64,000 nt of DNA from Akkermansiaceae bacterium. Lineage in GTDB: Bacteria; Verrucomicrobiota; Verrucomicrobiia; Verrucomicrobiales; Akkermansiaceae. Shown here one piece after another: positions 1 to 64,000 of this stretch. The position numbers were made by a program, and so were the translations under genes. Below the pieces are notes generated by a model. It searched no databases, was not told the DNA's origin, and worked only from the letters and a program-made list of their open reading frames with translations. The stretch is taken from assembly GCA_015062055.1 (NCBI GenBank), contig SUVK01000007.1, positions 1 through 64,000 on the forward strand, given 5' to 3'. The first letter of the stretch is position 1; each line of letters begins with the position of its first letter.

Positions 1-84
1 CTCGACGAATCTTTAAAGGAAAATCAGCACGACACATGGTACGCGCAGAAAAGCTCCATTTTATCATATTTGCAGCCTGAATAG
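1..84 (+). CDS. 3' end of an unidentified CDS (partial)
   Basis: An open frame runs in from the window edge and ends at TAG 82-84. It gives 27 residues ending in ...SILSYLQPE. The composition is ordinary for a soluble protein, but the piece is too short to assign a family. It is the only coding signal before the small-peptide modules, so it may be the end of a gene bordering the prophage region. No terminator-like hairpin is visible directly after it. Low confidence, since a chance frame of this length is possible. Confidence 0.35.
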   Translation, partial: LDESLKENQHDTWYAQKSSILSYLQPE

Positions 85-197
85 AAGAAAAATCACTTAC
101 TGTCGCATTTGGTCTTGCAATTCAGCCATCCAACATCAAACGCCCTAAGCCTCAAAATATTATCGCATAAAAAATCACATAAAATATCTCTTTTTGC

Positions 198-226
198 TTG
201 ACTATCAACGCGCTGCATGTTAATAT
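198..226 (+). promoter_or_regulatory. sigma70 promoter of small-peptide unit 1
   Basis: The -35 TTGACT (198-203), a 17-bp spacer and the -10 TAATAT (221-226) are close to consensus. Transcription would start near 232, just before a GTTCCC-GCAA-GGGAAC hairpin (233-248). The same promoter recurs almost unchanged at 683-711. Confidence 0.85.
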
Positions 227-282
227 CTCCCCGTTCCCGCAAGGGAACCGCCAACCAGGCACGGAAGGAGATGAACTATGTA

Positions 283-357
283 ATGTTTACGCTATTCCGA
301 ATTCCCCTGCAAGTCATTGAATATGTGATTTATCTCATAATCATCGCTTGCAACTAA
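283..357 (+). CDS. 24-residue hydrophobic peptide 1, type I toxin-like
   Basis: The ATG at 283 opens a 24-codon frame ending at TAA 355-357. The product is almost all membrane-type residues with a central LQVIE and a C-terminal IYLIIIAC stretch, so one membrane-spanning helix is likely. A homologous 24-residue frame at 767-841 aligns without gaps, with 10 identities including L9, Q10, I12, E13, I16, Y17, L18 and C23. The Shine-Dalgarno AAGGAG (265-270) lies 12 nt upstream. An ATG at ideal spacing (278) is followed at once by TAA, and this stop overlaps the peptide start (TAATG). An in-frame ATG at 271 would add four residues. The gene has its own promoter and terminator, and a nearby RNA (464-546) is antisense to its start. 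The size, hydrophobicity and RNA partner fit type I toxins such as Fst, Ldr or TisB, but no sequence family is recognised; toxicity is inference. Confidence 0.7.
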   Translation: MFTLFRIPLQVIEYVIYLIIIACN

Positions 358-370
358 CGCCTACGGGCTC

Positions 371-407
371 AGGAGCATCGGCCGTCCACCGATGCTCCTT
401 TTTTTTT
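371..407 (+). terminator. Rho-independent terminator of small-peptide unit 1
   Basis: An 11-bp perfect stem AGGAGCATCGG (371-381) / CCGATGCTCCT (389-399) is followed by an uninterrupted T run to about 407. Confidence 0.9.
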
Positions 408-428
408 CGCCGAATGCTTCATTTTCTA

Positions 429-457
429 TTGACATCACACCGGAAAAACGTTACAAT
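429..457 (+). promoter_or_regulatory. sigma70 promoter of antisense-like sRNA 1
   Basis: TTGACA (429-434), a 17-bp spacer and TACAAT (452-457) form a near-perfect promoter. The start would fall near 464, exactly where complementarity to peptide mRNA 1 begins. Confidence 0.85.
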
Positions 458-463
458 CCCTCC

Positions 464-546
464 GGAATTCGGAAGATGTGGTACATTACATCACCTCTTT
501 TCAAATCAGCCCCGACAGTGTTGGACGCACTGCGGGGCTTTTTATT
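464..546 (+). ncRNA. Small RNA 1, predicted antitoxin RNA of peptide 1
   Basis: A promoter (429-457) and terminator (508-546) bound an approximately 83-nt RNA with no good open frame. Its segment 464-474 is the exact reverse complement of 295-305 in peptide mRNA 1, and 483-491 is the exact reverse complement of 278-286. Both pairs are separated by 8 nt in both RNAs. The block 278-286 holds the start-stop codon pair and the peptide ATG. Further 3' the RNA can pair with the Shine-Dalgarno region with G-U wobbles. The RNA is encoded downstream in the same orientation, so it acts in trans even though it is adjacent. I infer that it blocks translation of peptide 1. Confidence 0.75.
508..546 (+). 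terminator. Terminator of small RNA 1
   Basis: Stem AGCCCCGACAGTG (508-520) against CACTGCGGGGCT (528-539), with one bulged base, is followed by a T-rich tail. Confidence 0.85.
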
Positions 547-554
547 TGCCCTTA

Positions 555-582
555 AAATTCAACATCAAACATTAAAAATTCA
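555..582 (+). repeat. 28-bp direct repeat, copy 1
   Basis: The segment containing TTCAACATCAAACATTAAAA is repeated identically over 28 bp at 1026-1053. The two copies bracket peptide unit 2 together with its antisense RNA gene. Confidence 0.8.
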
Positions 583-682
583 CTTGTCACGCCATAGCTC
601 CGCAGGAGCAACGGCGGAACATCAACCGCCTTGCGCTCAAAATCTTATCGCAAAAAAAATACAGAAAAATATCTCTTTTTGC

Positions 683-711
683 TTGACTATCAATGCGCTG
701 CATATTAATAT
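683..711 (+). promoter_or_regulatory. sigma70 promoter of small-peptide unit 2
   Basis: TTGACT (683-688), a 17-bp spacer and TAATAT (706-711). It differs from the unit-1 promoter by only a few spacer bases. The GTTCCC-GCAA-GGGAAC hairpin follows at 718-733. Confidence 0.85.
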
Positions 712-766
712 CTCCTTGTTCCCGCAAGGGAACCGCCAACCAGGCACGGAAGGAGATGAAGATGAA

Positions 767-841
767 ATGATACTCATGATACTCCGTAACCTGCAATTCA
801 TTGAGCAACTGATATATCTGTTAATCATGATTTGCAGTTGA
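767..841 (+). CDS. 24-residue hydrophobic peptide 2, type I toxin-like
   Basis: The ATG at 767 gives 24 codons ending at TGA 839-841. The product carries the LQ-x-IE and IYL-x-I core seen in peptide 1 and ends MICS, and it is predicted to span the membrane once. The 5' UTR is nearly identical to unit 1 over the GNRA hairpin and the AAGGAG (750-755). As in unit 1, a well-spaced ATG (762, in frame with an earlier ATG at 756) opens a mini-frame whose TGA (768-770) overlaps the peptide start as ATGA. Own promoter 683-711 and terminator 856-888. A minus-strand RNA (897-988) is antisense to its ribosome-binding region. The shared 24-codon length and the conserved core argue that the frame is real. 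Toxin activity is inferred. Confidence 0.7.
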   Translation: MILMILRNLQFIEQLIYLLIMICS

Positions 842-855
842 TGCCCCAAGGGCTC

Positions 856-888
856 AGGCACCGGCTAGCCACCGGTGCCTTTTTCTTT
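856..888 (+). terminator. Terminator of small-peptide unit 2
   Basis: A 9-bp stem AGGCACCGG / CCGGTGCCT (856-881) is followed by TTTTTCTTT. Confidence 0.88.
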
Positions 889-896
889 GCTCCACC

Positions 897-988
897 TAAA
901 AGGAAAACGGGCAACGGTTTAGCCTTAACCGTTGCCCGTGTTTGAAAGGAAATGAGGCATGTGAAACGATACCTCGTTGATACTCCGT
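897..988 (-). ncRNA. Small RNA 2, predicted antitoxin RNA of peptide 2
   Basis: On the minus strand TTGACA (1017-1022), a 16-bp spacer and TATAAT (995-1000) point to a start near 988. A 12-bp stem (908-919 / 927-938) followed by a T-rich tail ends the RNA near 897. The plus-strand sequence of its first 45 nt (944-988) matches peptide mRNA 2 at 748-787: 11 identical bases (978-988 versus 777-787) and a long gapped match through the Shine-Dalgarno and start codon. Several mismatches are of a kind that leaves G-U pairs in the RNA duplex. The gene is convergent with peptide 2, but the transcripts do not overlap, so pairing would be in trans. I infer that it silences peptide 2. Confidence 0.75.
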
Positions 989-994
989 GCCCCC

Positions 995-1022
995 ATTATA
1001 CACAACCCCGCCGGGTTGTCAA
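995..1022 (-). promoter_or_regulatory. sigma70 promoter of small RNA 2
   Basis: Minus-strand -35 TTGACA (1017-1022) and -10 TATAAT (995-1000), both exact consensus, separated by 16 bp. Confidence 0.88.
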
Positions 1023-1025
1023 CAG

Positions 1026-1053
1026 AAATTCAACATCAAACATTAAAAATTCA
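1026..1053 (+). repeat. 28-bp direct repeat, copy 2
   Basis: Identical to 555-582. It directly follows the promoter of small RNA 2, so the two copies delimit a 470-bp block that holds the whole second module. Confidence 0.8.
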
Positions 1054-1060
1054 ACATGAA

Positions 1061-1092
1061 AAAGCCCGCCGGGCACTTGCGCACCCGGCGGG
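1061..1092 (-). terminator. Terminator of the accessory prophage operon
   Basis: On the minus strand a 12-bp GC stem (1081-1092 / 1065-1076) with a GCAA loop is followed by CTTTTTC. It ends the operon 2130-1102. Confidence 0.88.
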
Positions 1093-1101
1093 GACAGAAC
1101 C

Positions 1102-1245
1102 TCACCTCCGAGGCCCCTCTTTCTTTGGCGGCTGTGGTTTAGGCACCGTTGTATTCTTCGGCGTGTAAGACTCCGGCAGAGACACGCGCACCACACCCTT
1201 AGCCTGCACGCCGCCGCCATTCTTCCCTTGTTGATTGTTACTCAT
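1102..1245 (-). CDS. 47-residue basic, Pro-rich hypothetical protein
   Basis: The ATG at 1245 overlaps the stop of the upstream membrane-protein gene as ATGA, the usual sign of translational coupling. The frame gives 47 residues: an Asn/Gly-rich start (MSNNQQGKNGGG), a short VVRVSLPESYTP segment, then a Pro/Lys-rich tail ending EGPRR. No signal peptide, membrane segment or known domain is visible. It is the last gene before the terminator at 1061-1092. The coupling and position support a real gene, but its role is unknown. Confidence 0.5.
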   Translation of the reverse strand: MSNNQQGKNGGGVQAKGVVRVSLPESYTPKNTTVPKPQPPKKEGPRR

Positions 1246-1685
1246 AAGCAAACTTCTACAAACACACACACCAAACCCGCTACAAGAGCCAACACCGCAT
1301 GCAGCATCACAGTCATCTGCAAGCGGTTAAAATCCTCCCGGTATTCGGAGCGGGATTTCTCAAGATCTGCCAAATCCTCCACCCTATTCATCAGCGACTT
1401 GATGGATACTACATAAGCCCCCACCATCAGCAGCACAGCCAACAGAAAACAGATAGCAGCCGCCACCAGCAGCCCGCACCCACCGTGCGCCCCGCCCTCA
1501 AACAGCAGCGCCACCAGCCCCGCACCACCCAGCGTCACCACCAGGCGCATCACCTCCCCAATCTCACCACCCAGCATATTCTCTGCCACGTGGCGGTCTG
1601 CATCCTTGCGCCCCACCTCCAACAAATAAACTTGGTATTGAGCCTCAGCATCCGTCCCTGCCTGTTCTGTCTTTTCTTCACTCAT
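1242..1685 (-). CDS. Three-helix membrane protein of the prophage accessory operon
   Basis: I take the ATG at 1685 as start (147 residues); a TTG at 1703 would add six residues and overlap the preceding gene. The N-terminal ~40 residues are charged and hydrophilic. Three hydrophobic segments follow: MRLVVTLGGAGLVALLF, a long stretch around CGLLVAAAICFLLAVLLMVG, and a C-terminal one ending VFVEVCL. A charged loop (NRVEDLADLEKSRSEYRED) separates the second and third and could form a short coiled coil. Small multi-helix proteins beside phage regulators are often holin-like or superinfection-exclusion factors, but nothing here proves either. The gene sits between the XRE regulator and a 47-residue gene in one operon. 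Confidence 0.6.
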   Translation of the reverse strand: MSEEKTEQAGTDAEAQYQVYLLEVGRKDADRHVAENMLGGEIGEVMRLVVTLGGAGLVALLFEGGAHGGCGLLVAAAICFLLAVLLMVGAYVVSIKSLMNRVEDLADLEKSRSEYREDFNRLQMTVMLHAVLALVAGLVCVFVEVCL

Positions 1686-1695
1686 AGCTAATATT

Positions 1696-2124
1696 TTACG
1701 CAAAGGGCTTCATCTCTGCCTTATACTCAAACACACGGGCGGGCCCGCGCAGCGTGCTGCAGAACGCGCGCAGCTCCTCCCATTGCTCCGGCGATAGCTC
1801 CTTCTCACCATCGGCCGCCGCCAGCTTAGCCGCCTCCAGCATCACCGCCTGCAAGCCATCCTGGCGTTGCTCCGGCGTCAACTCATCCCACCCCGGCAAC
1901 CATGCACGGCACAGCACCTCCGGATACGTTACTTTGAACAGCATAATCTGCTCCTGCGTACTGTTAAGCAGGAGCTCAATGTGCGCACTTAAGGCGTCGG
2001 TTAATTTGTTTTTACCACTAAGAATCAGGTTTAAAGTGACCTCGTGTATATGAAGCATTTCGGCCAGTTTTTTATTTGTCCAGCCGCGCTCCCTCAAAGC
2101 TTGCTTAATTTCGTCTATAGTCAT
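1696..2124 (-). CDS. XRE-family repressor-like regulator
   Basis: A helix-turn-helix of the Cro/CI type occupies residues ~3-55: the IDEIKQALRERGWTNKKLAE part contains helix 1 and 2, and VTLNLILSGKNKLT the recognition turn. The C-terminal half is acidic and has no peptidase motif, so it is not a LexA/CI cleavable repressor. The minus-strand promoter TTGACT (2154-2159) - 17 bp - TATTGT (2131-2136) places the start of transcription at the second ATG (2124), so I choose that start over 2130. The mRNA would be leaderless. A 15-bp palindrome (2134-2148) overlaps this promoter and recurs three times upstream, which indicates autoregulation. It is probably the surviving prophage repressor. Confidence 0.75.
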   Translation of the reverse strand: MTIDEIKQALRERGWTNKKLAEMLHIHEVTLNLILSGKNKLTDALSAHIELLLNSTQEQIMLFKVTYPEVLCRAWLPGWDELTPEQRQDGLQAVMLEAAKLAAADGEKELSPEQWEELRAFCSTLRGPARVFEYKAEMKPFA

Positions 2125-2130
2125 GCCCAT

Positions 2131-2159
2131 ACAATAAAATATTTTTATGTTTTAGTCAA
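2131..2159 (-). promoter_or_regulatory. Promoter of the XRE regulator
   Basis: Minus-strand TTGACT (2154-2159), 17-bp spacer, TATTGT (2131-2136). The start of transcription coincides with the ATG at 2124. An operator copy covers the spacer and -10. Confidence 0.7.
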
Positions 2160-2300
2160 TCCCGAAATTAAGAAAATGTAAAAATATTTTATGCGCCCTG
2201 CTAGCGAAATAAAGTTTTTTTATGTTTTTTTGCTTTTTGTGCTTGACGGATTTATAAAAATATTTTATTTTCAGCTTAACGAAACATAAAAATATTTTAT
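2134..2300. promoter_or_regulatory. Array of four 15-bp palindromic operators
   Basis: Copies of ATAAAAATATTTTAT lie at 2134-2148 (read on the minus strand), 2179-2192 (14 of 15 bases), 2254-2268 and 2286-2300. A fifth, degenerate copy (ATAAAAATATCTT) is at 2716-2728 over the promoter of the gene at 2763. The copies overlap the regulator promoter, a divergent plus-strand promoter (TTGACG 2243-2248, TATTTT 2266-2271) and the ATG at 2299. This layout is typical of a phage lysis/lysogeny switch bound by the adjacent XRE protein. Confidence 0.75.
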
Positions 2301-2526
2301 GACCTACACACTAACAACAATACAAACCCTCGCCTTAACGGTGGCCTTCATCTGCCTCACCGCATTACCGGCAACCATCATCGCGCTGCACTTCCCCCGC
2401 CTACGCAAAGGGGCAGGGCAGGTACTCATCCTCTGCAAGGAGCGCGTCAAACTCTCTGCCGCGTCTTTGTTACCCAAAAGCACCTCCATGGAGGTCTGCA
2501 CGTTTTCCACCGCCCCGAATGCCTGA
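2299..2526 (+). pseudogene. Truncated early prophage membrane-peptide gene
   Basis: The ATG at 2299 overlaps the last operator. The first ~37 codons encode a hydrophobic N-terminus (LALTVAFICLTALPATIIAL) ending in PRLRK. After about 2410 the frame reads antisense to tape-measure coding sequence and loses any protein character. I infer that this is the 5' end of the first gene of the rightward early operon, cut by a deletion that joined it to the tail region. It would be controlled by the operator array. No ribosome-binding site is evident. Confidence 0.5.
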
Positions 2527-2693
2527 ATAGGCACCATCGCCGCAGAAAAAGCCGTGCGTAACCCGGCAGCAATGCCTTGCAGCCCCATAAAGGCCTGCCC
2601 TATTTTATTCAAAGGCTCTTGAAGTTTCCCCAACGCCCCGGCAAACGCACTGCCATCTGCCCCTATCGTAAAATTCACATCCGGCTTGCTCAT
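2424..2693 (-). pseudogene. Truncated tail tape-measure gene (5' end only)
   Basis: From the ATG at 2693, about 90 residues look like the start of a siphophage tape measure protein: a hydrophobic Gly/Ala-rich stretch, then the characteristic ENVQTSMEVLLGN and AAESLTRSLQRM segments. Intact tape measure proteins are usually many hundreds of residues long. Here the frame continues to 2304 only as unrelated sequence antisense to the early-gene remnant. The break at about 2410-2424 marks a deletion that removed the rest of the tail, lysis and early genes. It follows the other tail genes in the expected late-operon order. Confidence 0.7.
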
Positions 2694-2726
2694 AAAAAAA
2701 AACAGTTTAATTTTAATAAAAATATC

Positions 2727-2755
2727 TTGCTAAAAAACTAAAACCATGCTACTAT
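2727..2755 (+). promoter_or_regulatory. Promoter of the plus-strand moron gene
   Basis: TTGCTA (2727-2732), 17 bp, TACTAT (2750-2755); the ATG follows 7 nt later at 2763, so the transcript should be leaderless. A degenerate operator (2716-2728) overlaps the -35. Confidence 0.65.
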
Positions 2756-2762
2756 ACAAACG

Positions 2763-3083
2763 ATGAAGCGCACCCTCACAGCTCCGGAATGCCTTGCCTA
2801 CTTCTTCAAAACCCGAGAGAAGTTTAACGCGCGCACTCACAATCTTCTCATTCTTGCCAAAAATTCTCATTGCAATTTTTTAGGTTATCGTACATCTTAC
2901 AGCAACATCCTCCTAGGCATTCTCCCCGAGCGCATTGCCATGACAGAATTCTTGCTGGAGCACTTCGACAGCATCCCGGGCACCGAGCCCATTCAACGCG
3001 ATTATCTGGAGTGCGACCATGAGCACCTTATAGCCTACCGCGACAAGGCCCTGGAGTATATCAACAACCCTAATTTCTACTAA
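2763..3083 (+). CDS. Moron-like 106-residue hypothetical protein
   Basis: A 106-residue soluble protein encoded against the direction of the late operon, inserted between the 259-residue tail gene and the tape measure gene. It has its own promoter with the start codon at the predicted +1. No membrane segment or known motif is seen; the C-terminal third is acidic and Tyr/His-containing (YLECDHEHLIAYRDKALEYI). Independent promoter, opposite strand and position among structural genes are the marks of a phage moron, a cargo gene expressed from a prophage. Its function is unknown. Control by the XRE regulator is possible because of the partial operator at 2716-2728. Confidence 0.6.
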   Translation: MKRTLTAPECLAYFFKTREKFNARTHNLLILAKNSHCNFLGYRTSYSNILLGILPERIAMTEFLLEHFDSIPGTEPIQRDYLECDHEHLIAYRDKALEYINNPNFY

Positions 3084-3088
3084 AACCA

Positions 3089-3868
3089 TCACTCCAAAAA
3101 CTTTTCGGCTTTATCCCACACGGATTGCGCGGCATCTGCACAGATGAAGGCCGTTTTGCCGCCGTTTTGGGCGCGGATGTACTTGAGATTCCACATACAA
3201 TCCGACATGGCGGCAACGGGGGAATCGTTATCGGGGCGGGCGCACCAGGCCACATCATTCCACAGGGCCATCACCTGCGCGCGCTGCCATTGGCCATCTG
3301 CCGAGGTGGCAGGCAGGTACCAGGTGCGCATGAGGCGGCCATGAGATACGGCAGAGAGATCGGGAGCTGCCACATTGTAGGGAGTGAACCCCAGCGTGAC
3401 CATCCCCGCCACCATGGCGGTATTATGGGAGCCATGCGCCAACCACTCAGCACGCTCTTGAGGGGTGGCATGGTGCGTGGGTGGAGTGTTACCCTGCTCA
3501 CGCTGTAAAAGCCACAGGTAGGCGCATTTCTGCACGCGCAGGCGGGTACCGTGTTGCAGGGACTCCACCAGCAGGCGGTAATTATGCATGCAGGCGGCCA
3601 TGTAGGCCTGCACCCGGTAGGCCCCCGGCGTAGCTGCCAGCGTGGCGCGGGTGCCGTGCTTGAGCACCTGCTTGAGGGAGTAGCCCTTATCATCCGCCGG
3701 CAGAAAGCGCCAGTAGCCGCGGCGGCCGGCAATGCCATCCCCGCTGCACACGGCCATCGCGTCATCAGGCGTCGGAAAATCCATGGTAAGCAGAATTGCC
3801 ACCAGCTCGGAGTCATTAGTCGCTGAGAGGTCCGACGGGGCGGGGAGGCTGTACTTGCGCATGCTCAT
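3089..3868 (-). CDS. Prophage tail-region protein, 259 residues
   Basis: This late-operon gene lies between the tail tube gene and the tape measure remnant, where siphophages usually encode tail assembly chaperones or a related accessory protein. The product is soluble, with several Trp/Tyr-rich segments (RRGYWRFLPADD, RTWYLPATSADGQWQR) and three Cys, and no signal peptide or membrane helix. I recognise no family. ATGs at 3868 and 3862 are both possible starts. The long plus-strand frames here are antisense shadows of its GC-rich third positions. Confidence 0.6.
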   Translation of the reverse strand: MSMRKYSLPAPSDLSATNDSELVAILLTMDFPTPDDAMAVCSGDGIAGRRGYWRFLPADDKGYSLKQVLKHGTRATLAATPGAYRVQAYMAACMHNYRLLVESLQHGTRLRVQKCAYLWLLQREQGNTPPTHHATPQERAEWLAHGSHNTAMVAGMVTLGFTPYNVAAPDLSAVSHGRLMRTWYLPATSADGQWQRAQVMALWNDVAWCARPDNDSPVAAMSDCMWNLKYIRAQNGGKTAFICADAAQSVWDKAEKFLE

Positions 3869-3915
3869 AAGTAAACAGATTGAAAAAATTGGCCATCAGC
3901 GTGGCGGTTGTGGCA

Positions 3916-4305
3916 TCATGCCCCCGTGGCAGTTGCCTGCATCGGGTAAATCACACCGTTGACGGTGCACTCCTGCGCGGCATCGCGGCTACGGCTGTAG
4001 GGGGAGGCCTTCACCACCTGCGTGGTATGCTCCGGTGCCGTGCCATCCAGCCACACCGTGGCCGGGCATTCATTGGCCAGGGCTATGGAGGTGCCCATGC
4101 CGAAGCCGATGGTAGTGCCCTCCGGGGTTTCACCGGTGAGGGAGAACTCCACCTTTTGCTTGTAGAGGGCCAGGCCCATGACCTCGCCATCAATATCCAG
4201 CTGCTCATATTCCTCACAAGAGGGCGTGAAATCCACCTTGGAGAGGAAGATGCCCTCTTGCCTGTTTTCAATGCCGAACACCGGCGTTTGTCCTAATCGT
4301 TTCAT
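3916..4305 (-). CDS. Probable tail tube (major tail) protein
   Basis: I start at ATG 4305 (129 residues) because the upstream in-frame sequence overlaps the preceding gene and reads as its antiphase. The product begins MKRLGQTPVFGIENRQEG and is rich in beta-prone segments (KVEFSLTGETPEGTTIGFGMG), as expected for a tail tube fold. It directly follows the tail-terminator candidate, the standard position for the tube gene. The assignment rests on order and fold character rather than on a recognised motif. Confidence 0.5.
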   Translation of the reverse strand: MKRLGQTPVFGIENRQEGIFLSKVDFTPSCEEYEQLDIDGEVMGLALYKQKVEFSLTGETPEGTTIGFGMGTSIALANECPATVWLDGTAPEHTTQVVKASPYSRSRDAAQECTVNGVIYPMQATATGA

Positions 4306-4324
4306 GGTTATTTTGTTTTTGGGG

Positions 4325-4765
4325 TTAGAATTGAACGAAAGCCCGCCAGTTAAGCGTGGCCGTGTAAAAGCCATCCTCCACGGCAAGCGGCGCGAATTCC
4401 GTGTAAAACGTTTTGACGGTTGCAGCACAACCGAACGAATCCAGCGGCACATTACCCGCCTCAAAGCGAGTAACCAGCTCATTGTGGAGGGCTTCTACCA
4501 GCGCATGGCGCAAGGCGCGCAGTTGAGCAGGCTCTGCCCCGGTGGCCAACAAGCGAGTTTCCACCGCGCCCTGCACCTCATAAAAGTAAGTACCGGGTAC
4601 CACCTCTTGCAGAGTTGCCGTGCTTACCAGCACATGGCTCTCAGCATCACGCGCGGCATCCACCCCCGCCACCACCGGCAGAGAGGGTGATACCGCTTGT
4701 GCCGCCGGGCACAAGAGGGCCGCTAATGCCTCGCTGAATTCATTATGTTGCACGTTATCCATCAT
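4325..4765 (-). CDS. Probable tail terminator / completion protein
   Basis: A 146-residue protein with an alpha/beta pattern: an N-terminal acidic part, then TYFYEVQGAVETRLLATG, a helix RALRHALVEALHNEL and C-terminal strands ending NWRAFVQF. Its length and its place after the gp10-like gene and before the tube gene match phage tail terminators (lambda gpU type). No diagnostic motif is present, so the call comes mainly from gene order. Confidence 0.5.
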   Translation of the reverse strand: MMDNVQHNEFSEALAALLCPAAQAVSPSLPVVAGVDAARDAESHVLVSTATLQEVVPGTYFYEVQGAVETRLLATGAEPAQLRALRHALVEALHNELVTRFEAGNVPLDSFGCAATVKTFYTEFAPLAVEDGFYTATLNWRAFVQF

Positions 4766-4792
4766 CTATTATCGCGCACCGAGGGAAAGCAT

Positions 4793-5620
4793 TTACAATT
4801 TACGGAGCTTTTTGCGTTTTTTCTCAGCGAGGAATTTACCGCGTTTTTTGATGCCGTTCTGCACACGGCGTTCGTTACGTTTTACGATGTTTTTCAACGG
4901 ACTATACGGCACGGAGTTGGTGGCCGTGACAAACTTGGCCAACCCGGAGCCACGCTTCACGGCGCGGCCCTCGGCGGAGCCTTGCTGAGCTTTAGGCACA
5001 CCGGGCATCTTAGCCTTGCAGAGGCGGGCCATGGGGAACCACCCGGCCACGAGACGCCCCACCTGCATTTGGCGGCGCTTTACCTCTGCGCGGATAGCAG
5101 CGGCCTTGACCAGGTGGCGGGGACCATGCCAGGAGAGGTACTTGACACGGCCACCCCGGAGGCGATACTGCCCCACGGAGCGCATGAAGGTACCGAGGTC
5201 CGAGTCAACATACTGCACATGGTAGCGGCCGACATTGTACTGCTTTTTGAGCGCCTCCATCTTGGCCGGGGAGAGACGGCCGGCAACCTTGAAGAAAGGC
5301 GAGCGGCTACCATGACCGCTCACCGGCACAAGCTTGGGCTGCCCGTGCACCGTAATCCACCGCCAATCCTCATCCACCCACGGGGTGCCACCATCGGCCA
5401 CATCACCGGAGACATCACCGGCAATGCGCTCCTTGAGTTTTTTTATGGCGAAACCCATATTGCCGCGGCCATTGTTGGGCGGCGTGACCTTGAGCATATT
5501 GTCGATGAACACGCGGCCATATTCTTTAAGGTCGTTATCCGCCTCTTTTTCCAGCTCTTTTTCAGCGCGCTCAATCTTTTTGAGCATGCCGGACATATCC
5601 ATCTTGCAGGTGAGTTTCAT
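4793..5620 (-). CDS. HK97 gp10-like head-tail protein with basic C-terminal extension
   Basis: Residues ~1-120 resemble HK97 gp10/tail completion proteins: a charged coiled start (MLKKIERAEKELEKEADND) and the typical FIDNMLKVTPPNNGRGNMG segment. Family members are usually 120-160 residues, and this one has 275. The extra C-terminal half is strongly basic and ends with alternating Lys/Arg (KKRGKFLAEKKRKKLRKL). It lies 4 bp after the neck gene. The extension could contact DNA or the portal, but this is speculation. Confidence 0.6.
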   Translation of the reverse strand: MKLTCKMDMSGMLKKIERAEKELEKEADNDLKEYGRVFIDNMLKVTPPNNGRGNMGFAIKKLKERIAGDVSGDVADGGTPWVDEDWRWITVHGQPKLVPVSGHGSRSPFFKVAGRLSPAKMEALKKQYNVGRYHVQYVDSDLGTFMRSVGQYRLRGGRVKYLSWHGPRHLVKAAAIRAEVKRRQMQVGRLVAGWFPMARLCKAKMPGVPKAQQGSAEGRAVKRGSGLAKFVTATNSVPYSPLKNIVKRNERRVQNGIKKRGKFLAEKKRKKLRKL

Positions 5621-5624
5621 GGCG

Positions 5625-5951
5625 TTATTTGCGGCGGGTGAGTTCTACATGCCAGAGCGGATCGAGCGAGGAGGACTCTACCCGCAGCACCTCATAGACC
5701 CACCCGGAAGCGGTGGAGATGCGCCAGCCGATACGGAGGGAGGGCAAGGCGGCACGAGAGAGCAGGGCGGTAGCCGTGCAATCGAGCACGGCGCCACCCA
5801 GCGCCACCGGGTAAGCCACCGGAACGGGCGAAATGACGGCCACGGCATCATACACCACCGAGCCCGGCAAAGCCTGCACCTTCACCGGCTCGCCCAGCAT
5901 ACTGAAGGACTCTGCCGCCCCCTGCTCCAAAAAATCTGCAAACTCATTCAT
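5625..5951 (-). CDS. Head-tail joining / neck protein
   Basis: A 108-residue protein between the capsid and gp10-like genes. It begins with an acidic helix (MNEFADFLEQGAAESFSMLG) and continues as beta-rich sequence with IGWRISTASGWVYEVLRV and ends WHVELTRRK. Small beta-barrel joining proteins (lambda gpFII or HK97 gp7 type) have this size and place. Family assignment is by context. Confidence 0.5.
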   Translation of the reverse strand: MNEFADFLEQGAAESFSMLGEPVKVQALPGSVVYDAVAVISPVPVAYPVALGGAVLDCTATALLSRAALPSLRIGWRISTASGWVYEVLRVESSSLDPLWHVELTRRK

Positions 5952-6041
5952 AGCTCTAACTTTTTATTAAAAGCGGGCGGGAGCATCACCCCCGCCCGCC
6001 TGCATTTTCTATCACGAGACCACGCTTACGCGTCAAAAAAC

Positions 6042-7109
6042 TCAAGCATCCGCCTCGGTCTCCTCGACAGCGGGGGCAGCCGCCTTGAGCACCTTAATGG
6101 CGGTGGCATCCGTCACGGCCACACCTACGAGCGCACCGAGCCAAATCTTGATGCAGTTCTCATTGGGGTCAAACCACGTGGCGATACCGATGGGGGTATT
6201 CAAGCCCTTATGCTGCACCTGCTCGTAGGAGGCGTAAGCACCCTGCATCATGTAGGGAGCAGCAAGGCCTACAGCGGCGCCACGCTTGTTTGCCAACAAG
6301 CCAACAGCACCGGTACCAAATTTATCGGTAGCCTCCACCTTGGCGCACAGGTCCACATCCAGGTCGGAGGGCGTGAGGCCGTCCTTATCGGCGGGCTTAA
6401 GCTTGCCGTAGTAGGCGGAATTGAGCAGCATGGCATTGACACGCGGCTGGATTGCCTCGGAAAGCGTTTGGTTGGCATAACCGAAGGTAAATGCATCGGC
6501 ATCAGGCACAGTGATAGCTTCAATAGCCTGCTCGGAGGCATCTTGAGTGCCGATAGACATGCGAGTGGCCACGCTCACCCAGATACCGCGGGCAATGGCG
6601 CAGAGGGCAGCCTCGATACGCTGCTCAAGGTCCACACCTTGCTGGATGTCACGGGCAGTCACCACAATCACCTTATCGCGCTTATGCAGCACCACCTCAG
6701 CCCCGGCAACGGTGCCGCCATCGGTACGGTTGGCAAAGGAGCCGTAGTTATCCTCCTCCCCGGTATCGGTATCGTTGTAGACCGGCACCTCCAACTTGGG
6801 CAGTATACCGGAGCGCCCCGGCACCACAAAATCCTGCGAGTAGGTGGTAGAGAAAGCATCCAAGGGGGCCAAGAGTTCGTAAAACTTCTTGATACCCTTT
6901 TGGGCGATCACCTGCATACCCGTGAGGGTATTACCGGCGCTGATACCCGCCATAGCGGCTTTACCGCCCAGCCCCTCCTTAACAGAGGACACAGCGGCGG
7001 GGTTAAGACCCAGGGCCACAAGCTCCTGGTCCTTCATTTCCCCGAGGCACGGCAGTACCTCGGCCATACGTGCGCGGTCCATATCGCGCTTATTGATTAC
7101 AGTAGACAT
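6042..7109 (-). CDS. Major capsid protein
   Basis: A 355-residue protein directly after the ClpP-like protease gene and before the neck genes, the usual place of the major capsid protein. It has an N-terminal helical region (to ~60), a likely E-loop with PGRSGILPKLEVPVYND, and long alpha/beta segments, ending in a short acidic tail (AAPAVEETEADA). It has no separate scaffold gene; the C-terminal half of the protease gene probably supplies that function. The very long plus-strand frames over this gene are antisense shadows. Confidence 0.7.
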   Translation of the reverse strand: MSTVINKRDMDRARMAEVLPCLGEMKDQELVALGLNPAAVSSVKEGLGGKAAMAGISAGNTLTGMQVIAQKGIKKFYELLAPLDAFSTTYSQDFVVPGRSGILPKLEVPVYNDTDTGEEDNYGSFANRTDGGTVAGAEVVLHKRDKVIVVTARDIQQGVDLEQRIEAALCAIARGIWVSVATRMSIGTQDASEQAIEAITVPDADAFTFGYANQTLSEAIQPRVNAMLLNSAYYGKLKPADKDGLTPSDLDVDLCAKVEATDKFGTGAVGLLANKRGAAVGLAAPYMMQGAYASYEQVQHKGLNTPIGIATWFDPNENCIKIWLGALVGVAVTDATAIKVLKAAAPAVEETEADA

Positions 7110-7179
7110 AAGATTATTTTTGTTTGGGGTTTAGGTTGCTTTTTATCAGCTATTCATATATCGCGCGGCAAGGGATGCC

Positions 7180-7235
7180 GAAGTACGAAATACGAAATAC
7201 GAAATACGAAATACGAAATACGAAGTACGAAGTAT
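7180..7235 (+). repeat. Eight tandem heptamers GAARTAC
   Basis: Units of 7 bp: GAAGTAC, five GAAATAC, GAAGTAC and GAAGTAT, filling the space between the capsid start (7109) and the protease stop (7235-7237). Read as protein it would give the KYEIRNT-type periodic peptide often seen as spurious ORFs in this phylum. Confidence 0.9.
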
Positions 7236-8344
7236 TATTTATTCAGATAATACGCGGCGAGGGCGGGGTTATCGCGCAGGATGCGCAGGCGCACCATGCC
7301 GGGCATGGCGTCCAGCTCTGCACGGGTGTACTGAGAGCCACCGGCTTGAGCCGTAGCAGAGGTGCCGGCCAGTGTGCCGACAGAGATGCCCATAGCGGCC
7401 ACTTTTTCCGCCGTGCGGCGAGCCACCAGAGCCTCCAACTCAGAGCGCGTCATAGTGACATCTTCCTCGCCGTTCTCATCATCTTTTTGCGGTTCGGGGG
7501 CGGGGTCCGTTTGCGGGGCGGGGGATTCCTGCGATTCTTTGGGGGCGTCCTGCTCTTTGTCGGGGTCGGTGGGCTCATCTTCCGCGGGAGCATCCTCGGG
7601 GGCTTCTGCGGGCTCCTGAGGGGCTTTTTGTTCATCCTCCTGCGGGGCGGGGGGCTCCTCGGAGTCCTCCTCGGGGTCCTCATCCTCCAACATCGCCAGG
7701 CGCATGCCGGACTCATAAGCGAACACGCGGCAGGCGGCAGCGGGCTCCGGCTCATCCTCGGGGGATTCCTGCGGGGCGGGCTCTGCGGGGGCGGACTCCT
7801 CGCCCTCGATAGCATCCAGGAAGCCGTAAGCGAGAGCCTGATCGGCCGTGTAGTATTTAGTTGTCATGTGCTCAGTTGACAGCTCTGCACCGGACTTACC
7901 GCAGCGGGAGGCCATTTGCTCAAACATGCGGTCGCGCATGCCCACCAGGTAAGTGGCTTCTTGCAGCATCTCATCCACCGTGCCGCAGATGCAGGCAGAG
8001 GGTTGATGGAACATCAGCGTAGCATGGCGGTGTGCCACGCGGGTATCACAGCACTGGAGGAGGTAGCTGGCCATGCTCATGGCGCAGCCGTACACCTCAC
8101 CACGGGTTGCCATGCCGCAGGTGCGCAGCTTGTCGCCCATGGAAAGGCCGTCGTAACAATAGCCGCCCACGGAGTTGATGCGGACGGTGAGGGCGGTGGC
8201 ACCCGCCTGCTTGGCTTGATCCACCAGGTCATTAAACACCATAGCATCGGCATCCCAGCCGATAACACCGGTGACATCGATGACGGCGGCGGCCTCGCTC
8301 ATGGTGAGGGAGGCGGCGAACGGTTTATTTTTATTCTTGCTCAT
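7235..8344 (-). CDS. ClpP-like prohead protease fused to scaffold-like region
   Basis: Residues ~15-180 form a ClpP/S14-type fold with a visible catalytic triad: Ser90 in GCAMSMAS, His113 in MFHQPS and Asp177 in GFLDAIEG. These enzymes cleave scaffold and capsid proteins in the procapsid. Residues ~180-290 are an acidic, Pro/Glu-rich disordered linker. The C-terminal part (TMTRSELEALVARRTAEKVA onward) resembles an internal scaffold, as in lambda gpC/Nu3. The start overlaps the portal gene end by 14 bp. The gene order portal-protease-capsid is canonical. Confidence 0.85.
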   Translation of the reverse strand: MSKNKNKPFAASLTMSEAAAVIDVTGVIGWDADAMVFNDLVDQAKQAGATALTVRINSVGGYCYDGLSMGDKLRTCGMATRGEVYGCAMSMASYLLQCCDTRVAHRHATLMFHQPSACICGTVDEMLQEATYLVGMRDRMFEQMASRCGKSGAELSTEHMTTKYYTADQALAYGFLDAIEGEESAPAEPAPQESPEDEPEPAAACRVFAYESGMRLAMLEDEDPEEDSEEPPAPQEDEQKAPQEPAEAPEDAPAEDEPTDPDKEQDAPKESQESPAPQTDPAPEPQKDDENGEEDVTMTRSELEALVARRTAEKVAAMGISVGTLAGTSATAQAGGSQYTRAELDAMPGMVRLRILRDNPALAAYYLNK

Positions 8345-9818
8345 TGTGTTGATTTTCTTGGGTTAAAATATCCTCATTTTCTTGCGGTGCGGGCTCTGCG
8401 GGGGCAGCACCCACCACACCCTCATGCAGCTCTGCATAGGAGAGGCCGAACTCTGCCGCCACAGCCTTAGTGTAGGCGATATTCTCCGCCTTGCGCCGCA
8501 CCAGCTGCTTGTAGGTACGGCCGGAGGTAGAGAGGCACCACGCATCCTGATCGGCCAGATTCTCTCTGATGAGGTTGATGGTGGAGGCGGCCTCGCGCCC
8601 GCGGTCTATGGTGAGATCCCGCCCGGGGATCCAGCGCACGCGGTGCCAGCGGGCATCCTTACAGGGGCGCAGGTGCCCCGCCGCGATACCGCAGGCAATG
8701 GTGTGGCGCCAGATGCGATCCAGCAGGCGCTCGCGGTCCTGCAAGCGGGGCTGCACCCAGAGCTTGAACTTATCCAGCTCGAAACGCACGGCAGCACTGC
8801 CCAGCTTGGCAGAGTTGAACACCGTGGCGCCGGAGAGGCCCACCGACCCGCCGGAGGACTCCGTGAGGTACTTCACGAACTCCATCACCTGCGGGGAGGG
8901 GCGGCCATCGGTAATGGTCTTGAGCTCACGCCCGGGCGGCAAGGCGGTAATCTCCAGCCCGGTACCGGTGAGGGTACGCGGGGCGGCGGGCTCTGCCGCA
9001 GCAGGAGCGGCACCCTTGCGGGCACCGGGACCCACGGCGGAGCCGAACTGCGGGGCGGTGTCATCCTTGCTTTTAGTCATCACCAGCCCGAAGGAGGAGG
9101 AGAGCTTGACAGCGCGCTTGTTGTAGCCGAGAATCTCGCGCAGGTCGTTACCGGTGCGCAGGGTGGACACCAGCTCTGAGTGGCCACGCACCGAGGAGGG
9201 CGACACGTGGTGACGGTACAGCACGCACCCGGCAGCCGGCAGGGCACGCTCCACACCATCCTCACCCATCACATGGTAGGCGACGGCGCGACCGAAGGGG
9301 TCTACATCCACCCCGTTCACCGAGCCGCCGGCAATGCGCGGGGCCTCCACAAAAGCGAAGGCTGCACCGCCATCCGGCGCGTAGGTGGCCACCATGAGCA
9401 CATCACCATCCACAATAGCGCGTTGCTCTGCATAGGCCTGTGCCTGCCAGAAATTGACGGCCCCGGCGGCGTCAAACAGGTCCGCCTCGCGGGTGCGGGT
9501 GAGGAAGTAGTCGAGGGCGAGCTGATTCCATTCTTCATCCTCCGTTATGGGGAGAGGATTCTGCACCCCGGTGAGCTGCACCATGTTGAGCACGAGTGAG
9601 CGCACGGAGTCATTGTTATGGAACAGCATGCGAGCCCGCTGCCAGATGGTGCGCAGGTCCCCCATGTTCACCTCATCATTAGGGCGCAGGGTCTGCCAGT
9701 AGTTGACGGGCCAAGCCTCATCATAGCGGGCGGCATCCAGCCCCCAATTCATTTGAGGGGCGGCCACCTGCACGGCTTGGCGCTGAGCCTTAGCCTTGTA
9801 GCGTTTTTTGCGAGCCAT
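8331..9818 (-). CDS. Phage portal protein (lambda gpB type)
   Basis: The 495-residue product forms the dodecameric DNA gateway of the capsid. It starts with a basic tail (MARKKRYKAKAQRQ), then has the lambda-portal type segments DEAWPVNYWQTLRPNDEVN, RARMLFHNNDSVRSLVLNM and the later FELDKFKLWVQPRLQDRERL helix. The ATG at 9818 overlaps the previous stop as TGATG, so I prefer it to a TTG at 9824. It lies between the connector gene and the prohead protease. Confidence 0.8.
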   Translation of the reverse strand: MARKKRYKAKAQRQAVQVAAPQMNWGLDAARYDEAWPVNYWQTLRPNDEVNMGDLRTIWQRARMLFHNNDSVRSLVLNMVQLTGVQNPLPITEDEEWNQLALDYFLTRTREADLFDAAGAVNFWQAQAYAEQRAIVDGDVLMVATYAPDGGAAFAFVEAPRIAGGSVNGVDVDPFGRAVAYHVMGEDGVERALPAAGCVLYRHHVSPSSVRGHSELVSTLRTGNDLREILGYNKRAVKLSSSFGLVMTKSKDDTAPQFGSAVGPGARKGAAPAAAEPAAPRTLTGTGLEITALPPGRELKTITDGRPSPQVMEFVKYLTESSGGSVGLSGATVFNSAKLGSAAVRFELDKFKLWVQPRLQDRERLLDRIWRHTIACGIAAGHLRPCKDARWHRVRWIPGRDLTIDRGREAASTINLIRENLADQDAWCLSTSGRTYKQLVRRKAENIAYTKAVAAEFGLSYAELHEGVVGAAPAEPAPQENEDILTQENQHNEQE

Positions 9819-10096
9819 CAGCAAATACCCCCTCTCTGTGTGAAGTGTTCCACCTGCGTGTAGTCGGCGGCGGTGTCGGTGCCGTCCAACAGGTCCAGCG
9901 CGCCTTGGTAGAGTGCCAGGGCATCCTCTGCCCGCAGGGTGATGGTGCGGGTGTAGGAGGTGCCGCTACCGGTGGCCACCTGCGTGATGACGGAGCCTGT
10001 ATTGAGGGCATCCATCGCTTTATCACGCAGCACTACCAGTTCCTCACGGGTGTACCGTGTGGCATACGCGCGTATCATTTGTGCCGTTATCGTCAT
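9818..10096 (-). CDS. Small gpW-like connector protein
   Basis: A 92-residue, mostly helical protein between the large terminase and portal genes. The MTITAQMIRAYATRYTREEL part and the AEDALALYQGALDLLDG helix fit the small joining proteins (gpW) found at this position in lambda-like genomes. The stop is coupled to the portal start (TGATG). Assignment is by size and order. Confidence 0.55.
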   Translation of the reverse strand: MTITAQMIRAYATRYTREELVVLRDKAMDALNTGSVITQVATGSGTSYTRTITLRAEDALALYQGALDLLDGTDTAADYTQVEHFTQRGGIC

Positions 10097-10126
10097 ATCA
10101 CTTTCTTATCGCGTGGTGAGGGATGC

Positions 10127-11992
10127 TCAGAGCGTGACAGGGGCGGCTTGCCCGCCATAGCCGGAGTAGCCATCGGGCTCTTGTCCCTCGCGGGCATCGG
10201 GCAGGGCGGCGGGGTCCTCAAAGCGGCGGCCGAGGCACCACCAGCCGACACGCTGGAGCTTGATGCAGTCTCCGAAGTGGTCATCCTCCACCTTCTTCCA
10301 CTGTTGGCGACCGTTGCGGTTGACGAGCTTTTGGCCGGAGAGCCCGCGCACGAGGTCGGAGTCCACATCCTCTGCCCGCGGCAGCACCAGCTTGGGGGCG
10401 CGTTGTTTGGCAATGGTCTCCGAGTAGAGGGACATTTTGGCCATGTAGTCCACGTAGGAGAGCACCTCCAACCCCGGCCAGGTGGGGCCTGCGGGGCGGG
10501 TCCACCAGGTGCCCACCTTGGAGGGGGAGCCCTTGGTGGGGGTGAGCTGGCCGGGCAGGCGCAGGCATTCATCGTATACTTCTTTGGTCATGTAACCGGC
10601 ATCCACAAAGCCGATGCCGGGGGACATGCCCAACCACTCCAGGGAGGCGAAGTGCGGGGCGATACCGGGTTTATCCACCACCCAGCGCCAGATGGGTTCA
10701 TCCTCCGTGCCGTCGTTTTCGTAGTGGCCCTCTGTGAGGGGCTGGAGGATGGTGCCCCAGTCTATGACGTACATGGCACCGCCCTCGCACACGGCGCAGG
10801 CTACCCAGTGGGTCTCATCGCCGCCGGGGTCGTATGCCACGGAGATGTAGTAGATTTGGTCCTCCGGCACGGGGAGGGTGCCGCGCAGGTAGTCGCCGCA
10901 GAGGGCGAGCACGTTTTCGCTCTTGATGGTGATGCGGGTGAACTCGTAGGGCAGAGCCTCCCAAGAGTTGCGCAGGTCTTGCAGGTCTGTGGCTACGGTG
11001 AGATTCTGGAGGCACTCCAGGAACTGGCGCACGTAGTTGCCGAAGGTGAGGTAAGGCGAGTAAAGGGAAGTGATATGGTAGCCGCGGGTGCCGGAGGAGG
11101 GCTTGATGCGGTCATCCGCGTACTCGCGGCGGAGGGCATCCGATGGGAGCCAGCGGCCACGCTCCATCATGGCGAACTTTTGCTCGTTACGGATCTCGCC
11201 CTTGCAATGGGGGCAGAGGTAGCGGGCGGTGGCCTCGGCTACATCGATATCGGTGTGGCCGTCCGCGCCCTTGTCCCACTTCATGTTTTCCGAATTGAAC
11301 ACGAAGGCGAACTCCCCGCCGCAGTAGGGGCATGGCATGAAGTATTCGCGCATATCGGAGGTGAGGAACTTTTGCCAGAACTCATTCTCGATGGTGGTGG
11401 GGGTGGAGGTGAAGATGTGGAAGCGGCGCGGGAAGGCCTTGGTGCGGTTGAGGAGCAGGGGGATAGGCGGGGCTTCATCTTTGTGAATCCAGGGGTACTT
11501 GGCGGCTTCATCGCCGATAACCCACGCCACGGAGGTGGAGGCGAGGTTGGCGGGTGAGCCTACGCCCACAAACTTCACATTCATATTATCGAGGCGGTAA
11601 TTCATGGGCTTGAACGCGCTCGGATCGTAGGCGAGGAGGTGGCGGCGCAGGCAAGGGTTAGCCTTGATGAACTCCATGACGCGGCGCTCGGAGAAGTCTC
11701 GCACTTGGTCTTGGTTGACCATGGCCCAGATACCGTCCGATGGTTCAAGCTCCATGAAGGTGGCCAATATGCAGATGAGCAGGGCGGTTTTGCCGATTTG
11801 CGAACCACCGGCAACGTAGACGTTCTCCACGGTGGGGTCGAGGGCGCAGTCGATGATCTCGCGCAGGTAGGGCTGGCGGGCAAAGGAGAGCGGGCCGGGG
11901 TTATTGGGCGAGGTCTCACGCGGGAAGATGAGGTTATTCTCGCACCAAACGGAGGCGCGCTCGCGGTCGCGCAGGAGGAGAGATTCTAGCAT
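10127..11992 (-). CDS. Phage terminase large subunit (GpA type)
   Basis: This 621-residue ATPase-nuclease drives DNA packaging. The Walker A motif is GGSQIGKTA (residues 62-70), the Walker B acids are Asp161-Glu162 in WVIGDEAA, and a zinc-binding pair CPYC / CPHC (Cys221, 224, 260, 263) separates the ATPase from the nuclease part. An acidic residue in VAYDPGGDETHW begins the RNase H-like nuclease. Length and domain order match lambda GpA-family terminases. It overlaps the small terminase gene by 7 bp. Confidence 0.92.
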   Translation of the reverse strand: MLESLLLRDRERASVWCENNLIFPRETSPNNPGPLSFARQPYLREIIDCALDPTVENVYVAGGSQIGKTALLICILATFMELEPSDGIWAMVNQDQVRDFSERRVMEFIKANPCLRRHLLAYDPSAFKPMNYRLDNMNVKFVGVGSPANLASTSVAWVIGDEAAKYPWIHKDEAPPIPLLLNRTKAFPRRFHIFTSTPTTIENEFWQKFLTSDMREYFMPCPYCGGEFAFVFNSENMKWDKGADGHTDIDVAEATARYLCPHCKGEIRNEQKFAMMERGRWLPSDALRREYADDRIKPSSGTRGYHITSLYSPYLTFGNYVRQFLECLQNLTVATDLQDLRNSWEALPYEFTRITIKSENVLALCGDYLRGTLPVPEDQIYYISVAYDPGGDETHWVACAVCEGGAMYVIDWGTILQPLTEGHYENDGTEDEPIWRWVVDKPGIAPHFASLEWLGMSPGIGFVDAGYMTKEVYDECLRLPGQLTPTKGSPSKVGTWWTRPAGPTWPGLEVLSYVDYMAKMSLYSETIAKQRAPKLVLPRAEDVDSDLVRGLSGQKLVNRNGRQQWKKVEDDHFGDCIKLQRVGWWCLGRRFEDPAALPDAREGQEPDGYSGYGGQAAPVTL

Positions 11993-12564
11993 GGCAGGAG
12001 GTTTTCTATGTAGACGTCAACGGCGCGGATGCCGTCATTCCAGCCACCTTTGGCTTCATCGAAGGCGGCGTAGAAGTCGGCGCGCATCTCTTGAGGCATG
12101 CGCCCGGCAATGCGCACGCGGAACTGCTGGACCACCTCCGAGAGGCGGCTCATGGTGGCGCGGATATCGCGCACCTTGGTGACGGGGATATACTGCAAGG
12201 CTTCAATCTCCAGGCGCTTTTGGTGCTTTTGGGCTTCTTCATACATACGACGGGCTTCACGCAATGCGCGGGCGGACGTGACGCACATACCGGGATCGCG
12301 CTCGTAGTAGCGGGCGGATTTTTCGGCGCGGGTAAGGGCAGCGAACGCCACCGCGGTCATCCAGCGGGCGCGGTCTAGCTCATCCTCGCCCACCTCGCCG
12401 GGCTCCGGCGGCACCGGCGCAGCGCTTTTTCCCTTATTTTCGACAAACCGGCACCACACGTCTGTATTTTTTCGCCGCTGAGCACGCGCCCACTGCACGG
12501 TCTTGCCCTCAGCCACCGCTAACTCCTTCACAAGTATACTTTCCTCAGTGCTTTTTCGTGACAT
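11986..12564 (-). CDS. Probable terminase small subunit
   Basis: I choose ATG 12564, preceded by a GGGGGAA ribosome site, over an upstream in-frame ATG at 12738 whose added 58 residues look non-coding. The 192-residue product starts with a helix-turn-helix-like segment (VKELAVAEGKTVQWARAQRRK) suited to binding the packaging site and continues with long helices (ARALREARRMYEEAQKHQKR). The place directly before the large subunit supports the call. It is the first late gene seen here. Confidence 0.6.
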   Translation of the reverse strand: MSRKSTEESILVKELAVAEGKTVQWARAQRRKNTDVWCRFVENKGKSAAPVPPEPGEVGEDELDRARWMTAVAFAALTRAEKSARYYERDPGMCVTSARALREARRMYEEAQKHQKRLEIEALQYIPVTKVRDIRATMSRLSEVVQQFRVRIAGRMPQEMRADFYAAFDEAKGGWNDGIRAVDVYIENLLPC

Positions 12565-13117
12565 TTCCCCCTTTTTCGCTTTCCGTGGGCTGCCGTTTCC
12601 CTTTCCCCTTTCCCCACATCGCGCCGCATATCCCCTTAACCCCGCCCCCGTGCCCCGTGCCGCATTTTTCACGCCCATTTTCAGCACGCAACCGCTATTT
12701 TCTCCCATTTCTATCGCCAGATCGCACTCTGTGGCCACTCTACCCCCATTTTCGCTTCACCGCCGTTTCGTAAATCCGCGTTTCGTATAACTTCACCACC
12801 CAACTTGCCCAAGCTCGTTAAAGACACCTTGCTTTTTCAGTAAAAAGAATCCTCTCCCCCTCCCCTCCGGCCAGCCATGCCCACCTCTTTAGTTTCATTA
12901 CATCCGCCACGCAGCATATAAAAAAAAATGCACGCTTTTACTACTCCCCAATAAAACGAAATAAACCCCAAAAACACAAAAAACCGAGCAAGACAATAAA
13001 TTTGCTGCACCGATTGTTACACACACCAGAAAAAAAAAGCTTGACAGGCAAAATCAAAATCTACAACACCAGCATATACAATCACTTACACTCGTCTAAA
13101 ACCGCCATCCCGTGGCG

Positions 13118-13168
13118 CGATTCACACGGATGGGGTCACAAGTTCGAATCTTGTACTGCGTAGCCCAT
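13118..13168 (+). other. tRNA-like 3' fragment, possible prophage attachment scar
   Basis: The segment contains a perfect T-arm (ACAAG-TTCGAAT-CTTGT), followed by an acceptor-like tail ACTGCGTAGCCCA. No matching 5' half, D-arm or standard anticodon arm precedes it; instead there is a bulged hairpin (13106-13132). A terminator follows at once. tRNA 3' ends are common integration sites, and this one lies at the outer edge of the prophage. No second copy is visible at the other end in this window. Confidence 0.35.
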
Positions 13169-13172
13169 AAAG

Positions 13173-13208
13173 GCCGTAAGTTTTAATGACTTACGGCTTT
13201 CGTTTTTT
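13173..13208 (+). terminator. Rho-independent terminator
   Basis: Stem GCCGTAAGT (13173-13181) / ACTTACGGC (13189-13197) followed by TTTCGTTTTTT. Confidence 0.85.
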
Positions 13209-13314
13209 CTCATTTGTTAGGTATCAAAACGCCTCGTTTTGTATCATGACGCTTTTTTAATTGTTGCACCTCTTGCTACAATTTGCTCATTTGACACGGG
13301 CTCGCACAAAAAAC

Positions 13315-13343
13315 TTGACAATGTGAGGATTTGTCATTAGAGT
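13315..13343 (+). promoter_or_regulatory. Promoter of the M48 lipoprotein gene
   Basis: TTGACA (13315-13320), 17 bp, TAGAGT (13338-13343); the leader to the ATG is about 37 nt. Confidence 0.75.
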
Positions 13344-13386
13344 AGAGCTGCATAACAACTCAAAAAAAATAACATTTCGCATACAT

Positions 13387-14187
13387 ATGAAAACGCTTAC
13401 AAAATGTATCGTTGCGGCTCTTGCCATGGCTGCAACATTTACGGGATGCCGCACGGTACCATTTACGGACCGCACGCAGTTGATGCTAACGTCGGAGGCA
13501 GAGGAAGCCGAGATGGGGCTGACGGCATTTTCTCAATACAAGAGCCAATACAGCGTATCATCTAACGGCACGTACAATGCCGCGCTTTCACGTTGTGGCA
13601 CGGCTATAGTAAACTCGAGCGGTTTGAACACAAATTACAAGTGGGATTTCCAAGTATTCCAGAGCCGGGAGCAGAATGCCTTTGCCCTGCCCGGTGGTAA
13701 AGTGGCTGTATACAGTGGATTGATGGATTTGATGCACAACGAGGCCGAGCTGGCTTTCGTCGTAGCACACGAGATTGCCCACGTATACGCCCGCCATGGT
13801 GGCGAACGCGTATCATGGGGGTACATCAAAACCTTGGGTGCAGCTACACTTGCTGCTGCCACGGATAATGATGCAACAACCAAGCAACTGTATGACCTTG
13901 CCGCCGATTTGGGTGTCATGAAGCCTTTCAGCCGCAGCAATGAGTATGAGGCTGACAAGATTGGTATGATGCTGATGGCCAAGGCCGGCTACGATCCGAA
14001 TGCAGCCATTGAGTTCTGGGGGCGTTTCTCAGAGGGGTCTTCCGGTTCTTCTAGTGCCTTGAGCGGGCTCATGAGCACGCACCCGCGTGATGAAGACCGC
14101 ATTGAGGCGATGAAAGAGGTATTGCCCTCAGCCATGGAGCTTTACAACCAAGCCAAGGTAAAACGCGGTAAAGGCAGCTCCCTCTGA
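13387..14187 (+). CDS. M48-family metalloprotease lipoprotein
   Basis: A 266-residue zinc protease of the M48C (LoiP/YcaL-like) type, probably tethered in the periplasm. The signal peptide ends with lipobox FTGC (Cys21). The zinc motif HEIAH is at residues 128-132, and the third ligand lies in NEYEAD (~186). Related enzymes act in outer-membrane protein quality control. The gene has its own promoter and terminator (14220-14258), so it is monocistronic. Confidence 0.88.
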   Translation: MKTLTKCIVAALAMAATFTGCRTVPFTDRTQLMLTSEAEEAEMGLTAFSQYKSQYSVSSNGTYNAALSRCGTAIVNSSGLNTNYKWDFQVFQSREQNAFALPGGKVAVYSGLMDLMHNEAELAFVVAHEIAHVYARHGGERVSWGYIKTLGAATLAAATDNDATTKQLYDLAADLGVMKPFSRSNEYEADKIGMMLMAKAGYDPNAAIEFWGRFSEGSSGSSSALSGLMSTHPRDEDRIEAMKEVLPSAMELYNQAKVKRGKGSSL

Positions 14188-14219
14188 TACGAGGAAAAGC
14201 ATCAAAATTACGCACAGGC

Positions 14220-14258
14220 AAACGCACTCGGCACCGGATGGCCGAGTGCGTTTTCTTT
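14220..14258 (+). terminator. Terminator of the M48 gene
   Basis: A stem of 12-13 bp (AACGCACTCGGC / GCCGAGTGCGTT) followed by TTCTTTT. Confidence 0.88.
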
Positions 14259-14296
14259 TACGGCTCATCTTCGGTTTTTACACCTGCGTTTTTTGC

Positions 14297-14324
14297 TAGA
14301 CATTGATTTTTTTTATGTTACAAT
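14297..14324 (+). promoter_or_regulatory. Promoter of the lipoprotein gene at 14331
   Basis: TAGACA (14297-14302), 16 bp, TACAAT (14319-14324). The ATG lies 6 nt after the -10, so the transcript should be leaderless. Confidence 0.6.
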
Positions 14325-14330
14325 GCACAC

Positions 14331-15005
14331 ATGATAAAGCTTCTCACAACAGCCGTCATAGCCAGCACAGCGCTTTGCTCCTGTTATAGTCAAAATTATC
14401 TGGCAGCAAAAGCATGGGGAGAATGGCAAGAGGTAACTATCAGTCAACAAAAATATGACTTTATCACCGACACACCTCAAAAGAAGCAAGACGAAAGCCA
14501 TTACGTAGATGTTACCTTTATGCGCGTGGGCCATGATTATTACGAGCCCTGTGTGCGGACACGATGCCGCACCCGCTATTGGATACCGCAGGTGGGCTTG
14601 ACATTTTTGGGTGGGGCCGGAAGTGATAAAGTACTGATACGCGATGCAGACGCACAACGAGGTTGGAGAAAAGCAAGAGTATACAAGAACGCATATACCG
14701 GCAAGTATGAGGCCGAGGGCATCCCGAGCCGAGACGCCGTTTTTTTAGAGGAATTGCCTCGAGAAGCAACTCCCGTAACAGTGCAATGTCGGCCCATAAC
14801 GAGCAAAGAGTTATATGCACGAGGAGCGGAGGTTCACACGGATTGGCACGCCTTGTACGCCTATCCTATAGCGGCAGTAACGGCTGTTTGCATAGATTTA
14901 CCTACCATGGCTGTCGGCAACACGGCTTTGGTATTATTCTTGTGTTTCGACCATCAACAGCAACAAGAGGTACCACCTCCCCCGCCAGAACCCAATGATA
15001 ATTAA
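14331..15005 (+). CDS. Hypothetical lipoprotein, 224 residues
   Basis: An N-terminal signal (IKLLTTAVIASTALCSC) ends in a lipobox-like LCSC with Cys at ~17, so the protein is probably lipid-anchored. The mature part has beta-prone segments and a second hydrophobic stretch near residues 180-205 (LYAYPIAAVTAVCIDLPTMA), then a Gln/Pro-rich tail (QQQEVPPPPPEP). A pair of nearby Cys (CVRTRCRTRYW) may form a disulfide. The architecture is common among small cell-envelope lipoproteins of this phylum, but I recognise no family. The promoter suggests a leaderless mRNA. It converges with the glycosidase gene, and a terminator lies between them. Confidence 0.6.
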   Translation: MIKLLTTAVIASTALCSCYSQNYLAAKAWGEWQEVTISQQKYDFITDTPQKKQDESHYVDVTFMRVGHDYYEPCVRTRCRTRYWIPQVGLTFLGGAGSDKVLIRDADAQRGWRKARVYKNAYTGKYEAEGIPSRDAVFLEELPREATPVTVQCRPITSKELYARGAEVHTDWHALYAYPIAAVTAVCIDLPTMAVGNTALVLFLCFDHQQQQEVPPPPPEPNDN

Positions 15006-15040
15006 AAGCCCGCGCCGAAGGGGAAGCTCGACGCGGGCAA
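15006..15040 (-). terminator. Terminator of the GH-D glycosidase gene
   Basis: A GCCCGCG / CGCGGGC stem (15007-15037); on the minus strand it is followed by TTTTAATT. The plus strand lacks a T tract. Confidence 0.8.
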
Positions 15041-15061
15041 ATAGGGGGAAAGCGGCCGCTA

Positions 15062-16987
15062 TCACACCACGGGGATAGCCTCAATGACAAGCACACCGAA
15101 GGGTTTGATGCACAGGGAGGTGGCTGTACCGGCAGATACCTCGGCCGGTAGGGTGTCGCCCTTGGGCGAGGCGAGCGTGTAGCGCAGCGGGGCACCGAGG
15201 GGGAGCTCGAACACGGCGGCGGGGTCAAACGAGAAGGTTTGCTCGCAATCAGACGGGTTGCGCAACACGAGAATTCCTTTAGCGGGGCTCCACGAGGCGA
15301 AGCCGTAGGCCTCGAGAGCGGCGGGGTCGCCCCCCACCCAGTGGCTATCTACCAGGGTGGCGGCGTTGGCGCGGGTCCATTTTGCAGCGGCTGCCAAGGT
15401 ATCCCACTCATGAGCCTGCAGCATGGAGGGGGTGATGTAGACCTCTTGCATTTGAGTACCGAGGCCCAAGCCGCTCCAGATTTCATCTGCCAAGTCATTG
15501 TTTTCTGTGGTCATAAGCCCACGGGCTCCTTTGTTGTAAATGACGCCATGCGTCATGAGGGAGTTGATGGGGCAAAGCGGGGAGATTTTGACATTGTGAG
15601 CGTAAATCATCGCGTCGCGGAAGGTAATCCACTGCTGGCGGGCAGTACCGACCCCGCAGAAATCGTGGTCCCAGTTACCACGCCACACGGAGTCTGCAAT
15701 GCCGAACCAGAAGGGGCTTGCCCAAGTGCCGGTGGTAAGGTTGATGTAGATGTCGGGTTTTTCGGCACGCAATTCATCAATAAGTGAGATAGCCGCCTCA
15801 AAGTCGGAGCCGAAACGCGAGCCGGGGGCGGGCTCTGCCATGCCGCTGCAGCCGTCGAGCTTGAAATGGTTGACGCCGTTCTCGCGAATCATGTGCAGAC
15901 ACATCTCGCGGAAAAGCTCGTAGTATTTGGGGCCGGAGAGGGCAAAACCGCGCTCGTTAGTCTCGTATGTATCGCCGGCAGCAGCCAAGCGGTTGAGCTT
16001 GGGCCGACCATACCCCCCCCAGGGCGAGAACCATACGCCGGGGGCAGAGCCGTAACTCTCCATGAGATTACGGATTTCGCGGAATTCGTTAGGCAACCCA
16101 TCGTGAAACTGCCACAGAGTCTCGGTGTTGTCCCAACCGTCATCCAGCAAGAAAGAATCCATGACAGCGCCGCGTTTTACCACCAACTCTTCCCCGAAGA
16201 TGCGTACGGTGTCGAGCACGTCTTTTTCGGAGTAAGGGGTGAAGTAGCCTATATCGTACCAAGTGTTGTAATTGAAGAGCGGGGAGTATGGGCGGGCGCG
16301 CTCCTCGTTGAGATAGGACAGTTGGAAGGTGCGGCGCAGCTGCCCGGGGGTGCAAAAGCCCATCACAGCCGAAACGCGGCAGGTGGTACGGGCGGGTAAA
16401 TGGGTTGTGCGCTCCACAAAGCAAGAGAAGCCATCTGAGGTCACTTCGCCCTTGCTCAGAGGGCTCTCAACACCGGCAAACAGGCGGTTACCGGCTGCTA
16501 CCACGGGGGCGCCTTTTACCAAGCCCTCCACACGGGCCTCGGGGGCTACCACGTTGAGCAGTGTTATTTTGCGGGCAGGCATGGCAAATTGCATGGGGGT
16601 TATATCCAGTCCCACACGGAAGTAGGGTTGCCCGTCACGAAGCTCGGCCCACCACTCCAGCTTATAGCCATCTGTGGTTACGGCAAAGGCAACACTTGCA
16701 CGCTGCGCTGCGCGGCGGTCTGCCAAACGACGAGCAGCAGGGTCGGCGGGCACGGTAGAGTAGCACACGCCGCCACACATTAAATCGAGTGCGCTGAGCG
16801 GGAGGCATACATCTGTGTATTCTTTTTTGGAGCAAGCTTCATCTGTTTTGGCCTCTTGCAACTGAATGTTAAAAATCTCGCGTCCCAAGTCGTAACTACG
16901 GCCATTCACTTTATCTTGCACGGTTACGCCTGCAAACGAGCGCCCCGCCGTGCGAATATCGATACTAATGTATTCGTTCTGTAGCAT
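15062..16987 (-). CDS. Clan GH-D glycoside hydrolase, alpha-galactosidase-like
   Basis: I start at ATG 16987 (641 residues) after AGGG; the upstream in-frame ATG would add 14 residues of poor quality. The N-terminal ~230 residues are a beta-sandwich. The TIM barrel follows with FLLDDGWD, GVWFSPWGGYG, the likely nucleophile Asp in NHFKLDGCSG, and a later WDHDFCGVG segment. The C-terminal ~90 residues look like a small beta domain. This matches GH27/GH36-type alpha-galactosidases or alpha-N-acetylgalactosaminidases. No signal peptide is seen, so it would act on imported sugars. In a mucin-degrading host the substrate could be a blood-group or mucin glycan, which is inference. Confidence 0.75.
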   Translation of the reverse strand: MLQNEYISIDIRTAGRSFAGVTVQDKVNGRSYDLGREIFNIQLQEAKTDEACSKKEYTDVCLPLSALDLMCGGVCYSTVPADPAARRLADRRAAQRASVAFAVTTDGYKLEWWAELRDGQPYFRVGLDITPMQFAMPARKITLLNVVAPEARVEGLVKGAPVVAAGNRLFAGVESPLSKGEVTSDGFSCFVERTTHLPARTTCRVSAVMGFCTPGQLRRTFQLSYLNEERARPYSPLFNYNTWYDIGYFTPYSEKDVLDTVRIFGEELVVKRGAVMDSFLLDDGWDNTETLWQFHDGLPNEFREIRNLMESYGSAPGVWFSPWGGYGRPKLNRLAAAGDTYETNERGFALSGPKYYELFREMCLHMIRENGVNHFKLDGCSGMAEPAPGSRFGSDFEAAISLIDELRAEKPDIYINLTTGTWASPFWFGIADSVWRGNWDHDFCGVGTARQQWITFRDAMIYAHNVKISPLCPINSLMTHGVIYNKGARGLMTTENNDLADEIWSGLGLGTQMQEVYITPSMLQAHEWDTLAAAAKWTRANAATLVDSHWVGGDPAALEAYGFASWSPAKGILVLRNPSDCEQTFSFDPAAVFELPLGAPLRYTLASPKGDTLPAEVSAGTATSLCIKPFGVLVIEAIPVV

Positions 16988-17083
16988 AATACCCTGATGA
17001 GTTAGTGGGGCAAAGGGTAGCACACACACAGGGATGAAGCAAGTTTAATCGCGATTTTTGCGAAAAATAACCATTCATCAAGC

Positions 17084-17112
17084 TTGCACTAAGGGGCAAG
17101 GTATGCTAACAT
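17084..17112 (+). promoter_or_regulatory. Promoter of dus
   Basis: TTGCAC (17084-17089), 17 bp, TAACAT (17107-17112); the ATG follows 7 nt later, indicating a leaderless mRNA. Confidence 0.6.
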
Positions 17113-17119
17113 TCGGCGC

Positions 17120-18088
17120 ATGAGCTTACCGTGGTTCGATGACAATTTTCCCTTGTATCTGGCCCCCATGGCGGGGGTGACAGACCCGATATTCCGCACC
17201 TTGTGCAAGGAAGCGGGGGCAGATGTCATGGTAACGGAGTTTGTATCTGCCGAGGGGGTGTTGCAGGCCTGGCACCGCAACCGTCGCTATGTGGAGTTTG
17301 AGCAAGAGCACCGGCCGTTGGGCATACAGATATTCGGCTCGGTACCGGAGCACGCAGCAGCAGCAGCCCGCATTATAGTAGATGCCATGCAGCCGGATTT
17401 TCTGGATATCAACGCCGGTTGCCCGGTACCGAAGGTTGTGGGGAAGAATGGTGGGTCTTCTTTGCTGAAAGACCTGCCGCTGTTGCAAAATATAGCAGCT
17501 GCCGTGGTAAAAGAGTTGAGCGACGACTGCCCCGTGACCACCAAAATACGCATTGGGTGGGATGCCGACCACATATGTGCCTTAGAGGCATGCCAACGCT
17601 TGCAAGATGCCGGGGTGCAAAGCATCGCCATACATGGCCGCACACGCTCTCAACAATACGGCGGACATGCCAATTGGGAAATAATAGATGAATGCGCCCG
17701 GGCTGTGCGTATTCCCGTGGTGGGCAACGGCGACATCTGCACCCCGCAAGACGTAAAACGTGTGCGCGAAAACACCGCCGTATCGGGTGTGATGATTGGC
17801 CGCGCCGCCATGAATGCCCCTTGGCTTTTTGCACGAGCCCGGCATTATTTGACAACGGGCGAAATAATGGATGAGCCGACCCCACAAGAGCGCATAGAGT
17901 TTATGTTGCGCCACACACGCATGGCGATAGAGAGCGGGCACTATGGGGATGAGCTTGTTACCATGCGAGCCATGCGCGCACGATTGTTGGCCTATGCCAA
18001 GGGGATACCGGGCACCAAGCCCTTGCGCCCCCTGCTCTCTCGTGTGGGGTCTATGGCAGAGTTGCAGTCTATTTTATCTTCCCTCTGA
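17120..18088 (+). CDS. dus: tRNA-dihydrouridine synthase
   Basis: This FMN enzyme reduces uridine to dihydrouridine in the tRNA D-loop. The start has the typical LAPMAGVTDPIFRTLC segment, the catalytic Cys is in INAGCPVPKVVGKNGGSSL, and the FMN-phosphate site includes VVGNGDI and GVMIGRAAM. At 322 residues it has the usual DusB-like length. The gene has its own leaderless-type promoter and ends 4 bp before the hairpin cassette at 18093. The subgroup (DusB or other) cannot be fixed by eye. Confidence 0.92.
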   Translation: MSLPWFDDNFPLYLAPMAGVTDPIFRTLCKEAGADVMVTEFVSAEGVLQAWHRNRRYVEFEQEHRPLGIQIFGSVPEHAAAAARIIVDAMQPDFLDINAGCPVPKVVGKNGGSSLLKDLPLLQNIAAAVVKELSDDCPVTTKIRIGWDADHICALEACQRLQDAGVQSIAIHGRTRSQQYGGHANWEIIDECARAVRIPVVGNGDICTPQDVKRVRENTAVSGVMIGRAAMNAPWLFARARHYLTTGEIMDEPTPQERIEFMLRHTRMAIESGHYGDELVTMRAMRARLLAYAKGIPGTKPLRPLLSRVGSMAELQSILSSL

Positions 18089-18183
18089 ATCTACGGAGCC
18101 GCCAGGCTCCGTTCTTCTCTGAGCGCGATAGCGATTTCTTCTCTGCGGCGCAGCCGCTCTTCACTATCCGTCGATAGACGGAT

Positions 18184-18212
18184 TCTTCACTACGAGCGAT
18201 AGCGAGTATTAT
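18184..18212 (+). repeat. 29-bp perfect inverted repeat, left arm
   Basis: Reverse complement of 18597-18625. It starts at the stop codon of the four-helix-bundle gene. Confidence 0.85.
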
Positions 18213-18556
18213 TTCATCTCTCTTTGTTTTGCAGTATTAAGAGACCTTATTAGTAGAAACCTGATTTTGCTGCACATTTTTTCTATGGACTTTGCTTCGT
18301 CTTCTTTAACGGTTTCGGTTCTTACCAATAATTCAAGCCAATAGAAGGTTTCGTGGCATTCTTTGAGGGCAATTTGAAGTTTACAGATGAAATCTGCTTT
18401 ACTGTATCCATATTGGGCTTCTCGTATGTTAGCCCCGATACTGCACGCAGAACGCAGCATCTGGTTTTTGATATGAGCGCGATTATGAATGGAATCACAG
18501 AGTTTGATGACTTGAACAGAAAACTCAAGGCTCATTTCTTCTAACGTGCTTTTCAT
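18209..18556 (-). CDS. Four-helix bundle protein (S23 / IVS-encoded family)
   Basis: This 115-residue all-helical protein has the family signature: FSVQVIKLCDSI near the start, then NQMLRSACSIGANIREAQYG and a final helix with MCSKIRFLLIRSL. Relatives are encoded inside 23S rRNA intervening sequences, in diversity-generating retroelements (Avd) and as stand-alone genes of unknown function. A minus-strand promoter TTGAAT - 16 bp - TATCAT precedes the ATG. The stop TAA lies in the left arm of the 29-bp inverted repeat, so gene and repeats form one unit. There is no rRNA or reverse transcriptase nearby. Confidence 0.85.
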   Translation of the reverse strand: MKSTLEEMSLEFSVQVIKLCDSIHNRAHIKNQMLRSACSIGANIREAQYGYSKADFICKLQIALKECHETFYWLELLVRTETVKEDEAKSIEKMCSKIRFLLIRSLNTAKQREMK

Positions 18557-18596
18557 GTTTCCATGATAGCATTTTTTATTGAGGATTCAAGGTTTT

Positions 18597-18625
18597 ATAA
18601 TACTCGCTATCGCTCGTAGTGAAGA
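18597..18625 (+). repeat. 29-bp perfect inverted repeat, right arm
   Basis: Pairs exactly with 18184-18212. It lies about 40 bp upstream of the four-helix-bundle gene start. Confidence 0.85.
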
Positions 18626-18737
18626 GCGGCTGACGCCGCAGTGAAGAATCCGTCCGGCGACGGATAATGAAGAACGGCTATGCCGTAGAGAAGAGCTCAC
18701 TGTCGCTCGCAGAGGGAACGGAGCCGCAGGCTCCGTT

Positions 18738-20303
18738 TTAATCCCGAAGTTTACACTCGAACTGGCGGAACTGTATGGCCTCAAACAAATCGTCATCGGT
18801 GGGGCGAGCATGCCCGGCTAAGTCGGCAATGGTGCGGGCTACGCGTAAAATACGGTCGAACGCACGGGCGGACAGCGAAAATTGCTCTACCGCCGCCAAT
18901 AGCATATCTTGCTGCGTGGGGCTCAGCGGGCAATATTGCCGCAACATGCGCCCCGAGAGGCGGGCATTGCAGGTAATGCCGGTGCCCGCATAGCGTTTTT
19001 GCTGCAAGGCGCGGGCAGCCAACACGCGGGCTCTTATGACAGCGCTCGGCTCGCCGTCGGGCTTTTGCAAGAGCGAGGCCGGGTCTACGGGCGGCACCTC
19101 GATAATCATGTCGAAACGGTCCAATAAGGGGCCGGAAATTTTACGACGGTAGCGAGTAATCTCTGCATAGCTGCATTTACAACTACGCCGCGGGTCGCCC
19201 AAATAACCACACGGGCATGGGTTCATGGCTGCCACCAGCATGAAAGAGCAAGGAAAATCAAAACTACCCGAGGCGCGAGAAATCGTCACCACTCCGCTTT
19301 CGAGTGGCTGACGCAGGGTCTCGAGAGTGCGGCGGTTAAACTCGGGCAATTCATCCAAGAAAAGCACGCCATTGTGCGCCAACGATATTTCTCCCGGGGT
19401 GATATTGGAGCCGCCCCCCATGAGGCCTACATCTGATATGGTGTGGTGAGGCGCACGGAACGGTCGATTTTTGAGCAGTCCGCCCCCGCGCGGCAACAAA
19501 CCGCACACAGAATGGATTTTTCCGGTAACGAGGGCTTCCTCGTGAGTGAGGGGAGGTAAGATGGAAGGCAAGCGCGAGGAAAGCATGCTCTTGCCGCTAC
19601 CCGGGCTACCGCTCATCAAAAGGTTGTGACCACCGGCCGCAGCAATTTCCATAGCGCGGCGAGCATACGGCTGCCCTTTTACCTCCGAAAAATCAGGGCC
19701 ATTCACCTCAACCTCATCAAAGAGTTGCGGGCATACCGGTGTAAACTTCTCGCGCTCCAGCAGTACAGCCCACGCATCGGCAAGGGTCTCTACCGCATAC
19801 ACATCAATACCCTCTACTACAGCAGCCTCGGCAGCATTATCCGGTGACACCATCAGGTACTTACGCCCGGCATCTCGAGCAGCCACCGCCTGTGGCAAAA
19901 TGCCCCGCACCCCGCGCACCATACCATCTAAAGCCAACTCACCCACCATGCACCAATCCTCCAAATGGAGGGGCACTCGGCGTTTATAATCGTAGGGTAT
20001 ACCCTCTACGGAGCCTTGGATATTGATTTCGAGGCCGATGGCTATGGGCAAATCGAACCCCGGGCCTTGTTTTTTTACATCGGCCGGTGCAAGGTTTACC
20101 GTAACCTGCAACTCACCGGGGCAATAAAAATGGCTGTTTTTAAGAGCAGTGGTAACACGCTGCACGCTCTCTCTCACAGCGGCATCAGGCAAGCCTACAA
20201 TATAGTAGCGGCCCACATCTTTAACGGGCACTACATCTACCTCCACCTGTACGCCGTAGCCGTCTATGCCGTTAACGGCGGCTGAATGCAAACGTGTTAT
20301 CAT
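18738..20303 (-). CDS. comM: YifB/ComM-family Mg chelatase-like AAA ATPase
   Basis: The 521-residue protein has the ComM layout. An N-terminal Lon-like fold (HSAAVNGIDGYGVQVEVDV, IVGLPDAAVRESVQR, LAPADVKKQGPGFDLPIA) precedes the AAA ATPase with Walker A GSPGSGKS and the sensor region ENRPFRAPHHTIS-like RPFRAPHHTISDVGLMGGG. A C-terminal Mg-chelatase-type helical domain closes the protein. In transformable bacteria ComM is a hexameric helicase that extends branch migration of incoming DNA. The stop lies 1 bp from the hairpin cassette, which may have inserted between this gene and dus. Confidence 0.92.
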   Translation of the reverse strand: MITRLHSAAVNGIDGYGVQVEVDVVPVKDVGRYYIVGLPDAAVRESVQRVTTALKNSHFYCPGELQVTVNLAPADVKKQGPGFDLPIAIGLEINIQGSVEGIPYDYKRRVPLHLEDWCMVGELALDGMVRGVRGILPQAVAARDAGRKYLMVSPDNAAEAAVVEGIDVYAVETLADAWAVLLEREKFTPVCPQLFDEVEVNGPDFSEVKGQPYARRAMEIAAAGGHNLLMSGSPGSGKSMLSSRLPSILPPLTHEEALVTGKIHSVCGLLPRGGGLLKNRPFRAPHHTISDVGLMGGGSNITPGEISLAHNGVLFLDELPEFNRRTLETLRQPLESGVVTISRASGSFDFPCSFMLVAAMNPCPCGYLGDPRRSCKCSYAEITRYRRKISGPLLDRFDMIIEVPPVDPASLLQKPDGEPSAVIRARVLAARALQQKRYAGTGITCNARLSGRMLRQYCPLSPTQQDMLLAAVEQFSLSARAFDRILRVARTIADLAGHARPTDDDLFEAIQFRQFECKLRD

Positions 20304-20315
20304 ACGAACAAACAG

Positions 20316-20951
20316 TTATTTAACAATAACTTTGGAGCCGACGTCGAGCTTGGAGAACAAAATCTCGGCCGGTTCTACAGGCAAGCGTACACAGCCGTGA
20401 GATAAGCTGTCGCGCTCGATTCTGTTGCCCACGTGTATACCGATAGCACCGTTAAAGCGCATCCAATAATCCATCTTCGTTCCCTTGAAAACGGCACCTG
20501 CAGGCGGCTTTTCGGATGAGGTAACATTGGTCTTAACCAAATTATCGTCGGCATCCACAAAGCAACCGTACAGAGAGGAGCGATGCTCTTCTTTTTTCTC
20601 GGTGATGCGAAACGTGCCGCGTGGGGTTTCGCTGCCGCCTACACGCCCGGTGCACACGGGAAAATCCATCGCAATTTCGCCGTTGATATAAAGGCGGCCT
20701 CGTTGCTCTTTGAGCAGAATCTCCACATGAGAGTCGGCGGGGTCTGTGCGCTCTATGGCAGGGCCTCGCCAGTAATCGCGAGAAGAGCGGTAACCGGGGC
20801 TTGAGACAAAGGCCTCAAAACTATAGTCCACCTTTTTATTTTTGGCGGCTTCATCCAGCTCGTCCCCCATGCGATAATAATCCTCTGCCGTCATTTGACA
20901 GGCCGTGGGTAACAAAGCAGTCAACAAAATCGGAAGTAGTAATTTTTTCAT
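20316..20951 (-). CDS. L,D-transpeptidase (YkuD) lipoprotein
   Basis: A cell-envelope enzyme that forms 3-3 peptidoglycan cross-links or attaches proteins to peptidoglycan. An N-terminal signal ends LLPTAC, a plausible lipobox. The YkuD domain (residues ~75-210) has HIEI/LYINGEI strands, the GRVGGSETPRGTF segment, and the active-site Cys in SHGCVRL preceded by the conserved His in IGIHVGN. Its 211-residue length is normal. It lies between hflX and comM on the same strand with short gaps, so cotranscription is likely. Confidence 0.9.
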   Translation of the reverse strand: MKKLLLPILLTALLPTACQMTAEDYYRMGDELDEAAKNKKVDYSFEAFVSSPGYRSSRDYWRGPAIERTDPADSHVEILLKEQRGRLYINGEIAMDFPVCTGRVGGSETPRGTFRITEKKEEHRSSLYGCFVDADDNLVKTNVTSSEKPPAGAVFKGTKMDYWMRFNGAIGIHVGNRIERDSLSHGCVRLPVEPAEILFSKLDVGSKVIVK

Positions 20952-20957
20952 TGGTCG

Positions 20958-22268
20958 TCAGATTTTGTAGGGTTCCAAACGGGCGGCAAACTCATGGGGA
21001 AGAATAGCCTCTACAATGGCATCGTTATCCTCGTATTCGGTAGAAAGCACCTTGCCGTCACGGTGCATAATGGCAATAATGCGGCTTTCTGCCAGAGGGA
21101 TGCGATAGCGTTCTTTAGAGACACGGTGAGAGAGCATTTCTACACAGGCTGCCAGCAGGGCATCTACCCCCTGCTCTTGTTTCACGCTGAAAGCTATGCA
21201 GGGGCATTGCACTTTGGCAGATAGTGCCGCGAGTAATTCTTCTCGGCTGTCTTCGGGGATAAGGTCGGTTTTGTTCCACACCACAACCATGGGTTTATCG
21301 CCGGCGCCGAGCTCGGCCAGTACCTCGCAGGTGGTCTCGTAATGACGCAACGCCTCGCGGTCTGCGGCGTCTACCACCTGAATGAGGAAATCGGCAAGCG
21401 TTGCTTCTTCGAGGGTAGATTTAAAGGCCTCTACCAAACGATGCGGCAGGTTGCGGATAAAGCCGACGGTATCGGTGAGCACCAAGGGCTGGCCATCGGG
21501 CAATTCGATTTTGCGGCTTGTGGTATCGAGCGTAGCAAAAAGAATATTTTGAGCCAACACACCGGCTCCTGTTACCAAATTGAGCAGCGAGGATTTACCG
21601 GCGTTGGTATAGCCAACAATGGCAGCAGAGGGTATGCCTTGACGATTGCGCTCTTTGCGCCGGGTACCACGCTGGCGGCGCACGACTTCGAGTTCTTCGC
21701 GAATGGACTCGATGCGCTCGCGAGCCAAGCGGCGGTCTACCTCGATTTGCTTTTCGCCCTCACCGCGAGCTGCAGCGCCGCCACCTTTACCGCCACCGGA
21801 GCCACCGCGTTGGCGGTCGAGGTGTTTCCACATACCGGCCATGCGGGGCAAGGCATATTGCATGCGCGCCAAATCTACCTGCATAACCGCCTCGCGGGTG
21901 CGGGCTCGCTTGGCAAAGATATCCAGAATCACCTCTTCGCGGTCGATTACCGTTACATTGGTGAGCTTTTCCCACTCTCGCTGCTGCCCCGGTGATAGCA
22001 GATTGTCAAAAATCAGGCAATCTGCATTCAGCTCTTGCACCTTAGCCCGAATTTCTTCGGCCTTGCCGATACCACACAAGTACTTGGCCTGAATTTCACG
22101 AGTAAACTCCAACACGGAGCCCACAATCCCGATACCGAGATTGCTCACAAGATCTTCCAACTCGGCCAGCAAGGCGGTGCGCTCTCGGCGGGAATCCCCC
22201 GGCATGCCCAGCCCGACAAGCAGGGCACGCTCCACCATCTCCGGCTTCTCTCGTATCTCAAACGACAT
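20958..22268 (-). CDS. hflX: GTPase HflX
   Basis: A ribosome-associated GTPase that splits stalled 70S ribosomes. The N-terminal HflX domain has GIGKAEEI and FDNLLSPGQQREWE; a Gly-rich linker GGSGGGKGGGAAARGEGEKQ is followed by a coiled segment. The G domain has G1 GYTNAGKSSLL, G3 DTVGFIRNLP and G4 NKTD. It has 436 residues, as usual. A tiny lipoprotein gene lies 3 bp upstream, so the two are probably cotranscribed. Confidence 0.95.
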   Translation of the reverse strand: MSFEIREKPEMVERALLVGLGMPGDSRRERTALLAELEDLVSNLGIGIVGSVLEFTREIQAKYLCGIGKAEEIRAKVQELNADCLIFDNLLSPGQQREWEKLTNVTVIDREEVILDIFAKRARTREAVMQVDLARMQYALPRMAGMWKHLDRQRGGSGGGKGGGAAARGEGEKQIEVDRRLARERIESIREELEVVRRQRGTRRKERNRQGIPSAAIVGYTNAGKSSLLNLVTGAGVLAQNILFATLDTTSRKIELPDGQPLVLTDTVGFIRNLPHRLVEAFKSTLEEATLADFLIQVVDAADREALRHYETTCEVLAELGAGDKPMVVVWNKTDLIPEDSREELLAALSAKVQCPCIAFSVKQEQGVDALLAACVEMLSHRVSKERYRIPLAESRIIAIMHRDGKVLSTEYEDNDAIVEAILPHEFAARLEPYKI

Positions 22269-22271
22269 AGA

Positions 22272-22412
22272 TTAATCGAAAGACTGAGATGATGTGGTGG
22301 GTACGTCCCTCAAGTAATCTCTTTTATATGAGTTACACGGGCAATCGCCCCCACATGCACTTAACATGACGGCTGCCAGAGCCCCAACTACTGTAATTGC
22401 AATTATTTTCAT
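22272..22412 (-). CDS. 46-residue small lipoprotein upstream of hflX
   Basis: The ATG at 22412 opens a 46-codon frame with a clear signal peptide (MKIIAITVVGALAAVMLSAC), a textbook lipobox LSAC with Cys20, and a short Cys-containing mature part (GGDCPCNSYKRDYLRDVP...). The stop at 22272 is 3 bp before the hflX start, so the two form an operon. The mature peptide of only 27 residues resembles entericidin-like small lipoproteins in size, but no family can be named. Confidence 0.7.
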   Translation of the reverse strand: MKIIAITVVGALAAVMLSACGGDCPCNSYKRDYLRDVPTTSSQSFD

Positions 22413-22482
22413 GCGGTTTATTAAACTATATTCTGTATTAGAAAGCAAGTAAAATCCGAGTGTGGCTTACACCTTGAGTCTT

Positions 22483-23238
22483 TTATTTGAGGATTTGCCA
22501 GTTAATCCAAGCGAAATACCCCATCATCAAGGCCATGAATACGCTGCCCCCGGTTAAGAACCATATACCCACTAAGGCACTCAGCGCCAGGCCGATTCCT
22601 CCCGTTAATCTGGGGTTGTTCGAGGCTGTCAGCAGCAACTGCCCGCCGTCCATCGGGATAATCGGCAGCAGGTTAAACACGGTCCACCAAAAACATATCA
22701 TGAAGCTGATGCTATAGAACAAAAACCCGAAATGGCCAAGGGCGCCACTCTCTATTGCCCTATATACGGCCCATGCTGCAGCATCGGGCAACTCTATACC
22801 GGGTATAAATTGCAGGGGGTCTATCATATAACACAAAAGGGCTGAGCTGATACTGCCGATTTGCACCCCCATAATGACGGCAATAAGTCCCCCCAAGGCA
22901 AAGCCGGCCATGGGCCCTGCCAGCACCATCAAAAAATGTTTTGCACGCGTAGGCATGCGTACCGGGGTATAAGTAACGCCACCTAAATTAGCAATAATGA
23001 TCATGGGTGTAACCTTGGTAAATGCCCGTGCCGTAAGGGCATGTCCCAATTCATGCGCTAACAAAGTAAGCATGCCGACTACCACAAATATCAATGCCGG
23101 TTGCAAGGGTGTGGGATAGCTACTAAACATCATCAACCCCAATATTCCGAGAATCAGCCAGCTGAATGGATTTATCTCCGTCGGTATCCCGAAAACTGTA
23201 AAACGCAGGCCTCCCCTGCTTGGTGTTACATTATTCAT
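22483..23238 (-). CDS. Site-2 protease family (M50) membrane metalloprotease
   Basis: A 251-residue intramembrane zinc protease. The HELGH motif (His62, Glu63, His66) lies in a hydrophobic helix, and the Asp ligand is in LPIIPMDGGQ near residue 197. About six membrane segments are visible. It lacks PDZ and CBS domains, so it is the compact group III-like form. Such proteases release membrane-bound regulators or clear signal peptides; the substrate here is unknown. It reads away from tRNA-Asn. Confidence 0.88.
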   Translation of the reverse strand: MNNVTPSRGGLRFTVFGIPTEINPFSWLILGILGLMMFSSYPTPLQPALIFVVVGMLTLLAHELGHALTARAFTKVTPMIIIANLGGVTYTPVRMPTRAKHFLMVLAGPMAGFALGGLIAVIMGVQIGSISSALLCYMIDPLQFIPGIELPDAAAWAVYRAIESGALGHFGFLFYSISFMICFWWTVFNLLPIIPMDGGQLLLTASNNPRLTGGIGLALSALVGIWFLTGGSVFMALMMGYFAWINWQILK

Positions 23239-23372
23239 GCCCCTTTTTTACCTGAAATCGGCCCATTTTTCAACAAAATTCAAAAAAATGTCATTTTTTG
23301 CAAAAAAAAGCTTGCAATAGGCATCGAGAAGTGATAAACTCCCCCCGCACCCCGACAACGGGAAGATGCAAA

Positions 23373-23444
23373 TCCGGCGTAGCTCAGTGGCAGAGCGGAT
23401 GACTGTTAATCATTAGGTCGTTGGTTCGACCCCAACCGCCGGAG
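23373..23444 (+). tRNA. tRNA-Asn (GTT)
   Basis: The acceptor TCCGGCG pairs with CGCCGGA, the anticodon loop CTGTTAA carries GTT and the T-arm is GTTGG-TTCGACC-CCAAC. CCA is not encoded. A strong terminator follows at 23451. Confidence 0.95.
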
Positions 23445-23450
23445 GATGAA

Positions 23451-23485
23451 AGCTCGGTAAGTGAATCACTTACCGAGCTTTTTTA
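23451..23485 (+). terminator. Terminator of tRNA-Asn
   Basis: A 13-bp stem (AGCTCGGTAAGTG / CACTTACCGAGCT) followed by six T. The facing gene ends at 23502, so it may serve both directions. Confidence 0.9.
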
Positions 23486-23501
23486 TCGTTAGTAACAAGC
23501 A

Positions 23502-24560
23502 TCAAAACATACGCCGGGATGACACCACAGCCGGTATCACCACACCTGCGCATTTGATTAACAAGGGCGTACCATATTCTGAGCAGTCTGCATCTATCAA
23601 CGCCATGGCTATACCCAAATGCAGCGCCGGAGACTCGCACGCCTGCGTAACGGTGCCGATATCTTCCCCGTGCCGATTCATCACTACATCCCCACGCGCC
23701 GGCACGCCCTCTGACGTAGCACAACGAATGGGCACCAAACGGCGCGCTGCCTGCTGAGGCTGTGTTACCGCCTCGCTCCCAATGTAGTTTTTGTCTTCAC
23801 AGCAAAGCGGCTCCAACCCCGCAACAGATGGGGTAAGAGTGTCTGCCCCGGCATCTTGAGTACTCAACACCCCCTTCTCCATACGCAAACATTCCCGCGT
23901 TTTCATGCCACAGGGTATGGCACCGCTGCGCATCAAGGCCTCAAACAACTGAATCCCACGTGCGGCAGGGCAATAGATATCCACCCCATCTTCATCAAAC
24001 ACGCCGGCGCGGCTCACGTACAACACTTCCCCACGGTAAGTCAGTCGCTCAAATCCGTACAAGGTCGGGTATGGCAAATCCCCGAAAACTCGGCGAAACA
24101 CAGCTTCGCTTTCCGGCCCCTGCATGGCTATGGCACACCAAGCAGCCGTATCGTTATACAATGATACGCCACGCGGGGGCAAATGATTTTGCAACCAACC
24201 GGCATCTGTCTTCTCTTGCGCCGCAGAGCCAACTAAATAAAACAACTCGGGGGATTCACAAGCCAAGGTCATCTTATCAATAATGACACCTTGCGCATTC
24301 AGCATCAAGGTTTGATGAGCAGCCCCATTTTGCAGTTCTGCCACAGAATTACTGAACATCTTTTCCAACCACGGCAGCGCATGCTCTCCCTGTACCCTGA
24401 ACTTGGCAAGGTGAGACACATCAAAAATACCGCAAGATGCCCGCGCAGCCAAGTGCTCGTCGACCAAATTCGTATAGACCGAGGGCATGTTCCAACCGTC
24501 CGTCTCGCACATAGATGCCCCCAATTCCATATGCAACGGTGTTATAGGCGATTCTTTCAT
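23502..24560 (-). CDS. gcvT: Glycine-cleavage T-protein-like aminomethyltransferase
   Basis: A 352-residue GcvT fold, expected to transfer the methylene group to tetrahydrofolate in glycine cleavage. Recognisable parts are the N-terminal HMELGASMCETDGWNMPSVY, the FDVSHLAKFRVQG strand, AIAMQGPESEAVF and the RMEKGVLS region. It is slightly shorter than typical GcvT (about 360-375). The genes for the P and H proteins are not in this window. A YgfZ-like role in Fe-S repair is less likely because the K-G-C-Y-x-G-Q-E motif is absent. Confidence 0.8.
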   Translation of the reverse strand: MKESPITPLHMELGASMCETDGWNMPSVYTNLVDEHLAARASCGIFDVSHLAKFRVQGEHALPWLEKMFSNSVAELQNGAAHQTLMLNAQGVIIDKMTLACESPELFYLVGSAAQEKTDAGWLQNHLPPRGVSLYNDTAAWCAIAMQGPESEAVFRRVFGDLPYPTLYGFERLTYRGEVLYVSRAGVFDEDGVDIYCPAARGIQLFEALMRSGAIPCGMKTRECLRMEKGVLSTQDAGADTLTPSVAGLEPLCCEDKNYIGSEAVTQPQQAARRLVPIRCATSEGVPARGDVVMNRHGEDIGTVTQACESPALHLGIAMALIDADCSEYGTPLLIKCAGVVIPAVVSSRRMF

Positions 24561-24675
24561 TCTCTTATCTTTTCATTATTTACCCCACGAGTCAAGGAGT
24601 TAGAACCAACATAAAAACAAACTACATTTTATCTCACCTCGTGACAAAAAAATGCACCATTACGGCGATTTTTGA

Positions 24676-24704
24676 TTGATTATGCAGGGGGGAGAAGGTA
24701 GAAT
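24676..24704 (+). promoter_or_regulatory. Promoter of nagA
   Basis: TTGATT (24676-24681), 17 bp, TAGAAT (24699-24704). The ~45-nt leader contains a GGGGG-CAGTA-CCCCC hairpin (24720-24734). Confidence 0.65.
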
Positions 24705-24750
24705 AAGGGCACAGAAAGAGGGGGCAGTACCCCCGGTATCTTAAAACATC

Positions 24751-25893
24751 ATGAAAACGCTCATCACCAATGCGCACATCATCTCCCCGGGCATCGACAT
24801 CGTGGGAGGTTCCGTCCTGATTGACGGCTGCAAGATAGCCGCCGTTCTCACCCCCGGTGAAACCGCCGAGGCCGATAAGGTCATCGACGCCTGCGGCAAC
24901 ATGCTGATGCCGGGCTTTATCGATATACACTCACACGGCGCCGGCGGCTGCGACACCTGCGACTGCAAAGTTGAAAGTATACGCACCATTGCCGACTGCA
25001 AGATGAAAGAGGGTGTTACCACATGGTTGCCCACCACATTAACCCTCGGCACCAAGACCTTGATGGACGTATGCGAGGTGGTGAAGGAATACGCAGCTTC
25101 TCCCAATGGCTCCAAGACCCCCGGCGTGCACTTGGAGGGGCCCTACATCAACCCCAAGCAATGCGGTGCTCAAAACCCAGCTTTCGTGCGCCCGGCCGAC
25201 TATGAAGAGGTAGAAATGCTGCACAACATTTACCCGGTTCTTCTTATTTCGATGGCTCCGGAAATGCCCGGTGCCGAAGACTTTATTGCCAAGGCCAGTG
25301 CCGCCGGCATCACCTGCTCTGCCGGGCACTCCGCTGCCTCTTATGCCGACTTCAAGAAGGCTAAGGCCGCCGGTTTGAAGCACCTTACACACTTCTGCAA
25401 CCAAATGAGCCCGCAGCACCACCGCGAAATCGGGCTCGTGGGCTCCGGCATGCTGGATAAGGATGTGAAGATTGAGATTATCTGCGACAAGATTCACCTG
25501 TGTGAAGACATGCTCAAGCTCACCTTCACCAACAAGGACATCTCTCAGATGATGATGATTACGGACTCCTTAGCATGCTCTTGGATGCCCGATGGCCCCG
25601 GGTCTCTCGGTGGCCTGCCCATCATTGTGAAGGGCGGCGTGGCTCGCTTGGAGTCCGGCAACCTCGCCGGCTCTACCCTGCGCTTTGCCAAGGGCCTCAA
25701 GAATGTACAAGAGCTTACCGGCAAGCCCCTCTGCGAGCTGGTGAAGGCAACCTCTTGGAACCAAGCTCAATCCCTCGGGCTCTACGACCTCGGCAAAGTA
25801 GCCCCGGGCTACACGGCCGACCTCGTTCTGCTTGACGCCGAATACGATGTGGTGAAAACCATCATCGACGGCGAGGTTCGCTACGAGGCATAA
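24751..25893 (+). CDS. nagA: N-acetylglucosamine-6-phosphate deacetylase
   Basis: This cytosolic enzyme removes acetate from GlcNAc-6-P, a key step in using mucin or peptidoglycan amino sugars. Metal-site motifs are FIDIHSHG near the start, HLEGPYIN (Glu ligand), AGHSAA and LTHFCNQM; the catalytic Asp is in ITDSL. The 380-residue length is typical. The leader hairpin may influence expression. nagB is not adjacent. A terminator follows at 25913. Confidence 0.93.
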   Translation: MKTLITNAHIISPGIDIVGGSVLIDGCKIAAVLTPGETAEADKVIDACGNMLMPGFIDIHSHGAGGCDTCDCKVESIRTIADCKMKEGVTTWLPTTLTLGTKTLMDVCEVVKEYAASPNGSKTPGVHLEGPYINPKQCGAQNPAFVRPADYEEVEMLHNIYPVLLISMAPEMPGAEDFIAKASAAGITCSAGHSAASYADFKKAKAAGLKHLTHFCNQMSPQHHREIGLVGSGMLDKDVKIEIICDKIHLCEDMLKLTFTNKDISQMMMITDSLACSWMPDGPGSLGGLPIIVKGGVARLESGNLAGSTLRFAKGLKNVQELTGKPLCELVKATSWNQAQSLGLYDLGKVAPGYTADLVLLDAEYDVVKTIIDGEVRYEA

Positions 25894-25912
25894 GCCCCTA
25901 TCCCCCACCCTG

Positions 25913-25948
25913 CTCTCGGCGCGAATCTTGCGCGCCGAGAGTATTTTA
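25913..25948 (+). terminator. Terminator of nagA
   Basis: An 11-bp stem CTCTCGGCGCG (25913-25923) / CGCGCCGAGAG (25931-25941) followed by TATTTTA. Confidence 0.8.
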
Positions 25949-25980
25949 CGACTTAAAAATATCAAATATACCTGCCGAAT

Positions 25981-26736
25981 ATGAAAATATCTCCTCTTGC
26001 AGCAAAAATATGCAAAGCCAAAGGAATTGACCCAGCCGGCCTCATCGGCACCGGCCCGGGGGGGCGCATCATGGCGGCAGATGTGAAAGAAAATGCGCCG
26101 ACAAAACAGCGTAGCGGCACCGCCATTGCAGAGTTTGCCCTGTTGCCCACCCGCCCGCAAAAAGATAATTATTACGTCTACGATATGTCCGTAGACATGG
26201 CAGCCTTAGGCGACATCAGCCTGCCGATTGCCGTGCAGTGCGAAAAATTGCTCGAGAACCGCTACTCGGTCATTGATTACATTACACGCGCCGTCATCAA
26301 AGCCGGGCTTTCTGCCCCATCTCTGCAACAATACACGGAGCCTGCAGACGTGCTTATTTTTGAAAACAGCGGGGAGAAACGCGCAGCCGTAACAAATGCG
26401 GCTAAAAAGAATATCTTCAAAATATCACGAGAGGCAGCGTCCGGGGCACCGATACCGGCCAACTACAACCCGATGTTTATCGTGTGCGATGCCCATACCT
26501 CGAGGGCCTGCGTAGCAGAACACGTAGAACCCGGCTGCCGCCCGCTCTTTGCATTTGTAGACCGTGGCAACACCCCCAAAGAAAGAGTACGAGCAGGCGC
26601 AGCGGGCATGGCAGACTACATCCTTTCGTACACATTCTACGTGCACACCTCCATCCCCGAGGCAGAGGCCAACGGGGTAGCAGCTAACCTGCACGCCATG
26701 CTCTATAACCCCGTGCGCTTACTACTGCTCTCTTGA
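25981..26736 (+). CDS. E2-like protein: E3-binding domain plus degenerate acyltransferase domain
   Basis: Residues 1-38 form a peripheral subunit-binding domain (SPLAAKICKAKGIDPAGLIGTG, then GRIMAADV) of the kind that docks E3 or E1 onto 2-oxoacid dehydrogenase E2 cores. The rest (~60-251) follows the E2 catalytic fold to its end, where a normal HRVVDG motif is replaced by VHTSIPEAEA: the His is kept and the Asp is lost. There is no lipoyl domain. At 251 residues it is far shorter than an E2. It may be a structural or regulatory pseudoenzyme. It precedes mntP by 9 bp, so the two are probably cotranscribed. Confidence 0.7.
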   Translation: MKISPLAAKICKAKGIDPAGLIGTGPGGRIMAADVKENAPTKQRSGTAIAEFALLPTRPQKDNYYVYDMSVDMAALGDISLPIAVQCEKLLENRYSVIDYITRAVIKAGLSAPSLQQYTEPADVLIFENSGEKRAAVTNAAKKNIFKISREAASGAPIPANYNPMFIVCDAHTSRACVAEHVEPGCRPLFAFVDRGNTPKERVRAGAAGMADYILSYTFYVHTSIPEAEANGVAANLHAMLYNPVRLLLLS

Positions 26737-26745
26737 TATAGGCTC

Positions 26746-27321
26746 ATGAATTGGGTAGAGATTCTCATCATCGGCTTTGCTTTGGCCGTAGATGCCACCG
26801 TATATTCATTCTCGTACGGGCTTATTTTAAGGACAAAGCGTACATTATCATCCCTTTGGCTGGCACTTACGGTAGGTCTTTATCAAGCGGGCATGCCCTT
26901 GGTGGGCTACCTGTTCGGGCACGAGCTTAAGACTTACGTAGAAGGTGCCGCCCCGTTTTTGGTGCTGACTGTTTTTATGCTACTGGGCGGCTACATCATT
27001 TACGAAGCTTGGCTCAACGAAAACGAAGAAGCCAACGATAATGCCTCACCATTGAGCTTCTTGGCGCTCATGGTTGTAGGCATAGCTACCGCTATAGACG
27101 CCTTTGCCGTGGGTACGGGCATGGCTCTGGGCAATATTGGAGGCAATATTCAAGAGTTACCCCTGCTCTTAAGCGCAGTAGGTATCATCGGCGCCATCAC
27201 GTTTATGTGTTCTACGGCAGCATTTCACAGCGCTCGCCTCTTACACCACCTGCCAACCAAATGGCTGGAAACCACGGCCGGTCTTCTCCTCATCGGCCTG
27301 GGACTGAATGCCGCTTTTTAA
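26746..27321 (+). CDS. mntP: MntP-like manganese efflux pump
   Basis: A 191-residue inner-membrane protein with six predicted helices and the two family motifs: ALAVDATVYSFSYG near the N-terminus and GIATAIDAFAVGTGMAL after the middle loop, each with the conserved Asp. MntP exports Mn2+ and protects against its excess. The length matches the family (about 188). No yybP-type riboswitch can fit in the 9-bp gap upstream; regulation would come from the preceding gene. Confidence 0.85.
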   Translation: MNWVEILIIGFALAVDATVYSFSYGLILRTKRTLSSLWLALTVGLYQAGMPLVGYLFGHELKTYVEGAAPFLVLTVFMLLGGYIIYEAWLNENEEANDNASPLSFLALMVVGIATAIDAFAVGTGMALGNIGGNIQELPLLLSAVGIIGAITFMCSTAAFHSARLLHHLPTKWLETTAGLLLIGLGLNAAF

Positions 27322-27406
27322 TTTGAATACCGCTTCTGAGAAGCCCCCTATAGAAAAAAGCTTCTTTATATATGGCGGTACCCACAGCTAATTTCTTTAT
27401 GAATCA

Positions 27407-28759
27407 CTAAAGATTGGTAACGTTTGTTCCTTTTTTGAAATTTTCCATTATTTGAGCAAAAAAAACTGAATCTCGCTCATTAAGCATGTATTTGTTCTTA
27501 TTTATTCCATTTATTGCCCGAATGAATGAAGCCAGCTCATATCGGAGTCCATCTTCATCAAACTTGAAAAAATACTTTCTCGTCAATCTTAGATCCTCGA
27601 ATCTTATTTCAAAATATTCCGTTTTCCACCAAGGTGCAGGCACATAAATATACCCTTTCGTCCCGGCGATACATAAATCACCTTCTTTTTTAACTCCTAT
27701 TCCAACAGTTGCGCTGCATATAGCCTTTCTGTATATTAAGTTTGCCCTTGTAAAGACGTCTACTCCGGTTTCCTTATCTATTTCTGTTAGAAAACTTACA
27801 TGAGAAGGCGTTACCCCCAAGAGTTTAGCTATAATCAAAAGCGGATATGTTCCCAACTCCGAAAATGCACCACCGCATTGATTATAATCGTATTCTCGCA
27901 ATGTTTTATCTGTAATTAATTTTGTAAACGTCGCATCTATAGCCTTAATATCCCCAATTATTCCACTTTTTGTGATAGATACGAGTCTATCGAAAGCCGG
28001 AGCATATGCCGTCTTTACAGCCTCCATAAGTATACAATTATTGGCTTTTGCTATGGCAAAAAGTTCCGTCGCTTGAGTTGCGTTCAATGTGAGTGGCTTT
28101 TCACATAAAACATTTTTTTTGTTGTTAAGTGCTACTCTTGAGTAATCATAATGAACATGGTGGGGAACAGCAATGTATACGGCATCTACGTTTTCTAAAA
28201 ACTCTATATAATCCGAAAATGCCTTAGGTATTTCATTTGTTTCAGCAAATGCTTTTGCCTTGTCTATGTTACGGGCATATACAGCCTCTAATTCAAGGCC
28301 ACTGACATATTTTGATTCCCTGACAAATCGGGAGGAAATTCTACCGGTTCCAACGATACCTATACGAATAATTTTATTCTGTTTCAATCGAAGCTCGGTA
28401 GAGGATATACCTTGCGTTCTTGGCAAATATATAACATCACAATACTCCTTAAGGTAATCAAACTTCCCCAACCAATCCGAACCAATAGCGAATATATCAA
28501 CATTATATTGCTGAATATCGGATATTTTTTGTCCTTCCTCCTCTTCGACAATAATTTGATCGGCAAGCCCTGTTTGCTTTACATTTTCTATTCGTTTTGC
28601 ACAACTTTGATATACGTTTAATTTACCTCGTTGCTGATCATAAAAATCACTGGTAACGCCTACTATTAATCGATCTCCTAATTTTTTTGCTCTTTCCAGA
28701 AGTCTTTTGTGTCCGGAATGAAATAAATCAAAGGTGCCGTATGTAATGACCGTCTTCAT
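27407..28759 (-). CDS. Cytidylyltransferase fused to Gfo/Idh/MocA oxidoreductase
   Basis: Residues ~1-130 are a TagD/GCT-type nucleotidyltransferase: YGTFDLFHSGHKRLL carries the HxGH signature, and the ISSTELR segment matches the second family motif. From ~133 a Rossmann oxidoreductase begins (IRIGIVGTGRISSRF), with the catalytic-type CEKPLTL in the middle and a beta-sheet C-terminal domain. The fusion would make a CDP-activated polyol and oxidise or reduce a sugar in one chain, likely for a surface glycan. The gene is much more AT-rich than its neighbours and pairs with licD upstream, which suggests lateral gain. Confidence 0.85.
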   Translation of the reverse strand: MKTVITYGTFDLFHSGHKRLLERAKKLGDRLIVGVTSDFYDQQRGKLNVYQSCAKRIENVKQTGLADQIIVEEEEGQKISDIQQYNVDIFAIGSDWLGKFDYLKEYCDVIYLPRTQGISSTELRLKQNKIIRIGIVGTGRISSRFVRESKYVSGLELEAVYARNIDKAKAFAETNEIPKAFSDYIEFLENVDAVYIAVPHHVHYDYSRVALNNKKNVLCEKPLTLNATQATELFAIAKANNCILMEAVKTAYAPAFDRLVSITKSGIIGDIKAIDATFTKLITDKTLREYDYNQCGGAFSELGTYPLLIIAKLLGVTPSHVSFLTEIDKETGVDVFTRANLIYRKAICSATVGIGVKKEGDLCIAGTKGYIYVPAPWWKTEYFEIRFEDLRLTRKYFFKFDEDGLRYELASFIRAINGINKNKYMLNERDSVFFAQIMENFKKGTNVTNL

Positions 28760-28807
28760 TGCTTGAACTTCTATTTAATTAGAATTAAGTTCACTTTTCT
28801 GCGTCTA

Positions 28808-29665
28808 TCAAGAATCATGCTGTTGCTCGTTTTTTGCTGAAACATAATAAGTATATGACTTTTCTGTATCAACGATACCGCCAAAATGTCTGGGGGCTTG
28901 ATCCTCAATTGGGGGATATTTCATATAATCACCATAGCGCTTGCTGAGATACTCATGGCACCCGGTGGGTATATTAATTGATATATCCTCGAATGGCACG
29001 CTGATTGTGCCCTCAAACCATTCTGCAGGGTAATGCAATTTTCTGAATTCTTGATCGCAAATGATGCTGGAGGGTTTCAGGCTCCTCAACATATTATCCA
29101 TTTTACGTGCAGCTTTTTGCCTATCGGAGTAAAATAAATTTACCAGTGGTACCAATAATGCCCTTAGCTTATTTTTTATACCCGATTGCTTCCAGTGATA
29201 TGACACCGACTTCTTGGTTGATATAATATTTTGATAGTATCTTTTCCGCAATCCAAAAATTAAGGAACGGATTGCATTTTTCGGATGATAATCCCACGGA
29301 AAAATATCGATAAATATCCCTTGATTGCCACGATTATGTTCCCAACCGGGTTCAAGAAAAGCAGTACTAGTGTCGCGAACTTTTGCATGTAAGATGTTAT
29401 AGTCAGGATCTGTATCGCGATATTGAACAAAAAGGTGAGGTGGCAGCAATGCCGGGGCTTCGCGTATAAACCTGTCGAAATCCTCTCGTTTCATCCCTAA
29501 ATCTATATCATCATCCCATGGAATAAAGCCTTTGTGACGAACGGCCCCTAAAGCAGTACCATATGCTGCAAAATACTGTATTCCCAGCTCATTGCAAACT
29601 TTTATCACTTCTTTCAATATTTGCAACTCTTTTAATTGAAGCTTTTTAAGAATATCTGCATTCAT
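28808..29665 (-). CDS. LicD-family phosphotransferase
   Basis: A 285-residue enzyme of the LicD/fukutin family, which transfers phosphocholine or polyol phosphate from a CDP precursor to a glycan. The signatures are YGTALGAVRHKGFIPWDDDID with the metal-binding DDD and GIFIDIFPWD. It is cotranscribed with the downstream cytidylyltransferase fusion, which could supply its CDP substrate. The gene is AT-rich. A promoter at 29872-29899 implies a leader of about 200 nt. Confidence 0.9.
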   Translation of the reverse strand: MNADILKKLQLKELQILKEVIKVCNELGIQYFAAYGTALGAVRHKGFIPWDDDIDLGMKREDFDRFIREAPALLPPHLFVQYRDTDPDYNILHAKVRDTSTAFLEPGWEHNRGNQGIFIDIFPWDYHPKNAIRSLIFGLRKRYYQNIISTKKSVSYHWKQSGIKNKLRALLVPLVNLFYSDRQKAARKMDNMLRSLKPSSIICDQEFRKLHYPAEWFEGTISVPFEDISINIPTGCHEYLSKRYGDYMKYPPIEDQAPRHFGGIVDTEKSYTYYVSAKNEQQHDS

Positions 29666-29960
29666 AAAATAGAATTTCTAAATATATACGGAGATTTCTT
29701 ATTATTGGTTTAGTTAATTAGCTGCTTGAATAATAACATTTTTCTAAACTATAAGCAATGCTTTTTTTATTTCCCATATTACTACACAGTAGCAAACGGA
29801 CACTCTTTGGTACTCTAGCCATCGAAAGCTACGGTTATACAAAGATGAAAAACATCCCCTTTCAACTTCAGATTATACAGGGAATCAGCTTGTTGTCAAG
29901 CACGAGCTTAATACGAATCTCAACTTAGTGTCTTAATTTCATATGCCTTTATACTTTCAA
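29666..29960. other. AT-rich intergenic region with long licD leader
   Basis: The 295 bp hold a minus-strand promoter (29872-29899) and the ~200-nt untranslated leader of licD. I see no open frame or recognisable riboswitch in the leader. Confidence 0.5.
29872..29899 (-). promoter_or_regulatory. Promoter of the licD operon
   Basis: Minus-strand TTGACA (29894-29899), 16 bp, TATAAT (29872-29877): consensus hexamers. Confidence 0.8.
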
Positions 29961-30467
29961 TTATCTATCCGCAGACAGGTCATTAATCAACCTCACCACG
30001 GCACGCACATTCGGCACATTATAAAACACGGCAGATTCATCATCTGCAGGTGTGGCAAATATAATATCGCCGGCAGCGGAGGGTTTCATCATGACTCGCC
30101 GCACCATATTTTGAGTAAGAGGCAGACTTACCACATCATCTGCTGCGCTATTAAGCCATGCAACGCGGTGATTGGTCAGCATATAGATTTTATGACCACG
30201 AGCGCAAACTTTGCAAAAGCTCCACCAAGCTACCGCGCACATAGGCAGCAACAGCAGTATTCCCCCTGTAACGCTTTGGGTGTGTCGCCATAACACCCAA
30301 GCTGCAACAACGCTTATGGCACAAAGGGTGGCATTGAGTATCAGCAGCATCGATTTTGCACCTCTCGGCAAATTACCGCAGGTACCGCACCAATACAGTT
30401 TTTCGCCGCTGCGTAAGTTGGCAGCTATACAGTTCTTTCCCCGTGGTGATACCGCTTGTTTGCTCAT
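29961..30467 (-). CDS. Membrane protein with PH-like domain (bPH type)
   Basis: I start at ATG 30467 (168 residues); the ATG at 30473 is also possible. An N-terminal segment has a CGTCGNLPRGAKS pair of Cys, two hydrophobic helices follow (residues ~38-82), and the C-terminal half reads as a bacterial PH-like domain (YMLTNHRVAWL, DIIFATPADDESAVFYNV). This matches YdbT-like or bPH2 proteins of unknown role. It lies just downstream of the glyQS terminator on the same strand, with its own transcription implied. Confidence 0.6.
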   Translation of the reverse strand: MSKQAVSPRGKNCIAANLRSGEKLYWCGTCGNLPRGAKSMLLILNATLCAISVVAAWVLWRHTQSVTGGILLLLPMCAVAWWSFCKVCARGHKIYMLTNHRVAWLNSAADDVVSLPLTQNMVRRVMMKPSAAGDIIFATPADDESAVFYNVPNVRAVVRLINDLSADR

Positions 30468-30486
30468 AAGCATTTAAGAGAAAAAA

Positions 30487-30515
30487 GCCCGCGCGGCACT
30501 ATGGCCACGCGGGCA
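30487..30515 (-). terminator. Terminator of glyQS
   Basis: GCCCGCG... / ...CGCGGGC stem (30488-30514); on the minus strand it is followed by TTTTTT. Confidence 0.88.
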
Positions 30516-30530
30516 GCAAGGAATGATTAA

Positions 30531-32114
30531 TCAATGAATACGCTTAAGAAGCCAGGGCAACAGCTCCTTGATGGCCACACGCTCTTGCTCCATGGAGTCT
30601 CGGTGACGGATGGTGACGGTATCCTTAAGGGAGACATCGCCCTCCTCGCCCAGTGTCTCAAAGTCTACCGTAATGCAGAAGGGGGTACCTACCTCGTCCT
30701 GGCGACGATAACGGCGGCCTACGGCTCCGCTCTCATCGTAGAACACATTCATGAAGGGGCGCAACTCTGCCTCAATCTCGCGGGCAATTCGCACCTGCTC
30801 TGCGTTCTTTTTAAGCAGCGGGAAGATGGCAGCCTTGATGGGAGCCATGCGCGGGTGGAAACGCATGACGGTGCGGATGTCGCTCTTGCCGTCCTTGCCG
30901 AGCTCTTCCTCATCATAGGCCTCGCAAATAACGGCCAGCACGGAGCGGTCGCAACCGGCAGAGGGCTCTACCACGTGGGGGATGAATTTCTCGCGCGAGG
31001 CTTCGTCAAAGTACTCCATCGGCTTGCCGGAGCCCTCTTGGTGGCGGCCCAAGTCATAATCGGTACGGTAGGCTATCCCCATGAGCTCCTGCACACCGAA
31101 GGGGAACTCGTACTCCAAGTCGTAGGTCTTCTTGGAGTAGAAAGCGCGCTCATCTTCGGGTACGTCCAAGATATGAATCTTATCACGTGCAATACCAATA
31201 TTTTCGTAGAACTTGAGGCAAAACTCCAGCCACTCGTCGGTAAGGGCAAAGCCGTTTTCAGCGCGGCAGAAGTATTCTACCTCCATTTGCTCGAACTCTC
31301 GCGAGCGGAAGGTGAAGTTGCGCGGGTTAATCTCGTTGCGGAAGGATTTGCCGATTTGGGCAATGCCGAAGGGGATCTTCATGCGGGAGGAATCCAGCAC
31401 ATTTTTGTACTGGCAGAAGATGCTCTGAGCGGTCTCGGGACGCAGCCAACCGATGGAAGCGGGGTCGTTCTCATCGGATGTAGCACCGATGGTGGTCTTG
31501 AACATGAGGTTGAAAGAGCGAGCCTCTGTCACCAAAGAACCGTTGGAGGGATTGTAACGCGTGCTGTCAGCTACGGTCTCGGTAGTTTCCTCTACCAACT
31601 CAATATCTGCCAAGGGTATATTCTTGCCCGATATCTGGCTGTAGTACTGCTGGGCACTGCGGCGGGCTGCCTTGGCCTCTTTCTCGCTGCCCTCGAGGGT
31701 CAGCATCGAGAACTCCTTGTTGCTGTGCCATGAGCCATCTTTCGCAGCAGCGCCTTTCCACCAAAATGCAACACCGCTTTGGGCTGGAATTTGGTCAGCA
31801 CGCAAGCGCTCTTTACTCAACAAGCAATCGCACAGCGGGTCAGAGAAGCCACCCACGTGACCCGAGGCTACCAATACGGAGTTATGCGTGAGGATGGAGC
31901 CATCCATACCCACCACATCGGGGCGCTCCTGTACGTACACACGCCACCAGTAATCTTTCAAATTACGCTTGAGCTCCACACCTAGAGGGCCGTAGTCCCA
32001 GCAACCATTCAAGCCGCCATATATCTCTGCTGCCTGAAAAATAAAACCTTTGCGCTTGCAAAGGCTCACAATCTTCTCCATACGTTCGGGGTCTGTCTGT
32101 GTGCGATCTGCCAT
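30531..32114 (-). CDS. glyQS: Glycyl-tRNA synthetase, single-chain type
   Basis: The 527-residue class II synthetase charges tRNA-Gly. Class II motifs are visible: GLNGCWDYGPLGVELKRN, the motif 2 arginine in FRNEINPRNFTFRSREFEQ, and PSAGCDRSVLAV in motif 3. It is the alpha2 (archaeal/eukaryote-like) form, slightly longer than Thermus GlyRS. The promoter TTGCAT - 16 bp - TAGAAT ends 9 nt before the ATG, so the leader is only 2-3 nt. Two tRNA-Gly genes also lie in the window (46,927 and 47,234). Confidence 0.95.
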   Translation of the reverse strand: MADRTQTDPERMEKIVSLCKRKGFIFQAAEIYGGLNGCWDYGPLGVELKRNLKDYWWRVYVQERPDVVGMDGSILTHNSVLVASGHVGGFSDPLCDCLLSKERLRADQIPAQSGVAFWWKGAAAKDGSWHSNKEFSMLTLEGSEKEAKAARRSAQQYYSQISGKNIPLADIELVEETTETVADSTRYNPSNGSLVTEARSFNLMFKTTIGATSDENDPASIGWLRPETAQSIFCQYKNVLDSSRMKIPFGIAQIGKSFRNEINPRNFTFRSREFEQMEVEYFCRAENGFALTDEWLEFCLKFYENIGIARDKIHILDVPEDERAFYSKKTYDLEYEFPFGVQELMGIAYRTDYDLGRHQEGSGKPMEYFDEASREKFIPHVVEPSAGCDRSVLAVICEAYDEEELGKDGKSDIRTVMRFHPRMAPIKAAIFPLLKKNAEQVRIAREIEAELRPFMNVFYDESGAVGRRYRRQDEVGTPFCITVDFETLGEEGDVSLKDTVTIRHRDSMEQERVAIKELLPWLLKRIH

Positions 32115-32203
32115 AACACCGCTATTCTACATCAATTTGGCTTATATGCAAGCATAAAGGCGCATGAAGTGCGACACCAATGACTGAATTTGCTATTTAC
32201 GGC

Positions 32204-32232
32204 TTGACGCACGCTGCAACAATGTATACACT
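32204..32232 (+). promoter_or_regulatory. Promoter of the lipoprotein gene at 32262
   Basis: TTGACG (32204-32209), 17 bp, TACACT (32227-32232). Confidence 0.7.
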
Positions 32233-32261
32233 ATAAACACAAACAGATATAACGTTACACG

Positions 32262-32930
32262 ATGAAGTACCGTCTTACTCTCACCGCCCTGCTGTTGACT
32301 GCGTTCTGCTCTTGCGAGAGCGTGCGTACCGTGTACGATGAAAACGGGAAAGTGGTAGTAGAAAGAGACGGAGCCCGCGAGCGCAGCCTTAACGATTACT
32401 TTGAAGAGGAGTTTGATGCCAACTTCACTGAGCAAAAAAACAAAGATGGTGTGCCCCAAGCCACCTCTCACAAGGTAAGCAGTTACCAAAAAGATATTGA
32501 TGCAGCTCGACGTGGTGATAAAGAATACGCAACCGGCTCATACAATGCAGGGGGAACCAGCAGCTTTGCCGGCAGAGAGTTCAGTGGCTCTTCCGAGCGC
32601 TTTGACGGTAACAAACGTTTTGATGGCTTCTCCGGCAATAGTCAATACAATACTGATATGCGCCCTGCTTTTATGAGCGAAAGCAAGGGTGTTGCCCGCA
32701 CCGCCTACAACGGTCACAGTGCTGCAGACCGCTATTCTGCAGAGGGTGCCAACTACGATGCCTCGGGCCGCATCTATGCCACACACGACAGCGGTATCTC
32801 TACTACCGACACCAGTGGCTACTTTGAGAGCCGTAAAGAAAAATGGGGCAAACCCACCATTATATCCAGCAGAGAATACTACAAACGCACCATCGACGAA
32901 ACCCGCACTATGCTGGGGAGAGATAATTGA
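32262..32930 (+). CDS. Hypothetical lipoprotein, 222 residues
   Basis: The signal peptide ends with FCSC, a lipobox with Cys at ~18. The mature protein is hydrophilic and low in hydrophobic core: it is rich in Ser, Gly, Asn, Tyr and charged residues, with repeats of the type SGSSERFDGNKRFDGFSGN, and is probably disordered. This resembles other small envelope lipoproteins in the window in its signal but not in its body. Function unknown. It converges with the glycosyltransferase gene 32,988-34,016. Confidence 0.65.
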   Translation: MKYRLTLTALLLTAFCSCESVRTVYDENGKVVVERDGARERSLNDYFEEEFDANFTEQKNKDGVPQATSHKVSSYQKDIDAARRGDKEYATGSYNAGGTSSFAGREFSGSSERFDGNKRFDGFSGNSQYNTDMRPAFMSESKGVARTAYNGHSAADRYSAEGANYDASGRIYATHDSGISTTDTSGYFESRKEKWGKPTIISSREYYKRTIDETRTMLGRDN

Positions 32931-32987
32931 TGCCCCGGCCCGCCTTGTCGACAGGTACTTTGTACCTTCTTCTCGGCTTGAGAAAGA

Positions 32988-34016
32988 TTATTTTTTTATT
33001 TTACGAAGCACGGTGGATTTGAAGTTCCGTATGAACATCAAAGCGTTGACCCATGTGCTAGCCGGAAAAAGGAAAGAGATTTTCTTCAACAGCCCATACA
33101 TGCAAAAAGTCATCCGATTCAATTCTTTGGTCGGAATATAAATCTCGGAAAACAATTTATTCAAAAAGAAGGTCTTATCATCTCGTTTCAAGTCAGATTT
33201 TACAAGAGCACTCAAAAAGTTGCATATGATACGAGCAAACCATTCGCGAACGCCTTTTTTGTTGATAATGTCGGTTGTAAGAAATAACTCGGTGCAATTC
33301 CGGAGATGATAATACCTGGAATTGATTCTGACCATATTTAATTTTTGATTAACTGTGATAGAGCCGACTCTTCTTCTGTAAAAGTAAGTAGCGTCCTTTA
33401 CAAAACTGACGCGAGTGGCCTTTGACATAATGGCAAAAGTCCATGGTTCATCCTCGTAATAAATACCTTCAGAAAAACGGACACCGGATGCGGCATAAAA
33501 ATCTCTTCTGATTAAACGATTGCACGCCATGGAGAACACCGAACTATTTTTATCGACATAAAACTCTAATGGGGTCTCAGAACAAGGCAAACAATCACGA
33601 ATTATTTCAGAGAAAGTTCCATCAAGTCCGTAATCGCAGAATGAAGCACTCACAATCTGGGATTGATACTTACGTGCAGATTCTACCAAGACCTCAATAC
33701 ATGTAGGAGAAATCCAATCATCACTATCCAGAAAATAGATAAACTCCCCCCTTGCGACTTCTACGCCACTGTTGCGAGCAGCGGAAAGGCCTCTGTTATG
33801 CTTGTGCGAAATGGTTTGCCATGATAGTTTTGAGGTGGCAAGCATTTTTCCTGCTATCGCCATACTATCATCCGCCCCCACATCATCAACAAGAATAACC
33901 TCAATTTGAGAATAGGATTGCGAAATAATGGACCGTATACATTCTTCTATGTATTCTTGAACATTGTACACCGGTACAATGATTGATACCCAGCCTGAGT
34001 TTTCTTTCATATCCAA
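32988..34016 (-). CDS. Family 2 glycosyltransferase
   Basis: A 342-residue GT-A enzyme for surface glycan assembly. The nucleotide-sugar site is seen in VSIIVPVYNVQEYIEECI, the metal-binding DxD in FLDSDDW, and the start of the acceptor region at NRGLSAARNSG. A C-terminal region with Arg/Lys and aromatic residues could associate with the membrane. The donor sugar cannot be told. It follows the Wzy-like gene with a 37-bp gap on the same strand. Confidence 0.9.
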   Translation of the reverse strand: MDMKENSGWVSIIVPVYNVQEYIEECIRSIISQSYSQIEVILVDDVGADDSMAIAGKMLATSKLSWQTISHKHNRGLSAARNSGVEVARGEFIYFLDSDDWISPTCIEVLVESARKYQSQIVSASFCDYGLDGTFSEIIRDCLPCSETPLEFYVDKNSSVFSMACNRLIRRDFYAASGVRFSEGIYYEDEPWTFAIMSKATRVSFVKDATYFYRRRVGSITVNQKLNMVRINSRYYHLRNCTELFLTTDIINKKGVREWFARIICNFLSALVKSDLKRDDKTFFLNKLFSEIYIPTKELNRMTFCMYGLLKKISFLFPASTWVNALMFIRNFKSTVLRKIKK

Positions 34017-34053
34017 TGGTCCTGAAAAATATCGCTATAAAAATCGGCTCTCG

Positions 34054-35631
34054 CTACGCATTTATTTTTGCAGAAAGGGCTTTGTTCGTTTCTTGCATAG
34101 CAGCTGCGGGCGAGGTTTCCTCCTGCATCAACAATGGCACATAATATTTTCGACCTTTTACAGTAATAAAATATCCTTCCCTTCTTAACGAACAATACAA
34201 CATTTTTGTGATAGCGGCGTTAAAAAGAACACTGTTGAAAAGCTCAGTATAACCACGTTCTACCAATGTATATGCAATTCCTGAGACAATAGAAACACAA
34301 TAAAACAAGCCATATGTTCTATTTTTTACCTTGGGCATGTATTTACATACTGTATATGTCATACATAGTGTAGCTATGCACAGCCAAAGAACTAGGGTAA
34401 GGCCTACAAAACCGGTTCTATGTATCATTTCTATCACACCGCTATGCCAACCACCGGTAGCGGCATAATAACGATAGTCTCCCTTCAGGTCAATCAAGCC
34501 GAAAGCATCAGCAGTTACACGTATACGTTCTCGATATAAGGAATACGCAAACCCATCGCCCCAGGTATAATCCTTAATATAGCCGGATGAAGGATCTGCA
34601 GCCAAAGCCCACATTTTAAGACGCCAATCAATTGAACCATAGGCATCACCTACCTTATTCTTGTTAACTTTTACCCCGGGTATCATCGTCGCAACGCGCC
34701 TAACAGTCGGGGGTAATTCATCAAAATCCACTTGATATGAGAGATAAACTACGGCCCCCCACGAAAACAATAAAAGAAGAAATAACCAAAGTAATTGACG
34801 AGTAAAGTACGCTACCCATATAACATTGCATGCAAGCAACAACAATTGCAAACGGAATCCGGACCACATAATACCGGCACAGGCAACAAGAGCTATAGCT
34901 AGTTTCCACGGCGATAACAAAACACCAAAGAAAGAGCTCTGGCACAAGAGAAATGTGATAATATTTCTGCCTACAACATAGAAAACACCAACGCGAGATT
35001 CACCGAATCCGGTTTTTTCCTCCCCTGATGAAACCAATTCACCATAGCTTCGAAATACCGAGAATATAGAAACGAGTATCGTTATCCAAAAGGCAATTTT
35101 GAGAACAAAAAGCAATTTATCAAGTTTTTGCTCTAAAACACTAACGGCTAATATCGGAAAAACTGAAGCAACACCCCATATATAACAGGTACCACCAAGC
35201 TGTTGATCATAACCGTAGTCTGTTATGGACGTGAACTGTCTGAGAGTTACAGGATTTCTTACCCAGCCATAGAAGAAGTAAATATAAAAGATTAAAAGGG
35301 CGACGTCAAAATAAGAAATGGAGTTCCATTTTAAACGAATATGGCCCATTGTGGCCAACAGTAGCAGGTAAACCAGTACCACGCCACCCATCAACTGCCC
35401 AACGGGCACCTTTTGAAGAACATCAAAATTCAGTACGGATAATACAGAAGGAACGATGAACACCAATGCCCACGCATTTTTTCCCAAGTATAGCAGCAAG
35501 AATACACCTGCTATACAGACAGAAGGCACCAGAGCTGAAGCAGCACTATCCGCAGCCAGAGAACCGGCAATGAAAGCCAATACAGCCAGCAGCAGGAATA
35601 CGATAAGCGACTTAAACCCGGCGCCTTCCAT
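34054..35631 (-). CDS. O-antigen polymerase/ligase-like membrane protein
   Basis: A 525-residue protein with about ten to twelve hydrophobic helices and one long periplasmic loop between ~300 and ~400 (ending GGWHSGVIEMIHRTGFVG), the pattern of Wzy polymerases and WaaL ligases. The HSGVIEMIHRTGFVGL segment resembles the conserved H-N-x-x-L-x-x-x-x-x-x-G-x-x-G region of the family. It shares an operon with the GT2 gene. Polymerase versus ligase cannot be decided. Confidence 0.75.
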   Translation of the reverse strand: MEGAGFKSLIVFLLLAVLAFIAGSLAADSAASALVPSVCIAGVFLLLYLGKNAWALVFIVPSVLSVLNFDVLQKVPVGQLMGGVVLVYLLLLATMGHIRLKWNSISYFDVALLIFYIYFFYGWVRNPVTLRQFTSITDYGYDQQLGGTCYIWGVASVFPILAVSVLEQKLDKLLFVLKIAFWITILVSIFSVFRSYGELVSSGEEKTGFGESRVGVFYVVGRNIITFLLCQSSFFGVLLSPWKLAIALVACAGIMWSGFRLQLLLLACNVIWVAYFTRQLLWLFLLLLFSWGAVVYLSYQVDFDELPPTVRRVATMIPGVKVNKNKVGDAYGSIDWRLKMWALAADPSSGYIKDYTWGDGFAYSLYRERIRVTADAFGLIDLKGDYRYYAATGGWHSGVIEMIHRTGFVGLTLVLWLCIATLCMTYTVCKYMPKVKNRTYGLFYCVSIVSGIAYTLVERGYTELFNSVLFNAAITKMLYCSLRREGYFITVKGRKYYVPLLMQEETSPAAAMQETNKALSAKINA

Positions 35632-35647
35632 AGCGAATATCTAAAAG

Positions 35648-37501
35648 TTAAAGCGCGGAGGGAATTTCTTTACCCAACTCGGAGGCCTTTCGGCCCTTGC
35701 CGTCGCCGGCAATACGCTCCAAGACGACATCGCGGTATCCCATGCCACCGGGAATCATCGGCAAGACGTGAACATCGTGGGGTACCATGACATTGAGCAC
35801 ATAGGCCTCATCTGACTCCAGCATGCGTTTGATAGCAGGGGCAAGCTCGGCAGGCTCAACCACACGCTCGCACTTAATACCGAATCCGGCACATACGACG
35901 GGGAAATTGGGGTAAAGGACCTCGGGCGTATGGTGCGTGGGATCGTAGGAGACGGAGGGGTCGGCTAAGAAGGTGTTAGCACGGTGAGAGTCGTATTTAA
36001 GGTCCTCCCACTGAACCACCATACCCAAGTGTTGATTGTCGAGGATAATGCACTTAATGGGCATATGCTCGGTACGAATAGTGCCGAGCTCTTGTACATT
36101 CATGAGGAAGGAACCGTCGCCGTCGATATTGACAATGGGGATATCGGGGCGTGCCACGTGTGCTCCCATGGCGGCAGGCAGACCGTAGCCCATGGAACCA
36201 AGGCCACCGGAGGTTGAAAGGAGCCTGGGTTTTTCAAACTTGTAGAACTGAGCCGCAAACATTTGGTGCTGGCCTACGCCGGTGCAAATAATCGCCTCTT
36301 TGTCACCGAGTTGCTTATAAAGCTCTTCGATAACGGATTGCGGAGCAATCTCGTTTTCACGTTTTTCGTAGCAAAGGGGGTAGTCGCGTTTCCACTGCTC
36401 GATAATACCGAACCAATCGGGGCGATTATCGACACTGTACTCGCGCACGGGATAACCGGCAGACTCAAGTTTGGCATTGAAATAGGCCAAGGCTTCTTTG
36501 GCGTTGGCGCGAATAGCCATATCGACTTTCTTGTTTTTATTGAGCTCTGCAGCGTCAAAATCAATATGGATGATGCGAGCGTGCTCACAGAATGTACGTA
36601 CGGCGCCTGTTACGCGGTCGTCAAATCGAGTACCGATAGCCAGAACCACATCAGCCTCGTTGACGGTATTGTTGGCATATACGGCACCGTGCATTCCTAA
36701 CCAACGCACGGAGAGCGGATGACTCTCCGGCATGACTCCTATGCCCATCAAAGTGGTTGCCACAGGTATCTGCAAACGCTCTGCAAATTCTTTGAGCTCC
36801 GCAGCAGCATCGGAGATAACAATACCACCACCGGCGTAGATGGCCGGGCGCTTTGCTGCCATCAAAAGAGGTAACGCTGCATCGAGCTGATCTGTCGGCA
36901 TCGGTAACTCGGTCTGATAACCGGGCAAGTCCATAGGTGCGTCGAAATCGGGCTCAAAAACGCCCTCTTGAAAATTCTTGGGGATATCAATCAACACGGG
37001 GCCGGGGCGCCCGGTACGAGCAATGTAAAAGGCTTCTTTGATGATACGAGGAATATCCTCTAATTTGGTTACCAAGTAGCTATGCTTAACAATAGGAGCG
37101 GTCATACCGAATACATCAGTCTCTTGGAAAGCGGAGCTACCAATAAGGCCGCTACCTACCTGAGCAGTAATGGCTACCATGGGAATGGAATCCAAAAACG
37201 CATCGGCAATAGCAGTAATCATATTCGTAGCACCGGGGCCGGATGTAGACATACAAACGCCGACCTTACCGGTAACACGGCCGTACCCTTCGGCAGCAAA
37301 AGCACCTCCTTGCTCATGACGAGGAAGAATAGTGCGAATAGAAGGCTCGTGACTAAGAGCCTGGTGCATGGGCATGCTGGCACCACCGGGATAAGCAAAT
37401 ACAACCTCCACGCCCTCTCTCACTAGGCTCTGTACAAGGGCCTCAGCCCCGTTCATTTTAATAGCGGTAGAGTGTTGTTCTGCAGGATGTGGATTGCTCA
37501 T
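35648..37501 (-). CDS. ilvB: Acetolactate synthase, catalytic subunit
   Basis: This ThDP enzyme starts branched-chain amino-acid synthesis. I choose ATG 37501 (617 residues); an earlier in-frame ATG gives 35 doubtful residues. Signatures are the glutamate loop VVFAYPGGASMPMHQAL, the FAD segment IGTRFDDRVTGA and the ThDP-Mg motif VNIDGDGSFLMNVQEL. The quinone-like R and H positions typical of AHAS are present. No ilvN regulatory subunit gene lies next to it. A minus-strand TAGAAT about 70 bp upstream may be its -10. Confidence 0.93.
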   Translation of the reverse strand: MSNPHPAEQHSTAIKMNGAEALVQSLVREGVEVVFAYPGGASMPMHQALSHEPSIRTILPRHEQGGAFAAEGYGRVTGKVGVCMSTSGPGATNMITAIADAFLDSIPMVAITAQVGSGLIGSSAFQETDVFGMTAPIVKHSYLVTKLEDIPRIIKEAFYIARTGRPGPVLIDIPKNFQEGVFEPDFDAPMDLPGYQTELPMPTDQLDAALPLLMAAKRPAIYAGGGIVISDAAAELKEFAERLQIPVATTLMGIGVMPESHPLSVRWLGMHGAVYANNTVNEADVVLAIGTRFDDRVTGAVRTFCEHARIIHIDFDAAELNKNKKVDMAIRANAKEALAYFNAKLESAGYPVREYSVDNRPDWFGIIEQWKRDYPLCYEKRENEIAPQSVIEELYKQLGDKEAIICTGVGQHQMFAAQFYKFEKPRLLSTSGGLGSMGYGLPAAMGAHVARPDIPIVNIDGDGSFLMNVQELGTIRTEHMPIKCIILDNQHLGMVVQWEDLKYDSHRANTFLADPSVSYDPTHHTPEVLYPNFPVVCAGFGIKCERVVEPAELAPAIKRMLESDEAYVLNVMVPHDVHVLPMIPGGMGYRDVVLERIAGDGKGRKASELGKEIPSAL

Positions 37502-37692
37502 ATTCGTGTATATGTTAAATGTGTAATTAACGATGAGCCGGTGAATTTTACCCCGGCGCGAGGGTATTCTATCAAATCCTGCAAGCAATGAAAAGTTTTT
37601 TTTCACGGCTTAACACTATGCAAAGTATTTTCGGCTTAACATGACACACATTGGAATCCGTTTCAAGGGATGAGAATGCTACAATGCAGATA

Positions 37693-38463
37693 ATGAAGTA
37701 CTACTTGCATATTTTGATGATACTATTTTGGTGCGGACAAGCCTCGGCAGCAAGAGTTCATGCAGAGAGAGAGACCAACCGAGCGCCTCTTGACTTATTG
37801 TCTTTTTTCAACACAAAAGACAGCATCATAGCCTACGGCTTTCATGCAAGTAATAGTAGCATAATGATCATTGACGAAGGCGACAACACGCCTCGATATG
37901 GCAATCTCAATTCAGCACTGCAAAAAAACTTCTGCGTAGCCGGCGTAAACGGAGGTTTTTATGCCGATGATGCTCACAACAGCCCCATGGGGTTGTTAAT
38001 ATCGAATGGCACGCTCATATCCCCGCTATCGCACCAAGGTTTTACCGCAGCAGGGGTATTGTATGTGGTAGCAGGCGAACTCAAATTGGAGAGGCGCCAA
38101 CATTTGAGTACCGACCTTAACAAAATGCAGCAGGCTGTACAATCCGGTCCTTTTTTGGTTGAAAATAGAAAAGTAGTTCCCGGGCTGAACAACAGAGCAC
38201 GCGATAAGCGAACATTCGTTGCAACGGATGGACAAGGCAACTGGATTATCGGTATCAGTTCGGCGTTAACCCTTCATGAGCTGGCGGTGTGGTTATCAAC
38301 ATCGCCACGCTCCCTCGGGATTGAAATTAAATACGCGCTCAATTTAGACGGAGGCTCATCGACTACCTTTTTTGACAGGGAATCCGGAGATTATCAGCCA
38401 TCCGGAAAGCGCGTTAGAAATTACATCGGTATTTACCACAAAAAGCCAAAGCAGAGTTTTTAA
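37693..38463 (+). CDS. Secreted phosphodiester glycosidase (NAGPA-like domain)
   Basis: I choose ATG 37693 (256 residues): it gives a clean signal peptide (LHILMILFWCGQASA) and lies 7 nt after a TACAAT box. The mature part has the family segments VNGGFYADDAHNSPMGLLISNG, AVQSGPFLVENRK and ALNLDGGSSTTFF. NAGPA-domain proteins cleave phosphodiester-linked sugars such as GlcNAc-1-P from glycopolymers, and some are involved in exopolysaccharide turnover. The neighbourhood of phosphosugar genes (LicD, cytidylyltransferase) is in keeping. It converges with the LysM gene, overlapping by 4 bp. Confidence 0.8.
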   Translation: MKYYLHILMILFWCGQASAARVHAERETNRAPLDLLSFFNTKDSIIAYGFHASNSSIMIIDEGDNTPRYGNLNSALQKNFCVAGVNGGFYADDAHNSPMGLLISNGTLISPLSHQGFTAAGVLYVVAGELKLERRQHLSTDLNKMQQAVQSGPFLVENRKVVPGLNNRARDKRTFVATDGQGNWIIGISSALTLHELAVWLSTSPRSLGIEIKYALNLDGGSSTTFFDRESGDYQPSGKRVRNYIGIYHKKPKQSF

Positions 38464-39224
38464 CGCGCATCAGTATAGATAATATCTACCCGAGCACCAC
38501 TGTTCAAAAGTAAAGCAAGTTCATTAACGTCTGCTGTTTTAAGACAAACAGACGGGCTTTGAGCTTGGGGTGAGGCAGATATAATAACTCCACTCGCCAG
38601 TTTCAACATGCGTTGACTGCAAAGAAATTCTGTGGAACGCTTATGTAAAGTCTCATCATTAATCATCCCTTCCCGAGCTTCAATACTTGTTGCAGCGTTC
38701 TCATCAGCAATCGGCAGGCTGTGAGATTCTATATCATAAGATGCCACCAAAGTATCATCGTCCCATACAGAAAGCTCTCGCATGCGAAGATTCACCTCGG
38801 CACGAAGCCCCATCTGAACTACTACCAATTTCTGCCCTGCTCGCAAAGCAGAAGGGTCCACTATACCGTTGAGCAGCATGATGAGCTCAACCGGACATTG
38901 AGTTGCATTAACAATGCGATTCAATGCCTCGCCGGACTTGACAACATATATGGTAGCCTTTGGGTTGCGACGTGATAAGTACAAAGGGAGTTGAACAGCA
39001 GACGTAATTTTTCGAGCTTCCCTGCCCACAACACCCTCTTGTGTTACAAAAGGTCGCAAGATTTCAACAGCTTCGGCACCTTTGCCGGCATGTGCTAATT
39101 TGCGAGCCTGCTCGATTTCAGGAGGTCGTTTAGGCCAAAGAGAATAGTTTTGCGCATAGGCATCGCCCGACATCAACGAGTTAAATAAGACCGCGACGCT
39201 TAAAGTCAAAAATATTGATTTCAT
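38460..39224 (-). CDS. LysM protein with degenerate L,D-transpeptidase-like domain
   Basis: The 254-residue product has a signal peptide (to ~24, ...GDAYA), a helical spacer, a LysM peptidoglycan-binding domain at ~92-137 (IYVVKSGEALNRIVNATQCP ... LRAGQKLVVV), and a C-terminal domain that follows the YkuD pattern. The usual SHGC active-site box is replaced by SPSVCLKTADVNELALLL: the Cys is kept but the His is lost. Activity is therefore doubtful. Its start overlaps the preceding gene by 44 bp. Confidence 0.7.
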   Translation of the reverse strand: MKSIFLTLSVAVLFNSLMSGDAYAQNYSLWPKRPPEIEQARKLAHAGKGAEAVEILRPFVTQEGVVGREARKITSAVQLPLYLSRRNPKATIYVVKSGEALNRIVNATQCPVELIMLLNGIVDPSALRAGQKLVVVQMGLRAEVNLRMRELSVWDDDTLVASYDIESHSLPIADENAATSIEAREGMINDETLHKRSTEFLCSQRMLKLASGVIISASPQAQSPSVCLKTADVNELALLLNSGARVDIIYTDAR

Positions 39225-39708
39225 GAGATTGCTGAATCATTTCAATCATAAAACAGAGCAACGAAAGCTCCCAAGCATCGTCCACTCCGGCTATAACAGC
39301 CCGATAGTAATCTCCGGACTGCATGGCCTCTTTTACCAACTTATCACTAACCTCTCGAATATCTTCATGCAGATACTCTGTTTGCACATCTGAACGACTG
39401 AAGCAGAAGCCATACTTGACTAATGCCTGTATCGAGGCCCCTCGGGCTCTCATCCATTCAAAAAAGCGCCCGGCCTCAGCAGAAAACCCCTCCATCTCTA
39501 CCCCGCACAAATCGGCAGGCCGCAATATGCGCGGTTTGTGGGCCTCTACCCATCCGGAGCGGATGCGACAATGCCCCACAGAGTCCATCGGTTCTGTAAT
39601 TAATCTGAAGTTAAACCTCGTATCACCGAAAGAATCTATGCGACGATCCGGCACATACAAGACTTTAGTATTCTGTATTGCGTATTCTGCTGCCGAATCA
39701 TCAAACAT
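39181..39708 (-). CDS. Conserved-looking hypothetical protein, 175 residues
   Basis: I place the start at ATG 39708; an upstream in-frame start at 39762 adds 18 residues. The sequence is soluble and mixed alpha/beta, with RFNFRLITEPMDSVGHCRIRSGWVEAHKPRI in the middle and a C-terminal helix SLLCFMIEMIQQSHEINIF. No motif is recognised. It shares 44 bp with the downstream LysM gene, so the two are translated in close connection. It follows acpP by about 70 bp. Confidence 0.6.
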   Translation of the reverse strand: MFDDSAAEYAIQNTKVLYVPDRRIDSFGDTRFNFRLITEPMDSVGHCRIRSGWVEAHKPRILRPADLCGVEMEGFSAEAGRFFEWMRARGASIQALVKYGFCFSRSDVQTEYLHEDIREVSDKLVKEAMQSGDYYRAVIAGVDDAWELSLLCFMIEMIQQSHEINIFDFKRRGLI

Positions 39709-39781
39709 GTCTATTTTAACCTGAAAGGCGACCCCACCCAATGGAGGAGTCGCCTGTTTCACAAAAAGTTAACCTACACAA

Positions 39782-40018
39782 TCAGGCCTGGTTAGCCTTG
39801 ATGTAGCTTACTACGTCCTCAACGGACTTAAGCTTCTCAGCGTCCTCGTCAGGAACCTCAACGCCGAACTTCTCCTCGAAAGCCATCACGAGTTCTACGG
39901 TATCAAGAGAATCAGCACCGAGGTCGTCGATGAACTTAGCGGTGGAGGTTACCTTCTCGGGGTCAACGCCGAGCTGCTCGACGATGATTTCCTTTACTTG
40001 TGTTTCGATATCAGACAT
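39782..40018 (-). CDS. acpP: Acyl carrier protein
   Basis: A 78-residue acidic helical carrier for fatty-acid synthesis. The phosphopantetheine attachment Ser is in [16 protein letters not shown]. The promoter TTGCAT (40070-40075) - 17 bp - TAATAT (40047-40052) gives a leader of about 20 nt without a Shine-Dalgarno. No fab genes are adjacent here; coaX, which starts CoA synthesis and thus the prosthetic group, lies just upstream. Confidence 0.97.
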
Positions 40019-40046
40019 AAGTTATACTGTTGTTTAAGACGGCTCT

Positions 40047-40075
40047 ATATTACCGCAATTAACGCTCTAATGCAA
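40047..40075 (-). promoter_or_regulatory. Promoter of acpP
   Basis: Minus-strand TTGCAT (40070-40075), 17 bp, TAATAT (40047-40052). Confidence 0.75.
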
Positions 40076-40106
40076 TACTAATTTTCAAAAAAAGAAAAAA
40101 AAGCTT

Positions 40107-40856
40107 TTACAGTCGGCGGGCAACATGCAACAAGCCATACAGAGTGAGATACTTTTCATATCCGGCATTAAAATTACCATGTCGAAGCAAGAGAGGAGCA
40201 TCGCCACCGGTAAAAACAAGCTCCGGGCGCAAGGTAAGGCCGGACTCGATGGCTGACAAAATCCCCTGCACCATACCGCAAAAGCCATAAAGGGAGCCTG
40301 CTTGTATGGCTTGAATGGTATTGCGGCCAATGGGCTCACAAGAAGAAGGAACAGAAACGAGAGGCAACTGTGCTGTATTGTGATGAAGATATGAAGAAAA
40401 GGCATCTACTCCCGGGGCTATAACCCCTCCACGATAAACGGAACGTTCATCTCGATGCAACACAACATCAAATGTTGTTGCTGTGCCGGCGTCAATAGCA
40501 ATTACCGGGCCCCGGCATAAGTCTGCGACAGCGAGGGAATTGGCAATACGGTCTGCACCCAATGTTGACGTGCCGTCGTAGTCAAAATCCATATCCATGG
40601 GCGACTCAGCAGTCAAGAAGTGGACACGCTCTTGGAAAGCAGCAGAAAAAATTCTGTGGCAGCATGGCACCACAGAACATACAACAACTCGAGAGAAACT
40701 ACGGTATTCTATGGTCTCATGAAGCAGCTCCTCACTTAAGTTCGCTGTAGGCAAATAGTACACCTCACTGCATAAACCGGAGGAATCAGCAAATACTAAT
40801 TTGGTTCTCGTATTAGAGTTATCTATAAGAAGCCATTTATCTGAACTTTTATTCAT
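40107..40856 (-). CDS. coaX: Type III pantothenate kinase
   Basis: This 249-residue kinase (ASKHA fold) phosphorylates pantothenate in CoA synthesis. Motifs: phosphate-1 loop LLIDNSNTRTKLVF, the GADRIANSLA pantothenate site, phosphate-2 AIDAGTATTFDV and PELVFTGGDAPLL. I choose ATG 40856, since it overlaps the previous stop (ATGAATAA) and gives a normal N-terminus; the longer frame adds 21 residues. It is coupled to the glycosyltransferase upstream. Confidence 0.92.
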   Translation of the reverse strand: MNKSSDKWLLIDNSNTRTKLVFADSSGLCSEVYYLPTANLSEELLHETIEYRSFSRVVVCSVVPCCHRIFSAAFQERVHFLTAESPMDMDFDYDGTSTLGADRIANSLAVADLCRGPVIAIDAGTATTFDVVLHRDERSVYRGGVIAPGVDAFSSYLHHNTAQLPLVSVPSSCEPIGRNTIQAIQAGSLYGFCGMVQGILSAIESGLTLRPELVFTGGDAPLLLRHGNFNAGYEKYLTLYGLLHVARRL

Positions 40857-41949
40857 ATAAAAAACGTCTCTGCACATCATCAATAATGCGGGCAGCCCCA
40901 CCCTTTCTGTCGGCAGCAATCATAGCAGAGCGCCATGCCTGCCACATGGCTGCATTATTGGCAGTGAGGGAATGCAAAAGATTCAATAAATCAGGGGTGG
41001 TATTAACTAAACGACCACACATGTCAGTTTGCAACAAAGCAATGTTACCCTGCTCTTGCCCCGGGAGCGAATAGTTAACAATAACAGGTAAGTTCATAGC
41101 ATAAGCCTCGTACATGGTTGCGGCCCCGGCCTTACCTATGTATAAATGAGCATTTTCAAAGAGCGAGGGCATATCGTCGGTACGAGAAATCACCTTAACT
41201 CTTTCATTGCTCAAACTATCAAATAATCGGCAACGCGCACCTGCAATCAAAGTAATTTCAACATAAGGGAAAGCGCTACATATACCTCGCACATCTTCTA
41301 TAACCCTGCGTGTCGGTGCATAAGCTCCGTAGACGATACGAAAATCACCGGAATGAGGTGGGGTCTTCAGGGCAGCTCGGCCATCAAATGCTGCACGCAC
41401 AGGGAAGCCGGAACTGTATACCCTTGCGTCCGTCAAGGCGAAACAGTCTTTCACCAAGCGGGCAGAATACTCATCAGGCAAGTAGAATACATCGGCATCA
41501 GAGAGCATCCACGGTCGGCTGATTTCGAGAGAATCAGTCACCACAACCCCATACGGCACGTTTATTTCAGCTCGTTGTCGCAAATAATCAAGCATGTATG
41601 CATACAATGGATATGTACACAATACAACATCGGGACAGTAATCGGTTATTAAATTTTTAATATATCGGGTAATTCGGCGCAAAATCGGAGCATCGGCCTT
41701 TGTTGCCCAATCAGCAGTTTCAGTCTGGTAGTAGGTTATTCCCCATATCCATGGGGCGCTTGCGACACAAAACTTATAAAAATTCTGTGTTAGTGCAAAG
41801 ATTCGCGGGCTTGCATTCAGGCATGGGTCAATTACCTCTGCCTGCCAACCACGATTTACGGCACACTGAGCAATGGCTTTGGCTGCAGAATTGTGTCCAT
41901 CACCATAGCCAACGGTCAACAATAATAATTTGGGGTTCGCTTTAGCCAT
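40849..41949 (-). CDS. MGDG synthase/MurG-like GT-B glycosyltransferase
   Basis: Residues 1-~160 match the MGDG-synthase N-terminal domain: LLLTVGYGDGHNSAAKAIA, VVLCTYPLYAYMLDY and VPYGVVVTD. The GT-B C-terminal domain has the donor-binding stretch LYIGKAGAATMYEAYAMNLPVI and PGQEQGN. Such enzymes add sugars to diacylglycerol, giving glycolipids. I choose ATG 41949 (366 residues) over one 14 codons earlier that lies in the terminator. It overlaps coaX by 8 bp. Confidence 0.85.
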   Translation of the reverse strand: MAKANPKLLLLTVGYGDGHNSAAKAIAQCAVNRGWQAEVIDPCLNASPRIFALTQNFYKFCVASAPWIWGITYYQTETADWATKADAPILRRITRYIKNLITDYCPDVVLCTYPLYAYMLDYLRQRAEINVPYGVVVTDSLEISRPWMLSDADVFYLPDEYSARLVKDCFALTDARVYSSGFPVRAAFDGRAALKTPPHSGDFRIVYGAYAPTRRVIEDVRGICSAFPYVEITLIAGARCRLFDSLSNERVKVISRTDDMPSLFENAHLYIGKAGAATMYEAYAMNLPVIVNYSLPGQEQGNIALLQTDMCGRLVNTTPDLLNLLHSLTANNAAMWQAWRSAMIAADRKGGAARIIDDVQRRFLYE

Positions 41950-41962
41950 TTGTGTGTGTATC

Positions 41963-42000
41963 GAAAAAAGAAGCCTCGGCCTGAGGAACAAGCCGAGGCT
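41963..42000 (-). terminator. Terminator of the exopolysaccharide operon
   Basis: A 9-bp stem AGCCTCGGC / GCCGAGGCT (41972-42000); the minus strand continues TTCTTTTTTCG. Confidence 0.88.
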
Positions 42001-42018
42001 GCATTCTAAAACCGCGCA

Positions 42019-42669
42019 TTAGGGAAGAAGCTCGCTGGGACGCCCTTCGAACGGGCCACGAGGCTTCACGAATATAACATCATTAGGCTGCAACTTAAGA
42101 GAGCGATCTCTGGCGCTGAAATAATCGTACGTTTGCGTATGAGTCTTACCGGTTTTGGCATTGTAGCGAGTTACTTGAATTTCGCGGGAACCATAATCAG
42201 TAATATCGCCGCAATCAAGAATCGCCCCAATTAAGGTTAAGCCCTGACGATAGGGCAAATTTTGTTTACGAGCGACGAACCCGGAGACCTGAACATAACG
42301 TTTATTGATATCGTTAATCTCATCTACACTGGCAACCTGAACACTGACAATCGGATGCTTATAAATTTTTGCATCTAAATAAGCATTTTTAATCATTCGC
42401 TCCAATTGGCTTGCGGTCTTACCATCAGCTTTAATGGGAGTTTCTTCGATATACGGCAGGGTAATGCAACCGTTGGCCTGGCTCACAATGTATGAACCAT
42501 CAACGTTAGGTTTATCCTCTGCAGGAATGTTGCGGAAGGTTACCTGAATCTGAGCACCACGTCGAGCGGTAGGCTCCGGCGCGGCCGAAGCGTTTTGTAC
42601 TGTCACGAGAACAGACAAGACGGTAAGCAGTATTACGCTTAATAATTTGTAAAGATTGTAATTTTTCAT
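42019..42669 (-). CDS. Short outer-membrane polysaccharide export (OPX) protein
   Basis: The 216-residue product has a cleavable signal (…VLVTVQNASAA) but no lipobox. A polysaccharide-export domain (IQVTFRNIPAEDKPNV to YIEETPIKADGKTASQLERMI) and one SLBB-like domain (YVQVSGFVARKQNLPYRQGL, ... QPNDVIFVKPRG) follow. It lacks the C-terminal helix that forms the outer-membrane pore in Wza, so it needs another channel. The beta-barrel gene at 45,042 in the same operon is the likely partner. It is the last gene before the terminator. Confidence 0.85.
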   Translation of the reverse strand: MKNYNLYKLLSVILLTVLSVLVTVQNASAAPEPTARRGAQIQVTFRNIPAEDKPNVDGSYIVSQANGCITLPYIEETPIKADGKTASQLERMIKNAYLDAKIYKHPIVSVQVASVDEINDINKRYVQVSGFVARKQNLPYRQGLTLIGAILDCGDITDYGSREIQVTRYNAKTGKTHTQTYDYFSARDRSLKLQPNDVIFVKPRGPFEGRPSELLP

Positions 42670-42689
42670 ATGCGTTTCCTGATTATATG

Positions 42690-44963
42690 TTAATATAAAT
42701 CCTCATCATTTGATGCCGAAATCCGGCGATCGGAGGAGGGTGTTTCAGATTTGTTGGCTTTCTTCTGGGGCACAACCGGAGCAGATGCGGATTGTTTAGC
42801 AGGCACCGGTTCTACTCGAGAATTATCATTCGAATAGTAAGAGTAATATGTGGTATAATATTGGTATTGAGTATCAGAGCTGATATCAACATTGTTCATC
42901 ACAATACCCATAATCTTGCCACCAACGTTGTTAATAATCGACTTAGTACGCAGCAACGCCTTGAGGGGCATCTTACGAGGCTGAAGCACGATTAAGCAGG
43001 CATCCATCTTGCTTACAAGAAGCGAGGCGTCGCTAACACCGAGAACGGGCGGAGAGTCAAACAACACCACGTCAAAACGACGTGCAGTTTCAGAGAGCAA
43101 CTGCTCCATGCGGTAGGAACCCAGCACGCCTGACGGGTCCATCGGTTGAGGACCGGAGGGCATCAAATAAAGGTTCGGAACACTGGTCTTGAACACAGCC
43201 TCTTTGAGAGGGATATCACTGGTGAGATAATTGGAAAGGCCGAAAGAATCCTCCATTTCAGCATAGCGGGCTAAGCGAGGGCGACGCAAGTCTGCATCGA
43301 CCATCAGGGTACTGAAACCTGCGGATGCATATACATAGGCCAAGTTACTCAGTGTGGTAGTTTTACCTTCACCTGCGTTAGCTGAAACGATGGCAAAAGT
43401 CTTTGCCGCACTCAGAGAACGTTTGAGCTCAATATTGGTGCGCAGAATACGGTAAGCCTCGGCATCGGGAGTGTTACCATCCTGAAGAGCAAGCAAACCG
43501 GCATCTTGCGGGATTACGCCCAACACAGGCAATCCCAAATGACGTTCCGCATCTTCAAGCGACTTAACAGAGGTGTCAAAGTAATTGTAAATAAAAGCGA
43601 CTACAATACCACTAATTAAACCCACCACTGCACCTACAATCAGGTTCAGTTTTACATTGGGAGTGGACGGAGCACCGGCCTTGACGGGTTCTGCATATAC
43701 AACAACACTATCGCGAGAGCTGTCTCGTGCATGTTCTTTATCTCGACCTTTGGCCGCTTTATAACGCTGATCTTCAGCCTTATATTTACGCTCCAAATCA
43801 TTGTAAATCTCAAGAGCCTGGTCATAGTCAGCCTTGGATTTTTCGTAATCGCGACGTTCAAGATTTTCGTCTCGAGCACGTCCTTTAGCAGCAGCAAGCT
43901 CAGCTTCAAGTTTTTTCTTCTCTTCTTGCTTGGAAATTTGCTGGCGAACCATAGCCTCTCGCATATCCGTCAAGCTGGCATAGAGCTGGTTGGTTGTTTG
44001 CTCAATCTGCAGATCCAAGCCTTTGATTCTAAGGTGATTTTCACCATAGCCCTCGGTATCGAGTTTCTTTGAGCGTTCATCTTTCAAGTCTCTCAGTTGT
44101 TTATTGAGCTCACGAACGCGACTTGAGGCAAATGATTCAGCAGAAAGTATGTCACTGTTTTCGACATACTTTAAGAGAGGTTCATCTTTCAGATCCTTAA
44201 GCTGATTAATGTGAACATCGAGTCGGTTTAACTCGTTTTCTAAAGCAAGAAGAGACTGTTGAAGAGAATTAACTTTTTGTTGTTCGCCTCCGATAGACTC
44301 TACTGTAGATCCTTGGCGCCACCCGGTCAGATACTTACCACTGAAAATAATGTCCTGAACAGCTTTTGACTTCTTTTCGAGATCTTCTCGAGCATCGTCC
44401 AACGCATCACGACGTTCATCAACAACACTCTTAATTCTCTTCGTTTCTTCGTCCTCACGTATTGTCATATATGTGGCCACCAACTGACTACAAACAGCAC
44501 AAGCAGTTTGAGCATTGGGGTGTGTAACGACAATATCAACCATGTTGGTGCCCTCAACCGGATTAAGTTTAATTCTGTTTCTCAACACTCCGGCTGCACC
44601 ATCAGCAGACATTCCCCATTCCTTATCGAGCTTGAGTTGTTCTACCACGTGCAACAAATTGCGTTTGGAAACGAGCACCTCGAGCTGAGTCGGAATATAC
44701 CCTTGGCCACTGGCAGCAAGAGCGACGGGGTTAACGCCGGAGCCGGACATACTAACGTCGACCTGCTCATTCGGTTGACGTATTTCAACACGCGAAGTGC
44801 TGGTATATTCCGGCGTCATCAACTTAGTAGCAACGGCACATATGACAAAAACAAGCAGAAAAACAAATAAGGCTTCCTTCCAGCGCGACTTTAAAACTTG
44901 CAAATAATCTTGCGCATGAAGGATAGCCTCAGCTTGTTGAACAGAATTATTTCTTTCGACCAT
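42690..44963 (-). CDS. Wzc-like polysaccharide co-polymerase with BY-kinase domain
   Basis: The 757-residue inner-membrane protein controls polymer length and export. The N-terminal Wzz part has a first helix (EALFVFLLVFVICAVATKLM) and a long coiled coil (~190-415); the second helix is near ~450 (LIVGAVVGLISGIVVAFIY). The kinase has Walker A SANAGEGKT (527-535), Walker A' VDADLRRP and Walker B LFDSPPVLG. A Tyr cluster (Y700, 702, 703, 706, 707, 709, 710) for autophosphorylation is followed by an unusual ~45-residue Ser/Pro/Lys-rich tail. It lies between the beta-barrel and OPX genes. Confidence 0.95.
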   Translation of the reverse strand: MVERNNSVQQAEAILHAQDYLQVLKSRWKEALFVFLLVFVICAVATKLMTPEYTSTSRVEIRQPNEQVDVSMSGSGVNPVALAASGQGYIPTQLEVLVSKRNLLHVVEQLKLDKEWGMSADGAAGVLRNRIKLNPVEGTNMVDIVVTHPNAQTACAVCSQLVATYMTIREDEETKRIKSVVDERRDALDDAREDLEKKSKAVQDIIFSGKYLTGWRQGSTVESIGGEQQKVNSLQQSLLALENELNRLDVHINQLKDLKDEPLLKYVENSDILSAESFASSRVRELNKQLRDLKDERSKKLDTEGYGENHLRIKGLDLQIEQTTNQLYASLTDMREAMVRQQISKQEEKKKLEAELAAAKGRARDENLERRDYEKSKADYDQALEIYNDLERKYKAEDQRYKAAKGRDKEHARDSSRDSVVVYAEPVKAGAPSTPNVKLNLIVGAVVGLISGIVVAFIYNYFDTSVKSLEDAERHLGLPVLGVIPQDAGLLALQDGNTPDAEAYRILRTNIELKRSLSAAKTFAIVSANAGEGKTTTLSNLAYVYASAGFSTLMVDADLRRPRLARYAEMEDSFGLSNYLTSDIPLKEAVFKTSVPNLYLMPSGPQPMDPSGVLGSYRMEQLLSETARRFDVVLFDSPPVLGVSDASLLVSKMDACLIVLQPRKMPLKALLRTKSIINNVGGKIMGIVMNNVDISSDTQYQYYTTYYSYYSNDNSRVEPVPAKQSASAPVVPQKKANKSETPSSDRRISASNDEDLY

Positions 44964-45041
44964 ATAATAACAGAAAGAGTCTACATAAAACAGGAATGGA
45001 ACCCGGCACTATGCCCGATTCCATCCCTGCTTAAACATGTG

Positions 45042-46250
45042 TTAGAAAGAGTAGGATAAACCGGCCGTGATTACATCTCTATTATAGTGATTGATGTAAC
45101 TTACGCTACCGGGGTCACCGTACGTGTAGGTATAATTAATGCTGCCTGTGAGCTGATTGGTAAACTTATAGCGCATACCGACAGAGAAGCTAGCGGTTGA
45201 GGAATCATAGTCAGGAGAACCGTACTGACCCTCAGAGTATTCGGAATGAATCAGAGCAACACCACCGGTAAACGTAACCTTGTGAGTAAACTCGTAATCA
45301 AGATTTGCACCTACGCGCAGGGTATTGTTGGAAAGATAGTTAACATTACCGCCACGAGAGAAGGTATCTACGTTTTCGTTGGAGAAGCGAGCATAAGCTC
45401 TGGCGCTCAGGCCCTTGGTAAGAACACGACGATAGGAGAAATCAATCGTGGGATACAAGTCGCTATTGCCATCGATAAACTTAGCTTGGACACCAACGCT
45501 AAAGGAGAAGCTATCGGTGGGGCTGAGAGCATGGGCAACAGACAAGTTGGTGAACCAGCTATCGGAGTCTAAGCCCTCGCTGCGGTCCTCATGACGAATA
45601 GTCGTGTTAAGGCCGTAGGTGGTGCGAGAATTCTGACGAAGATTCAGAGAAAGACCACCGGAGATGTAGGTGCGGTCATCTTGCTCATAGAAAGAATCCG
45701 TGTAGATGTTACCATTGTAAGAGACATTTGCGGTCCAGCTCCAACGGCAATCAATCATGCGGGAATAAGCATTAGAAATACTCCAGCTAAGGCAATTACC
45801 CTGAGTATTGGCAGCAGAGATACCGTTAGAATAGTCAGGCTCGGGAGTATAATCCAAATCTACATCAAGAACATACTGGCTGCCTGCGGAGAAAGCATGG
45901 CTGAGCGTACCGGAAATAGAGATATCAGAGAACGTGCGTTCATCTGTACCCATAGCATCTTTATCGTACAACTGGCCACCAATACGGGCAGAGAACTGTT
46001 TCTTAGTAGCAGCTTCATAATCTGCATAAGAAGCAGTCACACCAAACCGAACAAAGCCGCCATCTTCGCGATTGGCTCTGTCGGTATTATTGAGGTTAGA
46101 ATCATAACCAACAGAAGTATACACACCATACTTCACATTGTGAGACTCAGGCAAACCGATAGGGGGAGCAGAATCATACAAGCTGAAACCGTTAGAGGAA
46201 ACAGCCAAAATGCCGGAAAGGGCGAGTGCTTTTAATACTGTGGATTTCAT
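45042..46250 (-). CDS. Outer-membrane beta-barrel protein of the export operon
   Basis: From ATG 46250 the product has 402 residues with a signal peptide (ALALSGILAVSSNGFS) and about 16-18 amphipathic beta strands (alternating patterns such as FSFSVGVQAKFIDGN, RYKFTNQLTGSINYTYTYG). It ends in Phe (AGLSYSF), the barrel-assembly signature. The position upstream of wzc and the short OPX gene suggests that it forms the outer-membrane polymer channel, like WzpX in Myxococcus. An earlier start adds 13 residues and overlaps the preceding gene. Confidence 0.75.
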   Translation of the reverse strand: MKSTVLKALALSGILAVSSNGFSLYDSAPPIGLPESHNVKYGVYTSVGYDSNLNNTDRANREDGGFVRFGVTASYADYEAATKKQFSARIGGQLYDKDAMGTDERTFSDISISGTLSHAFSAGSQYVLDVDLDYTPEPDYSNGISAANTQGNCLSWSISNAYSRMIDCRWSWTANVSYNGNIYTDSFYEQDDRTYISGGLSLNLRQNSRTTYGLNTTIRHEDRSEGLDSDSWFTNLSVAHALSPTDSFSFSVGVQAKFIDGNSDLYPTIDFSYRRVLTKGLSARAYARFSNENVDTFSRGGNVNYLSNNTLRVGANLDYEFTHKVTFTGGVALIHSEYSEGQYGSPDYDSSTASFSVGMRYKFTNQLTGSINYTYTYGDPGSVSYINHYNRDVITAGLSYSF

Positions 46251-46285
46251 TGTTATACAGTTAATTGTTAGTAACCTGAGAAAAA

Positions 46286-46900
46286 TCAATAGTTACGAGA
46301 GGTGGGCGGCGGAGTGGGACGCAACTCCTGAGGATTCCGGCCGGTCACATCCAAACGAGCATCGTTGTTATCTGCAGCAGCATCAAATGCGGACTCATAC
46401 ACACCGGTAAGAGTGGGCAAGATGGAAGCATAAGTAGCATCAGCCACGCCTTCATTCAGAGAGGCATTGTAAAGAGCATCAAGCAGAGCGTAGAATTGAG
46501 TCTCGGTAACAGAAGCAGAAGCTATAGTAGCAGAATAGCGAGCGCGCTGCACCTTAGCACCCTTTACGGCAGAGCCCTTGGCCTCGTCATACTTGCGAGC
46601 ATATTCACCGATATTGCAAGCAACATCGCCGGGGAAAGCAAGCAGAATGGAACGCAACAAAGCATAGCACTCGGAAGAAGTCCAATTGGTACGCTGAGCG
46701 AGCACAGACTCATACAGGGCGGCAGACTTGCTGACATCCTCCTTGGCGGCCGCATACACAGCGTTGCAGAGATCAGCCAGAGAAGCCTTCGAATCCTGAG
46801 CGGCGAGAGCAACAGCCTCATCCCACGCAGGTGTGGCAGCCATCAACGGGGCTGCAGAAATACCCAAAAACAGGGCAATCGCAAGGTAGGTCGTCTTCAT
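46286..46900 (-). CDS. Secreted hypothetical protein at the head of the export operon
   Basis: A 204-residue protein with a clear signal peptide (YLAIALFLGISAAPLMAA). The mature part is Ala-rich and helical, with a repeat-like rhythm that suggests alpha-solenoid or TPR-like helices, then a short Pro/Arg tail (RPTPPPTSRNY). It heads the operon with the barrel, wzc and opx, so a role in polymer export is likely, but I recognise no family. tRNA-Gly(TCC) ends 26 bp upstream on the same strand. Confidence 0.65.
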   Translation of the reverse strand: MKTTYLAIALFLGISAAPLMAATPAWDEAVALAAQDSKASLADLCNAVYAAAKEDVSKSAALYESVLAQRTNWTSSECYALLRSILLAFPGDVACNIGEYARKYDEAKGSAVKGAKVQRARYSATIASASVTETQFYALLDALYNASLNEGVADATYASILPTLTGVYESAFDAAADNNDARLDVTGRNPQELRPTPPPTSRNY

Positions 46901-46926
46901 GGTGTTTGTTTGGTTTTATTACAGAA

Positions 46927-46997
46927 AGCGGGTAGCGGGAATCGAACCCGCATGGCCAGCTTGGAAGGCTGGAGCTTTACCATTAAGCTATACCCGC
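46927..46997 (-). tRNA. tRNA-Gly (TCC)
   Basis: On the minus strand the acceptor GCGGGTA pairs with TACCCGC; the loop CTTCCAA gives anticodon TCC; T-arm GCGGG-TTCGATT-CCCGC. CCA is not encoded. The promoter TTGCCA (47037-47042) - 16 bp - TAAAAT (47015-47020) lies upstream. No terminator separates it from the gene ending at 46900. Confidence 0.95.
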
Positions 46998-47014
46998 ACC
47001 AGTATCTGCGACGC

Positions 47015-47042
47015 ATTTTATCATTTTTCGCGTGATTGGCAA
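47015..47042 (-). promoter_or_regulatory. Promoter of tRNA-Gly(TCC), possibly also the export operon
   Basis: Minus-strand TTGCCA (47037-47042), 16 bp, TAAAAT (47015-47020). Confidence 0.65.
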
Positions 47043-47188
47043 GCTTTATTTTTCATTTTTTTAAATTTCTTTAATCATAATCTCCTCCAAACGCCTTTTC
47101 TCGCACAAAAAAACAATAGCAGAACACCTCAAACCATGCGTCTTTCATTTTTATGACAATAACCGATAAAAAATTATTTACTTTACGC

Positions 47189-47217
47189 TTGACTTCCCCT
47201 TCTTCCCCATGTAGAAT
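47189..47217 (+). promoter_or_regulatory. Promoter of tRNA-Gly(CCC)
   Basis: TTGACT (47189-47194), 17 bp, TAGAAT (47212-47217). Confidence 0.8.
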
Positions 47218-47233
47218 CTGTCGCACGCAGCAA

Positions 47234-47304
47234 GCGGGCGTCGTTCAATGGTAGGACGCGTGCTTCCCAAGCATGAGACACGGGTTCGATTCCCGTCGCC
47301 CGTA
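47234..47304 (+). tRNA. tRNA-Gly (CCC)
   Basis: The acceptor GCGGGCG pairs with CGCCCGT (one G-U); the anticodon loop TTCCCAA gives CCC; T-arm ACGGG-TTCGATT-CCCGT. A terminator follows at 47310. Confidence 0.94.
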
Positions 47305-47309
47305 GCAAA

Positions 47310-47342
47310 AATCCCTGAAGTTTTCTTCGGGGATTTTCTTTT
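47310..47342 (+). terminator. Terminator of tRNA-Gly(CCC)
   Basis: An 11-bp stem with one mismatch (AATCCCTGAAG / CTTCGGGGATT) followed by TTCTTTT. Confidence 0.8.
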
Positions 47343-47449
47343 AGCTGCAAAACAAGCACTATTTATTATAAAATGCACGGCTTAACGCTTGACAAACGTC
47401 GCAAATTTGTTTAACTTTTCTTTAGCATTATCAGCATAACACAAAAACC

Positions 47450-48088
47450 ATGCCCATAAGAGACCGGACAGAGCGCGCCCCATACAAGCAGATGGAACTA
47501 ACACCGGATGCGATGGACAACTTCATGCATACCCCCGAGCGCATGCTCGAGCAGGCAGAGCGCTTACGACAACAGGCGGAAATATATGATCAACAGCGCA
47601 TGGAAATCGAAACTCGCAGCAGGGAGTTAGAGGAGAGCACCATGCGCAAAACAGGATTCAACGCAGACCTCAACGAACTTGGGCAGCGCATCCATAACGC
47701 GGTACGCCGAATATCGCGAGAGATGGACAGCATGGAACGCGAGCACCAAGAGATGGCACAAGTGTGTGATTGTTTTCAAAGACATCTTAAGATACTCTCC
47801 GGGTTACAACCACAACACTGGGCACCCGAGACAGTCAAGGAGCGACTGCGCGAAGCCTTACCGAAACTTGACCGTGCCGACAACGATTTTCACGAGGCGT
47901 ACGCGTGCGGGCGGGAGTATAGGCACACCACCGTATTCTTTCAGAAACCCGGAGAAGAAGAGGCCAAAGAGCAATTCGGGGCAAAAGCGATAAAAGAAGA
48001 GATGCTGCGAGGGCTGGCATTTCATCTACCGCTTTTCATACTTCTGCTCATCACATGGGCAATCTACAGCATGGTAACAACAGCATAA
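47450..48088 (+). CDS. Coiled-coil, tail-anchored membrane protein
   Basis: The 212-residue protein is long-helical through residues ~25-110 (ERMLEQAERLRQQAEIYDQQ, IHNAVRRISREMDSMEREHQ) and ends in one hydrophobic helix (FHLPLFILLLITWAIYSMV), so it is tail-anchored with the coiled coil in the cytosol. A promoter TTGACA (47389-47394) - 17 bp - TAACTT is upstream. It heads the five-gene run to thiD with 3-12 bp gaps. No known domain; a structural or scaffolding role is a guess. Confidence 0.6.
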   Translation: MPIRDRTERAPYKQMELTPDAMDNFMHTPERMLEQAERLRQQAEIYDQQRMEIETRSRELEESTMRKTGFNADLNELGQRIHNAVRRISREMDSMEREHQEMAQVCDCFQRHLKILSGLQPQHWAPETVKERLREALPKLDRADNDFHEAYACGREYRHTTVFFQKPGEEEAKEQFGAKAIKEEMLRGLAFHLPLFILLLITWAIYSMVTTA

Positions 48089-48091
48089 CCT

Positions 48092-48394
48092 ATGGCACAG
48101 CAACGAATCAGCAGACAACAGCAATACGCGCTCGACGAAGCGGGAGATCGCCACTATACAGGCGGGCGAGAGCGCGCACCGCAACAGCGCACCAAGCGCT
48201 ATGGCAAAAACGTACTGGCCCCCTTAGATGAAGAGCGAGAGCACAAGCGCCGCCACACACAAGACATCAGCGTACACAACGTAACAGGCCAAAGCCAGCA
48301 TCTGCTGATAGAAAACGTCATATTACTTCTTTTCTTGGTAGGAGCCATTTATGGGCTTTACCACCTCACCATATACCTACTCAACCAAGCCTGA
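48092..48394 (+). CDS. Small tail-anchored basic protein, 100 residues
   Basis: The N-terminal ~70 residues are hydrophilic and rich in Arg/Gln (QQRISRQQQYALDEAGDRHY), followed by one C-terminal membrane helix (ENVILLLFLVGAIYGLYHLTIYLL). The topology matches the preceding protein, 3 bp upstream, so the two may act together. gatC starts 6 bp downstream. No family recognised. Confidence 0.6.
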   Translation: MAQQRISRQQQYALDEAGDRHYTGGRERAPQQRTKRYGKNVLAPLDEEREHKRRHTQDISVHNVTGQSQHLLIENVILLLFLVGAIYGLYHLTIYLLNQA

Positions 48395-48400
48395 CCCACC

Positions 48401-48697
48401 ATGGAAACGCCACACATCGATGTAGCCTACATAGCCAAGCTGGCAAAGCTCGAGCTCACAACAGAAGAGACCGAGCGTTTTTCTACCGATCTCAACCGCA
48501 TATTGGGCTATGTGGCCCAGCTGAGCGAGTGGGATACAGATGGAGTGGAGCCCATGTACCACCCGCTGCCCGTATTTGACGCCGTACGTGCCGATATAGC
48601 CGGAGAGAGTCTGAGCAACGAAGCAGCGCTGGCCAATGCCCCGGCAGAGGAGGACGGCCAGTTCAGAGTCCCCAAAGTAGTAGAATCCGCGCACTGA
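48401..48697 (+). CDS. gatC: Asp-tRNA(Asn)/Glu-tRNA(Gln) amidotransferase subunit C
   Basis: GatC is the small belt subunit that holds GatA and GatB together. The 98-residue product has the family features: VAYIAKLAKLELTTEETERF near the start, ILGYVAQLSEWDTDGVEPMY in the middle and a loop segment ending VPKVVESAH. It sits 12 bp before gatA. gatB is not within the window. Confidence 0.93.
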   Translation: METPHIDVAYIAKLAKLELTTEETERFSTDLNRILGYVAQLSEWDTDGVEPMYHPLPVFDAVRADIAGESLSNEAALANAPAEEDGQFRVPKVVESAH

Positions 48698-48709
48698 TTT
48701 TCCACCGCC

Positions 48710-50116
48710 ATGTTATACGGAAGCATCTCACACTGGCGCCGCGAGCTTACCACCGGCAACATCAGCCCCTCAGAACTGGTACAAGAACTCGCAAGAGTGA
48801 CGGCAGAAAAGAACCCGCACATCAACGCCTATATATCATATAACCCGGAGGCAGCCCTGGCAGCAGCAGCCAAGGCCGACATCAGCCTGCCGCTCGGTGG
48901 CATACCCATCGCCATTAAAGACAACATCTGCATGCAGGGCGAGCCCACACGCTGCGCCTCGCAAATGCTGCACAACTTCATCTCACCGTACGATGCCACA
49001 GCAGTCACCAAACTGCGTGCAGCAGGAGCCATCCCCTTCGGCCGTGCCAATATGGATGAGTTCGCCATGGGCTCCGCCGGTGAAAACTCCTCATACGGGC
49101 ATACGGAAAACCCGGCAGCCCCGGGCCATGCTCCCGGTGGCTCCTCCAGCGGGTCAGCAGCAGCAGTAGCAGCCGGCATGGCCATAGCAGCGCTGGGCTC
49201 CGACACAGGCGGCTCCATCCGCCAACCGGCCTCTCACTGCGGCATAGTGGGACTGAAACCCACCTACGGCCGCATATCTCGCTACGGGTTAGTAGCCTTT
49301 GCATCGTCACTGGACCAAATAGGGCCCATCACCCAAAATGTAGAAGATGCAGCCATATTGCTCAATGCTATGTGCGGGCATGATGCCAAAGATTCAACAT
49401 CCTCCACACACGGCACAGAAGATTTCACTGCCAAAATAGGGCAAAGCATTGCCGGGGTACGTATTGGTTTACCGAAAGAATACCTCAGCAGCGGCAACTC
49501 GCCCGAGGTAACAGCAGCCATAGAACTGGCAGTAGCCAAGCTCACCGAGCTCGGGGCCGAAATAGTAGAAATATCCCTGCCTCACTCAGAGGCCGTGGTA
49601 TCTGCCTATTATATTATAGCCTGCGCAGAGGCATCCTCCAACCTGTCCCGTTTCGATGGCATACGCTACGGCTACCGGGCCGAAAACACCAACGGATTGG
49701 ATGATTTGTACAGCCGCTCACGCGCAGAGGGGTTCGGGCCGGAGGTCAAGCGTCGCATCATCCTGGGCACCTACGTACTATCCAGCGGTTTTTACGATGC
49801 CTACTATGCCAAGGCTCAAAAAGTACGCGCCTTGGTAGCAAAAGACTTTGCCGAGGCGTTTGAGAAAGTCGACTTCATACTCGGGCCGGTAGCACCCACC
49901 GCAGCCCCCCTGCTCCACGACAAAACCATGAGCCCGCTGCAGGTATACTTGGCAGACATCTACACCATACCGGCCAACTTGGCAGGCTTACCCGGCATCT
50001 CGATACCCACACCGCAAAATGGGGGGCTGCCCATCGGCATACAACTGTTGGGCAACCATTTTGCAGAAGCAGACTTGCTGCGCGTAGCATCGGCCCTCGA
50101 AACCTCCTTGGCATGA
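48710..50116 (+). CDS. gatA: Asp-tRNA(Asn)/Glu-tRNA(Gln) amidotransferase subunit A
   Basis: This amidase releases ammonia from glutamine for transamidation of mischarged tRNA. The Ser-cisSer-Lys triad is visible: Lys in IAIKDNIC, cis-Ser in GGSSSGSAAAVAAG and the nucleophile Ser in GSDTGGSIRQPASHCG. The 468-residue length is normal. The start lies 12 bp after gatC and the end overlaps thiD by 4 bp (ATGA). Confidence 0.96.
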   Translation: MLYGSISHWRRELTTGNISPSELVQELARVTAEKNPHINAYISYNPEAALAAAAKADISLPLGGIPIAIKDNICMQGEPTRCASQMLHNFISPYDATAVTKLRAAGAIPFGRANMDEFAMGSAGENSSYGHTENPAAPGHAPGGSSSGSAAAVAAGMAIAALGSDTGGSIRQPASHCGIVGLKPTYGRISRYGLVAFASSLDQIGPITQNVEDAAILLNAMCGHDAKDSTSSTHGTEDFTAKIGQSIAGVRIGLPKEYLSSGNSPEVTAAIELAVAKLTELGAEIVEISLPHSEAVVSAYYIIACAEASSNLSRFDGIRYGYRAENTNGLDDLYSRSRAEGFGPEVKRRIILGTYVLSSGFYDAYYAKAQKVRALVAKDFAEAFEKVDFILGPVAPTAAPLLHDKTMSPLQVYLADIYTIPANLAGLPGISIPTPQNGGLPIGIQLLGNHFAEADLLRVASALETSLA

Positions 50117-50895
50117 CCCCCGTATACCTCAGCATAGCCGGCTCGGACTGCTCGGCGGGAGCCGGTTTACAGGCAGACCTCAAGGCGGGTTTTGCCTTGG
50201 GGTGTTACCCCCTCACCGCCGTCACCTGTGTAGTAAGCGAGGTACCCGGCAAGGTAGAAGGCATCGCGGCGATGCAACCGCAATTTGTGGCAGACCAAGT
50301 GCGCATATGCCTGCAAAACTTTCCCGTAGCGGCCATTAAGACAGGCATGCTCTACAGCCCTGAGATAGTACAAGCCGTCACGGCAGAGTTGGCGGATTAC
50401 ACCGGGCCCATCGTAGTAGACCCCGTCATGATAGCCACTGCCGGCGAGGCGCTCATGCTGCAAGCCGCCATCAGCGTATACGAGCAAAGTCTCATGCCAC
50501 GCACGACATTGCTCACCCCCAACTTAGATGAGCTAATTAAACTGCTCGGCACTACAGAGGCCATCACCACCGCAAACGAGCTACAACAAGCAGCCCTGCA
50601 GCTCGCCCGTCGCTATCATTGTGCGGTACTGGCAAAAGGCGGGCACTTGGGTGGCAACACCTGCACCGACATATTGGTACAAAAAGACGGCACCTGCCAC
50701 AGCTGGTCGCACCCTCGCACACTCGGCATCTCGACCCACGGCACGGGTTGCACGCTATCCTCAGCCATAGCGGCTCACTTGGCACACGGCCACGATTTGG
50801 TGCATGCCGTTGAGCTATCTCTGCAATACATCACACGAGCCATTGCGGGCTCTCACAAGCTGGGCGAGCTTTGGGCAGTCAACCACCACGGTTGA
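50113..50895 (+). CDS. thiD: Hydroxymethylpyrimidine (phosphate) kinase
   Basis: A ribokinase-fold enzyme of thiamine synthesis that phosphorylates HMP and HMP-P. Visible motifs: AGSDCSAGAGLQADLKA at the start, IKTGMLYSPEIV, DPVMIATAGEALM and the C-terminal GTGCTLSSAIAAHLA with the catalytic Asp position changed in context (THGTGCTLSSAIA). The 260-residue length is standard. It is translationally coupled to gatA and ends 5 bp before the convergent MFP gene. No other thi genes are near. Confidence 0.9.
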   Translation: MTPVYLSIAGSDCSAGAGLQADLKAGFALGCYPLTAVTCVVSEVPGKVEGIAAMQPQFVADQVRICLQNFPVAAIKTGMLYSPEIVQAVTAELADYTGPIVVDPVMIATAGEALMLQAAISVYEQSLMPRTTLLTPNLDELIKLLGTTEAITTANELQQAALQLARRYHCAVLAKGGHLGGNTCTDILVQKDGTCHSWSHPRTLGISTHGTGCTLSSAIAAHLAHGHDLVHAVELSLQYITRAIAGSHKLGELWAVNHHG

Positions 50896-50900
50896 GCCAT

Positions 50901-52004
50901 TTAGGGTGAAGTTTTCAAACGAGCGCGCCCGGCAGCTGCCATCATGGCCTGCTGAGTTCCCGAAACCACGATACGGAGCTCCGGGGAAACCGCCCCGTGC
51001 ACCACAATCATCTCCCCCTGAATCGGCCCGGTCTCCACCGGGATAAGTTGCACCTTCTCCCCGGCACCCAGCGCCACGAGAAATTGAGCCCCTTGTTGAG
51101 AAACAAGCGCTTTTTGCGGTACCAGCACAACATTTTTCAGTTCATCAACGGCAGCGCGCACCGTCACGAACATCCCCGGGCGCAGCAGTGCGTTCGGGTT
51201 ATCGAGCACAGCATCTATCTGCAACGTGCCCATGGTGGCAGACACGGCGTTATCGACCCCTACAATGCGGGCTTTATGCGGGTACACGGCACCGGTGGCA
51301 GTTATTACCTCCACCTCAGCCCCCGGTCGTAACGAACCACCGACCCCGCCCTGATTAAGCCAATCTTGCTCACTGATGCTGAAACTCACTCTGATAGGTT
51401 GTACACGGCTTACCGTTACCATGGGTTCGCTACCGGGCGAAACAAAACTGCCTACATCTGCGCGGGCAAACCCCACTATACCCGGCAGCGGGGCGCGCAG
51501 CGTGCAATACTCCACATTTGATTGGGCTTGAGCCACGGCTGCTACGGCGGCTTGCAACACAGCTTGCGCAGCCTCGGCTTTGCGCTGCGCCTCGGTAAAA
51601 GATTGACGCGAAACAGAACCGTCTTTGAGCAGAGGGCGGTAATACTCTACATTCTGCAAAGCTTCCTGTAAATTAGCTTGCGCCTCGGCCTCCTGTTGTC
51701 GGGCTTGTTGCAGGGCCTCGGCATACAGCGTATCATCCAACACATAAAGAACTTGGCCGTTTTCTACCACTTGGCCATTGGTAAACGTACGTTTCAACAC
51801 ATACCCTTCCACACGGGGTAAGATTTCGGCAGAAACATCGGCCGCCAAGCGACCTATCCAGGAGCGGTACACCACAACATCGGCCCTCTGCGGGTGTGCC
51901 GTTTCCACCGCATAGACAGGTAACGCTGCCTCTCCGTCAGATTTTTTATGATCGCAGGAGCACAGTAAACACCCTAACATAAACCAAAGCGATTTTCCTC
52001 TCAT
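50901..52004 (-). CDS. RND-type periplasmic membrane-fusion lipoprotein (orphan)
   Basis: From ATG 52004 the product has 367 residues with a lipobox LLCSC (Cys ~17). The layout is that of AcrA/MexA adaptors: barrel-sandwich half (VEGYVLKRTFTNGQVVENGQVLYVLD), an alpha-hairpin (ALQQARQQEAEAQANLQEAL ... EAAQAVLQAAVAAVAQAQSN), the second sandwich half (YCTLRAPLPGIVGFARADVGSFV) and the beta-barrel/MP domain (NALLRPGMFVTVRAAV). No RND pump or outer-membrane factor gene is adjacent: on one side is convergent thiD and on the other the divergent NrfD-like gene. Confidence 0.9.
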   Translation of the reverse strand: MRGKSLWFMLGCLLCSCDHKKSDGEAALPVYAVETAHPQRADVVVYRSWIGRLAADVSAEILPRVEGYVLKRTFTNGQVVENGQVLYVLDDTLYAEALQQARQQEAEAQANLQEALQNVEYYRPLLKDGSVSRQSFTEAQRKAEAAQAVLQAAVAAVAQAQSNVEYCTLRAPLPGIVGFARADVGSFVSPGSEPMVTVSRVQPIRVSFSISEQDWLNQGGVGGSLRPGAEVEVITATGAVYPHKARIVGVDNAVSATMGTLQIDAVLDNPNALLRPGMFVTVRAAVDELKNVVLVPQKALVSQQGAQFLVALGAGEKVQLIPVETGPIQGEMIVVHGAVSPELRIVVSGTQQAMMAAAGRARLKTSP

Positions 52005-52061
52005 GATGCAGAACAGACGCCTTGCCGCCGAGCAACATTCAAAAACAAGTAGCTTTGTGGC

Positions 52062-52090
52062 TTGCGGTACACGACTGCATTTGCTACAAT
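52062..52090 (+). promoter_or_regulatory. Promoter of the NrfD/cytochrome cluster
   Basis: TTGCGG (52062-52067), 17 bp, TACAAT (52085-52090); the ATG at 52100 follows after 9 nt. Confidence 0.6.
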
Positions 52091-52099
52091 ACAGCGCAG

Positions 52100-53437
52100 A
52101 TGAGCAACCTTGCCCCAACATACACACCACACCGACACTTATGGCTGCCGGTCATTTTGTGTGTAATTCTGGCAGCCTGGGGGCTGGGATGGAGCGGGCT
52201 ACGCATCGCCACCGAGGGTGTTGGGGTACTGGGCGCCAACAATGCCGTACCTTGGGGGTGGGATATTGTGCTATTCGTATTCTGGATTGGATTGGGTCAC
52301 GCGGGCACCCTTATATCAGCCATACTGCTCCTCACGGGCAAGCAGTGGCGCAGCAACATCGCACGGCATGCAGAGCTCATGACCCTGTGTGCCGTATGCA
52401 CAGCGGGGGTCTTTCCGCTTATCCATGTAGGGCGGGCATGGATGCTGTGGCAAATGGCACCGTTACCTGTAGCCACGGGGGTATGGCCCGAGATGGCCTC
52501 TGCCCTGCTGTGGGATGCCGTTGCCATCTCGACATATCTCGTACTCTCAGACCTTTTTTTCTACATGGGGATAAGGGGGGAAAAGAAGGAGCAGGCCACC
52601 CACCGCAACCTGTGGGCACACAGCAGTTTGCTGATGGCGGGCATCCTTACCCCTTTGGTCGTGATGGTACACAGCATTGTCGGCAGCGACTTTGCGCTCA
52701 CCCTGCGCTGGCAAAGTGTCATCATCCCACCCTACTTCGTATGTGGCGCGCTACTCTCCGGCATGGCCGCTGTATTACTGATTGCCTTGGGGTTGCGCTG
52801 TCGCATCGGGGTTTTGGGCAAGCTGGCACAACTCACGGCAGCACTCGGCGGGGTCATGGGGCTTTTTTATGCCTACGAGCTTATAACGGAGCCGCAACTG
52901 TGGGGCAACACATATGCAAGCATGGTATTGTTCAATGTGTTGATACCCGTCGGGCTGTTGAGTTTTCGCAGGTTAAGGCATAACCGCGTGGTATGTGCCC
53001 TGGTGAGTGTCGGCATATTATACGGCATGTGGCAAGAGCGCGTGCAAATCATCATCGAGCGCTCCCTACACCTCACCGGAGGCAACTACAGCCCCAGCCC
53101 GGTAGATATAGCGATGCTTTGCGGCAGCATCGGGTTATTTTTTGCTCTTTTTCTCAGCATATCGGCACGCATACGGCCCGAGCAGGTAAAACAGCATCCC
53201 GGCCCGGGGACTACGGCACCCGCATCTCCGCGCATAGCTGCAATCACAGGTGCGGGCAGCATGATTCTTTTAGTACTTGCTTGGGCCATATGTACCCAAT
53301 GGGCCGATACGGCAGGCATGGCAGGCAGCAGCCCGCGGGGGCTACTGTGGTATTTACCGGCAATAACGGTGCTCGGATTAGCCGGGGCCGGAGCGGGCAT
53401 CTTCATCAACTACATAGCACGCACGCGGCAGACATGA
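52100..53437 (+). CDS. NrfD/ActC-like quinol-interacting membrane protein
   Basis: A 445-residue protein with about ten membrane helices. The early segment VPWGWDIVLFVFWIGLGHAGTL and FPLIHVGRAWMLW resemble ActC, the NrfD-type subunit of alternative complex III, and polysulfide-reductase membrane subunits that exchange electrons with quinols. I choose ATG 52100 because the promoter ends 9 nt before it; an earlier frame start overlaps the divergent gene. It overlaps the cytochrome c gene by 4 bp (ATGA). Confidence 0.75.
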   Translation: MSNLAPTYTPHRHLWLPVILCVILAAWGLGWSGLRIATEGVGVLGANNAVPWGWDIVLFVFWIGLGHAGTLISAILLLTGKQWRSNIARHAELMTLCAVCTAGVFPLIHVGRAWMLWQMAPLPVATGVWPEMASALLWDAVAISTYLVLSDLFFYMGIRGEKKEQATHRNLWAHSSLLMAGILTPLVVMVHSIVGSDFALTLRWQSVIIPPYFVCGALLSGMAAVLLIALGLRCRIGVLGKLAQLTAALGGVMGLFYAYELITEPQLWGNTYASMVLFNVLIPVGLLSFRRLRHNRVVCALVSVGILYGMWQERVQIIIERSLHLTGGNYSPSPVDIAMLCGSIGLFFALFLSISARIRPEQVKQHPGPGTTAPASPRIAAITGAGSMILLVLAWAICTQWADTAGMAGSSPRGLLWYLPAITVLGLAGAGAGIFINYIARTRQT

Positions 53438-53865
53438 AAAAAGCATTAACCCTATTAGCCCCGGCGCTCATATTGATACTGAGCTTTTTGCTGATTGTGC
53501 AACATATCGGCCCGCAGCCACAACTCATTACCGACATGGTAACACCTCAACAACAGCACACGATTAGTCCCCCGGCAGGGCTTGTTCCCTTTGGCAACAC
53601 GCGCCCCCCGCAAGCGGCAGAACACCTTTTCCGCAACAATTGTGCCGCATGCCACGGTGCTAGCGGCAACGGTCAAAGCTATGTAGCCAACTACCCGGGC
53701 ATGCCCGCCGTGGGCAACCTTACCACCATCAACAAAACACCCGAGGAGCTTCTACACTCCCTCCTGCACGGGCGAGGAGCCATGCCCGGTTTCCGGAATA
53801 CACTCAATCAAACCGAGGCAAAATCCCTTATTCAACACATCATAACCCACCTACAACAACAATGA
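53434..53865 (+). CDS. Membrane-anchored monoheme cytochrome c (ActE-like)
   Basis: 143 residues: one N-terminal membrane anchor (LLAPALILILSFLLIVQ), then a cytochrome c domain with heme site CAACH and the likely Met ligand in GAMPGF, followed by a helix LIQHIITHLQQQ. The PPAGLVPFGNTRPP segment ahead of the heme box resembles ActE of alternative complex III. Four-base overlaps with both neighbours indicate one operon. Confidence 0.88.
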   Translation: MKKALTLLAPALILILSFLLIVQHIGPQPQLITDMVTPQQQHTISPPAGLVPFGNTRPPQAAEHLFRNNCAACHGASGNGQSYVANYPGMPAVGNLTTINKTPEELLHSLLHGRGAMPGFRNTLNQTEAKSLIQHIITHLQQQ

Positions 53866-54878
53866 AACGCGCTTTTTTAATTCTGTTGGTACTGTTTGCG
53901 CTGTTAACCACAACCTCGATACAGCACAGTCTGAACACCCCACCTCTGAGCAATGATAAAATGTTGGGGCTGGTTCCGGTAACCGACATGGTATTTGCTC
54001 TGCCGGCAGGCATCTTCGCCGCAGGTGTCATAGGTGTTATACTGGGGCTGGGGGCAGAGCTTTGGCGTGCCCTCTTACCCATTTGCGGGGCCGGTTGGGT
54101 ACCAACACACCGACTCAGCACCATGGCCGATGCCGGGTTGTGGTGCGGGTGGCTGACAGTGGCCTCGTGCTTTACGGCATTTCCCTTCATCTTCCCGTGG
54201 ATAAGCACCAACAGCACAGATAGCCTATACACCGTAGCCAACTATAGGATATTGCTTTACATCGGTCTGGGCACCATGATGACCGCACGCTTGTTCAACC
54301 ATTTTTTACCAAGGCGCCAAGGGCTGTGGGCCACGCTCATGTGTGCAGGTGTCGGGCTGGGCGCAGGGCAATTTTGGTGGAACGGCCTACCCATAGATTG
54401 TCTTGCACTAGCACTACTACTGCCCATATGCCTCATCCTCTGCACACCCGGCAAGCGAGAGGGGGCCGACACCCCCTTCGTGTGGTTGTGTATCTTTGCC
54501 CTTGCCGTGGCACTATATGCCACGGGTTTCTCACAGCTCATTATCTCATACCCCACAGGGCCTGTAGAAATGAGCCCCGGTTGGCTCTCTCTCAAGTTTG
54601 TAGCCAACAGTCTTCTTGTAATAGCCTTGGTCGTATTATTAATACGGCCTCTCAGGTACAATCTCTTTGTACAACAGGGTGCCGGGGCATTCGGGGTCGC
54701 AAGCATCTTGCTCTACAACTGGTACGCCATCGCTGCACCTTTGTGCGGCAGTTTAATCGTACCAATGCCACTCGCCCCCGCTGCTACGGTATACGGCATT
54801 TGCCTGCTTTGCCTCTCGGGGTTAATTTTCTTACGAATTCAAAGCAAACGACCGGCTACGCTCAAACGCGATAACTGA
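53862..54878 (+). CDS. Nine-helix membrane protein of the cytochrome cluster
   Basis: A 338-residue hydrophobic protein with about nine or ten helices, coupled to the cytochrome gene by ATGA. Its position after NrfD-like and monoheme cytochrome genes matches ActF, the second membrane subunit of alternative complex III, but I cannot recognise ActF motifs, and the sequence is shorter than typical NrfD paralogs. Alternatively it is a lineage-specific assembly or quinone-module subunit. No promoter is seen inside the cluster. Confidence 0.55.
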   Translation: MKRAFLILLVLFALLTTTSIQHSLNTPPLSNDKMLGLVPVTDMVFALPAGIFAAGVIGVILGLGAELWRALLPICGAGWVPTHRLSTMADAGLWCGWLTVASCFTAFPFIFPWISTNSTDSLYTVANYRILLYIGLGTMMTARLFNHFLPRRQGLWATLMCAGVGLGAGQFWWNGLPIDCLALALLLPICLILCTPGKREGADTPFVWLCIFALAVALYATGFSQLIISYPTGPVEMSPGWLSLKFVANSLLVIALVVLLIRPLRYNLFVQQGAGAFGVASILLYNWYAIAAPLCGSLIVPMPLAPAATVYGICLLCLSGLIFLRIQSKRPATLKRDN

Positions 54879-55021
54879 GTTTTGAGGGGGAGCTCTTACC
54901 GCGAATCGTTGCAACGGCAAGAAAAATCAGCAAAAAAATCTTTTACTTCAATTACGTGATTGCAATCTGCTGAAAAAAAAGATAGAATAAGCGCAGTAGC
55001 TTAACATCATCTCTCTTTTTT

Positions 55022-57184
55022 ATGGCTGAACCTAAACTTAAAACGCTCGCACCGGCAGGGGCTCCCCGCCGCGTTCTTCTCAATTCCGGCGTTGCCCCTA
55101 CGCGCCGAGTCACCCTTAAAGGTTCGGATGGCCGTGCCATCGGGCCCAAAACACCCGCTTCCACCGGGGCTGTACCACCTCCCCCTCCTGCCGAAGAACC
55201 TATCGTTGAAGCAACGCCTGCCGTAGATGAAGAAGCTCTTCGCGCCCAGCAAGAATACGAACGCCAGATGGAGGAATATAACCGCCAAATGGAAGAGTAC
55301 AACCGTCAAATGGCCGAATATGAGGCACAGCAACAAGCAGAGGCAGAAGCGGCAGCTGCGGCACAAGCCGAAGCAGAAGCAGCTGCTCAAGCCGCCGCAC
55401 AAGCCGAAGCTGAGGCTGCAGCTGCTGCCGCAGCACAAACCGAAGATGAAACACCGGCTCTTGTGGCAGCCCCCACCCCGGTAGCCGGTCCCCGCCCCGT
55501 AGCCGGCCCCAAACTCAGCATCAAAAAACCGGCAGGCGCCCCCGCTGCAGGCCCCAAACTGTCCGTTGCCAAACCGGCAGGTGCCCCCGCTGCAGGCCCC
55601 AAACCGTCCGTTGCCAAACCGGCAGGCGCCCCCAAACCCGCTATTAAAAAGCCGGCACCTGCTATTGGCACAGCATTACCGGCAGGCGCACCTCCGCCAC
55701 CTCCCCCCGTAGAAGAGGCTGCCACCGAGTACGCAGAAGCAGCCCCGCAAATGACCGAGGCCGAGATTGAGCAGCAAAACGCCTACTACGAGAAGCTTCA
55801 ATATGAAGCCAGCAAAAAGCCTTTCCACAAGAAACCCATTTTCTACATAGGGTGCGGCATTTTGGCAGCCATGGCTATCGGCGGCTTCTTCTTTGTGCAA
55901 TCGTCTAAGAGCACCGATGAAGCAATCAAGGCCAAACGTGCGGCAGCTGCTGCAGTATTGAACCGAGCCATCGAAATCAACAGCAAAGAAGTATTCACCT
56001 TGGCAGATGCCAAAGAAAAGGGGGTAGAAATCAAGTGCAGCAAAGAAGACGCACAGCTTCTCTTACACGTCATCATTCATCACGACGAGAAAGATGAAAC
56101 CGGCAATCTTTGTTGGGGGCCGAACACCGTCGGCACAGCGTTGAACGCCTGTGTACTGCTCGGCATTGCCTCCGAGCTGGATGCCGGCATCTGCGATATG
56201 GTATTTGCCACCCTGGCAGAGAATGCCACCAAGATGGAGCCGAAACTACTTGATAAGCTGTTGGACCGCCTTACCAAAACCGACATCAAGGACCTTAACA
56301 GCAAGCTTAACAAACTGGCGCAACCCCTTAATCCCAAAGAGCACGCAGAGGTACTCACCGTTATTTGGACCTACAAGGTACGCCTTGCTACCATGAAGGA
56401 TAAAGACCGAGTCATGGCCCTCATTAAGACCAAAGATTTGGACGATGACTTGCTCAAAGCCGTATGTGCCTACACCTTCGAGCTCATTAAGAGGAGCAAG
56501 AGCCAAGAAGCCAAAGATGAATTCGGCACGCTGGTGTGGGAGACCGTTAAAGATGACAGCGCCAGGCTCGATAACCAAAGCATCATGCGCATGCTTGCCT
56601 ACACCTGCCAACCCGATGCCTTGGCATACTACAAGGGCAAGATGGAAGATGTGGGAAATTGGCAGAAATACTCCCCCTTCTTTGCAGCATGGCAAGATGA
56701 CAAAATCGCAGGTTACCTTAACGAGCTGCGTAGCACCACCGATGATGAGAAGAAGATTAACATCATCGACACCACCATCATGCGCGTGCTGACGCAAAAC
56801 CGCGAACGCTCTGTAGAAGAAGCCAAGCAGCTCTTGGCTCTCGCCTATGATGATTTCTTTGCCAACACTACCGGGTTGCAGGCTCTGATTGAAAAAGATG
56901 AGAACAGAACGCCCGAAGAAGAGGCAGAATACCAAAAATTGATGCGTGTAGTCGCCTTGCAGAAGCGAGTTGTCCAAAATATCGGCAATCACTGCCGCGT
57001 ATACTATGACTGGGTTGATGTCATTCTTAACGAGATTGAAGCAGAATGTGATAAAGCCAACAGCCAACCTCACAGACAACTGCGAAACGTCATCAAGAAA
57101 ACTCGCGAAGAAGTCAAGAAGACAGAACTCAAAGACTCCGGCGAGAATGCCAAAAAAGACAAGCGTATGAAGCTTGAAGAGTAA
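55022..57184 (+). CDS. Large single-pass protein with repeat-rich N-terminal arm
   Basis: 720 residues in three parts. The N-terminal ~270 are low-complexity: EEYNRQM octads (~77-100), an Ala/Glu/Gln helix to ~140, then Pro/Ala/Lys repeats of KPAGAPAAGPK. One membrane helix follows (IFYIGCGILAAMAIGGFFFV, ~275-297). The C-terminal ~420 residues are helical and repetitive, without a known domain. With no signal peptide the arm should be cytosolic and the helical part outside. -10 TAGAAT lies near 54,984 and the terminator at 57,211. The function is unknown. Confidence 0.7.
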   Translation: MAEPKLKTLAPAGAPRRVLLNSGVAPTRRVTLKGSDGRAIGPKTPASTGAVPPPPPAEEPIVEATPAVDEEALRAQQEYERQMEEYNRQMEEYNRQMAEYEAQQQAEAEAAAAAQAEAEAAAQAAAQAEAEAAAAAAAQTEDETPALVAAPTPVAGPRPVAGPKLSIKKPAGAPAAGPKLSVAKPAGAPAAGPKPSVAKPAGAPKPAIKKPAPAIGTALPAGAPPPPPPVEEAATEYAEAAPQMTEAEIEQQNAYYEKLQYEASKKPFHKKPIFYIGCGILAAMAIGGFFFVQSSKSTDEAIKAKRAAAAAVLNRAIEINSKEVFTLADAKEKGVEIKCSKEDAQLLLHVIIHHDEKDETGNLCWGPNTVGTALNACVLLGIASELDAGICDMVFATLAENATKMEPKLLDKLLDRLTKTDIKDLNSKLNKLAQPLNPKEHAEVLTVIWTYKVRLATMKDKDRVMALIKTKDLDDDLLKAVCAYTFELIKRSKSQEAKDEFGTLVWETVKDDSARLDNQSIMRMLAYTCQPDALAYYKGKMEDVGNWQKYSPFFAAWQDDKIAGYLNELRSTTDDEKKINIIDTTIMRVLTQNRERSVEEAKQLLALAYDDFFANTTGLQALIEKDENRTPEEEAEYQKLMRVVALQKRVVQNIGNHCRVYYDWVDVILNEIEAECDKANSQPHRQLRNVIKKTREEVKKTELKDSGENAKKDKRMKLEE
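55506..55640 (+). repeat. In-frame tandem repeats encoding KPAGAPAAGPK(L/P)S(V/I)(A/K)
   Basis: Three near-identical copies of a ~48-bp unit within the 720-residue gene, with third-position differences; slippage or recombination could change their number. Confidence 0.75.
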
Positions 57185-57210
57185 GCGCGGGGGATCCTCG
57201 TCCATTTCGA

Positions 57211-57246
57211 TGCCTGTTCAGTTAATGCTGAACAGGCATTTTTACG
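57211..57246 (+). terminator. Terminator of the 720-residue gene
   Basis: An 11-bp perfect stem TGCCTGTTCAG / CTGAACAGGCA (57211-57238) followed by TTTTT. Confidence 0.9.
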
Positions 57247-57280
57247 CGTTGGTACAATTAGATTTTAGCCTATTTTGACA
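57241..57280 (+). repeat. Imperfect ~40-bp direct repeat, copy 1
   Basis: TTTACGCGTTGGTACAATTA and the following bases up to TTTTGACA recur at 57594-57634 with a few changes. The copies flank the small gene 57,329-57,523. Confidence 0.7.
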
Positions 57281-57328
57281 GCAACACAGGAAGATGGTGG
57301 TGAGTATTTTGGGGATGAGTAACATAAT

Positions 57329-57523
57329 TTATTTACCTCTCAAAATAAGGCGCCAAGCAAGGCGGAAGAATAAGAATCCCGTTGTGAAAAAGAATAAGAT
57401 AGCGAGAATAGCGAAGGTGATTTCAAGCTCGTCCTGACCGGAAATGAAAGGAGTCAACAACAGCATGGCCAACATAAACAGCAAGCCACAGCCTATCATA
57501 ATGATGGATTCTGCAATATTCAT
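57329..57523 (-). CDS. 64-residue two-helix membrane protein
   Basis: The product consists of two hydrophobic helices (IIMIGCGLLFMLAMLLLTPF and FAILAILFFFTTGFLFFRLA) joined by a short polar loop with GQDELE, ending in basic residues (RLILRGK). It is monocistronic on the minus strand and flanked by imperfect direct repeats at 57,241 and 57,594. No family is recognised. A minus-strand TAATAT box ~35 bp upstream may be its -10. Confidence 0.55.
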   Translation of the reverse strand: MNIAESIIMIGCGLLFMLAMLLLTPFISGQDELEITFAILAILFFFTTGFLFFRLAWRLILRGK

Positions 57524-57593
57524 ACCGAAGAATGTATATATTCGTTACCTATATTAACTCATATTCGCCCCCCATCCGCAACAAAAAAGTGTA

Positions 57594-57634
57594 TTTACGC
57601 GTGGGAACAATTAGATTTCTTTGCCTTTTTTGAC
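57594..57634 (+). repeat. Imperfect ~40-bp direct repeat, copy 2
   Basis: Matches 57241-57280 over ACAATTAGATTT and TTTTGACA blocks; lies upstream of the small membrane-protein gene. Confidence 0.7.
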
Positions 57635-57747
57635 ATCTGAATTGTCACTAACCTCATGTTACAACGTGTACATCATATACAGACCGCCCCTGCGCCGGTA
57701 CCCCAACAAATTGCTATTTGCCTAATAGTTACAGCGCGTAAGAGGCA

Positions 57748-59793
57748 TTAATCAAACAATTCTCGCAGAGTTGTCGGGGCTTGAGGGTCGCCCAAAGCAG
57801 CAGCTTTAAGGAAATACTCCCGCGCCAACTCCCGGTTTTCCTCAACCCCATGGCCGAGATAATAACAAACGCCCAAATTATACAAAGCCAAGGGATCTCC
57901 CTTACCGGCAGCCAAGCGGAACCAATGTATCGCGGTGGCAGAATCTTGCGGCACCCCCTTGCCGGTCATATAGCAAATACCCAAAACGCAAGCCGCCCGG
58001 GCATGCCCCTGAGCCGCGGCTTTGCGGTACCAAGAGATAGCCGCATCAACATCTTGCGGCACACCTAAACCCTTAAAATAACAATCACCCAAGCCACATT
58101 GAGCCACAGCCACATTGTCCTCTACCGCGAGGCGATACCATTTCACAGCCTCGCTCGGGTCTGCAACCACACCTTTACCGTATAAATAGCAATCGCCTAA
58201 AGCCGCTTGAGCAACCGTCACCCCTTGTTCTGCAGCGAGGCGATACCATTTTGCAGCCGCAACGGCGTCTTGCTCCGTCCCTTTGCCGAGAGAACAGCAC
58301 ATACCCATGTTGTACTGAGCAGAAGCGAGCCCGCTTTCTGCAGCCCTGAGGAACCAGCGTACGGCCTCGGTGGCATCTTGCGGCACCCCTTCCCCCTTAT
58401 AATAACACGCGCCCAAATTACAGCAAGCCTGCGGCACCCCCTGCTCTGCAGCACAGCGTAACCACTTCACCGCAGCAGCCACATTCTTCGGCACACCATT
58501 GCCTCTGTAGTAGCAATCACCCAAGTTATACTGAGCGAGGGGCACTCCTTGCTCAGCCGCATGGCGAAAAAGGCGCACAGCCTCGACATGATCTTTCGAC
58601 ACCCCACGACCTGAGAAATAACAATAACCCAACTCGCACTGCGCCCGAGCCACACCTTGATTCGCAGCAAGTCTAAACCATTTTACAGCCGTAGAATCGT
58701 CGCGTGGCACGCCTATTGCCCTCGAGTAGCATATTCCCAACGCGAACTGAGCATGAGAAAAGCCTTGCTCGGCAGCAAGAAGAAACCACCTTACAGCCTC
58801 TTGATGATTACAGGGCACGCCATTCCCCTTAAAATAGCAATTACCCAAGCGATATTGCGCTTCGGCCACCCCCCGCAGTGCCGCTTTGTGATACCAATCA
58901 ACGGCTTCGCCGCCATTAACCGGCACCCCGATTCCATGTTCGAGGCATACACCTAAATTGATTTGAGCCCGGGCATGACCTTGCTCTGCCGCCTTGCGAT
59001 ACAAGCTGGCAGCTAAAGATGGGTTCTTGTCTACCCCTTTTCCCGCGGCATAGCAAATCCCCAGACAATATTGTGCCGAGGCGTGGCCTTGATCGGCGGC
59101 CTTGCCATACCAAGCCGCGGCTAGAATCGGGTCTTGCACCACCCCCGAGCCCTTGGCATAACAATCAGCCAAGCGATATTGAGCCTCTACGTGCCCTTGG
59201 TCAGCCGCCTTGCGAAACCACGAGGTTGCTTGGATGGGGTCGCGATTAACACCCGAGCCCTTAGTAAAGCCATCTGCCAAGCGATATTGAGCCTCTGCAA
59301 CACCTTGTTCGGCAGCTTTGCTAAACCATGCAGCCGCAGCTGCATCGTTCTTTGCCACGCCTTTACCCGTTTTGTAGCAAATACCCAAATAGCACTGAGC
59401 AGCAGACACCCCCTTTTCGGCAGCCCGGCGGTACAAGGCAACGGCTTGCCCTACACTTTGAGGCACCCCCAAGCCTTTCTCGTAGCAAAGCCCCAGAGAA
59501 AACAAGGCATCCGGCATGCCGTTGGCAACAGCCTTGCGGTACCAAGCCACGGCTTCTTCTGCATCGGCAGTCACCCCTTTGCCCTTTTCGTAACAAAGGC
59601 CTAAATAATACTGAGCAGAGGCCGAACCTTGCTCGGCAGCTTGGCGAAAACTCGTGACCGCCGTCTCATATTTACCGTCTTCGTATGCTGCTACACCGTC
59701 CTGAAATATTGAGGCAGCGTCGGCTGCAACCAATGGGTTGCCCCACATTAATAAAAGCAACGCAATACACCTGAATGTAGTATATGATTTCAT
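57748..59793 (-). CDS. Secreted Sel1-like repeat protein (about 17 repeats)
   Basis: From ATG 59793 the product has 681 residues with a signal peptide (CIALLLLMWGNPLVAA). The rest is a nearly unbroken run of 36-residue Sel1 repeats (A-x-x-Q-Y-x-L-G-x-C-Y-x-x-G-x-G-V-x-x-D-x-x-x-A), about 17 of them, forming an alpha-solenoid for protein binding. Each repeat carries a Cys in the LGxCY position, so free thiols or disulfides line one face. Repeats are similar at DNA level, so copy number may vary. The earlier in-frame start adds 16 residues. Secreted Sel1 proteins often scaffold envelope or host-interaction complexes. Confidence 0.9.
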   Translation of the reverse strand: MKSYTTFRCIALLLLMWGNPLVAADAASIFQDGVAAYEDGKYETAVTSFRQAAEQGSASAQYYLGLCYEKGKGVTADAEEAVAWYRKAVANGMPDALFSLGLCYEKGLGVPQSVGQAVALYRRAAEKGVSAAQCYLGICYKTGKGVAKNDAAAAAWFSKAAEQGVAEAQYRLADGFTKGSGVNRDPIQATSWFRKAADQGHVEAQYRLADCYAKGSGVVQDPILAAAWYGKAADQGHASAQYCLGICYAAGKGVDKNPSLAASLYRKAAEQGHARAQINLGVCLEHGIGVPVNGGEAVDWYHKAALRGVAEAQYRLGNCYFKGNGVPCNHQEAVRWFLLAAEQGFSHAQFALGICYSRAIGVPRDDSTAVKWFRLAANQGVARAQCELGYCYFSGRGVSKDHVEAVRLFRHAAEQGVPLAQYNLGDCYYRGNGVPKNVAAAVKWLRCAAEQGVPQACCNLGACYYKGEGVPQDATEAVRWFLRAAESGLASAQYNMGMCCSLGKGTEQDAVAAAKWYRLAAEQGVTVAQAALGDCYLYGKGVVADPSEAVKWYRLAVEDNVAVAQCGLGDCYFKGLGVPQDVDAAISWYRKAAAQGHARAACVLGICYMTGKGVPQDSATAIHWFRLAAGKGDPLALYNLGVCYYLGHGVEENRELAREYFLKAAALGDPQAPTTLRELFD

Positions 59794-60026
59794 GGTATTT
59801 GTAATAATCAGAAGAGAGCGGGAAAATGGTCTGCAAAGCAAAATCTAAGGGCAGTATACTCTCATTACCCTATAAATCAAGACTAAAAATTGATAATTTC
59901 GGCGTTGCGAATGATGGCAAAGAACCAACATCTCCCTTAAAAGCGAAATCATGACGAAAAAAATATCACTTTATACTTGCAAAACGCGCAGAATGCTGTA
60001 AAATCGGCTCGTCATCACTATGACAT

Positions 60027-60100
<74 letters not shown>

Positions 60101-60360
60101 CTCGATTTGCATTTCGAGGAGCCACATTAACGGCAACCGGAAAGGATACAGGCGCAAATTGGCGCGCCCCACACGCTGCAAACAATCGGTAACCAACCGA
60201 GCCCCTTTGGGTTATGCATGCGATACCCGATGGTTCGCCCCCACTCCCCCGAAATACGTGGGCTTTCGGTGTCTACGGAACAGATGCCGTCCACACCGAG
60301 CACGCCCCCACTGCAGCAAATGAGAATTTTTCATCTCACACCTCACACCACTACAAGACT
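60101..60360. other. Intergenic region before yebC
   Basis: 260 bp without a convincing gene; an open frame in phase with yebC (from 60214) lacks family similarity and I leave it out. No terminator follows tRNA-Pro, so read-through into yebC is possible. Confidence 0.4.
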
Positions 60361-61113
60361 ATGTCCGGTCACAATAAATGGTCCAAAATCAAGTTCACGA
60401 AGGCAGCAGCCGACGCGAAGAAAGGCAAAATCTTTGCCCGTTACTCCCACGAAATCACCTTGGCAGCCAAAAGCGGCGGTGGTGATGTAGACACCAACCC
60501 GCGCTTGCGCGCTGCCATTGAAGGTGCCAAAGCTGCCTCTATGCCCAAAGACAATATAGACCGCGCCGTCAAGAAAGGCACGGGCGAGTTACAGGGCGAA
60601 ACCATACAAGAGGTTACCTACGAGGGCTACGGCCCGGCCGGCACCGCTTTCATTGTAGAAGTAGCCACCGACAACACCAACCGTTGCTCCTCTGAGATTC
60701 GCACCATATTCTCCAAGAATGGGGGCAACATGGGCACTCCGGGCTCTGTAGCATACCAGTTCGACCGCAAGGGGCAAGTCACCATCAACGCCCCCGAGTT
60801 GGATGAAGATGCCGCCATGGAGCTTGCCATGGATTGCGGCGCCGATGAATTTGAAGAAGGCGAGAACGAGGGCGAATGGGCTTTCATCTGTGGTCCTACA
60901 GATCTTTCTGCCGTATCGGAGGCCCTCACCGCAGCCGGGCGCAACGTAACCGGCATGAAGCTGGTATCGGTAGCACAGAACCCGACCGACATCACCGATG
61001 TAGCAACCGCCCAGAAAGTCATGCGCCTGTTTGAGCGTCTGGACGACTACGACGACACGATGAACGTGTTCTCGAACTTCGAGATTGACGACTCCATCTT
61101 GGAGCAGCTGTAA
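60361..61113 (+). CDS. yebC: YebC/PmpR-family protein
   Basis: The start is set at ATG 60361, giving the conserved MSGHNKWSKIKFTKAAADAKKG opening and 250 residues, the usual length; the longer frame adds 49 residues unlike the family. Other signatures: NPRLRAAIEGAKAASMPKDNIDRAVKKGTG and the YEGYGPAGTAFIVE strand. Family members act as transcription regulators or, as recently shown, as translation factors that relieve ribosome stalling at proline stretches. tRNA-Pro lies upstream. Confidence 0.93.
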   Translation: MSGHNKWSKIKFTKAAADAKKGKIFARYSHEITLAAKSGGGDVDTNPRLRAAIEGAKAASMPKDNIDRAVKKGTGELQGETIQEVTYEGYGPAGTAFIVEVATDNTNRCSSEIRTIFSKNGGNMGTPGSVAYQFDRKGQVTINAPELDEDAAMELAMDCGADEFEEGENEGEWAFICGPTDLSAVSEALTAAGRNVTGMKLVSVAQNPTDITDVATAQKVMRLFERLDDYDDTMNVFSNFEIDDSILEQL

Positions 61114-61224
61114 AGCAGCAACATACAGACGGAGCCCGAACAACTCCACATGGCGGGCGAGTACCGGTTACCGCCCGCCGCCATCTCTCTTTTTTCTGTT
61201 AATTATTGTTACGCCACACGCACC

Positions 61225-62676
61225 ATGAGCGAGCAAAACGATTCAACACCGTACTCACCGAGGCCACGCGTTCAGCGCCGTTCGTACCCGGCAAATCGCA
61301 ATAGCGATAATCGCGACTACTACAGCGACCGCCCCCAATACCAACAACGCCGTAACAACCGCTTCGACCGTAACGGCAATAATTATAACAGAAACAATAA
61401 TCCCGAAGGCGATAACTACTATAATAACAACGGCAGCAACGGCAACAGGCAATACAATAACAACCCCAATTACAAACCGCGCCCAAACGCTGCACCGCGT
61501 AAAAAAACTTTTGTAAAACCCAAGCCCATCCCCAAGACCGGTCGTGCCTATGTACCGGTAGGTGAGCCCGAGGAGCTTACCGGCCTGCTTGAAATCACCG
61601 CCAAGGGCTTCGGGTTTATTCGCACGGCAGAGAACAACTGGGCCCCCTCGGAAGATGCCGTATATGTACCGGCAGACCTTATCGCCACGCACAAGCTGCG
61701 CCCCTACGTACAGGTAACCGGCATGGCACAGCGCTATGAGAGAGGCCACCAGCTCACCACCGTTACAGCAGTAAACGGGCTGCCGCCTGAAGTTGCGGCC
61801 GATGCCCCGCATTTTGAAGACCTCAAAGCCGTAAATCCCGATCACCGTTTGGTGTTCGAGACCTCGCCCACCCGTTTCACCACCCGCACGTTAGATTTGA
61901 TGGCCCCCGTAGCACGCGGGCAACGAGGGCTCATCGTTGCCCCGCCCCGCACCGGCAAAACCACGCTGCTGATGCACATAGCCCAGGGCGCCCTGCGCAA
62001 CTATGCCAATGAGCTGCACCTGATGGTATTGCTGGTAGATGAACGCCCCGAAGAGGTAACGGAGTTTCGCCGAGCATTGCCCGAGGCAGAGATTTACGCC
62101 TCGAGCAACGACAGTGGGGTCAAAGAGCATTGCCGCATAGCCGAAATGTGCATAGAACGCGCCAAACGCTTGGTAGAAAACGGTCGGCATGTGCTTATTC
62201 TCATGGACTCCATCACCCGCCTTGCCCGCGCCTACAACAATGCGGAGCGCGGCAGCGGCCGCACCATGAGTGGCGGTATCGACGCCAAAGCCCTCGAAAC
62301 CCCGCGCCGACTCTTTGCCGCAGCCCGCAACACCCGCACCGCAGGCTCCCTCACCATTCTGGCCACCGCCCTCATCGAGACCAACTCGCGTATGGACGAG
62401 CTTATCTTCCAAGAGTTCAAAGGCACCGGCAATATGGAGCTTGTGCTCAACCGTCGCATTGCAGAGATGTACATCTACCCCGCCGTAGATATACTGCGCA
62501 GCGGCACCCGCCGGGAAGAACTCATCCTCCCCGAGTGGCAAAAGGAGAAAATCCACATCATACGTCGCGCCCTTGCCGGCCACCGCCCGCCCGAGGCTAT
62601 GGAGCGCCTGCTCTTCTTCCTCAAAAAATTCTCCACCAATTCTCAAATGCTCATGGGCATCAAATCTCGGAGCTGA
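61225..62676 (+). CDS. rho: Transcription termination factor Rho with Asn/Arg-rich N-terminal insertion
   Basis: From ATG 61225 the protein has 483 residues. Residues ~20-95 are disordered and built of Asn, Arg, Tyr, Gly (NNYNRNNNPEGDNYYNNNG). The RNA-binding cold-shock domain follows (GLLEITAKGFGFIRTAENNW ...), then the RecA-like motor with Walker A APPRTGKT, Walker B LILMDSITRLARAYN and the Q-/R-loop TMSGGIDAKALETPRR. The hexamer terminates transcription. The insertion resembles those of other phyla in which Rho can phase-separate. Its terminator is at 62,698. Confidence 0.96.
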   Translation: MSEQNDSTPYSPRPRVQRRSYPANRNSDNRDYYSDRPQYQQRRNNRFDRNGNNYNRNNNPEGDNYYNNNGSNGNRQYNNNPNYKPRPNAAPRKKTFVKPKPIPKTGRAYVPVGEPEELTGLLEITAKGFGFIRTAENNWAPSEDAVYVPADLIATHKLRPYVQVTGMAQRYERGHQLTTVTAVNGLPPEVAADAPHFEDLKAVNPDHRLVFETSPTRFTTRTLDLMAPVARGQRGLIVAPPRTGKTTLLMHIAQGALRNYANELHLMVLLVDERPEEVTEFRRALPEAEIYASSNDSGVKEHCRIAEMCIERAKRLVENGRHVLILMDSITRLARAYNNAERGSGRTMSGGIDAKALETPRRLFAAARNTRTAGSLTILATALIETNSRMDELIFQEFKGTGNMELVLNRRIAEMYIYPAVDILRSGTRREELILPEWQKEKIHIIRRALAGHRPPEAMERLLFFLKKFSTNSQMLMGIKSRS

Positions 62677-62697
62677 AAAATCGAGAAATCCTTTTCA

Positions 62698-62736
62698 AAG
62701 CTGCAGTTGACCATTCGACTGCAGCTTTTCATTTTC
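62698..62736 (+). terminator. Terminator of rho
   Basis: An 11-bp stem AAAGCTGCAGT / ACTGCAGCTTT followed by TCATTTT. Confidence 0.85.
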
Positions 62737-62767
62737 ACCGGCGGCTCCCCCTTGGAACATGCCTACA

Positions 62768-62803
62768 CAAAAACGCCGCAGCGTTTTGGAGCCACGGCGT
62801 TTG
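62768..62803 (-). terminator. Terminator of infA
   Basis: Minus-strand stem AAACGCCG / CGGCGTTT (62772-62803) followed by TTGTG; convergent with the rho terminator. Confidence 0.75.
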
Positions 62804-62828
62804 GCGAATACGAAAAAAAGCAATAAAA

Positions 62829-63194
62829 TCAGTTCAGGCGGAAGGTGATACGAGCCTTCGTCATATCGTAGGGGGACACCTCAATCTTCACGCGATCGCC
62901 TACTACGAGACGGATGAAGCGTTTGCGCATTTTGCCGGAGATATGGGCCAAGAACTCGTGACCACTGGCAACTTTCACACGGAACATGGTACCGGCGAGA
63001 ACGGCAGACACCACACCCTCCATTTCAATCTCCTTCTCGCTATCCTCCTCTACGACAACCTTCTTGGGTTTGACGGGAGCGGCAGACGGGCGAGCGCCAC
63101 CGCGGCTGTTATTATTATTTCCCGGGCGGGAACCATTATTATTACGCTGCTGTTGCTGCGGCTTGCCGCCGCGATTGTTCTGGGGATTTGCCAT
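62829..63194 (-). CDS. infA: Translation initiation factor IF-1 with Asn-rich N-terminal extension
   Basis: Residues ~50-121 are a normal IF-1 OB fold ([59 protein letters not shown]). Residues 1-~45 are an extra low-complexity arm of Asn, Gln, Gly and Arg ([19 protein letters not shown]), giving 121 residues against the usual 72. IF-1 binds the ribosomal A site of the 30S subunit. The arm looks like the one on Rho, encoded next door, and may bind RNA or promote condensation. Confidence 0.92.
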
Positions 63195-63339
63195 TATATA
63201 TTAATACTTGTTCAGGTGTGGGCGAGGCATACGCACGCGCCGCGCACATAGTTTAATGGGCAAAAGACTAATTTGCAAGCGCTTTTTAACAAAAACCCGA
63301 AAAAAACTGAAAAAAAAGCATTGAAAACACAAAAAGCGG

Positions 63340-63368
63340 TTGACAGATACCAAAAATAAGAGTAGAAT
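63340..63368 (+). promoter_or_regulatory. Promoter of the rplM-rpsI operon
   Basis: TTGACA (63340-63345), 17 bp, TAGAAT (63363-63368). The ~57-nt leader has a CCGACCTAGGAGGGTCGA stem, a possible site for feedback control by a ribosomal protein. Confidence 0.85.
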
Positions 63369-63430
63369 TGCCCACCCCGACCTAGGAGGGTCGACCGGCG
63401 AAAGCCTTAACAGGAACAAAAAAAGCAATT

Positions 63431-63862
63431 ATGAAAACCTTCTCTGCCAAAGCCCAGGATATTGAGCGCAAGTGGTATGTGATCGACGCTGCCGACGTGG
63501 TAGTTGGCCAGCTCGCCGTTCAGGCTGCTAACTTGCTGCGTGGAAAGAACAAGACCATCTTTACGCCCCACGTTGACTGTGGTGACTATGTCATCGTAGT
63601 GAATGCCGACAAAGCCGTGTTCACCGGCAACAAAGAGCGTGCTAAGATTTACACCCGCTACACCGGCTACGTTGGCAATCAGGTTGTAACAACCCCCGCC
63701 AAGCTCCGTCGCAAGCATCCGGAGCAGATTGTTGAGCATGCCATCCTCGGCATGGTACCGCACACACGTCAGGGCCGCGCCCAGGCTGTTCGCCTTAAGG
63801 TATACGCCGGTGCCGAGCACCCGCATGCCGCCCAGACCCCGGAAGCCGTTACAATCGCCTAA
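63431..63862 (+). CDS. rplM: Ribosomal protein L13 (uL13)
   Basis: A 143-residue large-subunit protein with the family features: RKWYVIDAADVVVGQLAVQ, LRGKNKTIFTPHVDCGDYVIVVNA and the LGMVPHTRQGRAQAVRLKVYAG end. It directly precedes rpsI, the universal pair, with a 16-bp gap. The promoter is at 63,340. Confidence 0.97.
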   Translation: MKTFSAKAQDIERKWYVIDAADVVVGQLAVQAANLLRGKNKTIFTPHVDCGDYVIVVNADKAVFTGNKERAKIYTRYTGYVGNQVVTTPAKLRRKHPEQIVEHAILGMVPHTRQGRAQAVRLKVYAGAEHPHAAQTPEAVTIA

Positions 63863-63878
63863 CCAATTTTAATTAACC

Positions 63879-64000
63879 ATGTCTACCACCCCTTACAATG
63901 CTACCGGCCGCCGCAAGGAGGCTATCGCCCACGCTTGGCTCACCCCTGCAGAGGAAGGCAAGTCCGGCAAGATTACCATCAACCGCCGCAGCTTTGAGGA
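63879..64000 (+). CDS. rpsI: Ribosomal protein S9 (uS9), partial
   Basis: The first 40 codons of rpsI up to the window end. The segment ATGRRKEAIAHAWL is the characteristic S9 opening (normally TGRRKTSVARV), followed by GKITINRRSFE. It belongs to the rplM operon and continues beyond the window. Confidence 0.93.
   Translation, partial: MSTTPYNATGRRKEAIAHAWLTPAEEGKSGKITINRRSFE

Follow-up and report, generated by a model that had tools for sequence, protein, structure and literature searches.

S23 genes are common 'hypothetical' genes for which structures have been solved and on whose function, to our knowledge, there is no agreement. The S23-encoding intervening sequences (IVS) of 23S rRNA are selfish, patchily distributed insertions in which a long complementary stem holds the gene in its loop; in Coxiella the IVS is excised by RNase III and the S23 protein is apparently not made in vivo, and in Xanthomonas the protein has been reported as a toroidal homopentamer (PMC4990558). 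The resemblance of PF05635 to Avd of diversity-generating retroelements (DGRs), which acts in a complex of reverse transcriptase (RT) and RNA (DGR RNP 8ub7), has already been pointed out (PMC10053308). RAYT/REP systems (REPINs) consist of a single small gene within inverted arrays of its own repeats, accompanied by dispersed gene-less copies, and their palindromes bear a conserved GTAG/CGTC-type tetranucleotide tag (PMC3733652). Tandem heptamer repeats, often intergenic and in some cases in convergent pairs, are known in Calothrix, Xanthomonas and Nostoc (PMC4692102) and in Beggiatoaceae (PMC4679880), with no cause assigned to them.

The window analysed here is a 64,000-nucleotide stretch from an Akkermansiaceae bacterium, in which an intergenic cassette, flanked by the 3' ends of dus and comM, extends from 18093 to about 18737. 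Its S23 gene (18209..18556, minus strand; 115 aa) belongs to the S23 / four-helix-bundle family by sequence and by fold, with profile matches to TIGR02436 (E 6.6e-25) and PF05635 (E 4.3e-22) and a structural model (pLDDT 92.8) that matched the S23 structures 2rld and 2gsc. The model also matched Avd of a DGR (4dwl; TM-score about 0.82) and the DGR RNP 8ub7. No recombinase, nuclease or other catalytic domain was recognized in the protein. A possible sigma-70 promoter, TTGAAT-16-TATCAT (18563..18590, minus strand), lies just upstream of the S23 start within the element, and is a candidate by consensus match only, about one such match being expected by chance.

The gene is enclosed by a 29-nt perfect inverted repeat, as the initial annotation had reported, with the left copy at 18184..18212 (plus strand), overlapping the S23 3' end by 4 nt, and the right copy at 18597..18625 (minus strand). 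The left copy is the innermost part of a left arm (18093..18212) with perfect stems at 18093-18112, 18145-18157 and 18166-18183; the right arm (18597..18737) is a mirror-image hairpin array with perfect stems at 18626-18639, 18648-18665, 18674-18686 and 18717-18737. The matching terminal hairpins described in the same annotation were likewise observed, the left one, ACGGAGCC-GCCA-GGCTCCGT (18093..18112), adjoining the dus stop codon and the right one, AACGGAGCC-GCA-GGCTCCGTT (18717..18737), adjoining the comM stop codon, each at an outer edge of the cassette. Further symmetry was seen in an outer inverted pair, 18117-18194 / 18637-18714, which is 81% complementary over 78 nt. Seven perfect hairpins (stem 5–9 bp, loop 3–4) were counted in the two arms, where 300 dinucleotide shuffles gave 1.7 on average and never more than 5, and the hairpins are joined by TTCTTCACT/TTCTTCTCT-like spacers, present as TTCTTCTCT/TTCTTCACT in the left arm. 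The outer arrays of spaced hairpins that had been claimed are therefore present, with the qualification that some hairpins are imperfect, for example those of the CGAGCGATAGCG type. As for the further claim that modules are shuffled between the sides, the same stems occur on the left and the right with different loops, and the modules are not freely shuffled.

Single-strand folding of the cassette gave z-scores of -13 and -15 relative to shuffles (either strand), values that partly repeat the inverted-repeat information, and the predicted fold was one long stem with the S23 gene in its loop. When the left and right arms of the same element were compared, loops differed at 25% of positions, stems at 7.5%, and the remaining positions, spacers included, at 12%. 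Of the double changes in stems, 17 kept pairing and 4 lost it, about 3 doubles being expected if changes were independent. Selection on the stems, or templated correction or repair of the palindromes, could each give this pattern. Three other identities for the cassette were rejected: a known RNA family, as Rfam found only tRNAs and no rRNA in the window; a defence system, as there was no PADLOC match; and a phage origin, as PHROG matches were weak and the two S23-bearing phage records were without arms.

The search for an empty dus-comM site in relatives that the initial annotation had proposed was successful in the sister genome G002, the closest genome searched (Dus 91% identical), where the cassette is absent and dus and comM almost abut. 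The junction reads ATCT-G-TCAATCCC in G002 and ATCT-[ACGGAGCC...GGCTCCGT]-TTTAATCCC in the window, and this empty site sets the outer edge at the left terminal hairpin (18093..18112). No target-site duplication was visible at this one diverged empty site. Because a different gene lies 3' of dus in other relatives, insertion and loss are not polarizable by outgroup; a precise, scarless loss of the cassette seems less likely. A different, S23-less element with inverted AGAATGC-type heptamers was found 3' of dus in G017 and G020 and is missing from that position in G005, G009, G010 and G011. Presence and absence at orthologous sites, as for a mobile element, was thus found both for dus-comM and for the region 3' of dus. 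The dus-comM cassette is the only S23 cassette for which a clean empty site was found: none was seen for the C55 copy, where gene content differs in G002, and at the C71 and C58 sites S23 is present in G002 also.

Other copies, for which a search had likewise been suggested, were found in the source genome: its S23 loci number five, of which two are degraded. Inverted flanks are present at each of the five, and the motif is different every time: TTCTTCACT-hairpins in the window, TTTTTCACCA-hairpins at C55, ATTTACA x4 as a 31-nt perfect inverted repeat at C71, and weak GGATTTT-type and GTACAAA-type motifs at C58 and C62, respectively. A genome-wide spread of arrays at identical sites and with no tie to S23, which the initial annotation had named as evidence against a link, was not seen, TTCTTC-spaced hairpin arrays being confined to three loci, namely the window and two loci without S23. 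L014 (C16:1-330) and L015 (C55:41740-41940) are S23-less hairpin arrays with TTCTTCA spacers and a short shared non-coding core; both are located at the end of a contig, and one follows closely on the 3' side of a 5S rRNA gene. Given this location, assembly breaks may conceal further copies. The closest S23 relatives of the window protein in the named collection were all from Akkermansia MAGs, which marks the source of the window as a MAG of Akkermansia type.

To determine how general the arrangement is, the left flank was compared with the reverse-complemented right flank for S23 genes from 59 related genomes and from plasmids, using a score threshold of >= 14, windows shifted by 800 bases as controls and the RAYT cassettes of the genus as a positive control. 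Inverted arms were found at 101/115 S23 loci and in 0/168 shifted controls. About 12% of the sampled S23 loci were without a clear inverted arm, and at some loci the low inverted score reflected arms in direct rather than inverted arrays. The best lag was 7 in 65 of the 72 arms with a clear internal period, compared to 1/11 in controls. Identity in heptamer-class arms was 0.73, 0.71 and 0.67 at lags 7, 14 and 21, where the lag-7 value belonged to the selection of the class and lags 14 and 21 were not used directly. In a held-out sample of 30 S23 loci, taken from 30 additional genomes of Verrucomicrobiota, inverted arms were present at 22/30 loci vs 2/60 controls, with a best lag of 7 (17 loci) or 8 (5 loci).

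Plasmid-borne S23 genes with mirror-image arms were found in Cyanobacteriota, Bacteroidota, Spirochaetota, Bacillota and Chloroflexota. Such arms were present on all plasmid S23 genes of Nostocales and other Cyanobacteriota, Bernardetia, Treponema, Monoglobus and Chlorohelix; in Nostoc sp. C052, an AATTCGT array forms a 39-nt perfect inverted repeat. The weakest plasmid cases (L195, L196, L199 and L200) scored 16.5 to 18, with controls mostly < 13; the two high controls were L186, with 34.5 from a shifted window that runs into the arms of the element itself, and L201, with 16.5. Mirror-image repeat arms enclose S23 genes in at least six bacterial phyla, and except in one S23 clade of Akkermansia, the arms are usually heptamers in tandem array. 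The tight link between S23 and palindromes that was first noticed in the window is therefore real and far more general, although outside that clade it involves heptamers and not hairpins.

Many S23 copies can occur in one genome, with a patchy distribution (e.g. 15 in G009 and 10 in G035). No preference for convergent gene pairs was found in the sample, 79/172 neighbour ends facing the cassette by their 3' end in a rough longest-ORF estimate. Heptamer-armed S23 genes lie between cas2 and cas1 on plasmids of Nostoc sp. TCL26-01 and Anabaena cylindrica PCC 7122 (L180 and L192), and a heptamer-armed S23 element adjoins cas1 in Pseudanabaena (L194). In defence-like operons (L195, L197, L196 and L183), S23 was located between DUF1156 and Swt1-HEPN genes in both Gloeocapsa and Chlorohelix, and elsewhere between helicase and N-6 methylase genes or between HsdS and HsdR.

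Hairpin-spacer arms fell within a single clade (support 100/99) of a maximum-likelihood tree built from 113 S23 proteins; in the sample, this clade was confined to the window's genus and surrounded by heptamer arms. The arm class was assigned partly by eye from the flanks, and two rows labelled as heptamer lay inside the hairpin clade; on reading, the flanks of one (L060) were hairpins with TTTTCAT spacers and in those of the other (L041) a hairpin was surrounded by repeats of TTACCT. At other sites, the S23 genes most closely related to that of the window have TTCTTCAC-type spacers. Within the hairpin clade the spacer follows the S23 protein, indicating that the S23 gene and its arms travel together. 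Across non-orthologous sites, motif similarity and S23 protein identity were also correlated (Mantel r 0.47, p<=0.0005), a correlation that is compatible with specific recognition of the arms by S23 and that simple co-inheritance would be expected to produce as well. Within an element, both arms have a common motif, which differs between elements of the same genome.

As judged from substitution patterns, S23 is under purifying selection: dN/dS was mostly 0.02–0.15 among pairs, with 0.40 in one very close pair on few changes. The near-invariant residues are mostly polar (Q32, R35, S39, N43, S52, D55, K59, E66 and E69) and may form a functional site. Their spacing is that of one face each of helices 2 and 3, and the set Q32, R35, S39, N43, K59, E66 and E69 goes beyond the needs of a plain scaffold.

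S23-less arrays with the same spacers are common, and tandem composites were seen at L055 and L058. Dissimilar S23 elements occupied the same intergenic site in L048/L063 vs L088 (S23 31% identical) and in L004 vs L072 (46% identical). In two relatives (L002 and L067), the elements 3' of polA have S23 genes that are 64% identical and heptamers that differ, and each element's two arms match each other. This suggests either that both arms change in concert or that the site has received more than one insertion.

Taken as a whole, the cassette is probably a compact, selfish element that was inserted between the facing 3' ends of dus and comM, with S23 as its sole gene and the arms as its cis-acting sites. 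The architecture and its generality, the empty site in a relative, the copies at multiple sites, the co-segregation of arm type with S23 clade and the selection on S23 are directly supported. Both arms would be inverted arrays of an element-specific motif, heptamers in the usual case and hairpins with a fixed spacer in the window's S23 clade. S23 would assemble as an Avd-like pentameric ring that recognizes the repeated motif on single-stranded nucleic acid, either ssDNA at forks or RNA, and draws the two arms together. Host replication or repair might then copy or anneal the element into new intergenic sites, and S23-less arrays with the same motif would be its non-autonomous derivatives.

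The initial annotation had suggested that the S23 protein binds or mobilizes the hairpins in the way that REP-type transposases act on REPs, and the cassette does share with RAYT/REP both the inverted palindromic repeats round a gene and the dispersed gene-less copies. The parallel is limited to architecture and does not extend to mechanism, as no Y1/HUH transposase is encoded, the sole gene product has an S23/Avd-like bundle fold, and the RAYTs of the genus have a distinct REP. The same layout would fit a RAYT-type (Y1/HUH) or other transposase that moves the palindromic arrays in trans with S23 as a passenger, as would the presence of Y1_Tnp in 44/59 relatives and of a RAYT cassette inside an S23-type array cluster in G022, which indicates that both systems can meet. 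Such movement in trans is nevertheless quite unlikely, since the source genome has no Y1_Tnp / RAYT-type transposase match, most of the 35 genus RAYT loci read (L219–L253) are flanked by a distinct three-hairpin REP without S23 spacers, heptamer arms do not consist of palindromic hairpins, selection acts on S23, and the type of arm goes with the S23 clade. RAYT was accordingly rejected as the mobilizer. The REP units of the genus RAYTs are inverted, of the GAACCC...GGGTGACAG type, and constitute a separate palindromic system; in L237 (G035), an S23-less element with inverted ACAAAGG-type repeats occupies the upstream flank of a RAYT gene. An RT acting in trans was also rejected as the mover because several S23-rich genomes, including G009 and G035, have no RT match; G000 has one RT, on another contig. 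S23 shares the four-helix fold of Avd, but neither an RT nor a template or variable repeat of a DGR was noticed at the S23 loci that were read. Judging by gene content, RT and RAYT transposases are dispensable for the presence of S23 elements, and with both set aside, S23 itself together with host functions would be the simplest agents.

The long stem with S23 in its loop, formed from bordering complementary sequences as in the Coxiella IVS excised by RNase III (PMC4990558), raises an IVS-like alternative in which the stem is an RNase III substrate that makes the insertion harmless, S23 binds RNA and any movement is incidental. The Avd-like fold of S23 and the S23-less array just 3' of a 5S rRNA gene agree with such a role. 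However, the cassettes read are intergenic, that of the window lying between dus and comM and not inside a 16S or 23S rRNA gene, they have repeat-array arms and are numerous per genome, and the strong purifying selection on S23 contrasts with the Coxiella protein that is apparently unmade in vivo (PMC4990558). This alternative is unlikely as a full account, although it and the selfish-element model are not mutually exclusive. The arms might instead have come first, as arrays arising by slippage and repair between which S23, as a host gene, settled or regulates its neighbours; heptamer arrays are known without S23 (PMC4692102, PMC4679880), and S23-less arrays are common here. This order of events is improbable given that shifted control windows almost never have such arms, that the motif, while common to both arms of an element, varies among the elements of one genome, and that the elements are patchily distributed with many copies per genome. 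Opposite cassette orientations at one site in relatives (L045, L046 and L073 vs L061 and L071, with S23 up to 96% identical) would be expected of an invertible switch, in which recombination between the arms flips S23 and a host function of S23 is phase-varied. Such flips are also expected from plain recombination between inverted arms, and most same-site cassette pairs keep one orientation. Moreover, the promoter-like site lies inside the element and would flip with the gene, so inversion would leave expression unswitched, and a switch is very improbable.

In our reading, the cassette, as a single-gene selfish element with its own inverted repeats, belongs to neither the RAYT/REP nor the IVS group, although it would operate much as they do. 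The heptamers of Calothrix, Nostoc, Xanthomonas and Beggiatoaceae resemble the heptamer arms in being tandem and were published without any S23 link (PMC4692102, PMC4679880), and one S23 gene of Verrucomicrobiota (L283) has the Xanthomonas unit GGGAATC in its arms. No paper that connects S23 with such repeats was found in the literature searched, in which few subscription journals and preprints are represented. The occurrence of mirror-image arms around S23 genes in at least six phyla points to S23 elements as an apparently undescribed, widespread kind of small mobile DNA. A more tentative proposal is that S23 elements across bacteria form a mobile-element class of their own, so far undescribed, with S23 as the only gene and a new route of movement, in which the Avd-like pentamer may read tandem heptamers, perhaps one per subunit, or, in a single clade, spacer-hairpins on single strands, and of which the cyanobacterial, Xanthomonas and Beggiatoaceae heptamers may be footprints.

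Binding of S23 to its own arms would provide one testable answer both to the function of S23 and to the origin of the ownerless heptamer repeats. S23 elements would also be a candidate parent form of the rRNA intervening sequences. If movement were shown, they would represent a mobile element with a single protein that lacks any known catalytic domain.
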